Positions 1-64,000 of a stretch of 64,000 nucleotides of DNA are shown here, piece by piece. The position numbers and the translations under genes are program-made. The DNA lies in contig NZ_NIPW01000024.1 in the NCBI RefSeq assembly GCF_002196855.1, positions 62,001 through 126,000 on the forward strand. The letters are read 5' to 3'. Below the pieces are notes generated by a model. It saw only the letters and a list, made by a program, of their open reading frames with translations. It did not search any database and had not been told where the DNA came from. Positions within the stretch are counted from its first letter, which is position 1, and each line of letters opens with the position of its first letter. The stretch is from Haematobacter genomosp. 1. GTDB lineage: Bacteria > Pseudomonadota > Alphaproteobacteria > Rhodobacterales > Rhodobacteraceae.

Positions 1-331
1 TGTCCTCCACCGACAGGCCGCGGAAGATCGACATCTCCTGCGGCAGATAACCGATGCCAAGCCGCGCGCGGCGATACATCGGCAGGCCGGAGGCATCCCG
101 CCCGTCGATGATGACCTCGCCCCCGTCGGCCATGACCAGACCGGCGATGGCGTAGAAACAGGTGGTCTTGCCGGAGCCGTTCGGACCGAGCAGCCCGACC
201 ACCTCCCCGCGGGCGAGGTGGAGGGAAACATCGCGGATGATCGTGCGCTTGCCATAGCTCTTGCGCAGGCCACGCACGACAAGTCCGCTGGGCGAGGCCG
301 GCTGCGGCGGTGTGGGGCGGGGCATCCGCAT
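1..331 (-). CDS. lptB: LPS export ABC transporter ATP-binding protein LptB (N-terminal part)
   Basis: This is the cytoplasmic ATPase of the LptB2FGC transporter, which powers extraction of lipopolysaccharide from the inner membrane. The first 110 residues are in the window and the gene runs off the left edge. The Walker A motif GPNGSGKTT lies at residues 49-57, and the Q-loop region GIGYLPQEMSIFRGLSVED, typical of LptB, ends at the window edge. The start ATG overlaps the lptA stop (TGATG), so the two are probably translationally coupled. A proline-rich stretch of about 15 residues precedes the ABC domain. The lptC-lptA-lptB order supports the assignment over a generic branched-chain amino-acid ABC ATPase. 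Confidence 0.93.
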   Translation of the reverse strand, partial: MRMPRPTPPQPASPSGLVVRGLRKSYGKRTIIRDVSLHLARGEVVGLLGPNGSGKTTCFYAIAGLVMADGGEVIIDGRDASGLPMYRRARLGIGYLPQEMSIFRGLSVED

Positions 332-891
332 CAGCGGTTGCTCCGGCCGGATGAGGGGCGGGATGGGGTGCCGGGCGGGTTGCCGGACTGGATGACGGTG
401 CGGACGCGCCCCTCCATCCGGCCCGTGCCGCTGCCCACATTGACGACGAGACGCTGGCCGGTGATCGTGCTTCCCGCCTGCGTGACGACGACGCTGCCGG
501 TCATGACGATCTGGTCCTCAGCCATGGTATAGACGGCCTCCGCCCCCTGAACGCCAAGGTCGCCGGAGGCGATGAGCACGTTGCCGGTCGCGTGGATGGT
601 GGAAATACCGCCCTCCGCCCCGTCCGCTCCCGCGGCATAGGTCGCCTCCACCCGGTCGGCGCTCATCCGCGTGGTGCCCTGCGTCACCACCACATCGCCG
701 GTAAAGACCGCAGTGCCCTTGGCCTGATCCACCTCGAGCTGGTTGGAGGTGATCTCCACCGGCTGGCCCGGATCCTGCTTCATCTCGTTGAACTGGAGGC
801 CCACGCCCTGCGCGAGGACGGGCTGGCTCAGGAGAGGGGCGAGCGGGAGGAGCAGTAACGCGCCGAGAGCCGCGCGCAGGACAAGGGTCAT
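331..891 (-). CDS. lptA: LPS transport periplasmic protein LptA
   Basis: This 186-residue protein is the periplasmic bridge that carries lipopolysaccharide from LptC to the outer-membrane LptD. It has a Sec signal peptide (about residues 1-27, ending VLAQ) and then an OstA/LptA-like beta-jellyroll domain. That domain begins with PVEITSNQLEVDQAKGTAVF and continues with repeated GDVVVTQG/GSVVVTQAG-type strands. The start overlaps the lptC stop by four bases (ATGA), and lptB follows with a TGATG overlap. The C-terminus is short and arginine/serine-rich. The family call is secure because of both sequence and neighbours. Confidence 0.93.
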   Translation of the reverse strand: MTLVLRAALGALLLLPLAPLLSQPVLAQGVGLQFNEMKQDPGQPVEITSNQLEVDQAKGTAVFTGDVVVTQGTTRMSADRVEATYAAGADGAEGGISTIHATGNVLIASGDLGVQGAEAVYTMAEDQIVMTGSVVVTQAGSTITGQRLVVNVGSGTGRMEGRVRTVIQSGNPPGTPSRPSSGRSNR

Positions 892-1556
892 GGGGTCTTC
901 CTCTCCTCGGGAGCCTTTGGCTGATACACTATCCGCACGCCTTCGGTGAAAACCAGCCGGTAGTTTTCGCCTCCGCCGTCTCCCCCGGTTTTCTGGCGGA
1001 AGACCTGCATCGCCCCGGCCTGCAGCGTGCCGAGCGGGCCGCGCCCGTCCACGGGGCCGGTGGCGTCGAGCTGGCCCACGTCAAGAAGCGCCGTGACGGT
1101 GGGGGCATGCATCTCGTATCCGTCGGACCGGTTGACATCCACGCCGCCGCTCAGCCGGAGGGTCTTGGCGCCTGTATCGACGATCCCCGTCGGGGCGGTC
1201 ACGACAGTCTCCGCGCCGCCCGGTTCCTCCAGCCGCGCGAGCACGTTTTCCGCTGTCGCATGGCCCGGATCCTCCCGGTCGGGCCGGGCGGTATAGGCGG
1301 CGATGGTGACCATCGTGCCGTCGGAGGTCATCCCGGCATAGGTCGGATTGGTGATCCGCTGATCGCGGATCAGCGCCTCCACATCCAGATTGGCCTCTGC
1401 AAAGGGAATGCCGGAATTCGGGTCGATCCGGTGGGAGATCAGGAAGATGGTCGACAGGATGCCGAGCGCCACGAGAGGCAGGATGACCTTCGCCCAGGCG
1501 ACGAAGCGGGAATAGGTGATCCTGCGGGTCGCGCGGGCGGCGGCGGCCTCTGTCAT
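888..1556 (-). CDS. lptC: LPS export protein LptC
   Basis: This 222-residue bitopic inner-membrane protein hands lipopolysaccharide from LptB2FG to LptA. A single transmembrane helix lies near residues 22-40 (WAKVILPLVALGILSTIFLI) and is followed by a periplasmic LptC-like domain. The sequence diverges strongly from E. coli LptC, as usual in alphaproteobacteria, so the position between kdsD (4-base gap) and lptA (4-base overlap) carries much of the weight. It ends with a charged EERKTP tail. Confidence 0.88.
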   Translation of the reverse strand: MTEAAAARATRRITYSRFVAWAKVILPLVALGILSTIFLISHRIDPNSGIPFAEANLDVEALIRDQRITNPTYAGMTSDGTMVTIAAYTARPDREDPGHATAENVLARLEEPGGAETVVTAPTGIVDTGAKTLRLSGGVDVNRSDGYEMHAPTVTALLDVGQLDATGPVDGRGPLGTLQAGAMQVFRQKTGGDGGGENYRLVFTEGVRIVYQPKAPEERKTP

Positions 1557-1560
1557 TGCC

Positions 1561-2523
1561 TCACACCACGCCCGCGCGGAGGCAGTCCTGAATGTGGATG
1601 AGGCCCACCGGGTTGCGGCTGCCCTCCGGCTCCACTACGAAGAGCACGGTGATGCGCCGGTCCTGCATCACCGCCAGCGCGCGCTCCGCCAGCGCGTCGG
1701 GGCCGATGGTGCGGGGGGCAGGGGTCATCACCTGGTCCGCGCGCCTGTCCAGCAGTCCGGCCATGTGGCGGCGCAGGTCGCCGTCGGTGATAATGCCGGC
1801 GAGGGTGCCGTCCGCCTCCGTCACCCCGGTGACGCCGAAGCCGAGCCGGCTCATCGTCAGGAGTGCATCCGACATGGGCGCGTCGCGCGGGACGAGCGGG
1901 AGATCGGTGTGCATGAGGTCGCGCACCTTCAGCAGCCGCGCGCCGAGCTTGCCGCCGGGATGGAAGACGCGGAAATTCTCCGCCGTGAAATGCCGGTGTT
2001 CCATCAGCGCGATGGCAAGGGCATCTCCCAGTGCCAGCGTCATGGTGGTGGAGGTGGTGGGCACCAGCCCTTCGCCGCCCGCCTCCGGCGCGGGAGGAAG
2101 CAGAAGCGCCACGTCGGATTGCCGCAGCAGCGTGGACTCCGCCCGGCTCGCCACCCCGATCAGCGGAATGTCGAAGCGGCGGGTATGGGCGAGGATATCG
2201 GCCAGTTCCGGCGTCTCGCCGGAGTTGGACAGCACGAGCGCCACATCCTCCCGCGTGATCATGCCGAGGTCGCCGTGGCTGGCCTCCGCCGGATGGACGA
2301 AATGCGCCGGCGTGCCGGTGGAGGCAAGCGTCGCGGCGATCTTCCGCGCGACATGGCCGGATTTCCCCATGCCGGAGACGATCACCCGCCCGCGGGTGGC
2401 GAGTATCGTCTCCACCGCCCGCGCGAAACTGCTCCCGAGCGTATCCGCGAGCAGGACAAGCGCCTCCGCTTCGCGCAGGATCACGCGGCGGCCCGTCTGG
2501 ATGAAAGTGTCGGCCTCCGTCAT
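1561..2523 (-). CDS. kdsD: Arabinose-5-phosphate isomerase (KdsD/KpsF family)
   Basis: This enzyme interconverts ribulose-5-phosphate and arabinose-5-phosphate, the first step towards Kdo for the lipopolysaccharide core. The 320-residue length is normal. A SIS sugar-isomerase domain covers roughly residues 35-170, with [12 protein letters not shown] at 50-61 and [12 protein letters not shown] around 77-88. Two CBS domains follow (about 205-320), with [20 protein letters not shown] typical of the first. It sits between rnd (16-base gap) and lptC (4-base gap), fitting an LPS biogenesis operon. KpsF and GutQ paralogs cannot be separated from KdsD by sequence alone, but the neighbours favour KdsD. 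Confidence 0.93.
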
Positions 2524-2539
2524 CTGTTGTCCTGCGAGG

Positions 2540-3151
2540 TCAGTGCGAGAACAGGTCGGGCTCCGCCCAGCCCTTCAGGTCGAGGATGGCGCGGGTCGGC
2601 AGGAAGTCAAAACAGGCCCGTGCCAGCTCCGTCCGGTCTTCCCGCGCGAGCCGACGGTCCAGTTCTTCCCGCAGGCGGTGCAGGTAAAGCACGTCCGATG
2701 CGGCATATTCGAGCTGCGCCTGCGTCAGTGTTTCGGCGCCCCAGTCGGACGTCTGCTGTTGCTTGGAGATGTCCACGCCCACCAGCTCGCTCACCAGATA
2801 CTTCAGCCCGTGCCGGTCGGTGAAGGTGCGGATGAGCTTGGAGGCGATCTTGGTGCAGTACACCGGCGCCGTCAGCGTGCCGAACGCATTGTAGAGCGCA
2901 GCAATGTCGAACCGCCCGAAATGAAAGAGCTTCAGGACGTTCGGATCGGCCAGCATGCGCTGAAGGTTCGGGGCGCTGGTCTGCCCCTTGCCGATCTGCA
3001 CCAGATGCGCCTCGCCGTTCCCCGCGGACAGCTGAACGAGGCACAGCCGATCCCGCCGGGGGTCAAGCCCCATCGTCTCCGTATCAATGGCCACGACCGG
3101 ACCGAGATCAACTCCGTCCGGCAGGTCACCCTGATGAAGATGGATCGCCAC
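2540..3151 (-). CDS. rnd: RNase D-like 3'-5' exoribonuclease (short form)
   Basis: This is a predicted DEDDy-family 3'-5' exonuclease acting in RNA processing. It has 203 residues from a GTG start that is preceded by a good AAAGGTGAG ribosome-binding site. The open frame continues upstream through the tRNA, so a longer start is not credible. Motifs are [10 protein letters not shown] (D23, E25), the second aspartate at D82 (GRFDIAAL), and YAASD with Y149 and D153. It is much shorter than classical RNase D and ends without HRDC domains, a form common in alphaproteobacteria. A tRNA-Leu gene lies 28 bases upstream on the same strand. Confidence 0.88.
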
Positions 3152-3179
3152 GTTCTCACCTTTCCTCGCGGGGAGGGGG

Positions 3180-3264
3180 TGGTGCCCAGGAGAGGACTCG
3201 AACCTCCACGCCTTGCGGCACACGGACCTGAACCGTGCGCGTCTACCAATTCCGCCACCTGGGC
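3180..3264 (-). tRNA. tRNA-Leu (anticodon CAG)
   Basis: The minus strand folds as a class II tRNA of 85 bases including an encoded CCA. The acceptor stem is GCCCAGG/CCTGGGC. The D-arm contains GGCGGAATTGGTAGACGC, and the anticodon loop TTCAGGT gives anticodon CAG (decodes CUG). A long variable arm and the TTCGAGTCC T-loop follow. It is intact and lies just upstream of rnd on the same strand. Confidence 0.96.
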
Positions 3265-3436
3265 CGGTGTCGTGGAGGGCGATGTATCGGGGCTGCGGGG
3301 GAGTGTCAACGGCCCTCGTGCGAATTTTTCGTTTCCCGTTCAGATTGCGCGGCGGTGCAGCATCCGGGGCGCGTTTGCGGCTTGTCCGGGGTGCGGTGCG
3401 GGAGTAATCAGGGGCAAGACGATGTCGGAGGCAGTC

Positions 3437-4423
3437 ATGCAGAAGCTGGTCACGATCTATGGCGGATCCGGGTTTGTCGGGCGCTACATCGCGCAGCGGC
3501 TCGCGGCTGACGGCTGGCGCATCCGCGTGGCCGTGCGCCGCCCGAACGAGGCGCTGTTCCTGCGCTCCTATGGCTATGTGGGTCAGGTGGAGCCGGTGTT
3601 CTGCAATATCCGTGACGCCGCTTCCGTGAAGGCGGCGATGACCGGGGCGGAGGCCGTGGTCAACTGCGTCGGCATCCTGAACCGCGATGGCGCGAATACT
3701 TTCGACGCCGTGCAGGTCGAGGGCGCGGAGCGTATCGCGCGGCTTGCCGCCAAGGGCGGCGTGGCCCGTCTCGTGCACATCTCCGCGCTCGGCGCCGGGG
3801 AGGGGGGCAGCGACTATGCCCGTACGAAGGCGGAAGGCGAGGCGCGGGTGCTCGCGGCCTTCCCGGATGCGGTGATCCTGCGCCCGTCGATCATCTTCGG
3901 CAACGAGGACGCGTTCTTCAACCGCTTCGCCGCCATGTCCCGGCTTGGGCCGATCCTGCCGCTGGTGGGGGCGGAGACACGATTCCAGCCGGTCTATGTC
4001 GATGATGTGGCGCAGGCCGCCGTCATGGGTGTGACCGGGGCGGCGAAGCCGGGGGTCTATGAACTCGGCGGGCCGGAGACGGATACGCTCCGCAACATCA
4101 TGAAGAAGATGCTCGGCGTGATCCACCGGCGCCGCGCCATCCTGAACATGCCTTTCTGGCTTGCGGGAGTCGTGGGGGGAGGGCTGGATCTGGGCCAGAC
4201 CGTCACGGGCGGCCTGCTTGCCAATAATACCCTGACGCGGGATCAGGTCCGCAGCCTCCGCCACGACAACGTTGTGTCGGGGGAGACGATGACCTTTGAA
4301 GATCTCGGCATAACCCCCGCGCATTTCGAGGCGGTGCTTCCCGATTACCTGTGGCGCTACCGTCCGTCCGGCCAATACGACGCTATCAAGAGCAGCGCCC
4401 GTAACCTGCGTAAGACATCCTGA
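3437..4423 (+). CDS. NDUFA9-like NAD(P)-binding protein (atypical short-chain dehydrogenase)
   Basis: This 328-residue Rossmann-fold protein is of the kind annotated as complex I NDUFA9-subunit family in alphaproteobacteria. The dinucleotide-binding motif [14 protein letters not shown] is at the N-terminus. NCVGILN and a [13 protein letters not shown] segment (Tyr-x-x-x-Lys) follow, then [18 protein letters not shown], which is characteristic of the family. I chose the ATG at 3437 because GGAGG lies five bases upstream; an in-frame ATG at 3422 would add five residues. It is divergent from tRNA-Leu/rnd, and uppP follows after 43 bases. A role in complex I assembly or quinone biology is inferred from the mitochondrial relative. 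Confidence 0.82.
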
Positions 4424-4466
4424 CCGCGGGAGGGCCACAACAGGGCCGTGAAGGCCCGGAGGGACC

Positions 4467-5270
4467 GTGGAGCATAATACGATCGTCGCCCTGATTCTGG
4501 GCGTTCTCGAGGGGCTGACCGAGTTCATCCCCGTATCCTCGACCGGCCATCTCCTGCTTGCCGGGCATTTCCTGAATTTCCATTCCGCAGGGCGCAGTTT
4601 CGAGGTGGTGATCCAGCTTGGCGCGATCCTGGCGTTGCTGTCGGTCTATGCCGGGCGGCTGTGGCAGGTGTTCAGGGCGGCCCCGCATGACGCGGGCGCC
4701 CGGCGCACGATCCTTTCGGTGCTCATCGCCTTTCTTCCCGCCGCGGTCATCGGCGTCATGGCGCATGGCTTCATCAAGGATGTGCTGTTCGAGACGCCGA
4801 TGCTGATCGCGATCATGCTGATCCTTGGCGGTTTCGTACTTCTCTGGGTGGATCGGATGAAAGTTCCGGTGCGCTATGACGACGCCGAGCGTCTGCCGGT
4901 TCACACGTCGCTGGCGATCGGGTTCTTCCAGTGTCTCGCGATGATCCCCGGAGTATCACGCTCCGGCGCGACGATCGTGGGGGCGGTGCTGCTCGGCACG
5001 TCGAAGCGCGCGGCGGCGGAGTTCTCCTTCTTCCTGTCGATGCCGACGATGATCGGCGCGGTGGCCTACGATCTCTACAAGAACCGCGATGTGCTCGATT
5101 CCTCGGCATGGAGCGAAATTGCCATCGGTTTTGTGGCGGCTTTCGTGGCGGCGCTGATCGTGGTGCGATGGTTGCTCGGCTATGTGAGCCGGCATGGCTA
5201 TTCTCTGTTCGGGTGGTGGCGAATCATCGTCGGCAGCGTGGCCCTGATCGCACTTCTGATCTGGGGATAG
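4467..5270 (+). CDS. uppP: Undecaprenyl-diphosphatase UppP (BacA)
   Basis: This integral membrane phosphatase converts undecaprenyl diphosphate to undecaprenyl phosphate, recycling the lipid carrier for peptidoglycan and O-antigen. The 267-residue length is normal. Both signature motifs are present: [18 protein letters not shown] near the N-terminus and [12 protein letters not shown] near the middle. About seven or eight hydrophobic helices can be seen. It probably shares a transcript with the NDUFA9-like gene upstream. Confidence 0.95.
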
Positions 5271-5287
5271 CTGTTAGGTATGCTCTG

Positions 5288-5393
5288 CTGACCTATTTTG
5301 CTGCCCGAGAACCAAAATAGTTTGGCTCGCAGGGATGAAAAACGAAAATAGGTCAGTCATGCTGACTTTTATATGATCGCGAGCGGTCATATA
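5288..5393. promoter_or_regulatory. Palindrome-rich promoter/operator region upstream of gltD
   Basis: Several inverted repeats lie between uppP and gltD. A perfect 12-bp pair CTGACCTATTTT (5288-5299) / AAAATAGGTCAG (5345-5356) encloses a shorter CTATTTTG/CAAAATAG pair (5293-5300, 5313-5320). The right arm forms part of a dyad ATAGGTCAG-N5-CTGACTT (5348-5368). Immediately after it is a near-palindrome TATATGATCGC/GCGGTCATATA (5370-5393). The GTCAG-N5-CTGAC dyad recurs upstream of edd at 27678-27692. This arrangement suggests control of gltD by a dimeric transcription factor; part of it could instead act as the uppP terminator. The factor is unknown. Confidence 0.55.
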
Positions 5394-5426
5394 AGGCCCG
5401 AGCCAGGATTTCGTGAGGGCCCAGCT

Positions 5427-6863
5427 ATGGCGAAGCAGCAGATGCTCCAGTTCGTGACCGTCGGCAAGGAAATGCCGTCGAAACGTCCGCCCGAACTCCG
5501 GGCCAAGGACTTCCACGAGATTTACGGGGAGTTCTCGGACCCGAAGGCGGCGGAGCAATCCGGCCGCTGCTCGCAATGCGGCGTGCCCTATTGCCAGGCG
5601 CATTGCCCGCTCTCCAACAACATTCCCGACTGGCTCCGCATGACCGCCGAAGGGCGTCTGCAGGAGGCCTACGATCTCAGCCAGGCGACCAACACCTTCC
5701 CGGAGATCTGCGGCCGCATCTGCCCGCAGGACCGTCTGTGCGAGGGCAACTGCGTCATCGAACAGTCGGGCCACGGCACCGTCACCATCGGCTCCGTGGA
5801 GAAATACATCACCGATACCGCCTGGGAGCAGGGCTGGGTGAAGCCGATCCGTCCCGCCGTCGAGCGGGAGGAAAGCGTGGGTGTCGTCGGTGCGGGGCCT
5901 GCCGGGCTTGCCGCGGCGGACCGCCTGCGGCGCATGGGCTTCAAGGTCACGGTCTATGACAAATACGACCGTGCGGGCGGGCTGATGACCTATGGCATCC
6001 CCGGCTTCAAGCTGGAGAAGCCGGTCGTCATGCGGCGCTACGAGCAGCTCCTCGATGGCGGGGTGGAATTCGTGATGAACTGCCGCATCGGCGACGCGAT
6101 GGATTTCGCGGCGCTGCGCGGCAAGCATGACGCCCTGCTGATCGCCACCGGCGTTTACAAGGCGCGCGACATCAAGGCGCCGGGCGTGGGTCTCAAGGGG
6201 ATCGTGCAGGCGCTCGACTATCTCACCGCGTCCAACCGCCAGTCCTTCGGCGACATCGTGCCGGAGATCGAGTCGGGCGAGCTGAACGCCGATGGCAAGC
6301 GCGTGGTGGTGATCGGCGGCGGCGACACCGCGATGGACTGCGTGCGCACGGCGATCCGTCAGGGCGCGACCAGCGTCAAATGCCTCTATCGCCGGGACCG
6401 CGCGAACATGCCCGGTTCCCAGCGGGAGACGCAGAACGCGGAGGAGGAGGGCGTCGAGTTCGTCTGGCTCACCGCTCCGAAGGGCTTCGTGGGCGACGGC
6501 GCCGTCTCCGGCGTCATGGTGCAGCGCATGCGCCTCGGGCCGCCGGATGCGACCGGGCGGCAGATGCCGGAACTCATCGAAGGCGCGGATTACGTCGAGG
6601 ATGCCGATATCGTCATCACCGCGCTCGGCTTCGAGCCGGAGGAGATCCCGACGCTCTGGAACGTGCCGGAACTGGAGGTCACGCGCTGGGGAACGGTGAA
6701 GGCCGATTTCCGCACCCATGCCACCAACCTTCCCGGTGTCTATGCCGCGGGGGATATCGTGCGGGGGGCGAGCCTTGTCGTCTGGGCGATCCGGGACGGG
6801 CGCGAGGCGGCGGATTCCATCGCCGATTACCTCAGCCAGCCGGCACGGGTGGCCGCCGAATGA
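5427..6863 (+). CDS. gltD: Glutamate synthase (NADPH) small subunit
   Basis: This subunit passes electrons from NADPH through FAD and iron-sulfur clusters to the large subunit, making glutamate from glutamine and 2-oxoglutarate. It has 478 residues. N-terminal cysteine clusters CSQCGVPYCQAHCP and CGRICPQDRLCEGNC bind [4Fe-4S] centres. The FAD site is VVGAGPAGLAAADRLR, the NADPH site is VVVIGGGDTAMDCVR, and GVYAAGDIVRGASLVVWAI lies at the C-terminus. The ATG at 5427 gives the canonical N-terminus; an upstream in-frame ATG at 5373 falls inside the promoter palindrome and is unlikely. A GFA-family gene overlaps its stop by four bases and gltB follows that. Confidence 0.97.
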   Translation: MAKQQMLQFVTVGKEMPSKRPPELRAKDFHEIYGEFSDPKAAEQSGRCSQCGVPYCQAHCPLSNNIPDWLRMTAEGRLQEAYDLSQATNTFPEICGRICPQDRLCEGNCVIEQSGHGTVTIGSVEKYITDTAWEQGWVKPIRPAVEREESVGVVGAGPAGLAAADRLRRMGFKVTVYDKYDRAGGLMTYGIPGFKLEKPVVMRRYEQLLDGGVEFVMNCRIGDAMDFAALRGKHDALLIATGVYKARDIKAPGVGLKGIVQALDYLTASNRQSFGDIVPEIESGELNADGKRVVVIGGGDTAMDCVRTAIRQGATSVKCLYRRDRANMPGSQRETQNAEEEGVEFVWLTAPKGFVGDGAVSGVMVQRMRLGPPDATGRQMPELIEGADYVEDADIVITALGFEPEEIPTLWNVPELEVTRWGTVKADFRTHATNLPGVYAAGDIVRGASLVVWAIRDGREAADSIADYLSQPARVAAE

Positions 6864-7327
6864 GCGCCGCTGCCGGAGCCGCCGCGATGGGCGGCGTGCG
6901 CACCGGGCGCTGTCTCTGCGGCGGCGTGCAGATCTCCATCCGCAACGCGCCGGTCGCGATGGGCGCCTGCCATTGCGAGAACTGCCGCCGCTGGACGGGA
7001 TCGGCGCTCATCGCGCTGACGGTGGCGCCTGCGGATATCGCCATCGTGGGGTCCGACAGGGTGACGGCCTACCGGTCCTCCGACTGGGCGACGCGGTCGT
7101 TCTGTTCGGTCTGCGGCTCCACCCTCTGGTACCGGCTCACCGTGCCCACGCCGGAGGAGGGGAGCTACGAGATCCCCGTCGGACTGCTCGATAATCCGCA
7201 CGGCCTGCCGCTGACCAGCGAGATCTACATCGACCGGAAGCCCGACGGCTACGTGCTCGCGGGCGCCACCAGACAACAGACCGCCGCCGAGTTCGAGGCG
7301 TTCATCCAAGCCTCCATGAAGGAGTGA
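6860..7327 (+). CDS. GFA/CENP-V family zinc-binding protein
   Basis: This 155-residue protein has the cysteine pattern of the glutathione-dependent formaldehyde-activating (GFA) family: CLCGGV, GACHCENCRRWTGS and FCSVCGSTLWY, expected to bind two zinc ions. The ATG overlaps the gltD stop (ATGA), and gltB starts three bases after its own stop, so it is embedded in the glutamate synthase operon. Family members are often S-(hydroxymethyl)glutathione-related or of unknown function. The substrate here is unknown, and a link to glutamate synthase is suggested only by position. Confidence 0.85.
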   Translation: MSAAAGAAAMGGVRTGRCLCGGVQISIRNAPVAMGACHCENCRRWTGSALIALTVAPADIAIVGSDRVTAYRSSDWATRSFCSVCGSTLWYRLTVPTPEEGSYEIPVGLLDNPHGLPLTSEIYIDRKPDGYVLAGATRQQTAAEFEAFIQASMKE

Positions 7328-7330
7328 GCC

Positions 7331-10300
7331 ATGACCAAGTATGATGCCGCCTGGGTCGCAGCCGAGGAAGCCAAGCGCAAGTGGATGGCGGAGAACTCGC
7401 TCTACCGCGAGGAGGATGAACATGCCTCCTGCGGCGTGGGGCTCGTCGTCTCTGTGGAGGGCAAACCCACCCGCCGCGTCGTGCAGGCGGGGATCGACGC
7501 CCTGAAGGCCGTCTGGCACCGGGGCGCGGTGGATGCGGACGGCAAGACCGGTGACGGCGCGGGCATCCATGTGCAGATCCCCGTGCCCTTCTTCTACGAC
7601 CAGATCCGCCGCACCGGCCATGAGCCGGACATGTCGAAGCTGGTCGCTGTCGGGCAGGTGTTCCTGCCGCGGACCGATTTCGGCGCGCAGGAACGCTGCC
7701 GGACCATCGTGGAGACCGAAGTGCTCCGCATGGGGCACTATATCTATGGCTGGCGGCACGTGCCGGTGAACACCGCCGTTCTGGGCGAGAAGGCCAACGC
7801 CACCCGGCCCGAGATCGAGCAGATCCTGATCCGCTGCGAGAAGGACATCGACGAGGAAACCTTCGAGCGCGAGCTCTACGTGATCCGCCGCCGGATCGAG
7901 AAGGCCGCCATCGCCGCGCAGATCTACGGCGTCTATCTCTGTTCGCTGTCCTGCCGGTCGATCATCTACAAGGGCATGATGCTGGCCGAACAGGTCGCGG
8001 AATTCTATCCCGACCTGAAGGACGAGCGGTTCGAGAGCGCCTTCGCCATCTATCACCAGCGCTATTCCACCAACACCTTCCCGCAATGGTGGCTGGCCCA
8101 GCCGTTCCGCATGCTCGCCCATAACGGCGAGATCAACACCCTCAAGGGCAACGTCAACTGGATGCGGAGCCACGAGATCCGCATGGCCTCCTCCGCCTTT
8201 GGCGAGATGGCCGAGGATATCAAGCCGATCATTCCCGCCGGCACCTCCGATTCGGGGGCGCTGGATGCGGTGTTCGAGCTCATGGTGCGCGGCGGGCGCA
8301 ATGCGCCGATGGTCAAGACCATGCTGGTGCCGGAGGCCTGGTCCAAGGCCACGACCGACATGCCGCAGGCCTGGGCCGACATGTATGCCTATTCCAACGC
8401 GGTGATGGAGCCGTGGGACGGCCCGGCGGCGCTCGCCATGACGGACGGCCGCTGGGTATGCGGCGGGCTCGACCGCAACGGTCTGCGTCCCATGCGCTAT
8501 GTGGTGACGGGCGACGGCCTGCTGATCGCGGGGTCCGAAGCCGGCATGGTGCCGGTGGACGAGGCCACCGTGGTGGAGAAAGGCGCGCTCGGCCCCGGCC
8601 AGATCATCGCGGTCGATATGGGCGAGGGCAGGCTCTACCACGACCGGGAGATCAAGGACAAACTCGCCGCTTCCGCCCCGTTCGGGGAATGGGTGGATAA
8701 GGTGACCGCGCTCAACGACATCATGCGCGATCTGCCGGAGCAGGCGCTTCATTCCGGCGCGGACTTGCGCCGCCGCCAGATCGCCGCCGGCTATACGCTG
8801 GAGGAGCTGGAGCAGATCCTTGCCCCCATGGCGGAGGACGGCAAGGAGGCGCTGGCCTCCATGGGCGATGACACGCCGCCCGCGGTGCTGTCGAAGATCT
8901 ACCGCCCGCTCTCGCACTTCTTCCGGCAGAACTTCAGCCAGGTGACCAACCCGCCCATCGACTCGCTCCGCGAGGAGCGGGTGATGTCGCTGAAGACCCG
9001 GTTCGGCAACCTGAAGAACGTGCTGGATCAGGACAGCTCGCAGACCGAGATCATCGTGCTGGAAAGCCCGTTCATCGCGAACGGGGAGTTCGCGGAACTG
9101 CTGCGCCAGTTCGGCCAGAACGTCGGCGTCATCGACTGCACCTTCCCGCGCGACGGCGGCACGGAGGCGCTGAAGCTCGCGCTCGACCGTATCCGTTCGG
9201 AGGCGGAGGATGCGGTGCGGTCCGGCGCGTCGCATATCGTGCTGACGGATGAGCATCAGGGCGTGGACAGGATCGGCATGCCGATGATCCTCGCCACTTC
9301 GGCGGTCCATTCCTGGTTGACCCGCAAGGGCCTGCGGACCTTCTGCTCCATCAACGTCCGCGCGGCGGAATGCATCGACCCGCATTACTTCGCGGTGCTG
9401 ATCGGCGCCGGTGCGACGACGGTGAACCCCTATCTGGCGGAGGATTCCATCGCCGACCGGATCGAGCGCGGTTTGCTCGACACCACGCTGATGGAGGCGA
9501 TGCGCAACTACCGCCATGCCATCGACCTCGGCCTGCTGAAGATCATGGCGAAGATGGGGATCTCCGTCATTTCCTCCTATCGCGGCGGCCTGAACTTCGA
9601 GGCGGTGGGCCTGTCCCGCGCGATGGTGGCGGAATACTTCCCCGGCATGAACAGCCGCATCTCCGGCATCGGCCTACACGGCATCCAGATGAAAGTGGAG
9701 GAAATCCACGCCAAGGGCTTCCTCGGCGGGGCCGACGTGCTGCCCATCGGCGGCTTCTACAAGGCGCGCCGCTCGGGCGAGAAGCACGCCTGGGAAGCGC
9801 AGACCATGCACCTGCTGCAAGCCGCCTGCGACCGGGCGTCCTATGAGCTGTGGAAGCAGTATTCCGCGGCCATGCGCTCCAACCCGCCGATCCATATCCG
9901 CGATCTGCTCGACATCAAGCCGCTGGGCAAGCCGGTGGCGATCGAGGAAGTGGAGAGCATCACCTCCATCCGCAAGCGGTTCGTCACACCGGGCATGTCG
10001 CTGGGCGCCCTGGGCCCGGAGGCACACAAGACGCTGAACATCGCCATGAACCGGATCGGCGCGAAATCCGACTCGGGCGAGGGCGGCGAGGATCCGGCGC
10101 ATTTCCTGCCCGACGCGAACGGGGACAACCCGTCGGCCAAGATCAAGCAGGTGGCCTCCGGCCGATTCGGCGTGACCGCCGAATACCTCAACAACTGCGA
10201 AGAGCTTGAGATCAAGGTCGCGCAGGGGGCGAAGCCGGGGGAGGGCGGCCAGCTTCCCGGCATGAAGGTGACGGAACTGATCGCACGGCTCCGGCACTCG

Positions 10301-11866
10301 ACCAAGGGCGTCACGCTCATCTCGCCGCCGCCGCACCACGACATCTATTCCATCGAGGATCTGGCGCAGCTCATCTACGACCTGAAGCAGATCAACCCGC
10401 GCGCCAAGGTCACGGTGAAGCTCGTCTCCGCCAGCGGCGTCGGCACCATCGCGGCGGGCGTGGCCAAGGCCAAGGCGGATGTCATCCTGATCTCCGGCCA
10501 CAATGGCGGCACCGGGGCATCCCCGGCCACCTCCATCAAGTTCGCGGGGCTTCCCTGGGAGATGGGGCTGACCGAGGCGCATCAGGTCCTCGCCATGAAC
10601 AACCTGCGGGAGCGGGTGACGCTGCGCACGGATGGCGGCCTGCGCACGGGGCGCGACATCGTCATCGCCGCGATGATGGGGGCCGAGGAATACGGCATCG
10701 GTACCGCCGCGCTGATCGCCATGGGCTGCATCATGGTGCGCCAGTGCCAGTCGAACACCTGCCCGGTCGGCGTCTGCACGCAGGACGAGCGGCTGCGGGC
10801 GAAGTTCACCGGCACCGCGGACAAGGTGGTGAACCTCATCACCTTCTATGCGCAGGAGGTGCGGGAGATTCTCGCCTCTCTCGGCGCGCGGTCGCTGGAC
10901 GAGGTGATCGGGCGGGCCGACCTGCTGACGCAGGTGAGCCGTGGCTCCGCCTATCTGGACGATCTGGACCTCAATCCGCTGCTGATCTCCGTCGATGACA
11001 CGCACAAGTTCGTCTATGACCGGACGAAGCCGCGCAACTACGTGCCCGACACGCTGGATGCGGAGATCGTCGCCGATGGCGCGCGGTTCTTCGAGGAGGG
11101 GGAGAAGATGCAGCTCTCCTATGCCGTTCGGAACACCCACCGCACCATCGGCACCCGCGCGTCGAGCCATATCGTGCGGAAGTTCGGGATGCGGAACAAC
11201 CTGCAACCCGACCATCTGACGGTGAAGCTGACCGGCTCCGCGGGCCAGTCGCTCGGCGCCTTCGCCGCGCCGGGGCTGAAGATCGAAGTGTCGGGCGATG
11301 CCAACGATTATGTCGGCAAGGGCCTGTCGGGCGGCATCGTCGTGGTCAAGCCCGCCATGGGTTCTCCGCTGGAGGCCGCAAAGAACACGATCATCGGCAA
11401 CACCGTGCTTTACGGGGCGACGGATGGCTATCTCTTTGCGGCAGGTCGGGCAGGCGAGCGCTTCGCCGTCCGCAACTCCGGCGCGAAGGTGGTGATCGAG
11501 GGTTGCGGCACCAACGGCTGCGAATACATGACCGGCGGGGTTGCGGTGATCCTCGGCTCCATCGGCGCGAACTTTGCCGCGGGGATGACGGGGGGCATGG
11601 CCTATCTCTATGATCCCGAAGGCGTGGCCGGTGCCTTCATCAACGCGGAAACCGTCGTTACCGCCCCGGTGGAGGTCGCTCACTGGGAGGAGGAGCTGCG
11701 CGCCCTCGTCCAGCGCCACGTGGATGAAACCGGAAGCCGCAAGGCCGCCGATATCCTTCAGCACTGGAAGCTGGAACTGGGCAACTTCGTTCAGGTGTGC
11801 CCGAAGGAGATGCTCGTGCACCTCCCCTATCCCATCCGCCTCGCCGAAGGCGCCGCGCGCGCCTGA
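7331..11866 (+). CDS. gltB: Glutamate synthase (NADPH) large subunit
   Basis: At 1511 residues this is the full-length large subunit, carrying the glutaminase, central, FMN-binding synthase and GXGXG domains. The probable mature N-terminal nucleophile is Cys34 in HASCGVGLVV, implying removal of a 33-residue propeptide as in other bacterial GltB proteins. The [3Fe-4S] ligands are in CIMVRQCQSNTCPVGVC, near residue 1140. The FMN-domain segment SGHNGGTGASPATSIKFAG and C-terminal GGVAVILGSIGANFAAGMTG are typical. A strong AAGGAGTGAGCC Shine-Dalgarno region precedes the ATG, and a terminator follows 23 bases after the stop. Confidence 0.98.
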   Translation: MTKYDAAWVAAEEAKRKWMAENSLYREEDEHASCGVGLVVSVEGKPTRRVVQAGIDALKAVWHRGAVDADGKTGDGAGIHVQIPVPFFYDQIRRTGHEPDMSKLVAVGQVFLPRTDFGAQERCRTIVETEVLRMGHYIYGWRHVPVNTAVLGEKANATRPEIEQILIRCEKDIDEETFERELYVIRRRIEKAAIAAQIYGVYLCSLSCRSIIYKGMMLAEQVAEFYPDLKDERFESAFAIYHQRYSTNTFPQWWLAQPFRMLAHNGEINTLKGNVNWMRSHEIRMASSAFGEMAEDIKPIIPAGTSDSGALDAVFELMVRGGRNAPMVKTMLVPEAWSKATTDMPQAWADMYAYSNAVMEPWDGPAALAMTDGRWVCGGLDRNGLRPMRYVVTGDGLLIAGSEAGMVPVDEATVVEKGALGPGQIIAVDMGEGRLYHDREIKDKLAASAPFGEWVDKVTALNDIMRDLPEQALHSGADLRRRQIAAGYTLEELEQILAPMAEDGKEALASMGDDTPPAVLSKIYRPLSHFFRQNFSQVTNPPIDSLREERVMSLKTRFGNLKNVLDQDSSQTEIIVLESPFIANGEFAELLRQFGQNVGVIDCTFPRDGGTEALKLALDRIRSEAEDAVRSGASHIVLTDEHQGVDRIGMPMILATSAVHSWLTRKGLRTFCSINVRAAECIDPHYFAVLIGAGATTVNPYLAEDSIADRIERGLLDTTLMEAMRNYRHAIDLGLLKIMAKMGISVISSYRGGLNFEAVGLSRAMVAEYFPGMNSRISGIGLHGIQMKVEEIHAKGFLGGADVLPIGGFYKARRSGEKHAWEAQTMHLLQAACDRASYELWKQYSAAMRSNPPIHIRDLLDIKPLGKPVAIEEVESITSIRKRFVTPGMSLGALGPEAHKTLNIAMNRIGAKSDSGEGGEDPAHFLPDANGDNPSAKIKQVASGRFGVTAEYLNNCEELEIKVAQGAKPGEGGQLPGMKVTELIARLRHSTKGVTLISPPPHHDIYSIEDLAQLIYDLKQINPRAKVTVKLVSASGVGTIAAGVAKAKADVILISGHNGGTGASPATSIKFAGLPWEMGLTEAHQVLAMNNLRERVTLRTDGGLRTGRDIVIAAMMGAEEYGIGTAALIAMGCIMVRQCQSNTCPVGVCTQDERLRAKFTGTADKVVNLITFYAQEVREILASLGARSLDEVIGRADLLTQVSRGSAYLDDLDLNPLLISVDDTHKFVYDRTKPRNYVPDTLDAEIVADGARFFEEGEKMQLSYAVRNTHRTIGTRASSHIVRKFGMRNNLQPDHLTVKLTGSAGQSLGAFAAPGLKIEVSGDANDYVGKGLSGGIVVVKPAMGSPLEAAKNTIIGNTVLYGATDGYLFAAGRAGERFAVRNSGAKVVIEGCGTNGCEYMTGGVAVILGSIGANFAAGMTGGMAYLYDPEGVAGAFINAETVVTAPVEVAHWEEELRALVQRHVDETGSRKAADILQHWKLELGNFVQVCPKEMLVHLPYPIRLAEGAARA

Positions 11867-11889
11867 CCAGAGGCCTGTTTCGGAAGATC

Positions 11890-11916
11890 AAAGGGGGCGG
11901 CGGCGCCCCCTTTTCC
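11890..11916 (+). terminator. Rho-independent terminator after gltB
   Basis: A 10-bp perfect stem AAAGGGGGCG/CGCCCCCTTT with a 4-base loop is followed by T residues, 23 bases downstream of the gltB stop codon. This is the end of the gltD-GFA-gltB transcript and lies about 165 bp before the left end of the integrated element. Confidence 0.88.
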
Positions 11917-12079
11917 ATTTGGCTTTCACCCTCCCGTCCCTACACCCCCGTGCGGATCGCCGGTCGGGAAAAGTCAGTCGGTGAAAGCCGGAGGCCTCCT
12001 GCCCAGACCCTGAAGGGTAGAAACGCACAACAACCGCCTCCGATCTTCTCGGAGCGGTGTCTCGTCTTCGCGATACGGA

Positions 12080-12101
12080 GAAAAAGTGGCAGCCCGTAGG
12101 G
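12080..12101 (+). repeat. attL: 22-bp direct repeat of the tRNA-Glu 3' end
   Basis: The 22 bases at 12080-12101 are identical to 21577-21598. The last 18 of them are the reverse complement of the 3' end of tRNA-Glu(TTC), including its CCA. Here only this fragment exists, followed by unrelated sequence, as expected for the distal attachment site of an element integrated into the tRNA. Divergence begins at 12102, although GTCGA a few bases further on is also shared. Confidence 0.88.
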
Positions 12102-12295
12102 TTGTCGATTTTTCCTTTGAGAACAACGGCGGAAACTGTCCAACTCGGGGATCCGCCCCCCTTGATAAGCAAGACAAAAATCGGGATTTGTCCAACGCTC
12201 TGGCGGGGCCTGAACCCCTCCCGGCTGCGTCTGGTTCCTATGACCTGACCTCCCGCGAACGAGGGAAGATCGCCCAATCGCGGCGGTCGGAGCGG

Positions 12296-12646
12296 ATGAT
12301 CCGAGAGCGGCAGGCGACGGCGTTGGCTTTTGCCATCCGGGACACGCATCCCGATGATGCGCGCCAGCTGCTGACCGCCGCCCTCATCGATCTTTCCGCC
12401 GGTATGCCCCGCGTGCCCTTCGAGGACGTGCGCGAGGATGCGCGCTGGTGGTCGGGGATGGCGACACCGGCCGAACTGTTGGCCTACCTGTCCGCTGCCC
12501 TCCGGGAACTCGGTGGCAAGGCGCTGCATCGCAACCACCGTAAGCAGCTCTTCGCCGCGCTCTGGGAGAGCTTCGAGGAGGAGGATCGGCAGGCCTTCAT
12601 CGCCCGAGTCGATCCGACCGGCCAGTTCCGGAGGAAGGCGCAATGA
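12296..12646 (+). CDS. Hypothetical protein, first gene of the integrated element
   Basis: I do not recognise this protein. From the ATG at 12296 it has 116 residues, rich in charged residues and alanine, with no signal peptide or membrane segment. The frame is open upstream into attL, but a GTG at 12086 would start translation inside the tRNA-derived repeat, so I prefer the internal ATG, which has GGAG three bases upstream. The stop overlaps the next start by four bases (ATGA), so it is probably translationally coupled to the RepA-like ATPase and may act with it in replication. The exact start is uncertain. Confidence 0.6.
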   Translation: MIRERQATALAFAIRDTHPDDARQLLTAALIDLSAGMPRVPFEDVREDARWWSGMATPAELLAYLSAALRELGGKALHRNHRKQLFAALWESFEEEDRQAFIARVDPTGQFRRKAQ

Positions 12647-13740
12647 GCAACGATTTTGACAAGGTGACGCCGCTCCGGGGTGATCCTGCCAAGCTGAAGC
12701 CGCGGGCGCAGGCGCTCCTAGGCAACATCCGCCATGCGCGCGACGTCCAGCCGAAACTCGAACGGCGCTACCTCATCAAGGACGTTCTCTATGAGGCAAC
12801 GCTCTCCATGGTCTACGCCCCGTCTAACGCCGGGAAGAGCTTCTTCGCCATCGACATCGCGCATCACATTTCCAAGGGCCGGAAATGGTTCGGGCGGCGC
12901 GTGAAGGCGGGCCGGGTGCTCTACATTGCGGCCGAGGGCGGTCCTGCATTTGATAACCGCGTCTCGGCGCTGGACGAGCCAGAAATGTGGGTCCTGAACA
13001 GCGCGATGACGCTCACCGGCCGGGATTCGCAAGGCGGGCCGATGGTGGAGGTGGTGCAGCACTTGGGGGCGGTGGGCGGCGAGCCTTTCGCGCTGATCGT
13101 CATCGACACGATGGCGCGGGTGATGGGCGGCAGCGACGAGAACGCCGCGCCCGACATTGCCGACCTGGTGAGGAACATGGATATGATCCGTCGCGCGACC
13201 GGCGCGCATGTCATGCTGGTGCACCACACCGGCAAGGATCAGAGCCGCGGCGCGCGGGGGCATTCCTCGCTGCGCGCGGCGATCGATACGGAAATCGAGC
13301 TGAGCCGCGATGACTTCGGTCTGATCACGGCGAAGCTCACCAAGCAGCGGGACGGAGCGACCGGCGGTGAGTTCTCCTTTACGCTGCGTCAGGTGGAGTT
13401 GGGCCGCGATCAGGATGGCGATCCGGTCACGACCTGCCTTGTCGAGCCGGCGGTGCCGTCAGAGGACGGACGCGCGGTGGTGACGGAAGCGGCGCGCAAG
13501 GCCCTGTCCGTTCTCGACAAGGCGTTGGCGGCGGAGGGCGAGATCGTCCGCAAGCCGCAATATCCCGGCGGGCGCTGCATCCCGCTGGAACGCTGGCGTG
13601 AGACCTGCCTCGAACCCGGCGTGATCTCGGATGCCGAGAGCCGGGAGGCCCGGAGCCGCACCTTCCTGAAGTGCCGGGAGCAGCTGGTAGAACGCAAGCT
13701 GATCATGGTGCGCGATGACCTCGTATGGAGGGTGGAATGA
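12643..13740 (+). CDS. RepA-like AAA family ATPase (AAA_25 type), probable replication helicase
   Basis: This 365-residue RecA-fold ATPase resembles the RepA-like proteins of plasmids and phage satellites. Walker A is APSNAGKSF at residues 59-67, a form usual in the AAA_25 family. Walker B is ALIVIDTMARV near 150-160, and a sensor-like VMLVHHTGKDQSRGARGHSS follows, also typical. The C-terminal 90 residues may be a winged-helix-like DNA-binding part. It starts with a 4-base overlap on the upstream gene. An array of GGGCCG-type repeats with an AT-rich patch begins 18 bases after its stop, so it may bind and unwind an adjacent origin; this role is inferred. Confidence 0.8.
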   Translation: MSNDFDKVTPLRGDPAKLKPRAQALLGNIRHARDVQPKLERRYLIKDVLYEATLSMVYAPSNAGKSFFAIDIAHHISKGRKWFGRRVKAGRVLYIAAEGGPAFDNRVSALDEPEMWVLNSAMTLTGRDSQGGPMVEVVQHLGAVGGEPFALIVIDTMARVMGGSDENAAPDIADLVRNMDMIRRATGAHVMLVHHTGKDQSRGARGHSSLRAAIDTEIELSRDDFGLITAKLTKQRDGATGGEFSFTLRQVELGRDQDGDPVTTCLVEPAVPSEDGRAVVTEAARKALSVLDKALAAEGEIVRKPQYPGGRCIPLERWRETCLEPGVISDAESREARSRTFLKCREQLVERKLIMVRDDLVWRVE

Positions 13741-13757
13741 CCCGGCCCGGCACCTCA

Positions 13758-13898
13758 GGGCCGGTTCGGGCCGGTCGGGCCGATGCATCGGCCCTACACG
13801 TCCGGGCCGGTCAGGGCCGATCCGGGCCGATTTGCGTCAACCATCTGAAATACAATGATATTGATCTCTTCCGCTTCGGGCCGGGTCAGGGCCGGCCC
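13758..13898. repeat. Iteron-like GGGCCGRT array with AT-rich core, candidate replication origin
   Basis: Direct copies of GGGCCG(G/A)T start at 13758, 13768, 13777, 13804, 13814 and 13824, mostly 9-10 bp apart. One inverted copy makes a perfect 18-bp palindrome (13777-13794). About 40 bp of AT-rich DNA (13831-13870) follow, then further GGGCCGG copies at 13878 and 13889, with outlying copies near 13922 (inverted) and 14003. Iterons beside an AT-rich unwinding zone directly after a RepA-like gene are the classical layout of an iteron origin. A long reading frame across this area is composition-driven and I do not call it a gene. Confidence 0.6.
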
Positions 13899-13937
13899 CA
13901 GATGCAAGGCGTTATGTGGTCCGGCCCGAGGGAGGGA

Positions 13938-13970
13938 GAGGGGAAACCCCCCTTTAGGGGGGTTCCCCTC
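13938..13970. other. Strong GC hairpin downstream of the iteron-like array
   Basis: An inverted repeat GAGGGGAA(A)CCCCCC-TTTA-GGGGGGTTCCCCTC has 14 paired positions, one bulged A and a 4-base loop. There is no T tract, so it is not a standard intrinsic terminator. It may end ATPase transcription or form part of the origin. The surrounding stretch 13741-14359 has no convincing gene. Confidence 0.5.
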
Positions 13971-14359
13971 CCCGTCCGGGACACGCCCGGCCCGGGATTG
14001 GCGGGCCGGTTGCCAAGCCGCGAGGGGAAGCACGGGTTTTCCTTCGATGGGTCAGGGATGCCGCGATGGCATTCGGCTGCCGGCAGCACCCCGGGGGGTG
14101 GGTCGAAAGTCTGGGAAGCGCTTCAGCCGGGACCCGCGTCCCCCTCATTCGCAGGTTTTTTTTCGCGGAGGCGTGTTTTTGGCGGGGGTGAGAGAGGGGC
14201 AAGGGTGCACTGTCGGGAGGGTCTTCAATAAAATGAAGTAAAATCAGTATATTATGATCCGTTCTCCGCTGTTCAACTGTGAGAACCGGGCCGGAACTCT
14301 GCATATTTTTCGCGGCAACAGGATTTGTGAGCCGGTGCCGAAATCGAGGAGAAAACGAG

Positions 14360-14620
14360 ATGAAGGACACGACGAAACAGCCCGGCCCTCAGGTGCTGAA
14401 GGCTTGTGATGAGGTGGTAGAGACTGCGGCGCGGGCCATGGTGGGTCTCGGCGCTTCGCCTGAGATGGCGATCGACCGGATGCTGACCTACTGCGGCGCG
14501 AGCGTCGCCTCCTGGCACGGTTCCAGCGAGGCGGCCGACCTGTTCCGGCGCCTGGCCGACAACATCGAAGCCGGGATCTTCGCGCATCTCGACCGCACCG
14601 CCAAGCACGTGCGCCAATGA
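14360..14620 (+). CDS. Small hypothetical protein of the element
   Basis: This 86-residue, mostly helical protein has no recognised domain. The start ATG has a good GAGGAG ribosome-binding site about eight bases upstream. The sequence contains KACDEVVETAARAMVGLGAS and a C-terminal helix rich in Ala, Asp and Arg. It lies upstream of the capsid genes, and its stop overlaps a 55-codon frame by four bases. No function can be assigned. Confidence 0.6.
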   Translation: MKDTTKQPGPQVLKACDEVVETAARAMVGLGASPEMAIDRMLTYCGASVASWHGSSEAADLFRRLADNIEAGIFAHLDRTAKHVRQ

Positions 14621-14784
14621 CCCTTGTGCCGTTCAGCGGCGGTGCTATGGTGGCGGACGGATTGATTGGCGGCTGCACTGGTATCCGGGCAGCGAACCGA
14701 CTCTCCGCCTTCGACAGCACCGGCAACCACACCGGGCGCGAGGTTCACGGCAGGCGATTTCCGCCTGTGGTTTTCCATGTCTGA
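14617..14784 (+). CDS. Possible small coupled ORF upstream of the prohead protease
   Basis: This 55-residue frame starts with an ATG that overlaps the preceding stop (ATGA) and ends 10 bases before the protease start. It has no recognisable domain. The four-base overlap is the only argument for translation; it could equally be a chance frame spanning the leader of the capsid genes. Confidence 0.3.
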   Translation: MTLVPFSGGAMVADGLIGGCTGIRAANRLSAFDSTGNHTGREVHGRRFPPVVFHV

Positions 14785-14794
14785 GGCGGGACAC

Positions 14795-15469
14795 ATGAAC
14801 CCCAAGTTTCAGAACGACCTCCGGCTCGCTCCGGCCTTCTCCTTCGAGGTGAAGGCAGAACCCACGGGCCATATCTCGGGCTACGCCAGCACCTTCGGCG
14901 GTGAGCCCGATCGCCACGGCGACGTGGTATCGAAAGGCGCCTTCGCCCGGACGCTCGATGAGCACCGGGCGCAGGGCACGCTCCCGGCCATGCTGTGGAG
15001 CCATCAGATCGAGAGTCCGATCGGCAAATGGCTGACGATCGAGGAAGACCCGGCGGGCCTTTTCGTCGTCGGGCAGATCAACCTCAAGACGGCGATGGGC
15101 CGGGAGGCTTTCGAACACATCCAGGCGGGCGACGTTGGCGCCTTCTCCATCGGCTACGTGGTGCCCGAGGGTGGGCGGCGCTATGTTGGCAAGGGCGTCT
15201 TCGCGCTCGACGAAGTGGAGCTTGCGGAAATCTCTATCGTCTCCGTGCCGGCCAATCGGCGCGCCCGGATCACCTCCGCCAAGCATATCGGCTCGAAGGC
15301 GGAGGCGATCAGCTTCCTGCGCGAAGCAGGCCTGCCGAAGGCGGCAGCCGCGCGCTTCGCCGCCGGTGGCTTCCCGGCCCTCTCCCAACCCGAAATCGAC
15401 CATGACCGCGCGCTGAAGCTCGTCCAGCGGATCGAGCGCGCAACCCTCTCTCTCAGGAGTACCAAATGA
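14795..15469 (+). CDS. HK97-family prohead (procapsid) protease
   Basis: This serine protease is expected to cut the delta domain from the capsid protein during head maturation. It has 224 residues from the ATG at 14795, chosen because GAGGCGGGA lies just upstream; an in-frame ATG at 14777 has no good ribosome site. Family landmarks are GYASTFGGEPDRHGDVVSKGAF, the catalytic histidine in MLWSH (H70) followed by PIG, and the catalytic serine in GAFSIGY (S118). VELAEISIVSVPAN is also typical. The stop overlaps the capsid gene start by four bases (ATGA), so protease and capsid protein are translated as a pair. Confidence 0.92.
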   Translation: MNPKFQNDLRLAPAFSFEVKAEPTGHISGYASTFGGEPDRHGDVVSKGAFARTLDEHRAQGTLPAMLWSHQIESPIGKWLTIEEDPAGLFVVGQINLKTAMGREAFEHIQAGDVGAFSIGYVVPEGGRRYVGKGVFALDEVELAEISIVSVPANRRARITSAKHIGSKAEAISFLREAGLPKAAAARFAAGGFPALSQPEIDHDRALKLVQRIERATLSLRSTK

Positions 15470-16650
15470 CCAAGCACTTTCCCCTGACGCCCGGCATTCG
15501 GGCAGCGATCGCCGCCGGCCAGCACCTGCGCCGCAAGGATGCCGCCGATCCGCTCGAACTGATCATGCAGAAGTTCGGTGACCATGCGGACGAGATTCAG
15601 CGCCAGCTGAAGAGCAATAACCAAGCCGTCGCGGGCGTGCGCGCCCAGATGGACGACATGGAGCAGAAGATGGCCCGCGGTGGCGGTGGCATGCCGTCCG
15701 CACCGGACAGCTGGGGTGAACAGTTCACCAAGGCCGATGGGCTGAAGGCCTTCTCCGACGAGGCACACACCCGACCGGGCCGCCTCAGGGTCGAGGTCAA
15801 GGCGATCACCAATGGCAGCGGCAGCGCCGGGGCCCTCGGCTGGTCCACGCTGGATCCCGAGGTTCCCCTTCTGGGACGGCGCCGGCTGACGATCCGGAAC
15901 CTGATCCCCACGGTTCAGGTCTCCAGCAACCTGGTCGAGTACGCCCGCCAGGTGACGCGGCCGATCGGAGCGGCGACAGTGGCGGAGGGTGCGCAGAAGC
16001 CGGAAAGCTCGATGACCTTCGAAGGCGTGGCGCTGCCCACGCAGGTCATCGCGCACTGGGTCACGGCTTCCCGGCAGGTGCTCGATGACATCCCCTATCT
16101 TCGCAGCCTGATCGACAGCGAACTGCGCTACGGTCTGGGCGAGGTCGAGGAAGGGCAGCTGCTCAACGGCAACGGCACCTCCCCGAACCTGCTGGGCATC
16201 ATCCCGCAGGCTACGCCCTTCTCTTCGCCGATCGCGCTCGCCGACATGACGCTGATCGACCAGGTGGGCGCCGCAGTGCTTCAGAACGCGCTGGCCGACT
16301 TCCCGGCCGATGGCATTGTCATGCACCCGTCCGACTGGATGCGCATTCGCCTGCTCAAGGACGCTTCTGGTTGGTATCTGATCGGCGACCCGACCGGGAA
16401 TGACGTCCAGCGGCTCTTCGGGCTGCCTGTGGTGGCCACGAAGGCCATGCCGGCGGGCAACTTCCTTGTCGGCAACTTCCAGGTCGGCGCGACGATCTAC
16501 GACCGCTGGGCGCCGATTGTGGAGGTTTCGACGCAGCACGCGGACTACTTCACCCGCAACCTGGTCGCGATCCTCGCGGAAGAGCGGCTGGCCTTCGCTG
16601 TGAAGCAGCCCACGGCCTTCACCTACGGCGCCTTCGACTATCCCGAGTAA
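15466..16650 (+). CDS. HK97-fold phage major capsid protein
   Basis: This 394-residue protein is the major head subunit. Residues of about 28-72 are predicted coiled coil (the scaffolding-like delta domain). A glycine-rich linker (RGGGG) and then the HK97-fold body follow. Typical elements are VEYARQ, VAEGAQKPES, IAHWVTASRQVLDD, LLNGNGTSPNLLGI and FPADGIVMHPSDWMRI, with GDPTGNDVQRLFGLPVV near the end. The full length argues that it is functional. No portal, terminase or connector gene lies next to it, unlike in ordinary phages. A short GC hairpin (16659-16677) follows the stop. Confidence 0.95.
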   Translation: MTKHFPLTPGIRAAIAAGQHLRRKDAADPLELIMQKFGDHADEIQRQLKSNNQAVAGVRAQMDDMEQKMARGGGGMPSAPDSWGEQFTKADGLKAFSDEAHTRPGRLRVEVKAITNGSGSAGALGWSTLDPEVPLLGRRRLTIRNLIPTVQVSSNLVEYARQVTRPIGAATVAEGAQKPESSMTFEGVALPTQVIAHWVTASRQVLDDIPYLRSLIDSELRYGLGEVEEGQLLNGNGTSPNLLGIIPQATPFSSPIALADMTLIDQVGAAVLQNALADFPADGIVMHPSDWMRIRLLKDASGWYLIGDPTGNDVQRLFGLPVVATKAMPAGNFLVGNFQVGATIYDRWAPIVEVSTQHADYFTRNLVAILAEERLAFAVKQPTAFTYGAFDYPE

Positions 16651-17207
16651 GGCGCAGGGCGGGCCTCTCAGGCCCGCTCATGACGAGACAGGCAGGATGC
16701 GCCTGCGGGTCACTCCGGCTCTCGAAGCATCCCCGTCAGGCGGTGAGTGGGCAAACCCCGTCAGGCTGCGGCCTGGAGGAACTCTCGGGAGTGCAGAGAG
16801 GCCCGGCGTGATGAGTGTCGGGCCTTGGGCGTCTCGAGGGCTGACATGTATGCGGAGTTGGGACACCTGGCGTCCAGGAGATGGGTGCCGGGTTCTGAGG
16901 TGACGTCACCTTGTGCGTAGGTCGAATTCTCAAGCTCTCTTCCTTTCTCACTAAGCCCCTCAAGCCCAATAAGAACCAACAAAAGCAAGATGATGATCGA
17001 TCAGTATTTTGAGGCGCAAGATATGGGGCGCGGGTGGGTTCGAAAGGCTGCGAAGACTGGGAAAGCGACAGCTCCGAGGCGCATCTTGACAAGTATTTTC
17101 AAAAGTGACTCACCGAATTCTTGCCTGAGTCACTAGCCTACGCTATATGCGTATTGCGCACGGGAGCCTGACATCTATGGCGTCGGGGCTACGGCCCCGC
17201 CCGGCGT
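16651..17207. other. 550-bp palindrome-rich gap inside the element, no convincing gene
   Basis: No reading frame here resembles a known protein. There are several dyads: a GCGGGCC/GGCCCGC hairpin (16659-16677), AGGCCCG/CGGGCCT (16799-16825), CCTGG/CCAGG (near 16866-16878), a perfect 14-bp palindrome AGGTGACGTCACCT (16898-16911), and the 9-bp pair at 17104-17134. Another hairpin, CGGGGC-TACG-GCCCCG, is at 17184-17199. In an ordinary phage, connector and tail genes would follow the capsid gene here, so this may be a deletion scar or a regulatory/packaging region. Confidence 0.45.
17100..17134 (-). terminator. Probable terminator of the XRE-DUF3800 operon
   Basis: A perfect 9-bp inverted repeat AGTGACTCA/TGAGTCACT with a 13-base loop lies at 17104-17134. 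On the minus strand it is followed by TTTTG. It lies about 75 bases after the DUF3800 stop codon, in the right orientation to end that transcript. The loop is longer than usual, so an operator role cannot be excluded. Confidence 0.5.
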
Positions 17208-17960
17208 CTAACTCCTCAGAAGATCGCGTCGGAACTTGTCCTTTGGATGATGGACGATACCATGGCCCTGAATGGTTCCATCACGCTTTCGCCTGATTCG
17301 CGGCTTGAGGATAGCGGCCAGTTCCCCATCTGTAGTTGAATAGGCGCGATGGATGGCACCGGCCACGTAATCTGCAAGCTGAATGCCAATCGAGTGGCAC
17401 GAATCCTGCAGGAATAGCCCCTCAATAAACCGATTGTAACCTGAAATCACCTTGCCGGTCCCGCCGGTGAGGTTGTCGTGATGCGCGCGAAACAGCCGGT
17501 CATTGTCCCGCCCGCGATGGTCTGCGATGGTGATGCCAAGGCTCTTGTTGTCCTGCAAAAAATACTGAAACCGCTCGGAAAGCGGCTTGTAGGCGAAGTG
17601 GTAAAGCTCCTGCTGGTTCTTCACCGAGGCATATTCGAACGCAGCACCAATATCCGTGACGCATGCGATGATGGTCATTGGCGACTTCGCGATGACATGG
17701 GCGAAGCTACGGCTCAGTGCTTTGCGTTCCTCGGCACTTTTTCCGAGCATAGGGTTTTCAGCTGACGAGTTGTGTGGCGAGAAATATCGCCACTTCAGTT
17801 CACCCTTTAGCCTGTGCGAGGTGCAGAAGCCTCGCACATGATCAGCAATCCCGCGCCAGTCTGTGTCACGGATGATTACAGCGCCCAATGTGAAGTAAGG
17901 GCGCTCGGGGTTCGGTCGGGAGGGCGGGGTGCCGCTTTCGTCGATGAAGCAGAAATGCAT
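17208..17960 (-). CDS. DUF3800 protein, RNase H-like fold, possible defence effector
   Basis: This 250-residue protein begins with FCFIDESGTP, the hallmark of the DUF3800 family. It contains ITIADHRGRDNDRLF and ends with HSIGIQLADYVAGAIHRAY, where the aspartates match the expected acidic metal-binding site of an RNase H-like fold. The start ATG overlaps the stop of the upstream XRE regulator (TGATG), so the two are coupled. DUF3800 proteins often occur on mobile elements and near defence genes, and a nuclease-type effector held in check by its XRE partner is plausible. No activity can be proved from sequence. Confidence 0.75.
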   Translation of the reverse strand: MHFCFIDESGTPPSRPNPERPYFTLGAVIIRDTDWRGIADHVRGFCTSHRLKGELKWRYFSPHNSSAENPMLGKSAEERKALSRSFAHVIAKSPMTIIACVTDIGAAFEYASVKNQQELYHFAYKPLSERFQYFLQDNKSLGITIADHRGRDNDRLFRAHHDNLTGGTGKVISGYNRFIEGLFLQDSCHSIGIQLADYVAGAIHRAYSTTDGELAAILKPRIRRKRDGTIQGHGIVHHPKDKFRRDLLRS

Positions 17961-18190
17961 CAGACTTTCCTCAGCCTCACTCCCGCACCGCCACCGTTCT
18001 CTGGGATGAACTGGACGCCTGCGGCTTCGAGAGCAGCCTGCAGCTTCCGCAGTGTCTCCGCCTGACCTCCCGACTGCCCATTTTCGAACCGACTGATGGT
18101 CATCGTGGAGACGCCGGACAGTTCTGCGACCTCACGCACACCCAAGCGAAGGGCGGCACGGGCCATACGGCATTGATCGGCTGTTATCAT
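17960..18190 (-). CDS. XRE-family helix-turn-helix regulator
   Basis: This 76-residue Cro/C1-type DNA-binding protein contains the helix-turn-helix VREVAELSGVSTMTISRFEN at about residues 18-37. The ATG at 18190 is preferred over an upstream in-frame TTG. It overlaps the DUF3800 start and is divergent from the small gene at 18277. A dyad GTATTCA-N10-TGGATAC lies in the intergenic space beside a consensus -35 TTGACA, so it probably represses the divergent promoters. It may also act as the antitoxin-like partner of DUF3800, which is inference from coupling. Confidence 0.82.
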   Translation of the reverse strand: MITADQCRMARAALRLGVREVAELSGVSTMTISRFENGQSGGQAETLRKLQAALEAAGVQFIPENGGGAGVRLRKV

Positions 18191-18204
18191 GGTATGCAAA
18201 ACCG

Positions 18205-18236
18205 TTGACAGGGTATTCAGACTGTGTTTTGGATAC
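18205..18236. promoter_or_regulatory. Divergent promoter/operator between XRE gene and small gene
   Basis: A consensus -35 hexamer TTGACA (18205-18210, plus strand) overlaps the start of a dyad GTATTCA (18213-18219) / TGGATAC (18230-18236). The half-sites match at six of seven positions. The position between two divergent genes suggests control by the XRE protein. Confidence 0.45.
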
Positions 18237-18276
18237 AGCGTAGTAGAAACCGGATTACCTGTAAACGGAGCTCAGA

Positions 18277-18471
18277 ATGCCGAACCTCATTTCGGCAGCC
18301 GTCCCCGGCTTGCCTTCTGCCACCCTTGCCGAGATTCACGACTTGCTGACCCTCGCGCTCGACGCGACGGAGAAGGAATTCGGCTACACCGACACCGAAC
18401 GCGAGGCCCGCAGCTACACCCGCCGCGCCCGCGCCCGGATCACCAGCCTGCTGGCACCCCGCGCGATCTGA
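18277..18471 (+). CDS. Small hypothetical protein of the element
   Basis: This 64-residue protein has no recognised domain. The ATG is preceded by GGAG at a suitable distance. The sequence has a helical N-terminal part (ATLAEIHDLLTLALDATEKE) and an arginine-rich C-terminal half (SYTRRARARITSLL), compatible with nucleic-acid binding. It is divergent from the XRE-DUF3800 pair and 45 bases upstream of the Tat-signal gene. Function unknown. Confidence 0.55.
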   Translation: MPNLISAAVPGLPSATLAEIHDLLTLALDATEKEFGYTDTEREARSYTRRARARITSLLAPRAI

Positions 18472-18516
18472 CGCGCGCCCGGCTTTCTCCGACATAGCTC
18501 AAGAACGGAGCCTGTG

Positions 18517-19320
18517 ATGAAGAACCCGATTTCCGGGACCGATCCCGGTATGCCTTCGCGCCGCGCCATCCTGAAGGGCGTCGCCGTTGCCCCGATCATC
18601 GCCCTGCCGACTGCGGCGCTGCCATTCGCTCCGCCGCCTGCCGCCCCGCAGCCTGCCGTTGCGGAGAATCCGAAGCTGCTGGCGCTGGGGGAGGAGTTGC
18701 CGCGCGTGGAGGCAGCCTATCGCGAGGCCGTCGCTGCCTGGGATGTGATGTGGCGGGAATGGGAGCCGAAATGGCCGCTCGCGCCCGATGTCTGCACCGG
18801 TCAGCGCGCGTCGTATGGGTCCGACATCGAGCGCGACCTCAGGGGCGCGGGTCTGTTCAGGGAAGGGCAAGACGAGCCCCTGCGTGTCATGTCGCTGGCG
18901 TATATGGAGTGGAACAGGGAGAGATGCCTCGAGAAGCTCGCAAAGAATGACCGGCGCAAGCGGAAGGTGTCGGCAAAGACAGTCGCCTACTGGCAGTCTG
19001 AAGTGGAGCGCATGGATCGCGCGATGCTGCTTCTGCCTGGCTACCTGGAGGAGTGCGACAGGATCAGGCGGGCCTCCGACTTTCAGACCATCAACGAGGC
19101 GCGGAATGTGGCGTCCGAAGGCGTGTTCACCTTTGCGCAAAAGGTGCTGTCCGAGCCATCCACCACGATTGCCGGAATTCGGGTCAAAGCCGAGGCGATA
19201 GCCGTGATCGGCCGCATGCGCCGCTGGGATGCCAGCATATGGAGCATGCGCTACGCCGCCGGGCCACCGGCAGAGAGCATGATCGTGATGCTGGGGAACG
19301 CGATGCTCGAGGTGGTGTGA
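18517..19320 (+). CDS. Hypothetical protein with an apparent twin-arginine signal
   Basis: The 267-residue product starts MKNPISGTDPGMPSRRAILK. SRRAILK resembles a Tat motif, and it is followed by a hydrophobic stretch (GVAVAPIIALPTAALPFAPP). The remainder is helical and rich in Trp, Arg and Glu, with no family I recognise. The ATG at 18517 has GGAG seven bases upstream; a GTG directly before it is the alternative. A predicted exported protein on a small mobile element is unusual and could alter the cell surface, but the signal may be fortuitous. Confidence 0.6.
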   Translation: MKNPISGTDPGMPSRRAILKGVAVAPIIALPTAALPFAPPPAAPQPAVAENPKLLALGEELPRVEAAYREAVAAWDVMWREWEPKWPLAPDVCTGQRASYGSDIERDLRGAGLFREGQDEPLRVMSLAYMEWNRERCLEKLAKNDRRKRKVSAKTVAYWQSEVERMDRAMLLLPGYLEECDRIRRASDFQTINEARNVASEGVFTFAQKVLSEPSTTIAGIRVKAEAIAVIGRMRRWDASIWSMRYAAGPPAESMIVMLGNAMLEVV

Positions 19321-19393
19321 GCGCGGGGGGCCGCGGTGGGAGATTGTTCCGGCATAGGGAGCTAGTCAGGAATTGCGTGATTCCAGGCTCAGT

Positions 19394-19448
19394 ATAAACT
19401 TTCGATAAGTTTATCCTTCCCGGCCAGATGAATTTATTGTAAGTTCAT
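19394..19448 (+). promoter_or_regulatory. Pair of 21-bp operator-like dyads upstream of the MerR-like gene
   Basis: Two related 21-bp palindromes lie in an AT-rich promoter region. ATAAACTT-N5-AAGTTTAT is at 19394-19414, and ATGAATTTA-N3-TAAGTTCAT is at 19428-19448. They align with each other and share the right half-site AAGTTYAT, with centres 34 bp apart, which puts them near the same face of the helix. They end 25 bases before the gene start, so autoregulation by the MerR-like protein is the simplest explanation. Confidence 0.6.
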
Positions 19449-19472
19449 TTAGCCATACAGGGGGATCAGTCA

Positions 19473-20066
19473 GTGCCGGAACTTTTTTCGCGAACTTTCA
19501 CGGTGACAGAGGTTGCCGAGGCTCTAGGGGTCGACTCGAAGGATGTGCAGAATTACGCGGCCCGCGGTCTCATCGTGGGCCACAAGGGGGAAGCGCCGGC
19601 CGGCAAGGGCCGTGCGCGCGCGTTCACGTTTTTCAATGTGATGGAGATCGCGGTTGCGATCTCGCTCAAGAACTTCCTCACCATTCCGCCGATGAACGCT
19701 TTCATGATCGCGGGCCGGTTTGCCCACGGCGGCCAGGGGTTGCCGATCGAGCGGAAACCGGCGCTGCCGTTCCATCACCGTCACGGCCGCACCATTCTGG
19801 TGTTCACGGCCGATCAGGACGGGGAAATCATCTGGCGCCCAGGGGCCGACATCTTCGCTGAGGCCCGGCACGCTCTGAACGGTGCGTTGAGCTTCGGCAC
19901 GGTGGACGTGAGCACGCTCTTTGAGCGTGTCGTTACGAGGCTCGGTTTCGATCCTCGTGCGGTGCTGGATGCGGCCTATCCGGGGAGCTGGGCTGACCAT
20001 GCTGCTTACCAAGAAGGTCCGCTTCCCGTTTCCTTTCGACCGGATGACGTTTTTTGTGACCGATGA
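19473..20066 (+). CDS. MerR-like helix-turn-helix regulator of the element
   Basis: This 197-residue protein has an N-terminal winged helix-turn-helix resembling the MerR family: FTVTEVAEALGVDSKDVQNY at about residues 9-28. GRARAFTFFNVMEIAVAISL follows, equivalent to the wing and next helix. The C-terminal part is not recognised. The start is a GTG preceded by GGGGGATC. It probably controls the element's excision or replication genes, like AlpA/Xis-type MerR proteins on other islands, but this is inferred from position between the cargo and the integrase. Two operator-like dyads precede it. Confidence 0.7.
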   Translation: MPELFSRTFTVTEVAEALGVDSKDVQNYAARGLIVGHKGEAPAGKGRARAFTFFNVMEIAVAISLKNFLTIPPMNAFMIAGRFAHGGQGLPIERKPALPFHHRHGRTILVFTADQDGEIIWRPGADIFAEARHALNGALSFGTVDVSTLFERVVTRLGFDPRAVLDAAYPGSWADHAAYQEGPLPVSFRPDDVFCDR

Positions 20067-20253
20067 AATCCTGCGCGATACGGAGGCGCATACGGTCTAC
20101 AAGCGGAGCCTCTTCTTGGCCGACGATGCCAGCCCGAACGGCATGAAGCTCGTGCTGCAGGAAGAGTTGGTCGATGATGGCTCTCTGTTTCTCAAACGCC
20201 GTCGTTCGCTTTGTCCGGCTCACCAGTTTGACCGTGCCAAGGGGCCTGTCTGA
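19999..20253 (+). CDS. Small hypothetical protein overlapping the MerR-like gene
   Basis: This 84-residue frame overlaps the end of the upstream gene by 68 bases. A start at 20044 would give 69 residues and a 23-base overlap. It contains FFVTDEILRDTEAHTVYKRS and a basic C-terminus. No domain is recognised. The position in the regulator-integrase string suggests it is translated, but the start is uncertain. Confidence 0.45.
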   Translation: MLLTKKVRFPFPFDRMTFFVTDEILRDTEAHTVYKRSLFLADDASPNGMKLVLQEELVDDGSLFLKRRRSLCPAHQFDRAKGPV

Positions 20254-20313
20254 GGTCCCTCAATTGCAACCTTAGCCGATCAAGTGACGACTGGCGAAAA
20301 TCCGGAACATTCC

Positions 20314-20493
20314 ATGTCCTACCCTCGTGCCGCCCTCAAGCAGTCCGACCTGACCCGCTACGCGAAGGCGATGCAGGCGGCGGGCATTGCGGAGTGGCGG
20401 GTGGAGGTTCTGCCGAATGGCAAGCATGTCATCATCGCGGGGAAGGTGGATGAAGCTTTCGCCGGGCCGGATCCGGATGAGTTGCTGAAATGA
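20314..20493 (+). CDS. Small protein upstream of the integrase
   Basis: This 59-residue protein contains QSDLTRYAKAMQAAGIAEWR and VLPNGKHVIIAGK. It resembles a class of small proteins often found immediately upstream of tyrosine integrases in alphaproteobacterial islands. The stop overlaps the integrase start by four bases (ATGA). A role assisting integration or excision is plausible but unproven. A GTG at 20284 would add ten residues. Confidence 0.6.
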   Translation: MSYPRAALKQSDLTRYAKAMQAAGIAEWRVEVLPNGKHVIIAGKVDEAFAGPDPDELLK

Positions 20494-21563
20494 CCCGGAG
20501 AAAGAACCCTTATCCTGGCGTCCGAAAGAACATCGTGAAGGGCCGTATCTACTGGCGGTTCGAGGCTGGCGATTATCGGTGCAACATACCGGGTCCCTAC
20601 GGCACCGCTGAGTTCAAAACGGCTTAAGAGGCCGCGCTGGCGGGGGTGAAGGCCCCCCGAAGCACCGCTGATCCTGACACGCTCGCCTGGCTTGTTGAGC
20701 AATACCTTAGCAGCTTGAAATTCCAGAACCTCTCTCCGTCGAGAAAGCGCAGTATCCGGGGCGAACTGGACTGGCTCCGGGAGATGGCCGGCAAGTACCA
20801 CTATGTGCGTTTGCAGGTGCGCCACGTCGAAGCGTTGATGGCGAAGAAGACCGGCCCCGTTGCGGCGAATACAGTGAAGAAGAACCTGTCGATGCTCTTC
20901 AACTTTGCGGCCAAGAAACTTGGCTACACCGGGCCGAACCCGGCCCGCCATGCAGAGAAGATGAAGACCAATCCGGATGGCTATCACACCTGGACGGATG
21001 CGGAGGTAGATCGTTTCCTCGCGCGGCACGCTGTGGGAACGAAGGCGCGGCTGGTCCTCCTGCTGGCGCTGAATACCGGCATGTCGCGGCAGGACCTCTG
21101 CCGGGTAGGTTGGCAGCATGTGACGCATAAGGAAGGTCGCGCCCGGATCGCTTACAAGCGCGCGAAGACCTCGGTTGCGGCCGACCTGCCGATTCTGCCG
21201 GAGTTGGCGGAGGAGTTAGACAAACTTCCCTCTGACCGGATGCTGTTCATCACTCAGGACGCACGGCCGATCGGCTACAAGCCCGAGACGCTGGGCAATT
21301 GGTTTCGGGACCGTTGCGGGGAGGCCGACGTGCCTGGATCGCTCCATGGTCTGCGGAAAGCGGGGGCCACGCGCCTCGCGGATGCGGGGGCCACGAACTG
21401 GGAGATCGCCTCTTATCTCGCACATGCCGACACGAAACAGGCGGACACCTACACGAAGAAGGCGGACCGATCACGGTTGGCAGATAGCGGGTTCGCGAAG
21501 CTTGGGAGCGTGTCCAATTTCCCTGAAAAGTTGGACAGAAAGGCCGGAAAAGCCGATGAATAA
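20490..21563 (+). pseudogene. int: Tyrosine-recombinase integrase with in-frame stop at codon 46
   Basis: Reading from the ATG at 20490 (4-base overlap with the upstream gene) gives a typical alphaproteobacterial island integrase N-terminus: MTRRKNPYPGVRKNIVKGR. A TAA at 20625-20627 then interrupts it. The same frame continues without further damage to 21563 and keeps the catalytic residues, numbered from the ATG: R200, H286-x-x-R289, H312 and Y321. Either a point mutation has inactivated it or translation restarts at the GTG at 20646, giving 305 residues that lack part of the arm-binding domain. It lies beside attR and reads towards tRNA-Glu, as expected for the enzyme that integrated this element. 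Confidence 0.85.
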
Positions 21564-21576
21564 CAATAACTTACAG

Positions 21577-21598
21577 GAAAAAGTGGCAGCCCGTAGGG
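21577..21598 (+). repeat. attR: 22-bp repeat within the tRNA-Glu 3' end
   Basis: These bases are identical to 12080-12101 and overlap the last 15 positions of the minus-strand tRNA-Glu gene, including CCA. Integration here leaves the tRNA functional because the element supplied an identical 3' end. Confidence 0.88.
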
Positions 21599-21658
21599 GA
21601 GTCGAACCCCTCTTTTCAGGTTGAAAACCTGACGTCCTAACCGATAGACGAACGGGCC
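21584..21658 (-). tRNA. tRNA-Glu (anticodon TTC)
   Basis: The minus strand gives a 75-base tRNA including CCA. The acceptor is GGCCCGT/ACGGGCT, the D-arm contains TATCGGTTAGGA, and the anticodon loop TTTTCAA has anticodon TTC. The T-arm is AGGGGTTCGACTCCCCT. It is the integration target of the neighbouring element; its 3' end lies inside attR. Confidence 0.96.
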
Positions 21659-21823
21659 ACGTTTGGCGTGGGGCGGTATCTAGGGGAGGCGGCGGGGAGG
21701 CGCAAGAGGAAAAACGCAGGGAATGGAGAGATTTCTGCCGCGCAATCGCGGAACGTCGTGCGGCATGAACAGAAGGAGAACGTATCTCTTGGCGCGCGTG
21801 GACGCTTGCGCTATATCGGACCG

Positions 21824-24253
21824 ATGAGCGAATGGGATGACGAAGCCGAGGCGTTTGAGAACGCCGCCGAAGGTCGGGGGGCCAAGGTGCCGCTCTCCCG
21901 CCGGGCGATGGCCATGCGCCCGGCGCCTTACCTCAACGATCTCAACCCCGCCCAGCGGGAGGCGGTGGAGACGCTGGACGGGCCTGTGCTGATGCTCGCG
22001 GGGGCGGGCACCGGCAAGACGAAGGCGCTCACCGCCCGCATCGTGCACATCCTGAACACCGGCCGCGCCCGGCCCGATGAAATCCTCGCCGTCACCTTCA
22101 CCAACAAGGCCGCGCGGGAAATGCGGGAGCGGGTGGGCCGGCTGCTGGGCGGCGTGGGGGAGGGGATGCCCTGGCTTGGCACCTTCCACGCGATCTCGGT
22201 GCGGCTGCTCAGACGCCATGCGGAGCTGGTGGGGCTGAAGTCGAACTTCACTATCCTCGACACGGACGATCAGGTGCGCCTGCTCAAGCAGCTCATCCTT
22301 GCGGCAGGGATCGACGAGAAACGCTGGCCGGCGCGGCAGCTTGCGGGAGTGGTGGAGGGCTGGAAGAACCGCGCCCTGACACCGGACCGCGTTCCGGCTG
22401 CGGATGCGGGGGCCTTCAACCGCCGGGGGGTGGAGCTTTATTCCGCCTATCAGGACCGGCTGAAGGTTCTGAACGCCGTGGATTTCGGCGACCTGCTCAT
22501 GCATGTCGTGACGATCTTTCAAAGCTATCCCGATGTGCTGGAGGGCTATCAGCGCCGCTTCCGCTACATTCTGGTCGATGAGTATCAGGATACCAACGTC
22601 GCGCAGTATCTGTGGCTGCGGCTGCTTGCCCAGGCGCATCGCAACATCTGCTGCGTGGGGGATGACGACCAGTCGATCTATGGCTGGCGGGGCGCCGAAG
22701 TCGGCAACATCCTGCGGTTCGAAAAGGATTTTCCCGGCGCGCGGGTGATCCGGCTGGAGCAGAACTATCGCTCCACGCCGCATATCCTTTCCGCCGCCTC
22801 CGGGCTGATCGAGGCGAACGAGAGCCGGCTCGGCAAGACGCTGTGGACGGATGCGGCGGATGGCGAGAAGGTCCGCGTGATCGGCCATTGGGACGGCGAG
22901 GAGGAGGCCCGCTGGATCGGGGAGGAGATCGAGGCCCTCCTCGGCACACATCGCGCGGTGGGGCCGAAGACGCTGGACGATATGGCGATCCTTGTCCGCG
23001 CCTCGCACCAGATGCGCGCGTTCGAGGACCGGTTCCTGACCATCGGGCTGAACTACCGGGTGATCGGCGGGCCGCGCTTCTACGAGCGGTTGGAGATCCG
23101 CGATGCGATGGCCTATTTCCGCCTCGCCGTCAGCCCGGACGACGATCTGGCCTTCGAGCGGATCGTGAACACGCCGAAGCGGGGTCTGGGGGAGAAGGCG
23201 CAGGCGCTGATCCAGTCCACCGCACGGGCACGGGGGCTGACGCTCGTCCGCGCGGCGAAATATCTGGTCGATTCGGGGGAGATGCGCGGCAAGGGCGGGG
23301 CGGAGCTGCGCACCCTCGTCGCCGCCATCGGGCGCTGGCATGCGGAGGCGCTGGCCCCGGCGGAGCTGCCCGACGACGCTGTGGTGGAGCCGCTGCGCGA
23401 AGGCGCGGGGCGCTCGCGCTCGCATGTAGAACTGGCGGAGATCATTCTGGACGAATCCGGCTATACGGCGATGTGGCAGAACGAAAAGACGCCCGAAGCC
23501 CCCGGACGGCTGGAGAACCTCAAGGAACTTGTGAAGGCGCTGGAGAGCTTCGACGGGCTTCAGGGCTTCCTCGAACACGTCGCGCTCATCATGGACAACG
23601 AGCAGGAGGAGGGGACGCCCAAGGTCTTCATCATGACGCTCCATGCCGCCAAGGGGCTGGAGTTTCCGGTGGTCTTTCTGCCGGGGTGGGAGGACGGGCT
23701 GTTCCCCTCGCAGCGCGCGATGGATGAGAGCGGCCTGAAGGGCCTGGAGGAGGAGCGGCGGCTGGCCTATGTCGGCATCACCCGCGCGCGGGAGCTGTGC
23801 ACGATCTCCTTCGCCTCCAACCGGCGGGTCTATGGCCAGTGGCAGTCGCAGATGCCCTCCCGCTTCATCGACGATCTGCCGGAGGAGGATGTGGAGGTGC
23901 TGACCCCCCCCGGCCTTTACGGCGGCGGCTATGGTGCTGCGGGCTTTGCGGCGATGGAGGCGAAGGCGGCCTCCGCCGATGTCTACAACTCCCCCGGCTG
24001 GCGGCGCATGCAGGAACGTTCGACGCGACGCCCCATGGCGCAGCCCCGGGAATCACGGGGGCCGGTCATCGATCTGGATGCCGTGCCGCCTTTCGCCCTG
24101 GGCGACAGGGTGTTCCACCAGAAGTTCGGCTACGGCGCCGTGACCGCGGTAGAGGGCGACAAGGCCCATGTGGAGTTCGACAAGGCGGGGGAGAAGAACG
24201 TGATGTCGGCCTATCTCGTCCGGGCCGATCAGGCCGACGACGTGCCGTTCTGA
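21824..24253 (+). CDS. uvrD: UvrD/PcrA-family superfamily I DNA helicase
   Basis: This 809-residue 3'-5' helicase acts in nucleotide excision repair, mismatch repair and clearing of stalled replication forks. Motifs in order: Q-motif LNPAQREAVETLDGPVLM, Walker A AGAGTGKT, motif Ia VTFTNKAAREM, Walker B DEYQDTN, and motif III GDDDQSIYGWRGA. EQNYRSTPHIL is motif IV, TLHAAKGLEFPVVFLPG motif V and EEERRLAYVGITRARE motif VI. A C-terminal Tudor-like segment (LGDRVFHQKFGYGAV) is typical of PcrA/UvrD. The ATG at 21824 gives the standard N-terminus; the frame is open further upstream to the tRNA. Confidence 0.95.
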   Translation: MSEWDDEAEAFENAAEGRGAKVPLSRRAMAMRPAPYLNDLNPAQREAVETLDGPVLMLAGAGTGKTKALTARIVHILNTGRARPDEILAVTFTNKAAREMRERVGRLLGGVGEGMPWLGTFHAISVRLLRRHAELVGLKSNFTILDTDDQVRLLKQLILAAGIDEKRWPARQLAGVVEGWKNRALTPDRVPAADAGAFNRRGVELYSAYQDRLKVLNAVDFGDLLMHVVTIFQSYPDVLEGYQRRFRYILVDEYQDTNVAQYLWLRLLAQAHRNICCVGDDDQSIYGWRGAEVGNILRFEKDFPGARVIRLEQNYRSTPHILSAASGLIEANESRLGKTLWTDAADGEKVRVIGHWDGEEEARWIGEEIEALLGTHRAVGPKTLDDMAILVRASHQMRAFEDRFLTIGLNYRVIGGPRFYERLEIRDAMAYFRLAVSPDDDLAFERIVNTPKRGLGEKAQALIQSTARARGLTLVRAAKYLVDSGEMRGKGGAELRTLVAAIGRWHAEALAPAELPDDAVVEPLREGAGRSRSHVELAEIILDESGYTAMWQNEKTPEAPGRLENLKELVKALESFDGLQGFLEHVALIMDNEQEEGTPKVFIMTLHAAKGLEFPVVFLPGWEDGLFPSQRAMDESGLKGLEEERRLAYVGITRARELCTISFASNRRVYGQWQSQMPSRFIDDLPEEDVEVLTPPGLYGGGYGAAGFAAMEAKAASADVYNSPGWRRMQERSTRRPMAQPRESRGPVIDLDAVPPFALGDRVFHQKFGYGAVTAVEGDKAHVEFDKAGEKNVMSAYLVRADQADDVPF

Positions 24254-24292
24254 CGCGTTGCCGGGCATGGTTTCTGTGCCCATATTGGTCTG

Positions 24293-24976
24293 ATGATCAA
24301 ACTTCTGCCCCTTCTGCTGATGCTGGCCTATGGCTTCGTGACCTACCGCCTGTCGGTCTGGCGGTCGCGGCGGGAGCTGGACGCGCGGTCCAGCCCGCTC
24401 CGTGACCCCGATCTCGGCCGCTTCACCGACCGGATGGCGCGGGCGCTGGACCTGAAGTCGATCCCCGTACATCTTTACGATGTGCCGGTGGTCAACGGGC
24501 TGGCAGCGCCCGACGGGCGGATCTTCATCACCCGCGGGTTTTATGACAAGTTCCGGGCCGGAAAGGTTTCGGCGGAGGAGATGGCCAGCGTCATTGCCCA
24601 TGAACTCGGCCATGTCGCACTTGGCCACGCCCGGCGGCGGATGATCGACTTTACCGGCCAAAACGCGATCCGCCTCGCGCTTGCGCCCATTTTGGGGCGG
24701 TTTCTGCCGGGCTTGGGGGTGGTGCTGGCGAACGGGCTGGCCTCGCTGGTCGCCGCGCGGCTGTCGCGGCAGGACGAGTATGAGGCGGATGCCTGGGCGG
24801 CGGCGCTGCTGACCCGTTCGGGCATCGGCACGGCGCCGCAGAAGGCGCTGTTCACTAAGCTGGACAAGCTGGCAGGCGGGCGCGCGCCGGTCGCCTGGCT
24901 GTCCAGCCACCCAGCCAGCCCGGACCGGGTCAGCGCCATCGAGGCGCTGGAGAAACGCTGGGTGCCACCGGCCTGA
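24293..24976 (+). CDS. M48-family metalloprotease
   Basis: This 227-residue membrane-anchored zinc peptidase is related to HtpX/Oma1-like M48 proteins. An N-terminal hydrophobic helix (LLPLLLMLAYGFVTYRL) is followed by the zinc site HELGHVALGH near residue 103 and the downstream glutamate in EYEADAWAAALL. SSHPASPDRVSAIE is the usual C-terminal segment. It lies 39 bases after uvrD, perhaps in one transcript. A membrane quality-control role is inferred from the family. Confidence 0.88.
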   Translation: MIKLLPLLLMLAYGFVTYRLSVWRSRRELDARSSPLRDPDLGRFTDRMARALDLKSIPVHLYDVPVVNGLAAPDGRIFITRGFYDKFRAGKVSAEEMASVIAHELGHVALGHARRRMIDFTGQNAIRLALAPILGRFLPGLGVVLANGLASLVAARLSRQDEYEADAWAAALLTRSGIGTAPQKALFTKLDKLAGGRAPVAWLSSHPASPDRVSAIEALEKRWVPPA

Positions 24977-25033
24977 CAGGAGCGGGGGCGGCAGGACAGG
25001 GCCGGTAGGCTGCGCAAAAGGTTTGGCTGACCC

Positions 25034-25511
25034 TTAACAGGCTGCTGAGAAAAGGTTTTTGGCCTGTGTTGGATCGGAAATCGTTCGCAATCTGACAAGA
25101 TCCAGCCGGAAATCTATAGACTTCCGGGCGTTTCCGGGCCGATTTCCGGCACATAGGCATGACACTTCGGACTTTTTCAGCAACCTCTTAACAGGCTGCT
25201 GGAAAAAAGCCTCTACCTCTGCGCTGGAGCGAAAATCGTTCGCAATCTGGGGAAGTTCAGCCTGAAATCCACGCATTTCTGGTGATTCCGGGGCTGATTT
25301 TCCGATTTCCAGAGCATGGACATGACCCTTCAGAGCTTTTGTAGCAGCCTGTGGGCAGGGTGCTGGAAAGCATTCCGAGGGTGCTCCGGGGCGGAAGCCT
25401 TCTCGACATGGTTGAAAATGTCCCCGAAAATCGCAGGTTTTGGCTCGTGACCGGACCGTTTTTTGTTCAAAGCAAGTTCGGGTGGCCCACGACTTTTTCA
25501 GCGGCCTGTTA
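25034..25511. repeat. Cluster of three MITE-like repeat units (about 160 bp each)
   Basis: Three adjacent units start near 25034, 25188 and 25354. Each begins with a version of TTAACAGGCTGCTGAAAAA and ends with its inverse CTTTTTCAGCAGCCTGTTA, so each has terminal inverted repeats. Units 1 and 2 share a TTAA junction and an internal core near GGAAATCGTTCGCAATCTG. Unit 3 has a different interior that reappears at 43572-43655. Related copies in the opposite orientation lie at 43418-43572 and 44025-44192. No transposase is encoded. The rest of 24977-25580 shows nothing else. Confidence 0.75.
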
Positions 25512-25580
25512 GAGCGGTGCCAAAAGCCTCCTGCGCCGCCGGAATTTGCCGGTGGACATATCCATTTCGGCACCCCGCTT

Positions 25581-26126
25581 TCAGGTCAGCGCCTTGCCCA
25601 GCCGGGGCAGCCGGGCCCGGCGGAGAAGGGCGCGCAGCGGCTGCTCTCGCCCGGAGATCTCCTCCGTCCGCCCCTGCACCGCCCGGACGACCCTTTCGAC
25701 GTCCGCAGGATGGCGGAGCCACAGATCCATCAGGAAATCATCCGGCGCTTCGGCGCGAAGCAGATGTATCTCCAGCTCGCGGCGCGGAAAGTCCTTGAGG
25801 TTCTGGGTGAGGATCACCTCCGCCCCGCCCGCCTTGGCAGCGGCAAGAACGTGGATGTCGTCGGGATCGGGCAGGTAAAGTCCCCCCGTATCCCCTATCG
25901 TATCGCCCGCCGCGACCTCCGCCTCCGGCCAGCGGGCGTGGAGGAGCGCGATTTCCCCCCGCGCCACCACCTCCTGTCCGGGGCCGAGGCGGCGCGCGGC
26001 CAGAGCCCATTCCTCCAGTATCCGCGTCGACCAGAGCGGGGTGAACATCCCTTCCGCCGCCACCCCGGTCACGATTTCCCGCAACACCGTGGGGTAGAGG
26101 ACATTGGCGTCGATCAGTACCCGCAT
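25581..26126 (-). CDS. PIN-domain protein (RSP_2648-like)
   Basis: This 181-residue protein begins MRVLIDANVLYPTVLRE, with the first PIN aspartate at D6. Further acidic residues are in LPDPDDIHVLAAAKAGG, and EVILTQNLKDFP is typical. PIN domains are metal-dependent ribonucleases. It lies 26 bases downstream of the RNA methyltransferase gene on the same strand, an arrangement I recall from Rhodobacter-type genomes, so it may act on RNA rather than as a VapC toxin. No antitoxin gene is adjacent. Confidence 0.75.
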   Translation of the reverse strand: MRVLIDANVLYPTVLREIVTGVAAEGMFTPLWSTRILEEWALAARRLGPGQEVVARGEIALLHARWPEAEVAAGDTIGDTGGLYLPDPDDIHVLAAAKAGGAEVILTQNLKDFPRRELEIHLLRAEAPDDFLMDLWLRHPADVERVVRAVQGRTEEISGREQPLRALLRRARLPRLGKALT

Positions 26127-26152
26127 CGCCGGCTCCGTTGGTTCAGGTCCGG

Positions 26153-27340
26153 TCAGTCGAGCCGGAAGAACAGCGCCTTCAGATAGCCCGACTCCGCCAG
26201 TTGCGGCATCAGCGGATGGTCCGGCCCGGCAAAGCCCGTGTGCAGCAGTTGCGCCCGCCGTCCGCTCCGCCCGATGCCCCGCACATTGGCCCCCCGGAAG
26301 GCGGCGAGATCGGCGGCATGCGAGCAGGAGCACAGCCCCAGATAGCCGCCGGGCGCCACCAGCGGCGCGGCGAGACGGGCCACGCGTTCATAGGCCCGCA
26401 GACCTGCCTCCAGCGCCTGCTTGGAAGGCGCGAAAGCCGGCGGATCGCAGACGACGAGGTCGAATTGCGCCCCCTCGGCCGCCAGCGCTTCCAGCGTGGC
26501 GAAGGCATCGCCCTGACGGGTGGCGAAGCGTACCTCCGCCCCCATGGCAACGGCGCCGTCCTTGGCCAGCTTCAACGCCGGGGCGGAACTGTCCACCGCA
26601 AGCGCCCGCTCCGCCCCGCCCGCAAGGGCTGCCAGCGAAAAGCCCCCGACATGGGAAAACACGTCCAGCACCCGCGCGCCCTTCGCCAGACGCTGGGCAA
26701 AGGCGTGGTTGGGGCGCTGGTCGAAGAACAGCCCGGTCTTCTGCCCGCCGAGCAGGTCGGCCATATAGGTCGCGCCGTTCATGGGCACCGGAACGGGCGC
26801 CTCCATCGCGCCCCGCAGCACCGTCAGCTCCTCCGGCAGCCCCTCCAGCGTCCGGGCCCGGCCCATGCCGTTGCGGATGATGGTGGTCACGCCCGTGACC
26901 TTTGCCAGCGCGGCGGAAAGCGGCCCGATCAGCGTCTCCGACCAGGCGGCGTTCGGCTGGATCACGGCGGCATCGCCGAAACGGTCGATCACCACGCCCG
27001 GCAGGCCATCCGCCTCTGCATGGACGAGCCGGTAGTAGGGCGCGTCGAACAGCGTCTCGCGGAGCGCGAGCGCCCGCTGGAGACGGGCCGCGAACCATGC
27101 CTCGTCGATAACCGCCGCCGGATCCCGGTCGATCATCCGGCAGACGATGCGCGAATTGGAATTGACCGTGACAAGGCCCAGCACCCGCCGTTCTCCGTCC
27201 TCCAGCACGGCGAGCGCACCGGGTTCCAGCCCCTTGGTGCGGCGGTCGGTGACCAGTTCGTCGGCATAGACCCAAGGAAAGCCGTGGCGGATGGCGCGGG
27301 CTTCGGCCTTCGGTTTGAGTCTGACGGTCGGGTAGGTCAT
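26153..27340 (-). CDS. RlmI-like class I SAM-dependent RNA methyltransferase
   Basis: This 395-residue protein resembles the RlmI/RlmK family that methylates 23S rRNA cytosine C5. An N-terminal PUA-like domain (VRLKPKAEARAIRHGFPWVY) precedes an EEHUD-like region. The catalytic Rossmann domain follows, with VLDVFSHVGGFSLAAL (SAM motif I) and VVCDPPAFAPSKQAL (motif IV). A late cysteine motif GLCSCSHAADL is where RlmI has its catalytic cysteine. I chose the ATG at 27340, which gives the canonical start. Confidence 0.85.
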   Translation of the reverse strand: MTYPTVRLKPKAEARAIRHGFPWVYADELVTDRRTKGLEPGALAVLEDGERRVLGLVTVNSNSRIVCRMIDRDPAAVIDEAWFAARLQRALALRETLFDAPYYRLVHAEADGLPGVVIDRFGDAAVIQPNAAWSETLIGPLSAALAKVTGVTTIIRNGMGRARTLEGLPEELTVLRGAMEAPVPVPMNGATYMADLLGGQKTGLFFDQRPNHAFAQRLAKGARVLDVFSHVGGFSLAALAGGAERALAVDSSAPALKLAKDGAVAMGAEVRFATRQGDAFATLEALAAEGAQFDLVVCDPPAFAPSKQALEAGLRAYERVARLAAPLVAPGGYLGLCSCSHAADLAAFRGANVRGIGRSGRRAQLLHTGFAGPDHPLMPQLAESGYLKALFFRLD

Positions 27341-27419
27341 GGGTTCTCCAGGTGAGTTCTCGGCGCGTCTGGGGACGGTTCGGCACAGGCCCCTCGGCAT
27401 CAGGCCCCCCGGACATGCG

Positions 27420-27446
27420 AAAGCCCCGGAGTCTGCCGGGGCTTTT
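27420..27446 (-). terminator. Hairpin terminator downstream of the small gene at 27467
   Basis: A 10-bp stem AAAGCCCCGG/CCGGGGCTTT with a 6-base loop carries A/T runs on both sides, so it could work in either direction. It lies 20 bases after the stop of the minus-strand small gene and 80 bases upstream of the methyltransferase start. Confidence 0.7.
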
Positions 27447-27466
27447 CCGTCCTCAGACGGGTTTCG

Positions 27467-27634
27467 TCAATGCGCGTGGTGCGCGGAACCTTGCCGGTGC
27501 AGCGGATGGGCGAGCCATGCAAACACTTTCGGCATCAGGCGGGCGATGGTCTGGGCGCGCAATTCGGACGCTTCGCGGACGATCTCGGGGACGGATTTCG
27601 GTTCGCCACGGATCTCGGTCTCAAGCAGTTTCAT
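27467..27634 (-). CDS. Small conserved-looking hypothetical protein
   Basis: This 55-residue protein begins MKLLETEIRGEPKSVPEIVR and continues EASELRAQTIARLMPKVF, with a histidine-rich end (HPLHRQGSAHHAH). It is helical and amphipathic, without a signal peptide. GGAGAAGG precedes the ATG and a clear terminator follows, so it is probably a real monocistronic gene. It resembles short helical proteins common in Rhodobacterales, but I do not know its function. It is divergent from edd, with a dyad-containing promoter region between them. Confidence 0.6.
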   Translation of the reverse strand: MKLLETEIRGEPKSVPEIVREASELRAQTIARLMPKVFAWLAHPLHRQGSAHHAH

Positions 27635-27675
27635 CGGCCTTCTCCCGTGTGGATGGTTGCGGATCGCCCTTATAT

Positions 27676-27694
27676 AGGTCAGCAAATCTGACTT
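27676..27694. promoter_or_regulatory. GTCAG-N5-CTGAC operator-like dyad between small gene and edd
   Basis: The sequence ATAGGTCAG-CAAAT-CTGACTT lies between the divergent small gene and edd. The same two half-sites with the same 5-base spacing occur upstream of gltD (5348-5368), where only the spacer differs. This supports a shared regulator. Confidence 0.55.
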
Positions 27695-27855
27695 AGCTAC
27701 CGCAGAAAATGTGGGCCGGATATGCAATCCGCGCATGATCCGGGAACGACATGCCACTGCGGGAGGGAATTTCCGCGCAACGGGCGCTCCGGCATGGAAT
27801 TGTTAGCGTATGACAGCCATGTTAGTGCTGCGAAGATGACGGAAGGAGCAGCGCC

Positions 27856-29664
27856 ATGCCACTCGATGCGACACTTGCCGACGTTACCGAACGCATCCGC
27901 AAGCGGAGCAGGGAGGCGCGTTCATCCTATCTCGACCGTATCAGGCGGGCCCGTGAGGCGGGACCGGCGCGGGGGCATCTGGCCTGCGGCAATCAGGCCC
28001 ATGCCTATGCCGCCGCGACCCCGGGCGACAAGGCGGAGCTTGCCGCAGACAAGGCGCCCAACATCGGCATCATCACCGCCTATAACGACATGCTGTCGTC
28101 CCACCAGCCCTACGAGCGCTTCCCCGATGTGATCCGTGCCGCAGCGCGGCGCATCGGAGCCACGGCGCAGGTCGCGGGCGGGGTGCCTGCCATGTGCGAC
28201 GGGGTGACGCAGGGCCGCGCGGGGATGGAGCTGTCGCTGTTCTCCCGCGACGTGATCGCGCTGGCTGCCGCGGTCGGGCTGTCGCATGACACGTTCGACG
28301 CGGCGCTTTACCTCGGTGTCTGCGACAAGATCGTTCCCGGGCTGGTCATCGCGGCGGCAAGCTTCGGCCACATTCCCGCGGTGTTCCTGCCCTCCGGCCC
28401 GATGACGTCCGGCCTGCCCAATTCGGAAAAGGCCAAGGTGCGGGAGCTGTTCGCCGCCGGAAAGGTCGGGCGGGAGGAACTGATGCGGGCAGAGATGGAA
28501 AGCTATCACGGCCCCGGAACCTGCACCTTCTATGGCACGGCAAATTCCAACCAGATGCTGATGGAGTTCATGGGCCTGCAACTGCCGGGCTCCAGTTTCG
28601 TCAACCCGAACACACCGCTGCGGGAGGCGCTGACCGTCGCGGGGGTGGAACGCGCGGCGGCGATCACCGCGCTCGGCAATGGTTATACGCCGGTCGCGGA
28701 AATTCTGGATGAGCGGACTTTCGTGAACGGCATCGTCGGCCTGATGGCGACGGGCGGGTCCACAAACCATGTCCTGCATCTTCCCGCGATGGCGCGGGCG
28801 GCGGGGGTCATTCTGGATCTGGAGGATTTCGACAGCCTCTCCGCCATTACGCCGCTGATGGCGCGCGTCTATCCGAACGGACTGGCCGACGTGAACCATT
28901 TCCATGCGGCGGGCGGTCTGGGTTACATGATCGGGGAGCTGCTGGAGGCGGGGCTGCTGCATCCCGATACCCGGACGGTCGCGGGGGAGGGGCTCGGCCT
29001 CTACACGCAGGAACCTGTGCTGGAAGAGGGCGGCCTCGGCTGGCGGCAGGGATCGGGCGAATCGCTGAACCCGCAGATCCTGCGGGGCGCCGCCGATCCG
29101 TTCCAGCAGCAGGGTGGCCTCCGGCAGCTGCACGGCAATCTGGGGCGCGGGGTCATCAAGGTTTCCGCCGTGGCGGAGGAGCGTCGCTTCATCGAGGCGC
29201 CGGCCCGCGTCTTCGCCAATCAGGAGGATGTGAAGGCAGCCTTCAGGGCAGGCGAATTCACGGCTGATACGATCGTCGTCGTCCGGTTTCAGGGCCCGCG
29301 CGCGAATGGCATGCCGGAGCTTCACAGCCTGACGCCGATCCTCGCCGTGCTGCAGGACAAGGGTCTGCGCGTGGCACTGGTCACGGATGGTCGGATGTCG
29401 GGCGCATCGGGCAAGGTGCCCGCCGCAATCCATGTCAGCCCGGAGGCCGCCGAGGGTGGCCCGCTGGCGCGCGTCCGGGATGGCGATGTGCTGCGGCTCG
29501 ATGCGGTGGGGGGGACGCTGGAAAACCTGCATCCCGATTTTCTCCTGCGCGACCCGGTGGTCGAGGATCTCTCCGCCCATCACTCCGGCATGGGACGGGA
29601 ATTGTTCGATGCCTTCCGGCGGAACGTCGGTTCCTCCGTCCACGGCGCGGCGGTGGTGATCTGA
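27856..29664 (+). CDS. edd: 6-phosphogluconate dehydratase
   Basis: This [4Fe-4S] dehydratase converts 6-phosphogluconate to 2-keto-3-deoxy-6-phosphogluconate in the Entner-Doudoroff pathway. The 602-residue length matches Edd. It belongs to the IlvD/Edd family, with [20 protein letters not shown] and cysteines in [15 protein letters not shown] and [20 protein letters not shown] as cluster ligands. [20 protein letters not shown] is at the C-terminus. The family's 6-phosphogluconate form is favoured over IlvD by the N-terminal [20 protein letters not shown] segment. eda is not in the window. AGGAG precedes the ATG. Confidence 0.95.
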
Positions 29665-29688
29665 AGGCAGAGAGCCGCGCGTTGCGGC

Positions 29689-30648
29689 TCAGGCGGCGGC
29701 GAGAATTTCCTCCAGCGCACGATCCAGCGCATCGAGACCCGCATCGGGGCGGGAGCCGGCTTCCGACAGGCTCCGCCGCCAGGACCGCGCGCCGGGGCGC
29801 CCCGCGAACAGGCCGAGCATGTGCCGCGTAATGGCGCCGAGCCTGCCGCCGATGGCAAGGTGGCGCGCGATATAGGGTCGCATCGCCGCGACCACGGCCT
29901 CCGGGCTGCGGTCGGCGGCAGCACTTGCGAACATCAGCCGGTCGGCGGGGAGCAGGATTTCCCCCGGATCGTGATAGGCCGCGCGCCCGATCATCACACC
30001 GTCCAGCCCCTGATCCAGCAGCTCCCGCGCCGTGGTGAGGCTGCTGATTCCGCCGTTGATGACGATGGTGAGGTCGGGGAAGGCCTGCTTCATCGACAGC
30101 ACCAGCGGATAGTCGAGCGGCGGGATCTCCCGGTTCTCCTTGGGGCTCAGGCCCTTCAGCCATGCCTTCCGCGCGTGGACGATGACGCGGCGGATACCCG
30201 CGCCCCGCACCGTCTCCAGAAAGGCGGGAAGCACCTCCTGTGGCACCTGGTCATCGACGCCGATGCGGCACTTCACCGTCACCTCCGCGCCCGCCGCCGC
30301 CTCGCGCATCGCGGCCAGACAGTCGCCGACCAGCGCAGGATCCCGCATCAGCACGGCCCCGAAGCAGCCCGATTGAACGCGGTCCGAGGGGCAGCCGACG
30401 TTCAGGTTGATCTCGCGGTAGCCGTGACCGGCGCAGATCCGCGCCGCTGCGGCCAGCTCCTCCGGCTCGGACCCGCCCAGCTGCACGGCGACAGGGTGTT
30501 CCGACGGATCGTGGTCCAGAAGCCGTAGCGCCCCGCCGCGCACCAGCGCCGCCGCCACGACCATTTCCGTGTAGAGCAGCGTATGGCGGCTCATCTGCCG
30601 GTGCAGGTAGCGGCAATGCCGGTCGGTCAGGTCGATCATCGGGGCCAC
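29689..30648 (-). CDS. dusA: tRNA-dihydrouridine synthase DusA (5' end appears frameshifted)
   Basis: This FMN enzyme reduces uridine 20/20a in tRNA. The intact frame gives 319 residues from a GTG, with APMIDLTDRHCRYLHRQ, the catalytic cysteine in NLNVGCPSDRVQSGCFG, VIVHARKAWLKGLSPKENRE and INGGISS. Homologs normally start about 11 residues earlier (…YRLSVAPM). An ATG with a good AAGGA site lies at 30682, but a run of ten G (30661-30670 on the plus strand) puts it one base out of frame; nine would restore MNAVPPPYRLSVAPM. This may be a sequencing error or a real slippery tract. The minimal frame is reported. Confidence 0.88.
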   Translation of the reverse strand: MAPMIDLTDRHCRYLHRQMSRHTLLYTEMVVAAALVRGGALRLLDHDPSEHPVAVQLGGSEPEELAAAARICAGHGYREINLNVGCPSDRVQSGCFGAVLMRDPALVGDCLAAMREAAAGAEVTVKCRIGVDDQVPQEVLPAFLETVRGAGIRRVIVHARKAWLKGLSPKENREIPPLDYPLVLSMKQAFPDLTIVINGGISSLTTARELLDQGLDGVMIGRAAYHDPGEILLPADRLMFASAAADRSPEAVVAAMRPYIARHLAIGGRLGAITRHMLGLFAGRPGARSWRRSLSEAGSRPDAGLDALDRALEEILAAA

Positions 30649-30872
30649 CGACAGGCGGTAGGGGGGGGGGCACGGCGTTCATGTGTCGTCCTTTCATCCC
30701 CGGCGATGTAGGACGCCGGTGTTCATGTCGAAAGACCGCGAAGCGCAGCGACATGCCATCATTCGGCGTTTTCCGCAACAGGGCGGAGTCCTGCCCGCGC
30801 TGCGCTCCGCCCCTTGAGCCTTTGCGAGGATCGGCCCACAAGAGACGCAGGAGCACTGGAGGGGAGTATCCC

Positions 30873-31166
30873 ATGCATCGCCTGATCATCGCCTTTGCCG
30901 CCGCCTGTCTGCTCGGCTCGCCCGCCATGGCCCGCATGTCGGGTTTTTACGAAAGCGCGGCGGTCATCCACGCCATTCTCGGGAATGGACAGGTGGCGGA
31001 CGGGCTGGGCCAGCAACCGATCGAGAGCATCACCCGCACCCGGGACGGCTATTCGGTGCAGAGCCAGAATTGCTCCGTCGGCGTGGTGGTGGTGACCCGC
31101 AGGGCCGACCGTCCCGGACCCGCCGACTTCTCCCTGCGCGTTCAGAGAGGGCGCTGCCGCAGGTAA
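30873..31166 (+). CDS. Small secreted hypothetical protein
   Basis: This 97-residue protein has a clear Sec signal peptide (MHRLIIAFAAACLLGSPAMA). A mature part of about 77 residues follows, with SITRTRDGYSVQSQNCSVGV and a basic C-terminus, including two cysteines that could pair. The start is preceded by GGAGGGGAG. No family is recognised; a periplasmic location is likely. Confidence 0.65.
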   Translation: MHRLIIAFAAACLLGSPAMARMSGFYESAAVIHAILGNGQVADGLGQQPIESITRTRDGYSVQSQNCSVGVVVVTRRADRPGPADFSLRVQRGRCRR

Positions 31167-31189
31167 GCGCCAAGGCGCCCGTCAACAGG

Positions 31190-31770
31190 GGCCGTTTCTC
31201 CGTCGCGAAGGTTTCGCCTTCCGCAGGAGCGACGGCCGGGCCGCGCTCCGCCGGTGAATTATGCTGACGGGGCCATCGCTGGCAGGAGGAGAAGGGGCGA
31301 AAGCGCCACGGCTCCGAAACTGCGCCCGGCTCTTTCGCAAGGCCAGCGGGCAGCGGAATGGCGGGGTCGTTTGTCGAAGCGGCTCCGCCAGAAAGCGCTC
31401 TCCTCAGGCAAGCTCTCCTCGGAAAGCGCCCTGCGGCGAAAGGCTCCCTGTGAGGGAAAGCGAAGCTGGACGTTTCGCGCAGGAGCGGCGGCTGGGCCGC
31501 GCGTCCCGGGCAACCTCAGCCGGTGAGTATGGGGACGGGGCCATCGCTGGCAGGAGCAGAGGCGAAAACGCCATGGCTCCGAAACTGCGCCCGGCTCTTT
31601 CGCAAGGCCAAGGTGTAGCGCAATAGCGGGGTCGAATGGCGGGGCCGGTTGTCGAAGCGGCTCCACCGGAAAGCTCTCCTCAGAAAAGCTCTCATCGGAA
31701 AGTGCCCTGCGCCGAAAGGCTCCCTGCGGCCAAAGGCGAAGCTGGACGTTTCGCGCAGGCCCCGGTCGGT
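31190..31770 (+). repeat. Imperfect tandem duplication (period about 268 bp) in an intergenic region
   Basis: The 700 bp between the small secreted gene and ychF hold two diverged copies of one sequence. GACGGGGCCATCGCTGGCAG occurs at 31266 and again at 31534, and GAAGCTGGACGTTTCGCGCA and CTCCGAAACTGCGCCCGGCT are likewise repeated. A partial third copy of the edge lies near 31200. Reading frames through it on both strands reflect composition only, and I see no protein motif. Remaining parts of 31167-31877 hold nothing recognisable. Confidence 0.75.
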
Positions 31771-31877
31771 GGCTCCAAGAGCCAAGCCGTCCGGGGCTTT
31801 CACGCTGACCGGCGGGCCGCGGAGGCGGGAAGCGCTGCTCCTTCATCGCCAGTCTGCATCGCTTCTGTGCGGTGATG

Positions 31878-32975
31878 TCAGGCGTTGAACAGGAAGTGGA
31901 GCACGTCGCCGTCCTGCACCTCGTAGGTCTTGCCCTCCACGCGGAACTTGCCGTTCTCGCGTGCGCCTGCCTCGCCGTTGCCTGCGACATAATCATCGTA
32001 GCCCACGGTTTCCGCGCGGATGAAGCCCTTTTCGAAATCCCCATGGATGACGCCCGCCGCCTGCGGCGCGAGCATCCCCTGAGTGATCGTCCAGGCACGG
32101 GCTTCCTTCGGGCCGACGGTGAAATAGGTGCGCAGACCCAGCAGATCGTAGGCCGCGCGGATCAGACGGTCCAGTCCCGGCTCCTCCAGCCCCAGTTCGG
32201 AGAGGAACATCTCCGCTTCCTCCGGGTCGAGCTGGCTGATCTCCTCCTCGATCCGGGCGGAGATGACGACGGTCGCGGCCCCTTCGGCCCGCGCCTTCTC
32301 CGCCACCTTCTCCGTCAGCGCGTTGCCTGTCGCGGCTTCGGATTCCGCCACGTTGCAAACGTAGAGCACGGGTTTCGCGGTCAGAAGCTGAAGCTGATCC
32401 CAGAGCCTGCGATCCTCCTCCGACACGGTGACGGTCCGCGCCGGCTGGCCCGCGTTCAGCACATCGAGCGCCACGCGCAGCAGGCGGTCCTGATCCTTCG
32501 CCTCCTTGTCCCCGCCCTTCAACTTGCGCTGAAGGTTGGCGAGGCGGCGCTCGATCGATTCCATGTCGGCGATCATCAGTTCCGTCTCGATCGTCTCCGC
32601 ATCGGCGACCGGATCGACGCGCCCCTCTACATGGGTGATGTCGCCATCCTCGAAACAGCGGAGCACATGGGCGATGGCGTCCACTTCGCGGATGTTGGCA
32701 AGAAACTGGTTGCCCAGGCCCTCGCCCTTGGACGCGCCGCGCACGAGGCCCGCGATATCGACGAAGGTGATCCGCGTCGGGATGATCTGTTTCGACCCCG
32801 CGATGGCGGCCAGCCGGTCGAGCCGCTTGTCCGGCACGGCCACCTCGCCCACGTTCGGCTCGATGGTGCAGAAGGGGAAGTTCGCCGCCTGCGCCGCTGC
32901 GGTGCGGGTCAGCGCGTTGAACAGGGTGGACTTGCCGACATTCGGCAGCCCGACGATACCCATCCTGAAGCCCAT
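31878..32975 (-). CDS. ychF: Redox-regulated ATPase YchF (OLA1 family)
   Basis: This universally conserved Obg-related P-loop NTPase binds ribosomes and prefers ATP. It has 365 residues from the ATG at 32975. Motifs: [15 protein letters not shown] (Walker A), [12 protein letters not shown] (switch I), [20 protein letters not shown] (switch II), NVAE in the position of NKxE, and a C-terminal TGS domain ([17 protein letters not shown] to [13 protein letters not shown]). It is monocistronic in appearance. Confidence 0.97.
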
Positions 32976-33123
32976 GGCTCTGCCCTCCTGGCCCGAAATT
33001 CCGCTGTGCTGTGTCTGCGTCTCTCTAGGGGGGCGGCGCACTCTCTGCAAGTATTGTCCGCCCGGCACGGGGCGCTAGATGCGGCGGGAGAAGGTCGAAG
33101 GGCAGCAGAAGGGCGCAGGCGGC

Positions 33124-33537
33124 ATGGGTTTCGTTCCCTACCTCTACTTTCAGGGCAACTGCGCCGAGGCGCTCGACTGGTATGCCGGCATCTTCGGCGG
33201 CACCGTTTCGCTGCTGCGCTACAAGGACGCGCCGGACCTGCCGCCGGAGATGGCCGGGTCGGAACTCGTGGTGAACGGGGTGCTGGACGTGGGCGGCGCG
33301 GTGCTCATGGCGTCCGATTTTCCGCCGGGCATGGACGGGCGGCCGCAAACCGCCGTCTCCGTCAGCTATGCCGCCGACAGCGATGCGGAGGGAGAAGCGC
33401 TTTTCGAGCGTCTGTCGGAGGGGGGGACGCTGGTTTTCCGCTGGAACACGGCCTATTGGGCAAGGGGTGCGGTCGGCATGGTGCGGGACAGGTTCGGCAC
33501 CCATTGGGTGATCTCCGGCCCGCTGCGGCCCTTCTAG
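33124..33537 (+). CDS. VOC-family (PhnB/glyoxalase-like) protein
   Basis: This 137-residue protein resembles PhnB-like members of the vicinal oxygen chelate superfamily. [20 protein letters not shown] opens the first beta-alpha-beta unit, [16 protein letters not shown] follows, and FGTHWVIS ends the second. The enzymatic function of this subgroup is mostly unknown. The ATG at 33124 gives the usual N-terminus; one at 33079 would add 15 residues. It is divergent from ychF. Confidence 0.8.
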
Positions 33538-33670
33538 CCCAGTCCCGGCCCTGCCGCCTGCGGTCTCCGGCGCTTCCGCTTGCGGCCCCGTGGTCCTGTC
33601 GATGTGGCGAAGCACGCTTGCCTTCGCGGCCTGCTTCCGGCACATCGGAACCGACCAGCCGGAGGAAACG

Positions 33671-34462
33671 ATGAGCCGCATCGACGCGAAATTCGCCGCC
33701 CTGAAAGCAGAGGGTCGCAAGGCCTTCGTCTCCTACATCATGGCGGGCGACCCGGATGTGGACACCTCTCTTGCGGTCATGAAGGGCCTCCCCGCCGCGG
33801 GGGTGGATGTGATCGAACTGGGCCATCCCTTCACCGATCCGATGGCCGACGGGCCGACGATCCAGCGCGCCGGTCAAAGGGCGCTGGAGGGCGGGCAGAC
33901 GCTTGACCGGACGCTCCACATGGTGCGCGAATTCCGCAAGGGCGACGACACCACCCCGATCGTGATGATGGGCTATTACAACCCGATCTATTCCCGCGGT
34001 GTCGCGCGGTTTCTGGCGGAGGCGAAAGAGGCGGGCATCGACGGGCTGATCGTCGTGGACCTGCCGCCGGAGGAGGATGCGGAGCTTTGCCTGCCCGCGC
34101 AGGCGCAGGGCATCAACTTCATCCGTCTCGCCACCCCGACCACGGATGAGGCGCGGCTGGGCACGGTGCTGCAGAACACCTCGGGCTTCGTCTATTATGT
34201 CTCCGTCACCGGGATCACCGGCGCGCAGGCCGCGCAGGCCGCCTCCGTCGCGCCGGAAGTCGTGCGGATCAAGGCGGCGACGGATCTGCCGGTGATCGTC
34301 GGTTTCGGCATCACCACGCCCGAAGCGGCGCGGGACATCGCCTCCGTGGCCGATGGCGCGGTCGTCGGCTCCGCCATCGTCAACCTGATCGGGCAGGGTA
34401 AGCCGGTGGAGGAAGTGCTGGCCCAGGTCTCAAAACTCTCCGCGGGCGCCCACGCTGCCTGA
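33671..34462 (+). CDS. trpA: Tryptophan synthase alpha chain
   Basis: This subunit cleaves indole-3-glycerol phosphate and passes indole to TrpB. The 263-residue length is standard. Catalytic E49 and D60 lie in [19 protein letters not shown], and [12 protein letters not shown] and [13 protein letters not shown] form the phosphate site. A GGAGG site precedes the ATG. trpB is not adjacent, and the gene appears to stand alone between a VOC protein and an intergenic repeat, so it is probably separate from the other trp genes. Confidence 0.97.
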
Positions 34463-34529
34463 ACGGTCGCGCTAGCTTGCGGGCGCGTGGGTCATCGCCC
34501 TGGCGTCGGGCGATCACGGGCGGGTCCTT

Positions 34530-34559
34530 GGGCGCGCGGCGCTCGATCGAGGCGCGCCC
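34530..34559 (+). terminator. Possible terminator hairpin after trpA
   Basis: A perfect 8-bp inverted repeat GGGCGCGC/GCGCGCCC encloses a further CTCGATCGAG palindrome, 67 bases after the trpA stop. There is no T run, so it is at best a weak or Rho-assisted terminator. Confidence 0.35.
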
Positions 34560-34649
34560 GGCTTGAGGTAGCGACGGGCGCGTGAACCTGCTGTGAAGCG
34601 CCATTGCCCCGTCGTACCGCCCGCCGGGAGCTGATGATCCGGGCGGCGC

Positions 34650-35065
34650 GGTCAGGACCGTCGCCGCGCCCTATGAGCTTCGCTCTGCCGCCACAGGCGG
34701 TTCGGTGCCTGCCGAAAGGACGGGGCAGTCGCTATCCTCCCGCAGGCCCGGCTCCGAATTCCCCGGCTTGTTCCGCCGACGCTTGCAGAGCGAGACGGCG
34801 ATTTCTGCCGGGTGTCGGCGGACAGTCCTTGCTGGGGGCAGGTTTTGCTTCGGCTCGCGGTGCTTCTGATCCATCTCCTCCTTACGGGCTTCGCCCTGCC
34901 GCCAAAGGCGGTTCGGTTCCTGCCGAAAGGACGGGGCAATCGCTATCTCCCGCAGGCCCGGTTCCGAATTCCCCGCCTGTTCCACCGATGCCTCCAGAGC
35001 GGGACGGCGATTTCTGGCGGGCGTCGGCGGACAGGTCGGTCCTTGCTGGAGGCAGCTTTCGCGGC
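34650..35065 (+). repeat. Imperfect tandem duplication (period about 211 bp) between trpA and carB
   Basis: Two copies of about 210 bp lie in the 840-bp space between trpA and carB. GCCGAAAGGACGGGGCA occurs at 34711 and 34922. CCGCAGGCCCGG, TCCGAATTCCCCG and GGACGGG-type segments are repeated in the same order with scattered substitutions. No protein family is visible in any frame. The rest of 34463-35278 holds only the two hairpins listed. Confidence 0.72.
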
Positions 35066-35278
35066 GGTGCGGCTTTGCTGATCCGTTGTTTTGGAGCGTG
35101 GGTTTTGGAGCGTTGGCGGGGCTGTTCAGGTGACCCGGCGCGAAGGGGACAGGCTCCCTGTAAGAGCCGCACCACGCCCGTGACGGCTGAGCAGCCAACC
35201 CTCTCGCCGTCGATGCGTGACCTTTCGGACGGCAGCGCGCTATGGGTGGCAGCGCGTCACTTCACCTACCGCCATGAA

Positions 35279-35302
35279 AAAGCCCCGCCGAGGCGGGGCT
35301 TT
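35279..35302 (-). terminator. Rho-independent terminator of carB
   Basis: An 11-bp perfect stem AAAGCCCCGCC/GGCGGGGCTTT with a 2-base loop is followed on the minus strand by TTTTT. It lies six bases beyond the carB stop codon. Confidence 0.9.
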
Positions 35303-35307
35303 CCGGG

Positions 35308-38300
35308 TCATTGGAGCGAGCGGACCGTCAACTCCCCCTGCAGGCGGGATTTCATCGCGGACACGGCGGCGATGGCGCCGGCCGCGGTGGTGAAATAGGG
35401 GATCTTATCGTAAAGCGCGACCCGCCGGATGTCGCGGCTGTCGGCGATGGACTGTGCCCCTTCCGTCGTGTTGAACACCAGCGCGATACGGCCGTTCTTC
35501 AGGTCGTCGACGATGTTCGGGCGGCCCTCATAGACCTTGCGGGCCAGTTCCGACACGACGCCATGCGTCTCCAGAAACGCGCGCGTGCCGCCCGTCGCCA
35601 CCAGCGTGAAGCCGAGTGCGGCAAGATCGCGCGCCGCCTCCGCCATCTCCGCCGTCTTGTCGGCATCCTTGATGGAGATGAACACGCGCCCCTCGGTCGG
35701 CAGCACCGTGCCCGCGCCGAGCTGCGCCTTCAGGAAGGCGCGGGGGAAGTCGCGGTCCCAGCCCATCACCTCGCCGGTGGAGCGCATCTCCGGGCCGAGC
35801 AGGGTGTCCACGCCGGGGAAGCGGGCGAAGGGCAGCACCACCTCCTTGACGGAGAACCACGGCGTCAGCGGATCGGCCAGCGTCATGGGGTCGGCGAGCG
35901 GCAGCGGATCGTCCGGCCCCACGCCTTCGGGGTAGGCCGCGCGCATCGGGAAAGCGGTGAGCTTCTCCCCCGCCATGATCCGCGCGGCGATGGAGGCGAT
36001 GGCCGAATCGGTGGCCTTGGCCACGAAGGGCACGGTCCGCGAGGCGCGCGGGTTCACCTCCAGCACGTAGATCTCGCCGTCCTTGATGGCGAACTGCACG
36101 TTCATCAGCCCGACGACGTTCAGCCCCTTTGCCATCATCACCGTCTGCTGCTTCAGCTCAGCCACCGTCTCCGCATCCAGCGAATAGGGCGGGAGCGAGC
36201 AGGCGGAATCGCCCGAATGGACGCCCGCTTCCTCGATATGCTGCATGATCCCGCAGACATGGACATCCGTCCCGTCGCAGAGCGCATCGACATCTACCTC
36301 GATCGCGCCGGAGAGATAGCTGTCCAGCAACACCGGGTTTTTGCCCGACACCTGCACGGCTTCACGGATGTAGCGGTCGAGATGGGCGTCGTCGCGCACG
36401 ATCTCCATCGCGCGGCCGCCGAGCACGTAAGAGGGGCGGATCACCAGCGGGTAGCCCACGCGATGCGCGATCTCGAACGCCTGTTCCCGGCTGGACGCGA
36501 TGCCGTTGACCGGCTGCCGTAGGCCGAGCTCGTTCAGGAGCTTCTGGAACCGCTCCCGGTCTTCGGCAAGGTCGATGGCATCCGGCGTGGTGCCGAGGAT
36601 CGGGATGCCTTCCTCATAAAGCGCGTTGGCCAGTTTGAGCGGCGTCTGCCCGCCGAACTGCACGATCACCCCGTGCAAGGTGCCGTTCTCCTGCTCCACC
36701 CGCAGGATTTCCAGCACATGCTCCAGGGTCAGCGGCTCGAAATACAGCCGGTCGGAAGTGTCGTAGTCGGTGGAGACCGTCTCCGGGTTGCAGTTGACCA
36801 TGATGGTCTCGTACCCGGCCTTCGTCAGCGCGAAACAGGCATGGCAGCAGCAGTAGTCGAACTCGATGCCCTGACCGATCCGGTTCGGGCCGCCGCCGAG
36901 GATCACCACCTTTTTCCGGTCGGAGGGACGGGCCTCATCCTCCACCTCGCCCATCACGGGCATCTCGTAGGTGGAGTACATGTAGGGGGTCTGGGCCTCG
37001 AACTCGGCGCCGCAGGTGTCGATGCGCTTGAACACCGGCATGACGCCGAGGGCGCGGCGCGCCTTGCGGATCTCGCTCTCCATCTTGCCGGTCAGCCGGG
37101 CGAGGCGCGCGTCGGTGAAGCCGAGCATCTTTGCCCGCCGCATCGCGGCCTCCGTCGCAGGCAGGCCGGAGGCGAGGATCTCGCCCTCCGCCTCGACGAT
37201 CTCCCGGATGCGGGCCAGGAACCACGGGTCGAAGGCGGTGGCGTCCTGGATCTCGCCGTCCGAAAGCCCGTGGCGCATGGCCTGCGCGATGAGGCGGAGC
37301 CGGTCGGGCGTGCGGGCGGAGATCGCCTTGATGATCGCGGCCTTCTCCGGCGCGTCGGGGATCGTGATCTCGTCGAAACCGGTGAGGCCGGTTTCCATGG
37401 AGGCCAGTGCCTTCTGCAGCGATTCGTGGATCGTCCGGCCGATGGCCATGACCTCACCCACCGATTTCATCGCGGTCGTCAGTTCGGGTTTTGAGCCGGG
37501 GAATTTCTCGAAGGCGAAGCGCGGGATCTTGGTGACGACATAGTCGATGGTCGGCTCGAAGGAGGCGGGCGTGACCTTGGTGATGTCGTTGTCCAGCTCG
37601 TCCAGCGTATAGCCGACCGCCAGCTTCGCCGCGATCTTGGCGATGGGGAAGCCCGTGGCCTTCGACGCCAGCGCCGAGGACCGCGACACCCGCGGGTTCA
37701 TCTCGATCACCACCATGCGCCCGTCGGCGGGGTTGATCGCCCATTGCACGTTGGAGCCGCCGGTTTCCACCCCGATCTCGCGCAGAACGGCGATCGAGCC
37801 GTTGCGCATGATCTGGTATTCCTTGTCGGTCAGCGTGAGGGCCGGGGCGACGGTGACCGAATCGCCCGTGTGGACGCCCATCGGGTCGATGTTCTCGATG
37901 GAGCAGACGATGATCGCGTTGTCCGCCTTGTCGCGGACCACCTCCATCTCATACTCTTTCCAGCCAAGCAGGCTCTCGTCCACCAGCACCTGCGCGACCG
38001 GCGAGGCTTCCAGGCCGGAGCGCACGATGGCCTCGTAATCGTCACGGTTGTAGGCCACGCCGCCGCCCGTGCCGCCCAGGGTGAAGGCGGGCCGGATGAT
38101 CGCGGGCAGGCCGATGTGTTCCAGATCGTCCAGCGCCTGCCGCACGCCGGTGTTGATGTCGTATCTGCCGTTCGGAAGCTTGGGCGCCGCAACGATTGTG
38201 GCCTTGGGATTCTCCAGCCCGATCCGGTCCATCGCCTCGCGGAACAGCTTGCGATCCTCCGCCATTTCAATGGCTTCACGGTTCGCGCCGATCAGCTCGA

Positions 38301-38637
38301 CGTTGAATTTCTCCAGCACACCCATGTCGGCAAGCGCCAGCGCGGTGTTCAGGCCGGTCTGTCCGCCCATCGTGGGCAGGAGCGCGTCGGGGCGTTCCTT
38401 CTCGATGATGCGGGCGACAACCTCGGGTGTGATCGGCTCGATATAGGTGGCGTCGGCCATCTCCGGGTCGGTCATGATCGTGGCGGGGTTGGAGTTCACC
38501 AGGATGACCCGGTAACCTTCCTCGCGCAGCGCCTTGCACGCCTGAACGCCCGAGTAATCGAACTCGCAGGCCTGACCGATGATGATGGGGCCTGCCCCGA
38601 TGATCATGATCGACTGGATGTCGGTTCTTTTCGGCAT
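35308..38637 (-). CDS. carB: Carbamoyl-phosphate synthase large subunit
   Basis: This subunit makes carbamoyl phosphate from bicarbonate, ATP and glutamine-derived ammonia, for pyrimidines and arginine. At 1109 residues it carries both ATP-grasp halves. The N-terminal half has [31 protein letters not shown] and [10 protein letters not shown]. The second half has [20 protein letters not shown] and [12 protein letters not shown]. The allosteric MGS-like domain ends GELTVRSLQ. The ATG at 38637 gives the standard [14 protein letters not shown] start. carA is not adjacent. A terminator follows directly. Confidence 0.98.
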
Positions 38638-38797
38638 GATCGGGACCCCACGGCTGCGCAAATTGTCGGCGTTATAGTCGGCGCCGGACCGGGCGCAACC
38701 CCTTGCGCGACAGGGCCGGGCGCGAAGCGGGCCAAAGCGGTCATGGAACTGAAATGCTTCGCGGGTGATGGAGAGGGGAGCAAAACAGGTCCGCGCC

Positions 38798-39463
38798 ATG
38801 TCCGATCCCCAGTTCCACACCGCCGGAGCAAGGCCGCTCCGGGCCCTCCGGGCGGAGTTCCTGTGCTTCTATCTGGCGGTTCCGCTGGTCTTCGCGCTGG
38901 CCGTGACACCGCGGCTGCTCTTTCCCATGCTGTTCGCCCTGATGATCGGCGGTGTCGCGCTCCTGCATGTCACGCCGGGGTTCCGCTGGCGGGAACTTCT
39001 GCGGGGCCGGGTGGACCTGCGGCTGGTCGCGGTCTTTCTCCTGCTGTCGGCGCTCGTGCTGACGGCATTCGTGTTCTGGCTGACGCCGGGGAGCTTCCTG
39101 CAGCTTCCCCGCCGCCAGCCCGGCCTGATGCTGGCAATCGCGATCTTCTATCCGCTGCTCTCGGCGCTGCCGCAGGAGGTGCTGTTCCGTGCGCTCTACT
39201 TCCGCCGCTACCGGCCGCTTCTGCCGCGCGGCATATGGGGGATGCTTCTCAATGCGGCGGTCTTTGCCTGGGCACACCTGCTTTACTGGAACTGGGTCGC
39301 GGTTGCTGTGACGTTCCTGGGCGGCATCGCCTTTGCCTACGGCTACAAGCGCGGCGGCGGTTTCGGCACGGCGGTGCTCATGCACGCCGCGGCCGGGCTG
39401 TTGCTGTTCGCGCTGGGGCTCGGGCGGTATTTCTATTCGGGCGCGGTGATCCGCCCGTTCTGA
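38798..39463 (+). CDS. CPBP-family intramembrane metalloprotease
   Basis: This 221-residue protein has several transmembrane helices and the motifs of the CPBP (Rce1/Abi) family: [14 protein letters not shown] for motif 1, where the first of the usual two glutamates is Gln; [14 protein letters not shown] for the F-x-x-x-H motif; and [10 protein letters not shown] for motif 3. Members cleave within membranes or process small peptides, and the substrate here is unknown. It is divergent from carB and convergent with cfa, two bases apart. Confidence 0.85.
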
Positions 39464-39465
39464 GG

Positions 39466-40710
39466 TCACGGCCCGTGCTGTTCCACCGGTGGATTGCGAA
39501 CGGGCAGGGCAGGGGCATTCGCGCCGTAAAGGTAATCCCGCGTCACGGGGACGGATTCCTGACGACGGGCGATCTGGAACTGGAAGACGCACTGGTGATT
39601 GTAGCGGAAGGTCAGCTCGGAGCCGATCAGGTAGAAGCGCCACATCCGGCAGAACCGCTCGTCATAGATTTCCCGCACCCTGTCCATGTTGACCAGAAAG
39701 CGTTCGTGCCAATGACGCAGAGTCTCTGCGTAATGCAGCCGCCAGACTTCTACATCCGTGGGGTAGAGGTTCTCCTTCTCCACCGCCGCCATGGTTTCCG
39801 ACATGGCCGGAATGGAACCGCCCGGGAAGATGTATTTCGTCACCCAGCGGCTGGTCGTGCCCGGCGGATCGGTGCGGCCGATCGTGTGGATCAGCGCCAC
39901 CCCGTCATCGGTCAGGAAGTTGTTCACATGCCGGAAATATTCGCGGTAGTGCGGCAGCCCGACATGTTCGAACATACCGACGGAGACCACCCGGTCGAAT
40001 TTCTCGGTCACGTTGCGGTAATCGGTCAGCCGGAACTCCACCTGCCCCTCCAGCCCCGCCGCGCGGGCCCGCTCCGTCGCGACCTTGTGCTGCTCCTGCG
40101 AGAGCGTAACACCCACCACGCGCGCGCCATAGTCCCGCGCCAGGGTCAGCGCCATCCCGCCCCAGCCGCAGCCGATATCCAGCACCCGCATGCCGGGCCG
40201 GAGCAGCAGCTTGCGGGCGATATGGGCCTTCTTCTGGCTCTGCGCCTGTTCCAGCGTATCGTCCAGCGAGCGGAAATAGGCGCAGGAATACTGGCGGTCG
40301 GCATCGAGAAACAGCGAGTAAAGCTCCTCCGACAGATCGTAGTGATGCGCCACATTCGCCTGCGCCCGCCCTATGGGGTTGAATGTCTCCACCCGGCGCA
40401 GCAGGCGGCGGAAGCGATCCAGCAGGGAAAAATGCCTGTGCGCAATTGCCGCATTGCGAATCCCCAGCGTGAGGAAGCCATATAGGTCGTCGTCATCTAT
40501 GGTGAGGCGACCGTCCATATAGGCTTCGCCGATGGCGAGATCGAAGGACGACAGGATCTTGCGCGGCAGCGCAGGGTCTGCAAGGCGGATTGTGACGGGC
40601 GTTCCTGTGCCGTCGCCATAGCGGTTTACGCTGCCATCCGGCATATGGATGATCGCGGTGCCCTCCTTCATGAGGGATCGGATCATCCGGTCGAGAAGCC
40701 TGTTCCACAT
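39466..40710 (-). CDS. cfa: Cyclopropane-fatty-acyl-phospholipid synthase
   Basis: This SAM-dependent enzyme adds a methylene bridge to unsaturated acyl chains of membrane phospholipids. The 414-residue length fits. Motifs: NVAHHYDLSEELYSLFLD, the SAM site RVLDIGCGWGGMALTLA, GVTLSQEQHKVATERA, and VSVGMFEHVG. FIFPGG-like KYIFPGGSIP follows. The N-terminal 90 residues are the variable lipid-binding part. AGGGTGAC precedes the ATG. Confidence 0.93.
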   Translation of the reverse strand: MWNRLLDRMIRSLMKEGTAIIHMPDGSVNRYGDGTGTPVTIRLADPALPRKILSSFDLAIGEAYMDGRLTIDDDDLYGFLTLGIRNAAIAHRHFSLLDRFRRLLRRVETFNPIGRAQANVAHHYDLSEELYSLFLDADRQYSCAYFRSLDDTLEQAQSQKKAHIARKLLLRPGMRVLDIGCGWGGMALTLARDYGARVVGVTLSQEQHKVATERARAAGLEGQVEFRLTDYRNVTEKFDRVVSVGMFEHVGLPHYREYFRHVNNFLTDDGVALIHTIGRTDPPGTTSRWVTKYIFPGGSIPAMSETMAAVEKENLYPTDVEVWRLHYAETLRHWHERFLVNMDRVREIYDERFCRMWRFYLIGSELTFRYNHQCVFQFQIARRQESVPVTRDYLYGANAPALPVRNPPVEQHGP

Positions 40711-40857
40711 CGTGTCACCCTCTTCACGTATAATCAGAACTACGTTACGCCCCGTTTTTCCGTTCTGTCCAGATAAGGTGGCGCGGCGTCACTTGACTTC
40801 GAGAGCCGCTCGGGGTGTATCGACGCCACTTTCCGAACGCCTCCGAAGGGGATCGTC

Positions 40858-42630
40858 ATGCACGTCTATCGCAGCCATACCTGCGGCCAGCTGACCCGCG
40901 CCGATGCGGGAGCCGAGGTCCGTCTCTCCGGTTGGGTGCACCGGGTGCGCGATCACGGCGGAGTTCTGTTCATCGACCTGCGGGATCACTACGGCATCAC
41001 CCAGGTGATCGCCGATGGCGACAGCCCCGCCTTTGCCGCGCTGGAAAAGGTCCGTGCGGAATACGTGATCCGCATCGACGGGCGCGTGAAGGAACGGGAC
41101 GCGAGTCTCGTGAACGCCAAGATCCCGACGGGCGAGATCGAGGTCTATGCCATCGACATGGAAGTGCTCGGCCCGTCGGACGAACTGCCGCTGCCGGTCT
41201 TCGGCGAGCAGGACTACCCGGAGGAGACCCGCCTCACCTACCGCTTCCTCGACCTGCGGCGCGAGGGGCTCCACGCCAACATGATGCTCCGCTCCAACGT
41301 GGTGCGCTGGATCCGGCAGAAGATGTGGGCGCAGGGCTTCAACGAATTCCAGACGCCGATCATCACCGCGTCCAGCCCTGAGGGCGCGCGCGACTTTCTC
41401 GTGCCGTCGCGGCTGCATCCGGGCAAGTTCTATGCGCTGCCCCAGGCGCCGCAGCAGTTCAAGCAGCTCATCATGGTGGCGGGCTTCGACCGCTACTTCC
41501 AGATCGCGCCCTGCTTCCGCGACGAGGATCCGCGTGCCGACCGCAGCCCGACCGACTTCTACCAGCTCGACATGGAGATGTCCTTCGTGGAGCAGGAGGA
41601 CGTGTTCGCCGCCGTGCAACCTGTCATCCAGGGGCTGTTCGAGGAATTCGGCAACGGGCGTCACGTGTCCGGCGACTGGCCGCGCATCGCCTATCGCGAC
41701 GCGCTGCTGTGGTATGGTTCCGACAAGCCGGACCTGCGCAACCCGATCCGCATGGAAATCGTCTCCGAGCATTTCGCCGGCTCCGGCTTCGGCATCTTCG
41801 CCAAGCTGCTGGAGAACGAGGGGACGCAGATCCGTGCGATTCCCGCCCCCACGGGCGGCAGCCGCGCGTTCTGCGACCGGATGAACGCCTTCGTGCAGAA
41901 GGAAGGTCTGCCCGGCATGGGCTACATCTTCTGGCGTGAGGAAGGCGAGGCCATCGTGGGCGCCGGTCCCATCGCCAAGAACATCGGGCCGGAGCGGACG
42001 GAAGCCATCCGCCTGCAACTCGGCCTGAAGGCGGGCGATGCGGCCTTCTTCCTCGGCGGCAAGCCGGAAGCGTTCGAGGCCGTCGCCGGCAAGGCCCGCA
42101 ACGAGATCGGGCGCGAACTGGGGCTGACCCGGACCGACCGGTTCGAATTCGCCTGGATCGTCGATTTCCCGATGTACGAGAAGACGGACGAGGGCGGGAT
42201 CGACTTCTCCCACAACCCGTTCTCCATGCCGCAGGGCGGGATGGAGGCGCTTCAGGGCGATCCGCTGGCCGTCCACGCCTATCAGTATGACCTTGCCTGC
42301 AACGGCTATGAACTCATCTCCGGCGGTATCCGCAACCACGAGCCGGAGATCATGTTCAAGGCCTTCGAGATTGCGGGCTATGGCCGGGACGAGGTGGAGA
42401 AGCGCTTCGGCGGCATGGTCAAGGCGTTCCACTACGGCGCGCCGCCCCACGGTGGCTGTGCCGCGGGGATCGACCGGATCGTGATGCTTCTGGCGGATGA
42501 GCAGAACATCCGCGAGGTCATCATGTTCCCGATGAACCAGCGGGCCGAGGACCTGATGATGAATGCGCCCTCCGACCCGACACCGACCCAGCTCCGGGAG
42601 CTGCGTCTCAGGGTGGTGCCCAAGGAGTGA
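40858..42630 (+). CDS. aspS: Aspartyl-tRNA synthetase
   Basis: This class II synthetase has 590 residues and the bacterial layout: an N-terminal OB-fold ([20 protein letters not shown]), catalytic motifs including [19 protein letters not shown] (motif 2), an inserted GAD domain, and GIDRIVMLL (motif 3). Many alphaproteobacteria lack AsnRS, so this enzyme may be non-discriminating and also charge tRNA-Asn; that is inference. Its stop overlaps the start of a BglII/BstYI-like nuclease gene by four bases. Confidence 0.97.
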
Positions 42631-43421
42631 GTATCGCCGCCCTCCGCAAGGCGGGCTTCGATGTGATGGCCCGCAACCACGCCGAAGCGATCCTCGGCGT
42701 GGATTTCCCCCGAGAGACCTCCGAACTCATCGAAGCGCTGCTGAACGTCCGGCTCGACCCCGGCGAACTGATCGCCAGCGGCGGGGGGGAGGCGCCCTCC
42801 ACCCAGCGGATGCGGCGGCATCTGGACGAATGCGGCTGGCGCAAGCACAACTTCCGCATCCAGACGACGCTGGACGGCAAGCCGCTGGGCGACGGGACCA
42901 GCCATGAGATAGACCACGTACGGCTGGCCGGGGCAGGCACGCTGGCGCTGGAGATCGAGTGGAACAACAAGGATCCCTTCTTCGACCGTGATCTTGAGAA
43001 CTTCCACCGGCTGCATGCCCAATCGGTCATCTCCGTGGGCATCATCGTGACGCGGGGCCGCAGCCTGCAGGCCGCGTTGCCGGGCATCGTGCGCAGCTAT
43101 CTCTCCGCCAACCGGATCGAGGATCCGGCGGCGCTGGTCGAGCACGGGATGAAGCGGCGGACGGACCGGCAGAGCGCGCTCGTCGCGCGGGCCGTTCGGG
43201 CGGGAACGCCCTTTGGCGAGGCCTTCGCGCGGATCTTCGTGGCCGACAAATACGGGCCCGCGACGACGCATTGGTCCAAGCTCTCCGACCGCGTGGCGCG
43301 CGGCGTGGGCAATCCCTGTCCGCTGCTGCTGATCGGCCTGCCCGCAAGCGTGGTGCGCCCCGTTACCATCCAGAAAGCCGACAGCCGCGAGGCGCTGCTG
43401 CAACATGGGCTGGACCTCTAG
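42627..43421 (+). CDS. BglII/BstYI-like type II restriction endonuclease family protein
   Basis: This 264-residue protein resembles the BglII/BstYI endonuclease family. The likely PD-(D/E)xK-type core is [20 protein letters not shown] followed by [19 protein letters not shown], where D, E-x-E and nearby residues would bind the metal; BglII itself has E-x-Q. The GTG start overlaps the aspS stop (GTGA), so it is translated from the aspS transcript; an ATG 39 bases on is an alternative. No methyltransferase gene is adjacent. An MT-A70 gene lies 1.3 kb away, convergent, and could be a partner. It may instead be a domesticated nuclease. Confidence 0.78.
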
Positions 43422-43655
43422 CAGGCCCCTGAAAAAGTCCTGAAGTGTCGTGCCCATGTGTCGGAAATCGGAAAATCCGCCCAAAAACGCGCGAGAGTAT
43501 ATGGATTTCCGGCTGGATTCCGTCAGATTGCGAACGATTTCCGCTCCAACACAGGCCAAAAAGCTGCCCTGAGGCGGAGGTCTTCCCACGTGGCCGGAGG
43601 TTGTCCCGGCAACCGCGGGTTTTGCTCCTGACCGGACCGGTTTCCGGTTTTCGAC
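43418..43655. repeat. MITE-like repeat copy, inverted orientation, plus second repeat segment
   Basis: The bases 43418-43572 are a reverse-orientation copy of the unit at 25034-25191. They share GGAAATCGTTCGCAATCTGA (as its complement) and the end CTTTTTCAG. The repeat begins exactly at the stop codon of the nuclease gene. The next segment (43572-43655) matches the interior of the third unit at 25354-25511, including GACCGGACCG, showing that both interiors belong to one repeat population. Confidence 0.72.
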
Positions 43656-44712
43656 GTAGATTGGGGCCGATGCCCGGCTTTCTTGGCAGGCCGCCAGACC
43701 CTCGCGCGATCGCATCTGAACGGGCGCGGTTCGGCGGGCGATCATGTCGGAGGCTGGTCGGCGGACCGCAGACCCGGATCGCGTGACTGTATCCTTGATC
43801 CTTGCGGATGACCGCGATTTCGCGTCTCCGCACCGGATGCTCTAGTGGGATTATGGTGTTTGCGTGGCGAGGGATCGCTTGCCCCGGATAGCCGGGGCAG
43901 AACATATCCGGCAGGGCCATGTTTCTCACTGCGATAGGGGCTGTGACGGGGCGGGCAGTAGGAGAAGTCCGAAGAACCATGAGGCGCCGCTGTCCTGCCC
44001 GGAAAGCGCGCCGCCCAGCGTCACCAACAAGCTGATGAAAAAGTTCTGAAGCATCATGCCGATGCTTTGGAAAATCGGGGTAATCGGTGTCGAAATGACC
44101 CTGAACGGGGAGATTTCCGGCTGGATCTCGCTGGAGTGCGAACGATTCCGCTCCAACGCAGACCTGAATGCCCTTTTCCAGCAGCCTTTTAAGGGGGATG
44201 AGGGGCGCGGACGACAAGGGGTCTGACCGTCCAATTCCCGCTGCGTCTCCGGCGACGATTCCGCAGTTGATCCTCGCATCACGGGCCGCAGGTCCTCGAA
44301 TGTCATCAACCGGCGGTCCTGGTCCTCAAGGTTTTGCCGTTCAGGACGCAGGGCCCCGTGTCACCGCAGAAGACATCGGGAAACCATGGGGACGAAAATC
44401 GGGGCGGAAGCTCCAGAGGCGCTGGACCGGCTTCGGTCTGATTGCGGGGGTGTTGAGGGGAATGTGCCGAAGCGGCCTTCCACTCCGCAGGCTCCCGGTC
44501 AGACGGCCGCTGACCGGATGCCGTCAAGGAGGATCCGGAATCGCAAGCTTCAATTGCCGGCTGCGCACCCTGCGCGCTGCCGTCCCTGTCGCTATTTCTC
44601 AGCGACACATCCCTGCAGCGCGACGAGCAGATTGGGAACATTTCCCCTGCCGCCGATTGCCCCCTGAGGGCTTCATCAGGGAACGCAATTGCGGGGTTCA
44701 GAGGAGCGCCGG
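43656..44712. other. Gene-poor stretch between the nuclease and MT-A70 genes
   Basis: Apart from the repeat at 44025-44192 I see no convincing gene. A perfect hairpin TGCCCCGG-ATAG-CCGGGGCA lies at 43880-43899. Long frames on both strands have no recognisable motif and cross the repeats, so they are probably non-coding. The stretch may be a decayed insertion site. Confidence 0.5.
44025..44192. repeat. MITE-like repeat copy, inverted orientation
   Basis: The segment runs from AAGCTGATGAAAAAGTTCTG to CCTTTTCCAGCAGCCTTTTA. It aligns along its whole length with the complement of the unit at 25188-25352, including the core TGCGAACGATTCCGCTCCAA. The terminal inverted repeats are recognisable but diverged. 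Confidence 0.7.
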
Positions 44713-45354
44713 TTACTCCGCCGCGAGGGAAGAGTTGTAGGCGTAGGTTGCCCAGTCCGGCTTGTAATCCTCCGTGGCCTGATTGCCCCAGACCGTCCAG
44801 CCAGGCCGCACACCCCGCCCGAAAAGTTCCAGATAAGGGCCCCAGGAGCAGTTCTCGATCAGCTCGTATTGCTCATCGGGCTTGCGCGAGTGCTCGCGCT
44901 TGCGCGTGGAAAGGAAATTGACCTGCCGCCGCCCTGCGGCAAGCGTCCGGGCATTCTTGCCGCGCGTCCCGAACAGGATCACTTCCGTGACGTTGCGGAA
45001 ATAGAAGCCCACACCCCGTCCGTCGGAACCGCCGTCCTTGCGCTCCTTGTGCCAGATGAGGTTCGATTTGTATTCGAAACCCCAAGCCTGAAGCACCTGA
45101 AGCCCGTCGGGCAGCAGAGCGTTGGGCACCCAGAGGTAGCAATGCGCACGGTCTTCGAGGTGGTCGGCCACCGGAAGCGCGCAAATATCCTCAAGCGTCA
45201 GCGTGGGATAGCGGGAGAGGCGCCGATGCTCCGGCGCCACCTTTCCGGTGCGGTTGGCAAAACGCCAGGGCGGATCGGCCAGAACGCAGGAAAAGCGTTG
45301 CTCGCCAAGGAAGTTCCGAAGGTCTTGTGAGGGATCGCGCGACATGTCCAGCAT
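44713..45354 (-). CDS. MT-A70 family DNA N6-adenine methyltransferase
   Basis: This 213-residue SAM-dependent methyltransferase contains the catalytic DPPW motif in FSCVLADPPWRFANRTGK. HCYLWVPNALLPDGLQVL and FGTRGKNARTL follow, both typical of MT-A70 proteins, and near the C-terminus YLELFGRGVRPGWTVWGNQ. It may modify adenine in DNA as an orphan enzyme or protect DNA from the BglII/BstYI-like nuclease encoded 1.3 kb away. I chose the ATG at 45354; a second ATG nine bases later is also possible, and the open frame upstream runs into the response-regulator gene. Confidence 0.82.
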   Translation of the reverse strand: MLDMSRDPSQDLRNFLGEQRFSCVLADPPWRFANRTGKVAPEHRRLSRYPTLTLEDICALPVADHLEDRAHCYLWVPNALLPDGLQVLQAWGFEYKSNLIWHKERKDGGSDGRGVGFYFRNVTEVILFGTRGKNARTLAAGRRQVNFLSTRKREHSRKPDEQYELIENCSWGPYLELFGRGVRPGWTVWGNQATEDYKPDWATYAYNSSLAAE

Positions 45355-45431
45355 ATTGATGATCCGTCCCTGCTTCGGCAACCGGAATCCTTCCGGCGAG
45401 GCGTGAACATTATGCGAACCAGCGCAGGGGA

Positions 45432-46805
45432 TCAACCGACGCGGAACGGTTTTCCCCACAGTTCGATCTTTCGGTAGAGCGTTGAGGGCGAGACATCGAG
45501 CGCGCGCGCCGCCTTGGGTATGGAGCCGCCGTGGCGGAAGATGGCGGCCTCGATCACCATCCGCTCGGCCTCCGCCAATGTGCAATCGGCAAGCGCTTCG
45601 AGCGCGTCGCGCCGCAGCGGCTCTGAAACGGCGTTCGGAGCATCGTTGAACCCCTGCGGCAGCATGCGGGCAGTTACGACGGGCCCGTCATGCAGCACGA
45701 CGATATTGCGCATCACGTTGAGGAGTTGTCGCACATTCCCGGGCCAGGGCGAGGCGCGGAATATCCGCAGGACATCCTCGTCGAGGGCCGTGAAGCTGCG
45801 CCCCTCCTCCCGCGACAGGCGTTGCAGCAGGGTGCCCGCGATTTCCGCGATATCCTGCTCCCGTTCACGCAGCGGCGGCATATGAAGGGGGATCACGTGC
45901 AGGCGGTAGTAGAGATCCTCGCGGAAACGACCCTGACGTACGGCTTCCAGCGGATCGCGGTTGGTGGCGCAGAGGATGCGGACATTGACCTTGCGCGGGC
46001 GGGATGCCCCGACCGGCTGAATGGTGGATGTCTGAAGAAACCGGAGCAGCTTGGTCTGCAGCGCGAGATCCATCTCGCAGATTTCGTCAAGAAACAGCGT
46101 GCCCCCGTCGGCCGCGGCCGCGGCTCCGGCCCGATCGGAAAGCGCCCCGGTGAAGGAGCCGCGAAGATGGCCGAACACCTCCGATTCAAGCAGGTCCGGC
46201 GGGATCGCGCCACAGTTCAGCGCGATGAACGGCCCCCCCGCGCGGCGCGAGCCTTCGTGAATCGCCATCGCTGCCAGTTCCTTGCCCGTCCCGCTTTCGC
46301 CGGTGATGAACACCGTCGCGGTCGAAGGGGCGACGGCACGGATCGTCTGGTAAATCTGCCGCATCGCAGGGGAGGAGCCGATGAACTCGCCGGGCGGCGC
46401 ATTGCTGTCGGGTGTGGCGGGGAGCGGGATATGCAGGTTTTCGATGGCGGAGAGCAGCCGCTGCGCATCAAAGGGCTTCACGAGAAAATCTGTCGCCCCT
46501 GCCCGCATGGCCTCGACCGCCTTGTTGACGGAGCCGTTGGCGGTGATGACGATGACCGGCGTTTCCGCCCGGAGCACCCGCAACTCGGCCAGGAGATCTA
46601 TCCCCTCCCGGTCGGGGAGCATGAGATCCAGCAGGACGGCACAGGGGCCGCTGCTGCGGAAGGCGCGCAGCCCCTCCGCCGCGGTGGCCACCGAAAGCAC
46701 AGGGAGACCGGCATTTTTCAGCGCCGATTCATAGACCAGACGCAGGGAGGGCGTGTCTTCGATCAGCAGGACCGGCGCGCCAGTCTTCGGGGAACAGTCA
46801 TTCAC
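45432..46805 (-). CDS. Sigma-54-dependent response regulator (NtrC/LuxO type) with GSFTGA loop
   Basis: This 457-residue protein has a receiver domain (phospho-acceptor D60 in [12 protein letters not shown]) and a AAA+ sigma-54 interaction domain with Walker [15 protein letters not shown]. The GAFTGA loop reads GSFTGA ([12 protein letters not shown]). [14 protein letters not shown] and the arginine-containing [21 protein letters not shown] are canonical. A Fis-type helix-turn-helix ([20 protein letters not shown]) closes it. It starts with GTG overlapping the kinase stop (GTGA), so it is very probably the kinase's partner. Target genes are unknown. Confidence 0.92.
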
Positions 46806-48310
46806 AGCGATACCCCGGACAACTGGGCTTCGTTGGCCAAAGCATGGATCAACACGTCGAGCTGGTCGAGAACTTCTTTTCCTTGCAGGGCGATAACCGC
46901 AGCATCGCTCAAATGTGCCGCACGATTGAGCTTCTCCGCGCGGCGTTGCAGGCCTTCGGCCCCGACAGCACCGGCAAGGGCGATGAGCACATGGCTATGG
47001 GTGCGGATTTCCATCGGATTGTCGTCGGCAAGCCCGGTGACCAGCCCCCGCTCCACGCCGCGCAGGTCCGCATTGAGACGCGTCAGAAGCTCCCGTCGCC
47101 CCTCCGGTCCGGCGATCTCCAGCAGCTGCTCAAACCTTTCGCGGTCAAAAGGCTCATCGCGGGGCTCGGCGGGAGGAGGCACGCCACCGGGGAGAAGCAC
47201 CTCGCTGATGGCCTGAGCGAAGATGTCCAGCCCGCTGATCGGTTTCGCGAGGATACGGTCCGCCCCCGCAGCGTAGATCGCCCGCCGATTGCCCCGCAGG
47301 ACATAGGCCGTGACGGCGAGAACCGGCGTCCGCCCCCGCGCATCGGGCATGGCACGCAGGGCTCGGATCACTTCTATGCCGGTGAGACGGGGCATTTCGA
47401 TGTCTATGAGCGCGAGGTCGAAGGGGCGCTGATCGAGCAGGTCGAGCGCCTCAATCCCGTCGGAGGCGAGGGTGACCGTCGCCCCCATCGTCTCCAGCAT
47501 CCGCGAGACGAGCATCTGGTTGGTGGCGCTGTCCTCCGCCAGCAGGACGTGACGCCCCGCAAGGTCCGGCAACTGCGCTGTCTGAACCGGTTCCGGCGTG
47601 AGCGTGGCCCAGCTGCCCCGCGGCAACAGCAGAGTCACGACACCGCCGCCGTCCTCCCGGTTGCGGACCTCCACCTCCGCGCCCAGCCGGTCGGCCATCT
47701 CACGCGTGATGTGCAGGCCGAGACCGGTGCCGGGTTTCCGGCGGTCCCCCCGACCCTGATAGCGGAAGAGACGCGCCAGCGCCTCGCTGGAAAAGCCGGG
47801 GCCGGTATCCTCCACCCGGAAGCGGATCGTATCGTCGGCAAGGCGGGAGACATCCATCGTCACGCCGCCCTGATCGGTATATTTGATCGCATTGCTGAGG
47901 ATGTTGGAGAGGATCCGCTCCAGCGATATCCGCTCCAGCCCGATGGTTTCAGGCAGATCGTGCCCCACCCGAAGCTCGAACGTCAGCCCGTGTTCCTGCG
48001 CCCGCCCGGACCAGCGCATCTCCAGATCGTAGAGCAGGCGGGCGAAGCGGATGTTCGTCGGATGGACATCGGTCGAACCATCCTCCCCCGGCAGGAGGCT
48101 CAGCCCCTCCTCCAGCAGCAGCGCCATGCCTTCGCCGGCCGCGCGGATGCGCTCGAGCTGGAGGCGCGTCGCGGGATCGAGCCCGGACTGGTCGATAAGG
48201 CGGAGCGCACCGATGATGTCCGACATGGCCGCGCGGAGGTCATGCCCCAGCAGCGACAGGCGGGAGGCCCGCTCCCCCCGCGCATCAGACCCCGGCGCCA
48301 GTTCCGTCAT
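46802..48310 (-). CDS. Soluble hybrid histidine kinase (HisKA-HATPase-REC-HPt)
   Basis: The 502-residue protein has no membrane segment or recognisable sensor domain. H23 in LLGHDLRAAM is the phospho-accepting histidine. The HATPase domain has LSNILSNAIKYTD (N box), VEDTGPGFSS (G1) and GTGLGLHITREMAD (G2). A receiver domain follows (VLLAEDSATNQM, acceptor in ALIDIEMPRLTG). The C-terminal HPt-like domain has THSHVLIALAGAVGAEGL, where Lys-Gly after the usual histidine are replaced. The ATG at 48310 is preferred over an upstream TTG. It overlaps its response-regulator partner and probably feeds phosphate to it; the input may be a cytosolic protein or ligand. Confidence 0.88.
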   Translation of the reverse strand: MTELAPGSDARGERASRLSLLGHDLRAAMSDIIGALRLIDQSGLDPATRLQLERIRAAGEGMALLLEEGLSLLPGEDGSTDVHPTNIRFARLLYDLEMRWSGRAQEHGLTFELRVGHDLPETIGLERISLERILSNILSNAIKYTDQGGVTMDVSRLADDTIRFRVEDTGPGFSSEALARLFRYQGRGDRRKPGTGLGLHITREMADRLGAEVEVRNREDGGGVVTLLLPRGSWATLTPEPVQTAQLPDLAGRHVLLAEDSATNQMLVSRMLETMGATVTLASDGIEALDLLDQRPFDLALIDIEMPRLTGIEVIRALRAMPDARGRTPVLAVTAYVLRGNRRAIYAAGADRILAKPISGLDIFAQAISEVLLPGGVPPPAEPRDEPFDRERFEQLLEIAGPEGRRELLTRLNADLRGVERGLVTGLADDNPMEIRTHSHVLIALAGAVGAEGLQRRAEKLNRAAHLSDAAVIALQGKEVLDQLDVLIHALANEAQLSGVSL

Positions 48311-48403
48311 CCTCAACCCTCCCGTAGAACGCCGTTCTGGCTGCCCGGAACCAAAGATACACCCTGTCGGTGAACAGTCGGTAAAGAGAAGCTGTGGGCC
48401 GCT

Positions 48404-50293
48404 TCAGGCGTTTGCATGTCCCACACCCTGGAGCGCGGACGCGATTTCGTCCAGCACCACGGGGTCGTCGATCGTCGCGGGGGCTTTCACCTGCTCTCCA
48501 TCCGCGATCTTCACCATCGTGGCCCGAAGGATCTTGCCCGAGCGTGTCTTGGGCAGGCGATTCACCACGACGGCGCGGCGAAAGGCGGCGACCGGACCGA
48601 TCCGCTCCCGCACGAGGGCGACGCACTCCCGCACGATCTGCTCCTCGGGGGTTCGGGTGCCCTTCTTCAGCACGAGAAAGCCCAGCGGTATCTGTCCCTT
48701 CATCTCGTCCGATGCGCCGATCACCGCGCATTCCGCCACGTCCGGGTGGCTGGCCAGCACTTCCTCCATCGCGCCGGTGGAGAGACGGTGGCCCGCGACG
48801 TTGATCACATCGTCGGTGCGGGCCATGACGTAGAGATAGCCGTCCTCATCCACCAATCCGGCATCGCCCGTCTCGTAATAGCCGGGGTAGCGGCTGAGAT
48901 AGGCCTTCTGGAAACGCTCGGGCGCATTCCAGAGCGTCGGGAGCGCGCCGGGCGGCAGGGGCAGGCGGATGGCGACGGAGCCGAGCATCCCCTGCGGCAC
49001 CCGCTCGCCATCCTCATCCAGAATGCACAGGTCGTAGCCGGGCATGGGCACGGAGGGCGAGCCGGGCTTCACCGGCAACTCCTCCAGCCCCAGCGGATTC
49101 GCCGCGATGGCCCAGCCGGTCTCCGTCTGCCACCAGTGGTCGATGACCGGCACATGCAGGTGATGCTGCGCCCAGCGGATCGTTTCCGGGTCGGCCCGCT
49201 CCCCGGCGAGGAACAGGGCGCGGAAACGGCGGAGGTCGTAGTCCCCGATGAGCTGGCCTTCGGGATCCTCCCGCCGGATGGCGCGGATCGCGGTCGGCGC
49301 GGTGAACATGCATTTCACCCGGTTTTCCGCGATCGTCTTCCAGTAAACCCCGGCATCGGGTGTGCCGACGGGCTTGCCCTCGAACACGATGGTCGTCGCG
49401 CCAGCGAGCAGCGGGGCATAGCAGATGTAGCTGTGTCCCACGACCCAACCCACGTCGGAGGCCGCCCAGAACACATCGCCCGGCCCGATGTCATAGATGT
49501 TCCGCATGGACCACAGAAGCGCCACCATATGCCCGCCGGAATGGCGGACCACGCCCTTCGGCTGGCCGGTCGTCCCGGACGTATAGAGGATGTAGAGCGG
49601 GTGGTTGCCTTCCACCGGCAGGCAGGGCGCAGGCTCTGCCCCATACTGGAAACTGTGCCAGGCGATGTCGCGCCCCTCCACCAGCCGGGCGATTTCCTGC
49701 TCCCGCTGGAGGATGACGCAGAACTCGGGCTTGTGGCGGGCAAGGTCGATGGCGCCGTCCAGGAGGGGTTTGTAGTGCACGATCCGCCCCGGCTCGATCC
49801 CGCAGGATGCGGCGAGGATGGCCTTGGGCTGGCAGTCGTCGATCCGGGTGGCAAGCTCGGCGGCGGCGAAGCCTCCGAACACGACGGAATGGATCGCGCC
49901 GATCCGGGCGCAGGCCAGCATCGCCTCCACCGCCTCGGGCACCATGGGCATGTAGATGATGACGCGGTCGCCCTTGCCGACACCGCGCGCCGCCAGCGCA
50001 CCGGCAAGCCGTGCGACCCTGTCCTGAAGCTCGGCAAAGGTGATGCCCTTGCGCAGATGGGTCACGGGGCTTTCGTGGATCAGCGCGATGTCATCGCCGC
50101 GGCCCGCCGCGACATGCCGGTCCACCGCGTTCCAGCAGGTGTTGGACAGGCCGTCGGCGAACCATTCATGGAACGGCGCCTCGCCGGAGAGCGCGCGGGC
50201 GGGCGAGCGATCCCAGTCCACGGCGCGGGCAGCGTCGAGCCAGAATCCCTCCGGGTCATCCCGCCAGCCCGCATAGACCTCCGCATATCCCAT
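48404..50293 (-). CDS. prpE: Propionyl-CoA synthetase
   Basis: This 629-residue acyl-adenylate-forming enzyme activates propionate (or a related short acid) to its CoA ester. LYILYTSGTTGQPKGVVRHS is the AMP-binding motif. WAASDVGWVVGHSYICYAPL, HWWQTETGWAI and YYETGDAGLVDEDGYLYV follow, with the conserved lysine in LPKTRSGKILRA. The sequence fits PrpE better than acetyl-CoA synthetase (FAAAELATRIDDCQPKAILA, RHSGGHMVALLWSM). It lies downstream of maeB on the same strand, 73 bases apart. Confidence 0.92.
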   Translation of the reverse strand: MGYAEVYAGWRDDPEGFWLDAARAVDWDRSPARALSGEAPFHEWFADGLSNTCWNAVDRHVAAGRGDDIALIHESPVTHLRKGITFAELQDRVARLAGALAARGVGKGDRVIIYMPMVPEAVEAMLACARIGAIHSVVFGGFAAAELATRIDDCQPKAILAASCGIEPGRIVHYKPLLDGAIDLARHKPEFCVILQREQEIARLVEGRDIAWHSFQYGAEPAPCLPVEGNHPLYILYTSGTTGQPKGVVRHSGGHMVALLWSMRNIYDIGPGDVFWAASDVGWVVGHSYICYAPLLAGATTIVFEGKPVGTPDAGVYWKTIAENRVKCMFTAPTAIRAIRREDPEGQLIGDYDLRRFRALFLAGERADPETIRWAQHHLHVPVIDHWWQTETGWAIAANPLGLEELPVKPGSPSVPMPGYDLCILDEDGERVPQGMLGSVAIRLPLPPGALPTLWNAPERFQKAYLSRYPGYYETGDAGLVDEDGYLYVMARTDDVINVAGHRLSTGAMEEVLASHPDVAECAVIGASDEMKGQIPLGFLVLKKGTRTPEEQIVRECVALVRERIGPVAAFRRAVVVNRLPKTRSGKILRATMVKIADGEQVKAPATIDDPVVLDEIASALQGVGHANA

Positions 50294-50366
50294 GTCCGTC
50301 TCCTCCCGTTCCCTGGGGAGGAGACTACCGCCGCGCCTGCATCTTCCGCAACGGGTGCGAGGGCGG

Positions 50367-52646
50367 TCAGCCGTATTGCGCGACCGGCGTTCCGGCGAGG
50401 GCGGAGATGTTGAGCAGCCCCCGCGTGGTGATGGAGGGCGTCACCACATGCGCCCGGTTGGCGAGACCCATCAGGATCGGTCCCACCTCCAGCCCGTTGG
50501 CCCGCATCTTCAGAATGTTGCGGATGCCGCTCGCCGCATCGGCATCGGCAAACACCAGCACATTGGCCGGCCCCCGGAAGCGGGCGTTGGGGAAGATCCG
50601 GTCGCGGGTCGATTGATCCAGCGCGGCATCGACATGCATTTCCCCCTCATAGGCGAAATCGGGTTTGCGCGCGTCGAGGATCTCCATCGCCTTGCGCATC
50701 CGTATGCCGCTCGACGTGTCGAGGTTGCCGAATTGCGAATGGGAGCAGAGCGCGATCTGCGGCACCATGCCGAAGCGGCGGACATGGCGGGCGGAGGCGA
50801 TGACCGTCTCCGCGATCTGCTCGGGCGTGGGTTCCGGGTTCACCTGCGTGTCGGCGATGAACAGCGGCCCTTCCTCAAGGATCATCAGCGAGAGGGCGCC
50901 GATCGGCACCCGCCCGTCGCGGCTGAGCACCTGACGGATGTATTTCAGGTGCCACAGATACTGCCCGAAGGTGCCGCAGATCATGCTGTCGGCCTCCTCG
51001 CGGTAAACCATGATCGCGGCGATGGCGGTCGTATTGGTCCGCATGATCGCGCGGGCAAGGTCCGGCGTGACGCCGTCGCGCTGCATCAGCTCATGATAGG
51101 TGCCCCAGTAATCGCGGTAGCGGGGATCGTTCTCCGGGTTCACCACCTCGAAGTCGCGACCCGGACGGATGGGCAGCCCGGCACGCTCAAGCCGCGTTTC
51201 CACCACCTCGGGCCGTCCGATGAGGATCGGCTTGTCGGTGGTTTCCTCCAGCAGCGCATTGGCGGTGCGGAGCACGCGCTCATCCTCGCCTTCCGCGAAC
51301 ACGATGCGTCGGGAGGCGCTGGAGGCGGCCTCGAACACCGGGCGCATGATGAGGGAGGAACGGAAGACGGAGCCGTCGAGCTTCTGCTTGTAGGTGCCGA
51401 TATCGGCCACCGGGCGGGTGGCGACGCCGGTTTCCATCGCGGCGCGCGCAACGGCGGGGGCAATGACGCCCATCAGCCGCGGATCGAAGGGCTTCGGGAT
51501 CAGGTAGTCCCGCCCGAAGCTCATCCGCTCCCCGGAATAGGCGGCAGCGGCCTCCGCGCTGGTGGTGGCGCGGGCGAGGGCGGCGATGCCCTCGATACAG
51601 GCGAGCTTCATCTCGTCGTTGATCTCGGTCGCGCCGACATCCAGCGCGCCCCGGAAGATGAACGGGAAGCAGAGCACGTTGTTGACCTGGTTCGGAAAGT
51701 CCGACCGGCCGGTGGCGATGATCGCGTCGGGGGCCACCGACCGGGCCAGATCGGGCGCGATCTCCGGTGTGGGGTTGGCGAGCGCGAACACGATGGGGGC
51801 GGGGGTCATCTTCGCCACCATCTCCGGGGTCAGCACGCCGGGGCCGGAAAGGCCGAGGAACATATCCGCCCCTTCAATCACATCGGCAAGGCTGCGGGGC
51901 CCGCCGGGCTGGGCGAATTCCGCCTTCTGCGGCGTCATCTCCTCCTCCCGGCCCTCATAGACGAGACCGGCGAGATCGCAGAGCCAGATGTTCTCGCGCT
52001 TCACGCCCAGCTTCACCAGCATGTTCAGGCAGGCGATGCCCGCCGCCCCGCCGCCGGTGGAGACGAGCTTGATGTCTTCGAACTTCTTGCCGGCCACCAG
52101 CAGCGCATTGGTCGCGGCGGCGCCCACCACGATGGCGGTGCCGTGCTGATCGTCATGGAAGACGGGAATGTTCATCCGCTCCCGGCAGAGCTTTTCGACG
52201 ATGAAGCAGTCGGGGGCCTTGATGTCCTCAAGGTTGATCGCGCCGAAGGTGGGTTCCAGCGCGCAGACGATCTCCGCCAGCTTCACCGGATCCTTCTCGT
52301 CCAGCTCGATGTCGAAACAGTCGATCCCGGCGAATTTCTTGAAGAGGACCGCCTTGCCCTCCATCACCGGCTTGGAGGCCAGCGCGCCGATATTGCCCAG
52401 CCCCAGCACCGCCGTCCCGTTGGAGACCACTGCCACGAGGTTCCCGCGCGAGGTGTAGCGCCGCGCGGTGGAGGCATCCGCCTTGATCTCCAGGCATGCT
52501 TCGGCCACACCCGGCGAATAGGCGCGCGACAGGTCGCGGCCATTGGCGAGCGGCTTGGTGGCGCGAACCTCCAGCTTTCCCGGTTGCGGGAATTCGTGGT
52601 AGTCGAGCGCTGCCTGCCGGGCGTTCTCCTGCCGGGTTTCCTCCAT
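50367..52646 (-). CDS. maeB: NADP-dependent malic enzyme with C-terminal phosphotransacetylase-like domain
   Basis: This 759-residue MaeB-type enzyme decarboxylates malate to pyruvate. The malic-enzyme part (about residues 1-430) has [57 protein letters not shown] and [15 protein letters not shown]. The C-terminal part (about 430-759) resembles phosphotransacetylase ([36 protein letters not shown]) and is thought to be regulatory in homologs. Both domains look complete. It is followed by prpE. Confidence 0.95.
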
Positions 52647-52860
52647 CTGGATTCTCCTGCCCTCTGCCGCTTGCGGGGATCTAGTTTAATGCTGAACTAT
52701 CTGCGACACGGGTCAAACTGCCCCCTTTGGCGGGCGGATTCAAGGGCGGGTTTCGTGGGCAGGTCGCTTGCATCGCGGGAATGATCGCCGCAAAGTCGCC
52801 TCAGACCCCGCGAGGCAGTACCACATCATCCAACGGCGGGGCCATGGCAAGGAGGCCGGT

Positions 52861-53472
52861 GTGTCCAAATCCGACGGATCGAAGGCGGAGGGGGCGAAAG
52901 CGGAGGGGGCGAAAGCCGCAGGCACCGGCCCTGAGGATGGCGCAGAGGATGCGGAAGCCGCCGCTGCGAAAGGCGACCCGGAGGGCTCGGCAGGAGGAGC
53001 AGGCAAAAGCCGTGGAAAAAGGGCCGATGCCACCGCCGCACCGGAGGCAGGGCACGGCCCGCAGGGGCACGGCACCGATGATTCCCTGAAGGACGCCGCC
53101 CGGATGGTGCGGGAGAATGCCTATGTGCCCTATTCCGGCTTCAAGGTGGGCGCGGCGATCCGCAGTGCCTCGGGCGCGATCCATGTGGGCTGCAACGTGG
53201 AGAATGCCGCCTATCCCGAGGGCACCTGCGCGGAGGCCGGGGCCATCGCGGCCATGGTCGCGGCCGGCGATCTGCGCATTGCCGAGGTCGCGGTGATCGC
53301 CGACAGCCCCCATCCCGTTCCGCCCTGCGGCGGGTGTCGGCAGAAGCTGGCGGAGTTCGGCGACCCGGACGTGCCGGTGGTGATGTACAACACTCAGGGA
53401 GAGATGCTGCGGACCACCATCCGTGACCTGCTGCCGGGCGGGTTCAGCGTCGATTACATGCTGCGTTCCTGA
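52861..53472 (+). CDS. cdd: Cytidine deaminase with a long low-complexity N-terminal extension
   Basis: This zinc enzyme deaminates cytidine and deoxycytidine. The start GTG has an excellent GGAGG site five bases upstream, giving 203 residues. The catalytic domain (about 76-203) has CNVENAAYPEGTCAEAGAIA with zinc ligand C123 and catalytic E125, and PPCGGCRQ (C156, C159). The first 75 residues are Ala/Gly/Glu/Lys-rich, with tandem EGAKAEGAKA units, and are unlike usual Cdd (about 130 residues). A start inside the extension cannot be excluded, but none has a comparable ribosome site. First gene of the salvage operon; its stop overlaps deoA (TGATG). Confidence 0.88.
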   Translation: MSKSDGSKAEGAKAEGAKAAGTGPEDGAEDAEAAAAKGDPEGSAGGAGKSRGKRADATAAPEAGHGPQGHGTDDSLKDAARMVRENAYVPYSGFKVGAAIRSASGAIHVGCNVENAAYPEGTCAEAGAIAAMVAAGDLRIAEVAVIADSPHPVPPCGGCRQKLAEFGDPDVPVVMYNTQGEMLRTTIRDLLPGGFSVDYMLRS

Positions 53473-54779
53473 TGCCCGCGCCGCTTTCCCCGGCGGGGGT
53501 CATTGCCGCCGTCCGGGATGGCCGGGCCATGCCGGACGGGGCGCTGGCGGCCTTTGCCGCCGGGCTGGCCACGGGAGAGGTCGGCGATGCGCAGGCGGGG
53601 GCCTTTGCGATGGCCGTGCTGCTGCGGGGCCTTGGCCCGGCAGGCCGCGTGGCACTGACGGAGGGGATGCGGGATTCGGGCCGGTTGCTGCGCTGGGACC
53701 TGCCCGGCCCGGTGATCGACAAGCATTCGACCGGCGGGATCGGCGATTGCGTATCGCTGGTGCTGGCGCCGCTGCTGGCCGCGGCGGGGGCTTTCGTGCC
53801 GATGATCTCCGGGCGTGGCCTTGGCCATTCGGGCGGCACGCTCGACAAGCTGGAGGCCATTCCCGGCTGGCAAGCGGAGCTTGATCCCGCGGCCTTTGCC
53901 CGCATCGTGCGGGCGGAAGGCGCGGCGATCGTCGCGGCCTCGCCGGATATCGTCCCTGCGGACCGGCGGCTTTACGCGATCCGTGATGTGACCGGCACGG
54001 TGGAAAGCATCGACCTCATCACCGCTTCCATCCTGTCCAAGAAGCTCGCCGCCGGGCTGGGCGGGCTGGTTCTGGATGTGAAGGCGGGCTCGGGCGCGTT
54101 CATGAAGACCCGGGCGGAGGCGGAAACGCTTGCCCGCGCGCTGGTGGAGACGGCGGTGGGCGCGGGCTGCCCCACGGTCGCGCTCCTCACCGGGATGGAG
54201 GAGCCGCTGGCCCCGGCGCTCGGCAATGCGCTGGAGGTGGCGGAGGCAATGGCCGTGCTGGAGGGCGGCGCGGGTCCGCTCCGCGAGGTGACGCTCGCGC
54301 TCGGCGCGGAGGCGCTGGTGCTGGCGGGGCTGGCCGCCCCCGCCGAAGCGGAGGACCGGCTGGCGCGGCTTCTCTCCTCCGGCGCGGCGCTGGAGCGCTT
54401 CGGGCGGATGGTCGCGGCACAGGGCGGCCCGCGGGATTTCACGGCCCGCTGGCGCGAGATGCTCCCGGCGGCGCCGGTCGTCGCGCCGGTGTTCTTGCAG
54501 GAGAGCGGCACGCTCTCCGCGGTGAAGGGCGTTGAACTAGGCCGGATCGTGGTGGAGCTTGGCGGTGGGCGGCGCTATCTGGGGGATCGGATCGACCCTG
54601 CGGTTGGCCTGTCCGACGTCGCGCGGATCGGCACGCGGGTCGGCCCGGAGGCGCCGGTCGCCGTGATCCACGCGGCGGATGAGGCAGCGTGGCAAAGGGC
54701 GGCGGAGACACTGCGCGCCGCCGTCGTTCTGGGCGGGGACACAGCCCCGCCGGCAAGGATATTGGGGCGCATCGCATGA
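53472..54779 (+). CDS. deoA: Thymidine phosphorylase
   Basis: This enzyme splits thymidine and deoxyuridine with phosphate to give the base and deoxyribose-1-phosphate. It has 435 residues. DKHSTGGIGDCVSLVLAP, MISGRGLGHSGGTLDKLE and TVESIDLITASILSKKLA are typical. VLDVKAGSGAFMKTRAEA holds the phosphate and catalytic residues. Cytidine deaminase supplies deoxyuridine and DeoB uses the sugar phosphate, so its operon place is logical. It overlaps cdd by one base and deoB by four. Confidence 0.96.
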   Translation: MPAPLSPAGVIAAVRDGRAMPDGALAAFAAGLATGEVGDAQAGAFAMAVLLRGLGPAGRVALTEGMRDSGRLLRWDLPGPVIDKHSTGGIGDCVSLVLAPLLAAAGAFVPMISGRGLGHSGGTLDKLEAIPGWQAELDPAAFARIVRAEGAAIVAASPDIVPADRRLYAIRDVTGTVESIDLITASILSKKLAAGLGGLVLDVKAGSGAFMKTRAEAETLARALVETAVGAGCPTVALLTGMEEPLAPALGNALEVAEAMAVLEGGAGPLREVTLALGAEALVLAGLAAPAEAEDRLARLLSSGAALERFGRMVAAQGGPRDFTARWREMLPAAPVVAPVFLQESGTLSAVKGVELGRIVVELGGGRRYLGDRIDPAVGLSDVARIGTRVGPEAPVAVIHAADEAAWQRAAETLRAAVVLGGDTAPPARILGRIA

Positions 54780-55975
54780 CACGGGCCTTTCTGATCGTGA
54801 TGGACAGCGTCGGCTGCGGCGGCGCGCCGGATGCGGCCGATTTCGGCGACGAGGGGGCGAATACGCTCGGACATATCGCGCTGGCCTGCGCCGGGGGCCG
54901 CGCGGAGGAGGGGCGCTCGGGGCCGCTCCACATGCCGGTGCTGGACCGGCTTGGGCTGGGCGCTGCCATCCGCCTGGCCTCCGGGCTGGAGGCGCCGGGG
55001 TTGGGAGCCTCCCCGGAAGGGCTGTGGGGGGCGGCGACGGAGGTGTCGCGCGGCAAGGACACGCCCTCCGGCCACTGGGAGCTGGCCGGGGTGCCGGTTC
55101 CATGGGACTGGCACTATTTCCCCGACGAGATACCCGCCTTCCCGCCGGAGGTCACGGCGGAGGTCTGCCGCCTTGCGGGAACGGCGGGCATCCTTGGCAA
55201 CTGTCATGCCTCCGGGGTGCCGATCATCGAGGAGCATTGCGCCGCACATCTGCGGACCGGCTGGCCGATCTGCTACACCTCCGCCGACAGCGTGTTCCAG
55301 ATCGCCGCGCATGAGGAGGCATTCGGGCTGGACCGGTTGCTGAAGCTCTGCGCCGATCTTGCGCCGATGCTCCATGCGATGCGGGTGGGCCGGGTGATCG
55401 CGCGGCCCTTCACCGGCACGGTGGAGACCGGCTTCACCCGCACGGCCAACCGGCGGGACTTCGCCGTGGCTCCGCCCGCGCCCACGCTGCTCGACTGGGC
55501 CTATGAGGCGGGGCGCGTCAGCCATGCGGTCGGAAAGATCGGCGACATCTTCTCGCATCGCGGCATCACGAAGCTTCACAAGGGACAGTCGGATGCGGCG
55601 CTCTTCGACCATCTGATCCGGCTGGCGGGGGAGGCGGAGGAAGGCTCGCTCACCTTTGCCAATTTCGTGGAGTTCGACAGCCTCTACGGGCATCGCCGCG
55701 ACGTGTCGGGCTATGCGCGCGCGCTGGAAGGGTTCGACGCGCGTGTGGGCGCGTTCCTGGACCTGCTGCGCCCCGGCGATCTGGCGGTATTCACCGCCGA
55801 TCACGGCAACGACCCCACGTTCCGGGGCAGTGACCACACGCGGGAGCGGGTGCCGGTTCTGGCCGCCGGGCACGGCGCGGAAGGCATCGGGCTGCGCGGC
55901 TATGTCGATGTGGGGGCGAGCGTCGCCGCCCATCTGGGCCTGCCGCGTCGCGGGCCGGGGGAGAGCTTCCTATGA
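54776..55975 (+). CDS. deoB: Phosphopentomutase
   Basis: This alkaline-phosphatase superfamily enzyme converts (deoxy)ribose-1-phosphate to the 5-phosphate. It has 399 residues. The metal and catalytic motifs are FLIVMDSVGCGGAPDA, GANTLGHIA, GKDTPSGHWELAG, VEFDSLYGHRRD, and VFTADHGNDPTFRGSDHTRE. It takes the product of DeoA. The start overlaps the deoA stop (ATGA), and the stop overlaps add by four bases. Confidence 0.96.
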   Translation: MTRAFLIVMDSVGCGGAPDAADFGDEGANTLGHIALACAGGRAEEGRSGPLHMPVLDRLGLGAAIRLASGLEAPGLGASPEGLWGAATEVSRGKDTPSGHWELAGVPVPWDWHYFPDEIPAFPPEVTAEVCRLAGTAGILGNCHASGVPIIEEHCAAHLRTGWPICYTSADSVFQIAAHEEAFGLDRLLKLCADLAPMLHAMRVGRVIARPFTGTVETGFTRTANRRDFAVAPPAPTLLDWAYEAGRVSHAVGKIGDIFSHRGITKLHKGQSDAALFDHLIRLAGEAEEGSLTFANFVEFDSLYGHRRDVSGYARALEGFDARVGAFLDLLRPGDLAVFTADHGNDPTFRGSDHTRERVPVLAAGHGAEGIGLRGYVDVGASVAAHLGLPRRGPGESFL

Positions 55976-56952
55976 GCCTTGCCGATCTGCCGAAGGTGGA
56001 ACTTCACCTGCATCTCGAAGGAGCAGCCCCGCCCGCCTTCATCCGCGGCCTCGCCCGGGAGCGGAACGTGGATATCGAGGGGCTGTTCGATGAGCGGGGC
56101 CATTACCGCTTCAATGGGTTCACCGGATTTCTGAAAGCCTATGAGGCCGCGACGACCGCGCTCACCTCTCCGGCGGACCATGCCCGGCTGTTGCGCGCGG
56201 TGCTGGAGGCCAGCGCGGAGCAGGGGGTGATCTACACGGAGCTTTTCGTCTCCCCCGATCTCTGCGGGGGCGGCGATCTTTCCGCGTGGCGGGATTACGT
56301 GGCGGCGTTCACGGAAGTGGCGGCGGGCATGGCCGGTGACATCACCTGCCGCGGCATCGTCACCTGCATCCGGCATCTCGGGCCGGAGCGGGCGAAGCGG
56401 ACTGCCCTCTGCGCGGCGGAGACGATGGGCGGGTTCGTCACCGGCCTGGGGCTTGCGGGCGACGAGCGGGTCGGCGCGGCGAAGGATTTCGCCTGGTCCT
56501 TCGACCTTGGCCGCGAGGCGGGGCTGGGCCTGACTGCCCACGCCGGGGAGTTCGGCGGGCCCGCTTCCGTGCGCGAGACGCTCCGCGACCTTGGCGTCAG
56601 CCGCATCGGGCACGGCGTCCGCGCCATCGAGGATCTGGCGCTGGTGGACGATCTGGCGGAACGGCAGGTCGTTCTGGAATGCTGTCCGGGGGCGAATATC
56701 GCGCTGGGCCTCTATCCCGACTGGCGGCGGCATCCCGTGGGAGAGCTTTTCAGGCGCGGGGTCAGGGTCACGCTTTCCACCGACGATCCGGCGTTTTTCC
56801 GAACCGGGATGGCGCGCGAATACGAACGGTTGCATGATGCCTTCGACTGGGACGAGGGCGTGTTTCGCGATATGGCCCGCACCGCGCTGTCGGCCGCGTT
56901 CTGTGACGAGGCCACGCGCGCAAGACTGATGAAACGTCTGGAGGACGCATGA
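55972..56952 (+). CDS. add: Adenosine deaminase
   Basis: This zinc enzyme hydrolyses adenosine or deoxyadenosine to inosine. It has 326 residues. Zinc-binding and catalytic motifs: [13 protein letters not shown] (two histidines), [11 protein letters not shown] (His and catalytic Glu), [11 protein letters not shown], and [14 protein letters not shown] with the metal aspartate. Adenine deaminases share this fold, so the base specificity is a family inference. It overlaps its neighbours by four bases each. Confidence 0.92.
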
Positions 56953-57581
56953 CCGAACATCTCACCGTCGTCACCCATCCGCTGGTGCAGCACAAACTTA
57001 CCATCATGCGGAAGAAGGACACGTCCACCGCTTCCTTCCGCCGCCTGCTGCGGGAGATCAGCCAGCTTTTGGCCTATGAGATCACCCGTGACCTGCCGCT
57101 GACCTCCACCCGCATCGAGACGCCGTTGCAGGAGATGGACGCGCCCACCATCGAGGGCAAGAAGCTCGTCCTCATCTCCATCCTGCGGGCGGGCAACGGG
57201 CTGATGGACGGCATTCTGGAGCTGATCCCTGCGGCGCGCGTGGGGTTTGTCGGCCTGTATCGCGACCCGGAGACGCTGCAACCGGTGCAATACTACTACA
57301 AGGTGCCGAGCGAGCTGGACGACCGGATGGTCATCGCCGTCGATCCGATGCTGGCCACCGGCAACTCCTCCGTCGCGGCCATCGACCTGCTGAAGAAATC
57401 CGGGGCGAAGAACCTGCGGTTCCTGTGTCTCCTTGCCTCTCCCGAAGGGGTGAAGCGGATGCGGGAGGCACATCCCGATGTACCGATCGTCACCGCCGCT
57501 GTGGATGAGCGGCTTGATGACCATGGATATATTGTTCCAGGCCTAGGGGATGCGGGAGATCGCATGTTCGGCACAAAATAG
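56949..57581 (+). CDS. upp: Uracil phosphoribosyltransferase
   Basis: This enzyme joins uracil to PRPP to make UMP. It has 210 residues. [20 protein letters not shown] at the N-terminus, [14 protein letters not shown], the PRPP loop [12 protein letters not shown], and [20 protein letters not shown] at the C-terminus are all canonical Upp. It is the last of five genes linked by overlaps; uracil liberated by DeoA from deoxyuridine is its substrate. Confidence 0.97.
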
Positions 57582-57590
57582 GCGAGAAAA

Positions 57591-58145
57591 TTGTTGTCCT
57601 ACGACCGCTATGCGTGCATTCTCCGTGAAAAGACTACCGCAGGGACAGCAGGCCTTCGGACGGTGCTGGCAGCGGGCGTGATCGGCGCCTTCGGGTTCCT
57701 CCCCGCTGCCAGTGCCGACGATGCCCCCTCCGTCCCTCCGCCGGCGGGTTACGCGGCGGACGAATTCACCGATACGCAGGGCTGTCTGTTTTCGCGCGTG
57801 GAGCAGGGCGACCGTCTGCTCTGGGCGCCGCGTTACCGTGCTGATGGCAGCCAGCGCTGCGACGGGCCGGTGGAGGCGGGCGCTGCCGAATGCCCGCTGC
57901 CGACGGAGGTCGGGCGCTATGCGCAGGCGGGGGTCTATGTGGATCTTGCAAATGCCCGCAATGCGGCGGCAGAGGTGCGTGCGCTGGGGCTTCCCGTGAA
58001 TATCGTGCGGCTGAGCCGGAACCCGGAGGGGCGGCATTCCGTCGTGGCCGGTCCCTTCGTCGGGCGGGAGGCCGCGCGGCAGGGGCTGGGCGCGCTGCGC
58101 TGCAACGGTTTCCCGGATGCGTTCGGCCGAAACGGGCTGCGCTGA
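57591..58145 (+). CDS. Secreted protein with a SPOR-like C-terminal domain
   Basis: The start appears to be TTG at 57591 (AGGCGAG upstream), nine bases after upp, giving 184 residues; a GTG at 57663 is an alternative. A hydrophobic signal (VLAAGVIGAFGFLPAASA) precedes the mature part. The C-terminal 65 residues look like a SPOR peptidoglycan-binding domain: AGVYVDLANARNAAAEVRAL and SVVAGPFVGREAARQGLGAL. No cell-division partner is nearby, so the role is unknown. The stop lies within a 14-bp tandem repeat. Confidence 0.65.
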   Translation: MLSYDRYACILREKTTAGTAGLRTVLAAGVIGAFGFLPAASADDAPSVPPPAGYAADEFTDTQGCLFSRVEQGDRLLWAPRYRADGSQRCDGPVEAGAAECPLPTEVGRYAQAGVYVDLANARNAAAEVRALGLPVNIVRLSRNPEGRHSVVAGPFVGREAARQGLGALRCNGFPDAFGRNGLR

Positions 58146-58193
58146 GCAGATTGCGCTGAACGGGCTACACTGAACAGGTTGCGCTAAACGGGG
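58131..58193 (+). repeat. 14-bp tandem repeat (4.5 copies) across a stop codon
   Basis: Units AACGGGCTGCGCTG, AGCAGATTGCGCTG, AACGGGCTACACTG and AACAGGTTGCGCTA and a partial AACGGGG follow each other without gaps (58131-58193). They span the end of the SPOR-like gene and run up to the stop of the convergent membrane-protein gene. Confidence 0.8.
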
Positions 58194-59213
58194 TCAGCGC
58201 GTGCAGATCCCCTGCAGGCCCACCCATTCCGTATCGGTAAGGATGGCCGGCGCGGCAACGTCGCGGAACGGATCACCGGTCCGCAGGGCTTCCGTGCGCG
58301 CGCCCGTCGGGTCAATGGCCTGAGCATAGGGGGTTGAGGGCACCTTTGCGGCTGCGAATCGCGTCAGCAGGGCCTTGGGATCGGCGTCCGACACCGGGGC
58401 CGTCAGCAGGGTCTCGGCAAAGCCGCGAACGGCGGTCGGCGGCAGCTCGCCCGTCGTCAGCAGCCGGAAGGTCGCCAGCAGACCGGCATGCTCCAGCAGC
58501 GGCAACAGGGGGTCGGCGGAATCCGCGCGCACCTGTTCGGCCAGCACATATCCCGCGGCAATCTCCTCGCTGTCTTCATCCTCCAGCAGATCGCGCTGCA
58601 GCAGGATGCGCCCGCCGGGAAGGTGGACGGCATCGGCAAAACCCTTGGGAAGAACCGAGATCCCCCCCGGCCGCCCGTCCGACAGCCGCGCCCACATCTT
58701 GCGGAGCGCGCGGTCGCCGTTCGGCGTGGAACAGACCGGCCCGGTGAGGCGGACCATGTCGCGCAGAACGAGTTCCCCGATGGCTTCGCGTGTGGCCTGC
58801 GGCACGGCGGCGACGGTGTGGCGGGTAAGGGCGGTCGGCAGGAAAAGGACCGCCGCGATCAGCAGGGCACCGACAAGCAGCGCGATCAGCGGCCCGCGCA
58901 GCCGGCCTTCCTTGGGACGCTGCGAGTCGATGACGCGGCGGACCTGTTCGATCGCGTTGATCATCAGGTCATCGTCGATCTCCAGTGTCTCGCCCGCCGA
59001 AGGGTCCGGGCTGTAGCGCGCGGGAAGGTCGCCCGGATTCAACCGTTCCAGCGCCGGCAGGGACCAGTGCGTCAGGGCAAGCGAGTTCTGGATATCCGAC
59101 AGGATGAGGGAGGCGTCCCCAAAGGAGACGACCACCTCACGTGCTTCCGCGTCGGGCGATTCACGCCACCAACCGAAACATTCCAGTCGCTGGTACCGGG
59201 TAAGCGCCGTCAT
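58194..59213 (-). CDS. Membrane protein with a degenerate M48-like segment
   Basis: This 339-residue protein has one clear transmembrane helix near residues 108-128 (LIALLVGALLIAAVLFLP). The first 100 residues appear cytoplasmic. After the helix, GGISVLPKGFADAVHLPGGR and ILLQRDLLEDEDSEEIAAGY resemble the beta-strand and helix that precede the zinc helix of M48 peptidases. Where HExxH should stand it has VLAEQVRAD. It is therefore probably a non-catalytic relative. The similarity is read by eye and is weak. It converges with the SPOR-like gene. Confidence 0.6.
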   Translation of the reverse strand: MTALTRYQRLECFGWWRESPDAEAREVVVSFGDASLILSDIQNSLALTHWSLPALERLNPGDLPARYSPDPSAGETLEIDDDLMINAIEQVRRVIDSQRPKEGRLRGPLIALLVGALLIAAVLFLPTALTRHTVAAVPQATREAIGELVLRDMVRLTGPVCSTPNGDRALRKMWARLSDGRPGGISVLPKGFADAVHLPGGRILLQRDLLEDEDSEEIAAGYVLAEQVRADSADPLLPLLEHAGLLATFRLLTTGELPPTAVRGFAETLLTAPVSDADPKALLTRFAAAKVPSTPYAQAIDPTGARTEALRTGDPFRDVAAPAILTDTEWVGLQGICTR

Positions 59214-59395
59214 CTTCCCACGGAACCTTGCTGCAACGCCGAAGAAATCATGGATGCAAGATAGCCGAGCATGCGAGCAGCCACAATCGGCCCAAGGGGG
59301 GATGCGCGACCTTCTTCCAATGCAAAATAAGTAACGGATTTCCCGTGATATTCTGGGAAAGGAAGCCGGAATCGCGGGGATCCCGGCCCTGTTGG

Positions 59396-61594
59396 TCAGG
59401 CAGCCTTGGCGGTGGGGGCGAAGCGGCTGTAGAAGGTTTCATCCTTGGCGGCCATGTCGCGGAGCAACTGCGGTGCAGCGAAACGCTCGCCATACCGCGC
59501 GCTCAGATCGTCGGCGATCTCCACCGCCTTCGCCGCTCCCATCATGTCGAGCCAGGAGAACGGCCCGCCGGACCACGGCGCAAAGCCCCAGCCGAGGATG
59601 GCCCCCACATCGCCTTCGCGGATGTCGGTCAGCACGCCTTCCTCCAGCGCGCGAACGGCCTCCAGCGTCTGCACGAACATCAGCCGGTGTTCGACATCGG
59701 TGAGCGTCGGCTGATCCTCCACATGCGGATAGCGGTCGGCGAGCCCGGCCCAGAAGCCCTGCCGCTTGCCCTTTTCGTCATAGTCGTAGAAGCCCGACTT
59801 CGACTTGCGGCCCATGCGGCCCTGATCTGCCATCCAGAACAGCACCTCGTCCACCGCGCCGTCGGGATAGGCATTGCCCATCGCCGCCTTGGTGGCCTTG
59901 GCGATCTTCACGCCGAGGTCGATGGAGGTCTCGTCCACCAGCTGCAGCGGGCCGAGCGGCATGCCCATCAGCTTGGCCGCATTCTCGATCAGCGCCGGCT
60001 CCGTGCCCTCCTTCACCAGCCGCACCCCTTCGTTGATGTAGGGGATGATGCAGCGGTTGGCGTAGAAGAAGCGCGCATCGTTCACCACGATCGGCGTCTT
60101 GCGAATCTGGCGCACGAAGTCGAGCGCCTTGGCCACCGCCACGTCGCCCGTCTCCTTGCCCCGGATGATTTCCACCAGCGCCATCTTGTCCACGGGGGAG
60201 AAGAAGTGGATGCCGATGAATTCCTTGGGGTGGCGGGAGGCCTCGGAGAGCATGGTGATCGGCAGGGTGGAGGTGTTGGTGGCGAAGATCGCCTCCGGTG
60301 CGGCCTCCTCCGCCTTCTTCGTCACCTCGGCCTTCACCTTCGGATCCTCGAACACCGCCTCCACGATCAGATCGACGCCCTTGAGCGCGGCATAGTCGGT
60401 CGTGGCGGTGATGCGGGAGAGCACCTCCTCCTTCTTCTCCGCCGTGACTTTCCGCTTCTCGATCCCCTTGTCCAGGATGCCGGCGGAATGCGCCTTGCCG
60501 CGATCCGCGGCCTCCTGTGTGCTGTCGATCAGAACGACCTCGATCCCGGCGTTGGCGGAGACATAGGCGATGCCTGCACCCATCATCCCCGCGCCCAGAA
60601 CGCCGAGTTTCCTCACGCTCTGATCCGGCACGTCGGGGCGGTTCGCGCCCTTCTCCAGCGCCTCCTTGTTCAGGAAGAGCGAGCGGATCATCGCGGCGGA
60701 GGAGGGGTTCAGCATGACATGCGTGAACCAGCGCGCCTCGATGCGGAGCGCCTGATCGAAGGGGACGAGCGCCCCTTCATAGACGGCGGAGAGCAGCGCC
60801 TTCGCCGCCGGATAGACCCCTTGCGTCTTGCCGTTCACCATGGCGGAGGCGCCGACGAAGGTCATGAACCCCTGCGGGCTGTAAGGCGCGCCGCCGGGCA
60901 TCTTGTAGCCCTTCGCGTCCCACGGCTTCACCAGATCGGCGTCCGTGGCGGAAAGCACCCAGTCCTTCGCCCTTGCCAGCAGCTCCCCGGGGGCAACCAC
61001 CTCGTCGATCACGCCCTGCGCCTTCAGCGCCTTCGGCGACTGGAGCTTGCCCTCCAGCAGCAGCGGCGCGGCCATCATCGCGCCGAGCTTCCGCGCCAGC
61101 CGCGTGGTGCCGCCCGCCCCGGGGAAGATCCCGACGAGGATTTCCGGCAGGCCGAGCCGCGCCTTGGGATTGTCGGCCACGAAGATGCGGTGCGTGGCCA
61201 GCGGCAGTTCAAGGCCGATGCCCGCTGCCGTGCCGGGAAGGGCGGCGGCGATGGGCTTGCCGCCTTTCAGCGTCTTGGGGTCCATCCCGGCGCGTTCGAT
61301 CTTGCGGAGCAGCGCATGGATTTTCATGATCCCGTCGAACAGGCCCTTCGCGGGTTCCGCGCCCGCCGCATCCTTCATCCGGCCGAGGACGTTCAGGTCC
61401 ATCCCGCCGGCGAAGTCCTTCTTGCCGGAGGTGATGACGATGCCCTTCACCTCCGGGTCGGCGAGGGCCTTGTCCACCGCCGCGTCAAGCTCGTTCAGAC
61501 CGTCGAGGGTCATGACGTTCATCGACTTGCCGGGCACGTCCCAGGTGATGGTGGCGACGCCGTCGGCATCCGTGGCGTAATGAAATTCGGTCAT
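59396..61594 (-). CDS. fadJ: Fatty-acid oxidation multifunctional protein (enoyl-CoA hydratase/3-hydroxyacyl-CoA dehydrogenase)
   Basis: This 732-residue enzyme performs the hydratase and dehydrogenase steps of beta-oxidation. The N-terminal crotonase domain (about 1-290) includes VITSGKKDFAGGMDLNVL, LPGTAAGIGLELPLATH and LPEILVGIFPGAGGTTRLAR. The NAD-binding domain has LGVLGAGMMGAGIAYVSANA, IFATNTSTLPITMLSEA and GIHFFSPVDKMALVEIIRG. A C-terminal 3HCDH domain completes it. I chose the ATG at 61594. It lies 23 bases after the thiolase, its usual partner in trifunctional complexes. FadB and FadJ cannot be firmly separated here. Confidence 0.95.
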   Translation of the reverse strand: MTEFHYATDADGVATITWDVPGKSMNVMTLDGLNELDAAVDKALADPEVKGIVITSGKKDFAGGMDLNVLGRMKDAAGAEPAKGLFDGIMKIHALLRKIERAGMDPKTLKGGKPIAAALPGTAAGIGLELPLATHRIFVADNPKARLGLPEILVGIFPGAGGTTRLARKLGAMMAAPLLLEGKLQSPKALKAQGVIDEVVAPGELLARAKDWVLSATDADLVKPWDAKGYKMPGGAPYSPQGFMTFVGASAMVNGKTQGVYPAAKALLSAVYEGALVPFDQALRIEARWFTHVMLNPSSAAMIRSLFLNKEALEKGANRPDVPDQSVRKLGVLGAGMMGAGIAYVSANAGIEVVLIDSTQEAADRGKAHSAGILDKGIEKRKVTAEKKEEVLSRITATTDYAALKGVDLIVEAVFEDPKVKAEVTKKAEEAAPEAIFATNTSTLPITMLSEASRHPKEFIGIHFFSPVDKMALVEIIRGKETGDVAVAKALDFVRQIRKTPIVVNDARFFYANRCIIPYINEGVRLVKEGTEPALIENAAKLMGMPLGPLQLVDETSIDLGVKIAKATKAAMGNAYPDGAVDEVLFWMADQGRMGRKSKSGFYDYDEKGKRQGFWAGLADRYPHVEDQPTLTDVEHRLMFVQTLEAVRALEEGVLTDIREGDVGAILGWGFAPWSGGPFSWLDMMGAAKAVEIADDLSARYGERFAAPQLLRDMAAKDETFYSRFAPTAKAA

Positions 61595-61617
61595 GGAAGT
61601 CTCCCTGCTTCGCCGGA

Positions 61618-62829
61618 TCAGACGCGTTCGACGATGGTGGCCGCGCCCATGCCGGACGCGACGCACAGCGTGGCGAGGCCGGTGCTCTTGCCCGACCGCT
61701 CCAGTTCATCGACCAGCGTGCCGAGGATCATCGCCCCCGTCGCGCCGAGCGGGTGGCCAAGCGCGATGGCTCCGCCGTTCACGTTCACCCGGTCCGCATC
61801 GACGTTGAACGCCTGCATGAAACGCAGCACCACGGCGGAGAACGCCTCGTTCACCTCGAACAGGTCGATGTCGGAGATCGACATGCCGCTGTCGCGCAGG
61901 ATCTTCTCCGTCGCGGGCACGGGGCCGGTCAGCATGATGGTGGGGTCGGTGCCGATCTTCGCCGTCGCGCGGATGCGGGCGCGGGGCTTCAGGCCGTATT
62001 TCTCGCCGAACGCCTTCGAGCCGATGAGGATGCCCGCCGCGCCGTCCACGATACCGGAGGAGTTGCCCGCGTGGTGGACGTGCTCGATGCGCTCCAGATG
62101 CGGATATTTCATGATGGCGATCTTGTCGAAGCCGGGCATCTGTTCGCCCATGTCCTTGAAGGACGCCTTCAGCGCGCCGAGCGACTGCATGTTGGTGTCG
62201 GGCCGCATGTATTCGTCGCGGTCAAGGATCGGCAGGCCGTTGATGTCCCGGACCGTCATGACGGAGCGGTCGAAGCGGCCTTCCTCCCAGGCCTTGGCGG
62301 CGCGGCGCTGGCTTTCCACCGCGAGCGCATCCACATCCGTGCGGGAGAAGCCGTATTCGGTGGCGATGATATCCGCGGCGATGCCCTGCGGCACGAAATA
62401 GGTGGACATGGCGATGGAGGGATCGACCGCGATGGCCGCCCCGTCGGAGCCCATCGCGACACGGCCCATCATCTCCACCCCGCCGGCGACATAGGCCTGC
62501 CCCGCACCGGCCTTGACCTGGTTGGCGGCGAGGTTCACCGCCTCCAGCCCGCTGGCGCAGAAGCGGTTGATGGCGAGGCCGGGCACCGATTCCGCAAAGT
62601 CGGAGGCAAGCACCGCGGTCCGCGCAAGGCAGCCGCCCTGTTCGCCGACCTGCGTGACATTGCCCCAGATCACATCCTCGACCGCCCGCGTATCGAGGTC
62701 GGAGCGCGATTTCAGTTCGTTCAGCACCAGTGCCGAAAGGCGGGCGGAGGTCACCTCATGCAGGCTGCCGTCGGTGCGGCCCTTGCCCCGCGGTGTGCGG
62801 ACGGCGTCGTAGATGTAAGCTTCGGACAT
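61618..62829 (-). CDS. fadA: Acetyl-CoA C-acyltransferase (thiolase)
   Basis: This 403-residue thiolase cleaves 3-ketoacyl-CoA in beta-oxidation. The acyl-accepting cysteine is in LAINRFCASGLEAVNLAA, the catalytic histidine in NGGAIALGHPLGATGAMIL, and the second cysteine in LATLCVASGMGAATI. It lies between the GST-like gene (10-base gap) and fadJ on the same strand, forming the last two enzymes of the cycle. Confidence 0.95.
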   Translation of the reverse strand: MSEAYIYDAVRTPRGKGRTDGSLHEVTSARLSALVLNELKSRSDLDTRAVEDVIWGNVTQVGEQGGCLARTAVLASDFAESVPGLAINRFCASGLEAVNLAANQVKAGAGQAYVAGGVEMMGRVAMGSDGAAIAVDPSIAMSTYFVPQGIAADIIATEYGFSRTDVDALAVESQRRAAKAWEEGRFDRSVMTVRDINGLPILDRDEYMRPDTNMQSLGALKASFKDMGEQMPGFDKIAIMKYPHLERIEHVHHAGNSSGIVDGAAGILIGSKAFGEKYGLKPRARIRATAKIGTDPTIMLTGPVPATEKILRDSGMSISDIDLFEVNEAFSAVVLRFMQAFNVDADRVNVNGGAIALGHPLGATGAMILGTLVDELERSGKSTGLATLCVASGMGAATIVERV

Positions 62830-62839
62830 TGGTCCTCCT

Positions 62840-63478
62840 TCAGAGACCGCGGTCGGAGGGCCGACCGGGCATCATGTCATAGGGATGTTTCCAGCCGGGC
62901 AGGGCGGCGACGTTATCGAGCCAGCGGTCGATATTCGGCCAGGCCTTCCGGTCGAAGGTGAAGGGTTCCGGGTAGTAGAGGTAGCCGCAGCAGGCGGTAT
63001 CGGCGAGGCTGGGCACGTCGTCCACGATGAAGTCGCGCCCTTCCAGATGCGCGTCGAGCACCTTGAACGCATCGCGCAGCCGCCCCGACAGCCAGCGGAT
63101 CACTTCCTGCGGGCGCTTCTCCTCCGGGACGAAGTTCATCAGGAACCGCAGCGTGCCCGCCTGAGAGGACATCTTGTGATTGTCCCAGAGCACCCAGCGC
63201 ATGACCTCCTGCCGCAGGTGGTGGTCCTGTGGCAGCAGCTTCCCGGTCTTTTCGGCGATGTGATACTGGATGAGCCCGGATTGGGTCAGCACCTCATCCC
63301 CGTCGCGCAGCACGGGAACCTCGCCCATCTCGTTCAGCGCGCGGAATTCCGGGGAGCGGGCGTCTCCGTGAAAGAAGTTCACGAAGACCGGCACCCAGTC
63401 CACCCCCGCAAGGGTCATGGTGAGCGCCGCCTTGTAGGAATTTCCGCTTTCCCCGAAACAGTAGAGCTTCATCGCCAT
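62840..63478 (-). CDS. Glutathione S-transferase family protein in the beta-oxidation operon
   Basis: This 212-residue protein has an N-terminal thioredoxin-like GST domain (KLYCFGESGNSYKAALTMTL, with S10/S12 possible glutathione contacts; LNEMGEVPVLRDGDEVLTQS contains the cis-proline and the Ser of the gamma-glutamyl site). A helical C-terminal domain ends near FTFDRKAWPNIDRWLDNVAA. It sits between an acyl-CoA dehydrogenase and thiolase. A protective role against reactive acyl products, or a structural role, is possible; the substrate is unknown. Confidence 0.85.
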   Translation of the reverse strand: MAMKLYCFGESGNSYKAALTMTLAGVDWVPVFVNFFHGDARSPEFRALNEMGEVPVLRDGDEVLTQSGLIQYHIAEKTGKLLPQDHHLRQEVMRWVLWDNHKMSSQAGTLRFLMNFVPEEKRPQEVIRWLSGRLRDAFKVLDAHLEGRDFIVDDVPSLADTACCGYLYYPEPFTFDRKAWPNIDRWLDNVAALPGWKHPYDMMPGRPSDRGL

Positions 63479-63514
63479 TCCGTCGTCCTCCCTTTGACGG
63501 GCGGCAGCATGGCC

Positions 63515-64000
63515 TCAGAACCCCGCCACGTCGAGCGCCATGACCGGCTCCGCCCCGGAAGTGATCCGGGCGAGATGCAGTCCCGTCGCCGGAAGCTGAC
63601 GGGCCATGTAGTAGCGCCCCGTGGCGATCTTGGCGTTGAGGAAATCGGCATTGCCCCGGCCCGCGGCCAGCGAGTCTTTCGCAGCCTTCGCCATCCGCGC
63701 CCACATCAGGCCGAGACAGACATGCCCGAACAAGTGGACAAAATCGTTCGACCCGGCGAGCGCCGCGTTGGGGTTCTTCATGCCGTTTTCCATGAAGAAC
63801 ATGCCCGCGGACTGCAGATCCTTGGACGCGGCCTTCAGCGGATCGAGGAAGCCCGCCTTCAGTTCGGCATCGCCCTCGTTCTCCTTGAGGAAGGTTTTCA
63901 CCATGTCGAAGAAGGCCATGACATGCTTGCCGCCGTCCTGCGCCAGCTTGCGGCCGACGAGGTCCAGCGCCTGCACGCCGTTCGCGCCCTCATAGATCAT
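63515..64000 (-). CDS. Acyl-CoA dehydrogenase, C-terminal part
   Basis: The 161 residues in the window begin at or within [20 protein letters not shown], the conserved FAD/CoA segment near the end of the acyl-CoA dehydrogenase catalytic domain. The helical C-terminal extension found in large bacterial enzymes (FadE-like, AcdB-type) follows. The gene continues beyond the right edge, so the apparent start Met is internal. It is the first step of beta-oxidation and heads this part of the operon, followed by the GST-like gene after 36 bases. Confidence 0.88.

Follow-up and report, generated by a model that had tools for sequence, protein, structure and literature searches.

The window considered here, a 64,000-nucleotide stretch of Haematobacter genomosp. 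1 DNA (contig NZ_NIPW01000024.1), contains a 9.5-kb island at 12080-21598 that is bounded by 22-bp direct att repeats (attL, 12080-12101; attR, 21577-21598), the second of which overlaps the 3' end of the tRNA-Glu gene (21584-21658, minus strand) that served as its insertion site. The original prediction had singled out a prohead protease and an HK97-type major capsid protein (MCP) gene as a capsid-only morphogenesis module, and that module is one portion of this bounded island. In one sister genome (G297) the match begins exactly at 21577 and a single uninterrupted copy of the site is present, which is the empty site, and in another (G394) only an integrase fragment is found at this location.

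Features between the att repeats lie on the plus strand unless stated otherwise. The leftmost gene (12296-12646) encodes a hypothetical protein without a Pfam or PHROGs match, and its start is uncertain, with an open frame running from 12086 inside attL. It is followed by the replication gene (12643-13740), which encodes a RepA-like AAA_25 ATPase (Pfam E 2e-36; 35% identity to the RepA of a related element, L006) with no match to a primase domain in Pfam or PHROGs. Directly after repA, at 13755-13896, are six TCNGGGCCGGT-like iteron-like repeats, five of them within 77 bp, whose location makes them a candidate origin; that role is inferred. Then come a cos-like packaging site (14091-14180) composed of a box at 14095, a 26-bp word at 14126-14151 and a T-tract; a gene for a conserved small helical protein of 86 amino acids that we call CapX (14360-14620); a structured leader RNA (14703-14793) that ends immediately before the protease start; and the genes for an S78-family prohead protease (14795-15469, 224 amino acids) and the MCP (15466-16650, 394 amino acids). 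Farther right are two minus-strand genes, for a DUF3800 protein that is probably cargo (17208-17960, Pfam E 2e-19) and a helix-turn-helix regulator recognized in the Pfam scan (17960-18199), and then, on the plus strand, a hypothetical protein with a Tat-like N-terminus as judged by eye and no family match over cut-off in Pfam, PHROGs or NCBIfam (18517-19320), an HTH_17/MerR-like protein that might be an AlpA-like regulator (19473-20066; HTH_17 E 5e-5, below the Pfam cut-off) and a tyrosine integrase (20490-21563, Pfam E 1e-14). Codon 45 of the integrase frame is followed by an in-frame stop, where the homologue in the related element L102 reads through, and the catalytic part of the integrase is open from 20646. 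This stop is the only sign of decay seen in the island, and because of it the copy in the window may be trapped or hampered.

The protease and capsid genes are intact, as had been proposed. The protease matches Pfam Peptidase_S78 (E 1e-27, frame scanned as 14777-15466) and exceeds the cut-off of NCBIfam proheadase_HK97, and its H70 and S118 are invariant in all 11 aligned family members. The MCP matches PF05065 (E 8e-50) and TIGR01554 (over cut-off), and the two genes overlap as ATGA, in agreement with the predicted coupling. A profile built from the MCPs of 12 family members finds HK97 capsid chains (3qpr, E 3e-101), and since the mature 282-residue HK97 chains align only from profile position 112, a delta-like N-terminus is present in the MCP. 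Structure prediction for the MCP gave a mean pLDDT of 39.6 and was set aside. The closest pair of related elements, L102 and L104, has dN/dS values of 0.080/0.63 for the MCP, 0.046/0.33 for the protease and 0.185/0.54 for CapX (silent sites are nearly saturated in more distant pairs), and such values support purifying selection on the protease and MCP gene pair. That the shell might instead be an encapsulin-like compartment adopted by the cell is suggested by a weak match of the MCP to a family 3 encapsulin model; at 67 bits this falls far under the model's cut-off of 180, the MCP passes the cut-off for phage MCPs, and its neighbors are a protease, att sites, an integrase, a replication gene and a cos-like site. 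On that score we reject an encapsulin identity, and adoption as a compartment seems to us scarcely credible. Prohead protease or capsid genes were also seen on small plasmids of Paracoccus and Roseomonas (NZ_CP157016.1, 17.5 kb, and CP099479.1, 16.9 kb).

No convincing match to a portal, terminase or tail protein was found among the window proteins with Pfam, PHROGs or NCBIfam. In the PHROGs scan of 10 proteins only the 19473-20066 protein gave packaging-class matches besides the protease and MCP, two of them, to helix-turn-helix entries of the small terminase (TerS; E 0.04 and 0.062); it matches Pfam Terminase_5 with E 0.15. Portal, terminase or tail remnants at 16651-17207, or a full-length prophage with the same flanks, would have overturned the original prediction; the former were looked for and not found, and neither was such a prophage, the sister genomes having only the empty site and the integrase remnant (above).

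Searches with the MCP and protease identified 16 further elements that have such an MCP without a portal or large terminase (TerL) of their own. They come from Methylobacterium (L098, the same as L007), Tranquillimonas (L096), Mesorhizobium (L097), Palleronia (L099), Tianweitania (L100), Sphingomonas (L101), Aureimonas flava (L102 and L104), Tsuneonella (L103) and a Mesorhizobium MAG (L108), and the other members are L006, L064, L008/L036, L040, L126 (in genome G669) and L133. L097 no longer has a protease, L108 and L133 are truncated, and a 72-amino-acid remnant (L112) was excluded from the total of 17. Because the MCP was what identified the elements, any relatives that lack it would have escaped notice. 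The elements look rare in the genomes sampled: among 385 alphaproteobacterial genomes only the Haematobacter genome itself and G669 have a match at 1e-90. An integrase is present in 14 of the 17 by phmmer and was read by eye in L096; none was seen in L099 or in the cut contig L133.

Nine elements have clear att repeats (window, 22 bp; L006, 50; L096, 26; L098, 47; L100, 48; L101, 50; L102, 18; L103, 53; L104, 48), and their start-to-start lengths range from 9,311 to 11,801 bp, the longest being L098, which includes a gene pair read as a transposase. A tRNA gene lies at the end of eight of the nine, L096 being the exception. Four more elements sit in prophages: L064 (6313-18397), which has an 11-bp repeat, splits a portal gene into two parts, one aligning to profile positions 19-294 and the other to 289-411 of 434; L008/L036 (L008 up to 10642) adjoins a TerL part (profile 327-577 of 578); L108 (up to 9266) adjoins another (profile 99-576); and L040 (5616-15800) lies after intact TerL, portal and phage MCP genes. 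The bounds of L099, L126, L097, L008, L040, L108 and L133 are estimates or contig ends. The region after the MCP carries variable cargo, with the DUF3800 and regulator genes in the window (17208-18199) and, in L006 (11155-12725), a gene resembling PADLOC Hydrolase-TM (E 7e-31) beside one read as a HAD-type hydrolase. Four elements carry, close to the integrase, a protein whose N-terminus looks Tat-like, again judged by eye (window 18517-19320; L096 14378-14758; L098 14427-14768; L102 15043-15771).

The MCPs of these elements form one lineage. In a tree of 64 rows (out of 90 distinct MCP rows, the 62 that score best in BLAST against the window MCP, plus two) a branch supported at 99/92 separates all 17 element MCPs from the 47 others. 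A portal or TerL gene is upstream in all 43 of those others that have at least 1.3 kb of upstream DNA; of the remaining four, one has a portal and three have less than 0.5 kb upstream. L064 alone among the 17 has a portal or TerL upstream, because it sits in a prophage, and there is almost no upstream DNA to examine in L108 and about 1.1 kb in L036. In a first tree L108, L036 and L040 carried the label of phages without having been inspected, and two changes of state were needed; after that tree had been seen they were relabelled from their gene content as capsid-only elements lying within prophages, and a single change suffices in the tree that also includes L126 and L133.

We searched six-frame open reading frames of at least 30 codons from the 17 elements with HMMs that started from the annotated gene set of Mesorhizobium phage vB_MseS-P1 and took in homologues from 29 phage loci. 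None of the 17 gave a match to HNH, TerL, portal, connector, adaptor, tail terminator or tail tube; the FI, distal tail, hub, megatron and lysozyme models are weak, having just one or two homologues each. The TerS model matched L006 and, weakly (3e-4), L100 on the frame of that element's stronger TAC match; the tail completion (gp10) and TAC models matched L100 and L108; and the tape measure model matched L100, L108 and L064. PHROGs added a tape measure in L096, L126 and L133 and a TerS in L098 and L103; a long protein of L008 (1178 amino acids) had no match. From these matches, single packaging or tail genes have been retained by some relatives and none by the window element, and the claim that it lacks a local portal, terminase and tail holds. 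The tape measure genes, seen without a detected tail tube or terminator, lie at 11392-13446 in L096, 12126-14264 in L100, 12015-14735 in L064, 2266-4167 in L108, 6763-9258 in L126 and 5571-7265 in L133.

These results bear on the possibility, raised in the original prediction, that the locus is a decaying prophage. As the decay of a lone prophage this is rejected, no remnants of lost phage genes having been found in the HMM search and the MCP belonging to the element lineage; the integrase stop leaves some room for decay of this particular copy. A broader version, in which the island is a decaying prophage or a dead satellite and the protease and MCP pair is a leftover, can cite that stop, the integrase fragment in G394 and the reduced state of L097 and L112. 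It must also accommodate the recurrence of this gene set in other species, the single origin of the MCPs, the low dN/dS in the close pair, the absence of remnants of lost phage genes and an intact cos core identical to that of a resident prophage (below), and we consider it quite improbable.

The resident prophage is an HK97-like one on another contig (C3) of the same genome. Its TerL, MCP and portal genes were identified by search and its HNH and TerS genes by HMM, and its connectors, tail, tape measure and lysis genes were read from the gene calls; its MCP is 47% identical to that of the island. The two share one long word, 26 bp identical, at island positions 14126-14151 and between HNH and TerS in the prophage, and the similarity extends over ~90 bp around it (score 84, against a maximum of 32 in 500 shuffles). 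With up to three mismatches allowed, a 21-bp core of this word occurs at only two places in the 4.2-Mb genome, both exact, and a 34-base comparison shows two differences between the window and the resident prophage, against five to eight between the window and six other phages. Among 22 phage loci scanned, the core is present in eight and in every one lies after HNH and before TerS/TerL. We call the site cos because the linear phage D3 sequence, as deposited, has its ends within the core, after a similar box. The available text on HK97 places TerS binding 15-29 bp past its cos cut, beside an A-tract (PMC11331095), and by our comparison with that text the island's T-tract lies at about this distance.

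Other members of the family were scanned for the site with a matrix built from seven of the eight core-bearing loci (L018 was omitted as near-identical to L016), which recovered all seven as top match in leave-one-out trials. It scored 46.9 in the window, 35.0 in L006, 36.2 in L100, 20.8 in L126 and 20.4 in L097, with shuffle maxima of 10-16 (20 shuffles each); with L133 left out, the other 11 of 16 elements were at shuffle level. Across the 17 elements, the box that precedes the core has no mismatch in the window and two or three in L102, L104 and L133, where it stands ahead of a diverged core. Three-mismatch box matches in L098 and L103 were discarded as chance; they are located inside other genes. 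L064 and the region upstream of TerL in its host prophage are similar (score 84, shuffle maximum 30), and crossing the window and L064 satellites with each other's prophages gave only 40 and 21. In some form, then, a helper-type site is present in nine of the 17 elements, and in eight it was not recognized by the matrix or box scan. Shared words near TerL in the host genomes of L096, L097, L099 and L101 were no longer than 14-15 bp, or absent, as in controls, and a TerL family search found nothing in the genomes of L098, L100, L102 and L103 or in G669. The helper-type site in nine elements points to packaging, which weakens the idea that the MCP and protease are chiefly a decoy that poisons helper head assembly and protects the cell, with packaging secondary. 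Interference with helpers is common among satellites in the accessible part of PMC6092414, and L006 carries a defence-like gene (the PADLOC match above, E 7e-31); even so, we judge this explanation very unlikely.

Between the cos-like site and the protease lie two conserved parts, CapX and the leader. CapX is ~85 amino acids long, encoded upstream of the protease, and is predicted to form four helices (pLDDT 81); a fold search gave no PDB match at E ≤ 0.001 (best E 0.87). A model seeded with the window, L096, L099, L100, L006, L102 and L104 proteins found, beyond its seeds, only L133 at E < 0.001. When L101, L103, L098 and L064 were added to the seeds, 13 of the 17 elements matched below 1e-4, 11 of them being seeds, and L008 matched weakly, so the link of CapX to the L101, L103, L098 and L064 group rests mostly on position. 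CapX had no match in 8,797 open reading frames of the 29 phage loci, and the window protein had none at E ≤ 1 in 50,697 phage records.

The gap between CapX and the protease is 78-221 bp in the 12 members compared. A covariance model seeded with the window, L096 and L100 leaders and run on 38 sources (803 kb) gave seven matches at E ≤ 1, the three seeds plus L099 (0.003), L006 (0.015), L098 (0.16) and L126 (0.6), and all lie in this gap. In an alignment of the seven that was fitted to the structure, both partners change in 11 pairs, whereas shuffles gave 4.2 ± 1.5 and none of 500 reached this value; a count of additional pair types was less clear (36 of 500). A second model, run on 39 sources, reached E < 0.001 only in the same seven elements, with weaker matches in a phage locus (L019; 0.16 and 0.99) and, at the correct location, in L064 (1.0), and none in L101, L102, L103, L104, L008 or L040. 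The L133 match (E 0.41) is no better than those of four uninspected viral contigs (E 0.2-0.78), and a match in G706 (E 0.003) was counted as false, since it lies among chromosomal genes read as cobalamin and other housekeeping genes. A strict test of the shape was modest in outcome, with six of 14 sequences meeting the feature against 9-20% of shuffles per sequence. No known RNA family could be assigned; the single sub-threshold match, to a human lncRNA model (E 0.5), was rejected. These comparisons demonstrate, at the level of sequence, that the leader is conserved; a role in controlling translation is an inference, drawn from a fold that closes immediately ahead of the start codon.

Shell genes without genes for filling the shell or attaching a tail, together with the same packaging site as a complete virus resident in the same genome, indicate that the island probably supplies its own shell and borrows the rest. 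We consider it likely that the island is a cos-packaged satellite with its own shell that borrows portal, terminase and tail, its heads being inferred and not demonstrated. On this interpretation, induction of a C3-type prophage, the presumed helper, would be followed by excision of the island and its replication by the RepA-like protein, all of which is inferred. As the cos-like site copies that of the presumed helper, the helper TerS and TerL should cut and package island DNA, which would enter heads built with the shell protein and maturation protease encoded by the island. Judged from the narrow size range of the elements, those heads are probably smaller than the helper's and would hold about one 10-kb copy; portal, motor, connectors and tail would come from the helper, as inferred from their absence in the island. 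The leader, whose fold extends to the protease start, probably sets the timing of protease and MCP synthesis, and our guess is that CapX acts in head size or operon control. The original prediction's example of heads filled by a helper's machinery is supported by the shared site, the element lineage and purifying selection, its heads and their small size remaining inferences. The case is made from DNA alone, no particle, excision or transfer having been shown; whether the island MCP is compatible with the helper portal is unproven at 47% MCP identity, and L097 is without a protease. The integrase stop, the integrase fragment in G394, the eight elements with no recognized site and the four host genomes whose shared words near TerL were at control level weigh against it too. 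In the available text, the capsid gene of the E. coli phage-inducible chromosomal island (PICI) EcCICFT073 is dispensable for transfer (PMC6092414, PMC10111431), which also counts against a satellite of this kind.

A related explanation is that the island MCP co-assembles with the helper MCP and forces it into smaller heads. In the part of the SaPIbov5 account available (PMC8569155), that cos-type satellite carries the helper cos and an HK97-like capsid homologue, Ccm, which has a delta domain and fills pentamers; the island likewise has an MCP and a helper-type cos, and the protease-less L097 would fit. SaPIbov5 needs Ccm alone, with no other SaPIbov5 protein in its heads according to the same text, whereas a protease is retained with the MCP in 11 aligned elements, which suggests independent maturation. 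We regard such redirection as unlikely, if less so than any other alternative considered here, and continue to favor a satellite with its own shell. Whether the 17 elements represent a single old alphaproteobacterial "shell satellite" lineage is a more tentative matter, possible but not something we would assert. Such a lineage would make a whole shell matured by its own protease, with a dedicated leader RNA and a new small protein, and would take portal, motor and tail from another genome, so that its particles would be of mixed origin at the portal vertex; members with a tape measure would also reset tail length or injection.

If the satellite interpretation is right, a candidate helper-satellite pair with a named packaging site is present within one sequenced genome, and capsid-carrying satellites extend to several alphaproteobacterial families, with two unexplained conserved parts, the RNA leader and CapX, added. 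It also raises the question of whether, at 47% MCP identity, the shell of one lineage is able to accept the portal of another, a matter relevant to the way in which heads select their portal and size.

The elements most like the island are the PICIs of Gram-negative bacteria, which in the accessible text are 10-20 kb long, use tRNA or other att sites and carry an integrase, a replication gene and a helper cosN (PMC6092414, PMC10111431); a capsid gene is reported in 21 of 29 reference PICIs (PMC10111431), and PmCI172 makes small heads (PMC6092414, PMC10111431). The island shares with them att repeats, an integrase (with its stop), a capsid gene and a helper-like cos, and at 9.5 kb is just below their size range; its RepA-like ATPase, without a primase domain match, and its HTH_17-like protein, below the Pfam cut-off, are only possible counterparts of the PICI primase/replication gene and AlpA regulator. 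Heads made without a local portal or terminase had been put forward as an even more minimal strategy; so far as the available parts of these papers go, the strategy is less unprecedented than that, since PICIs that have a capsid gene and lack portal and terminase are known (PMC6092414, PMC8569155). The lineage described here is absent among the literature matches listed, most subscription papers being outside their scope. The PICIs described in the text available are gammaproteobacterial, whereas the island is alphaproteobacterial and has the protease and MCP kept together, CapX, the leader RNA and an HK97/D3-type cos. The same limited sources allow three closer comparisons. Like SaPIbov5, the island combines a helper cos with an HK97-like capsid homologue that has a delta domain, but it has its own protease and an alphaproteobacterial host (PMC8569155). 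Like the cfPICIs it encodes its own MCP and protease, but the gene set of cfPICIs further includes portal, connectors, TerS, TerL and HNH (PMC10690885), and the portal, connector, TerL and HNH genes were found in none of the 17 elements. Among its relatives L064, L008/L036 and L108 resemble helper-embedded PICIs (PMC10111431) in lying in prophage portal or TerL genes, whereas the window element lies in a tRNA-Glu gene and not in a helper late gene. Capsid genes in PICIs, the sharing of cos sites and integration into helper late genes are already known; it is their combination here that differs.
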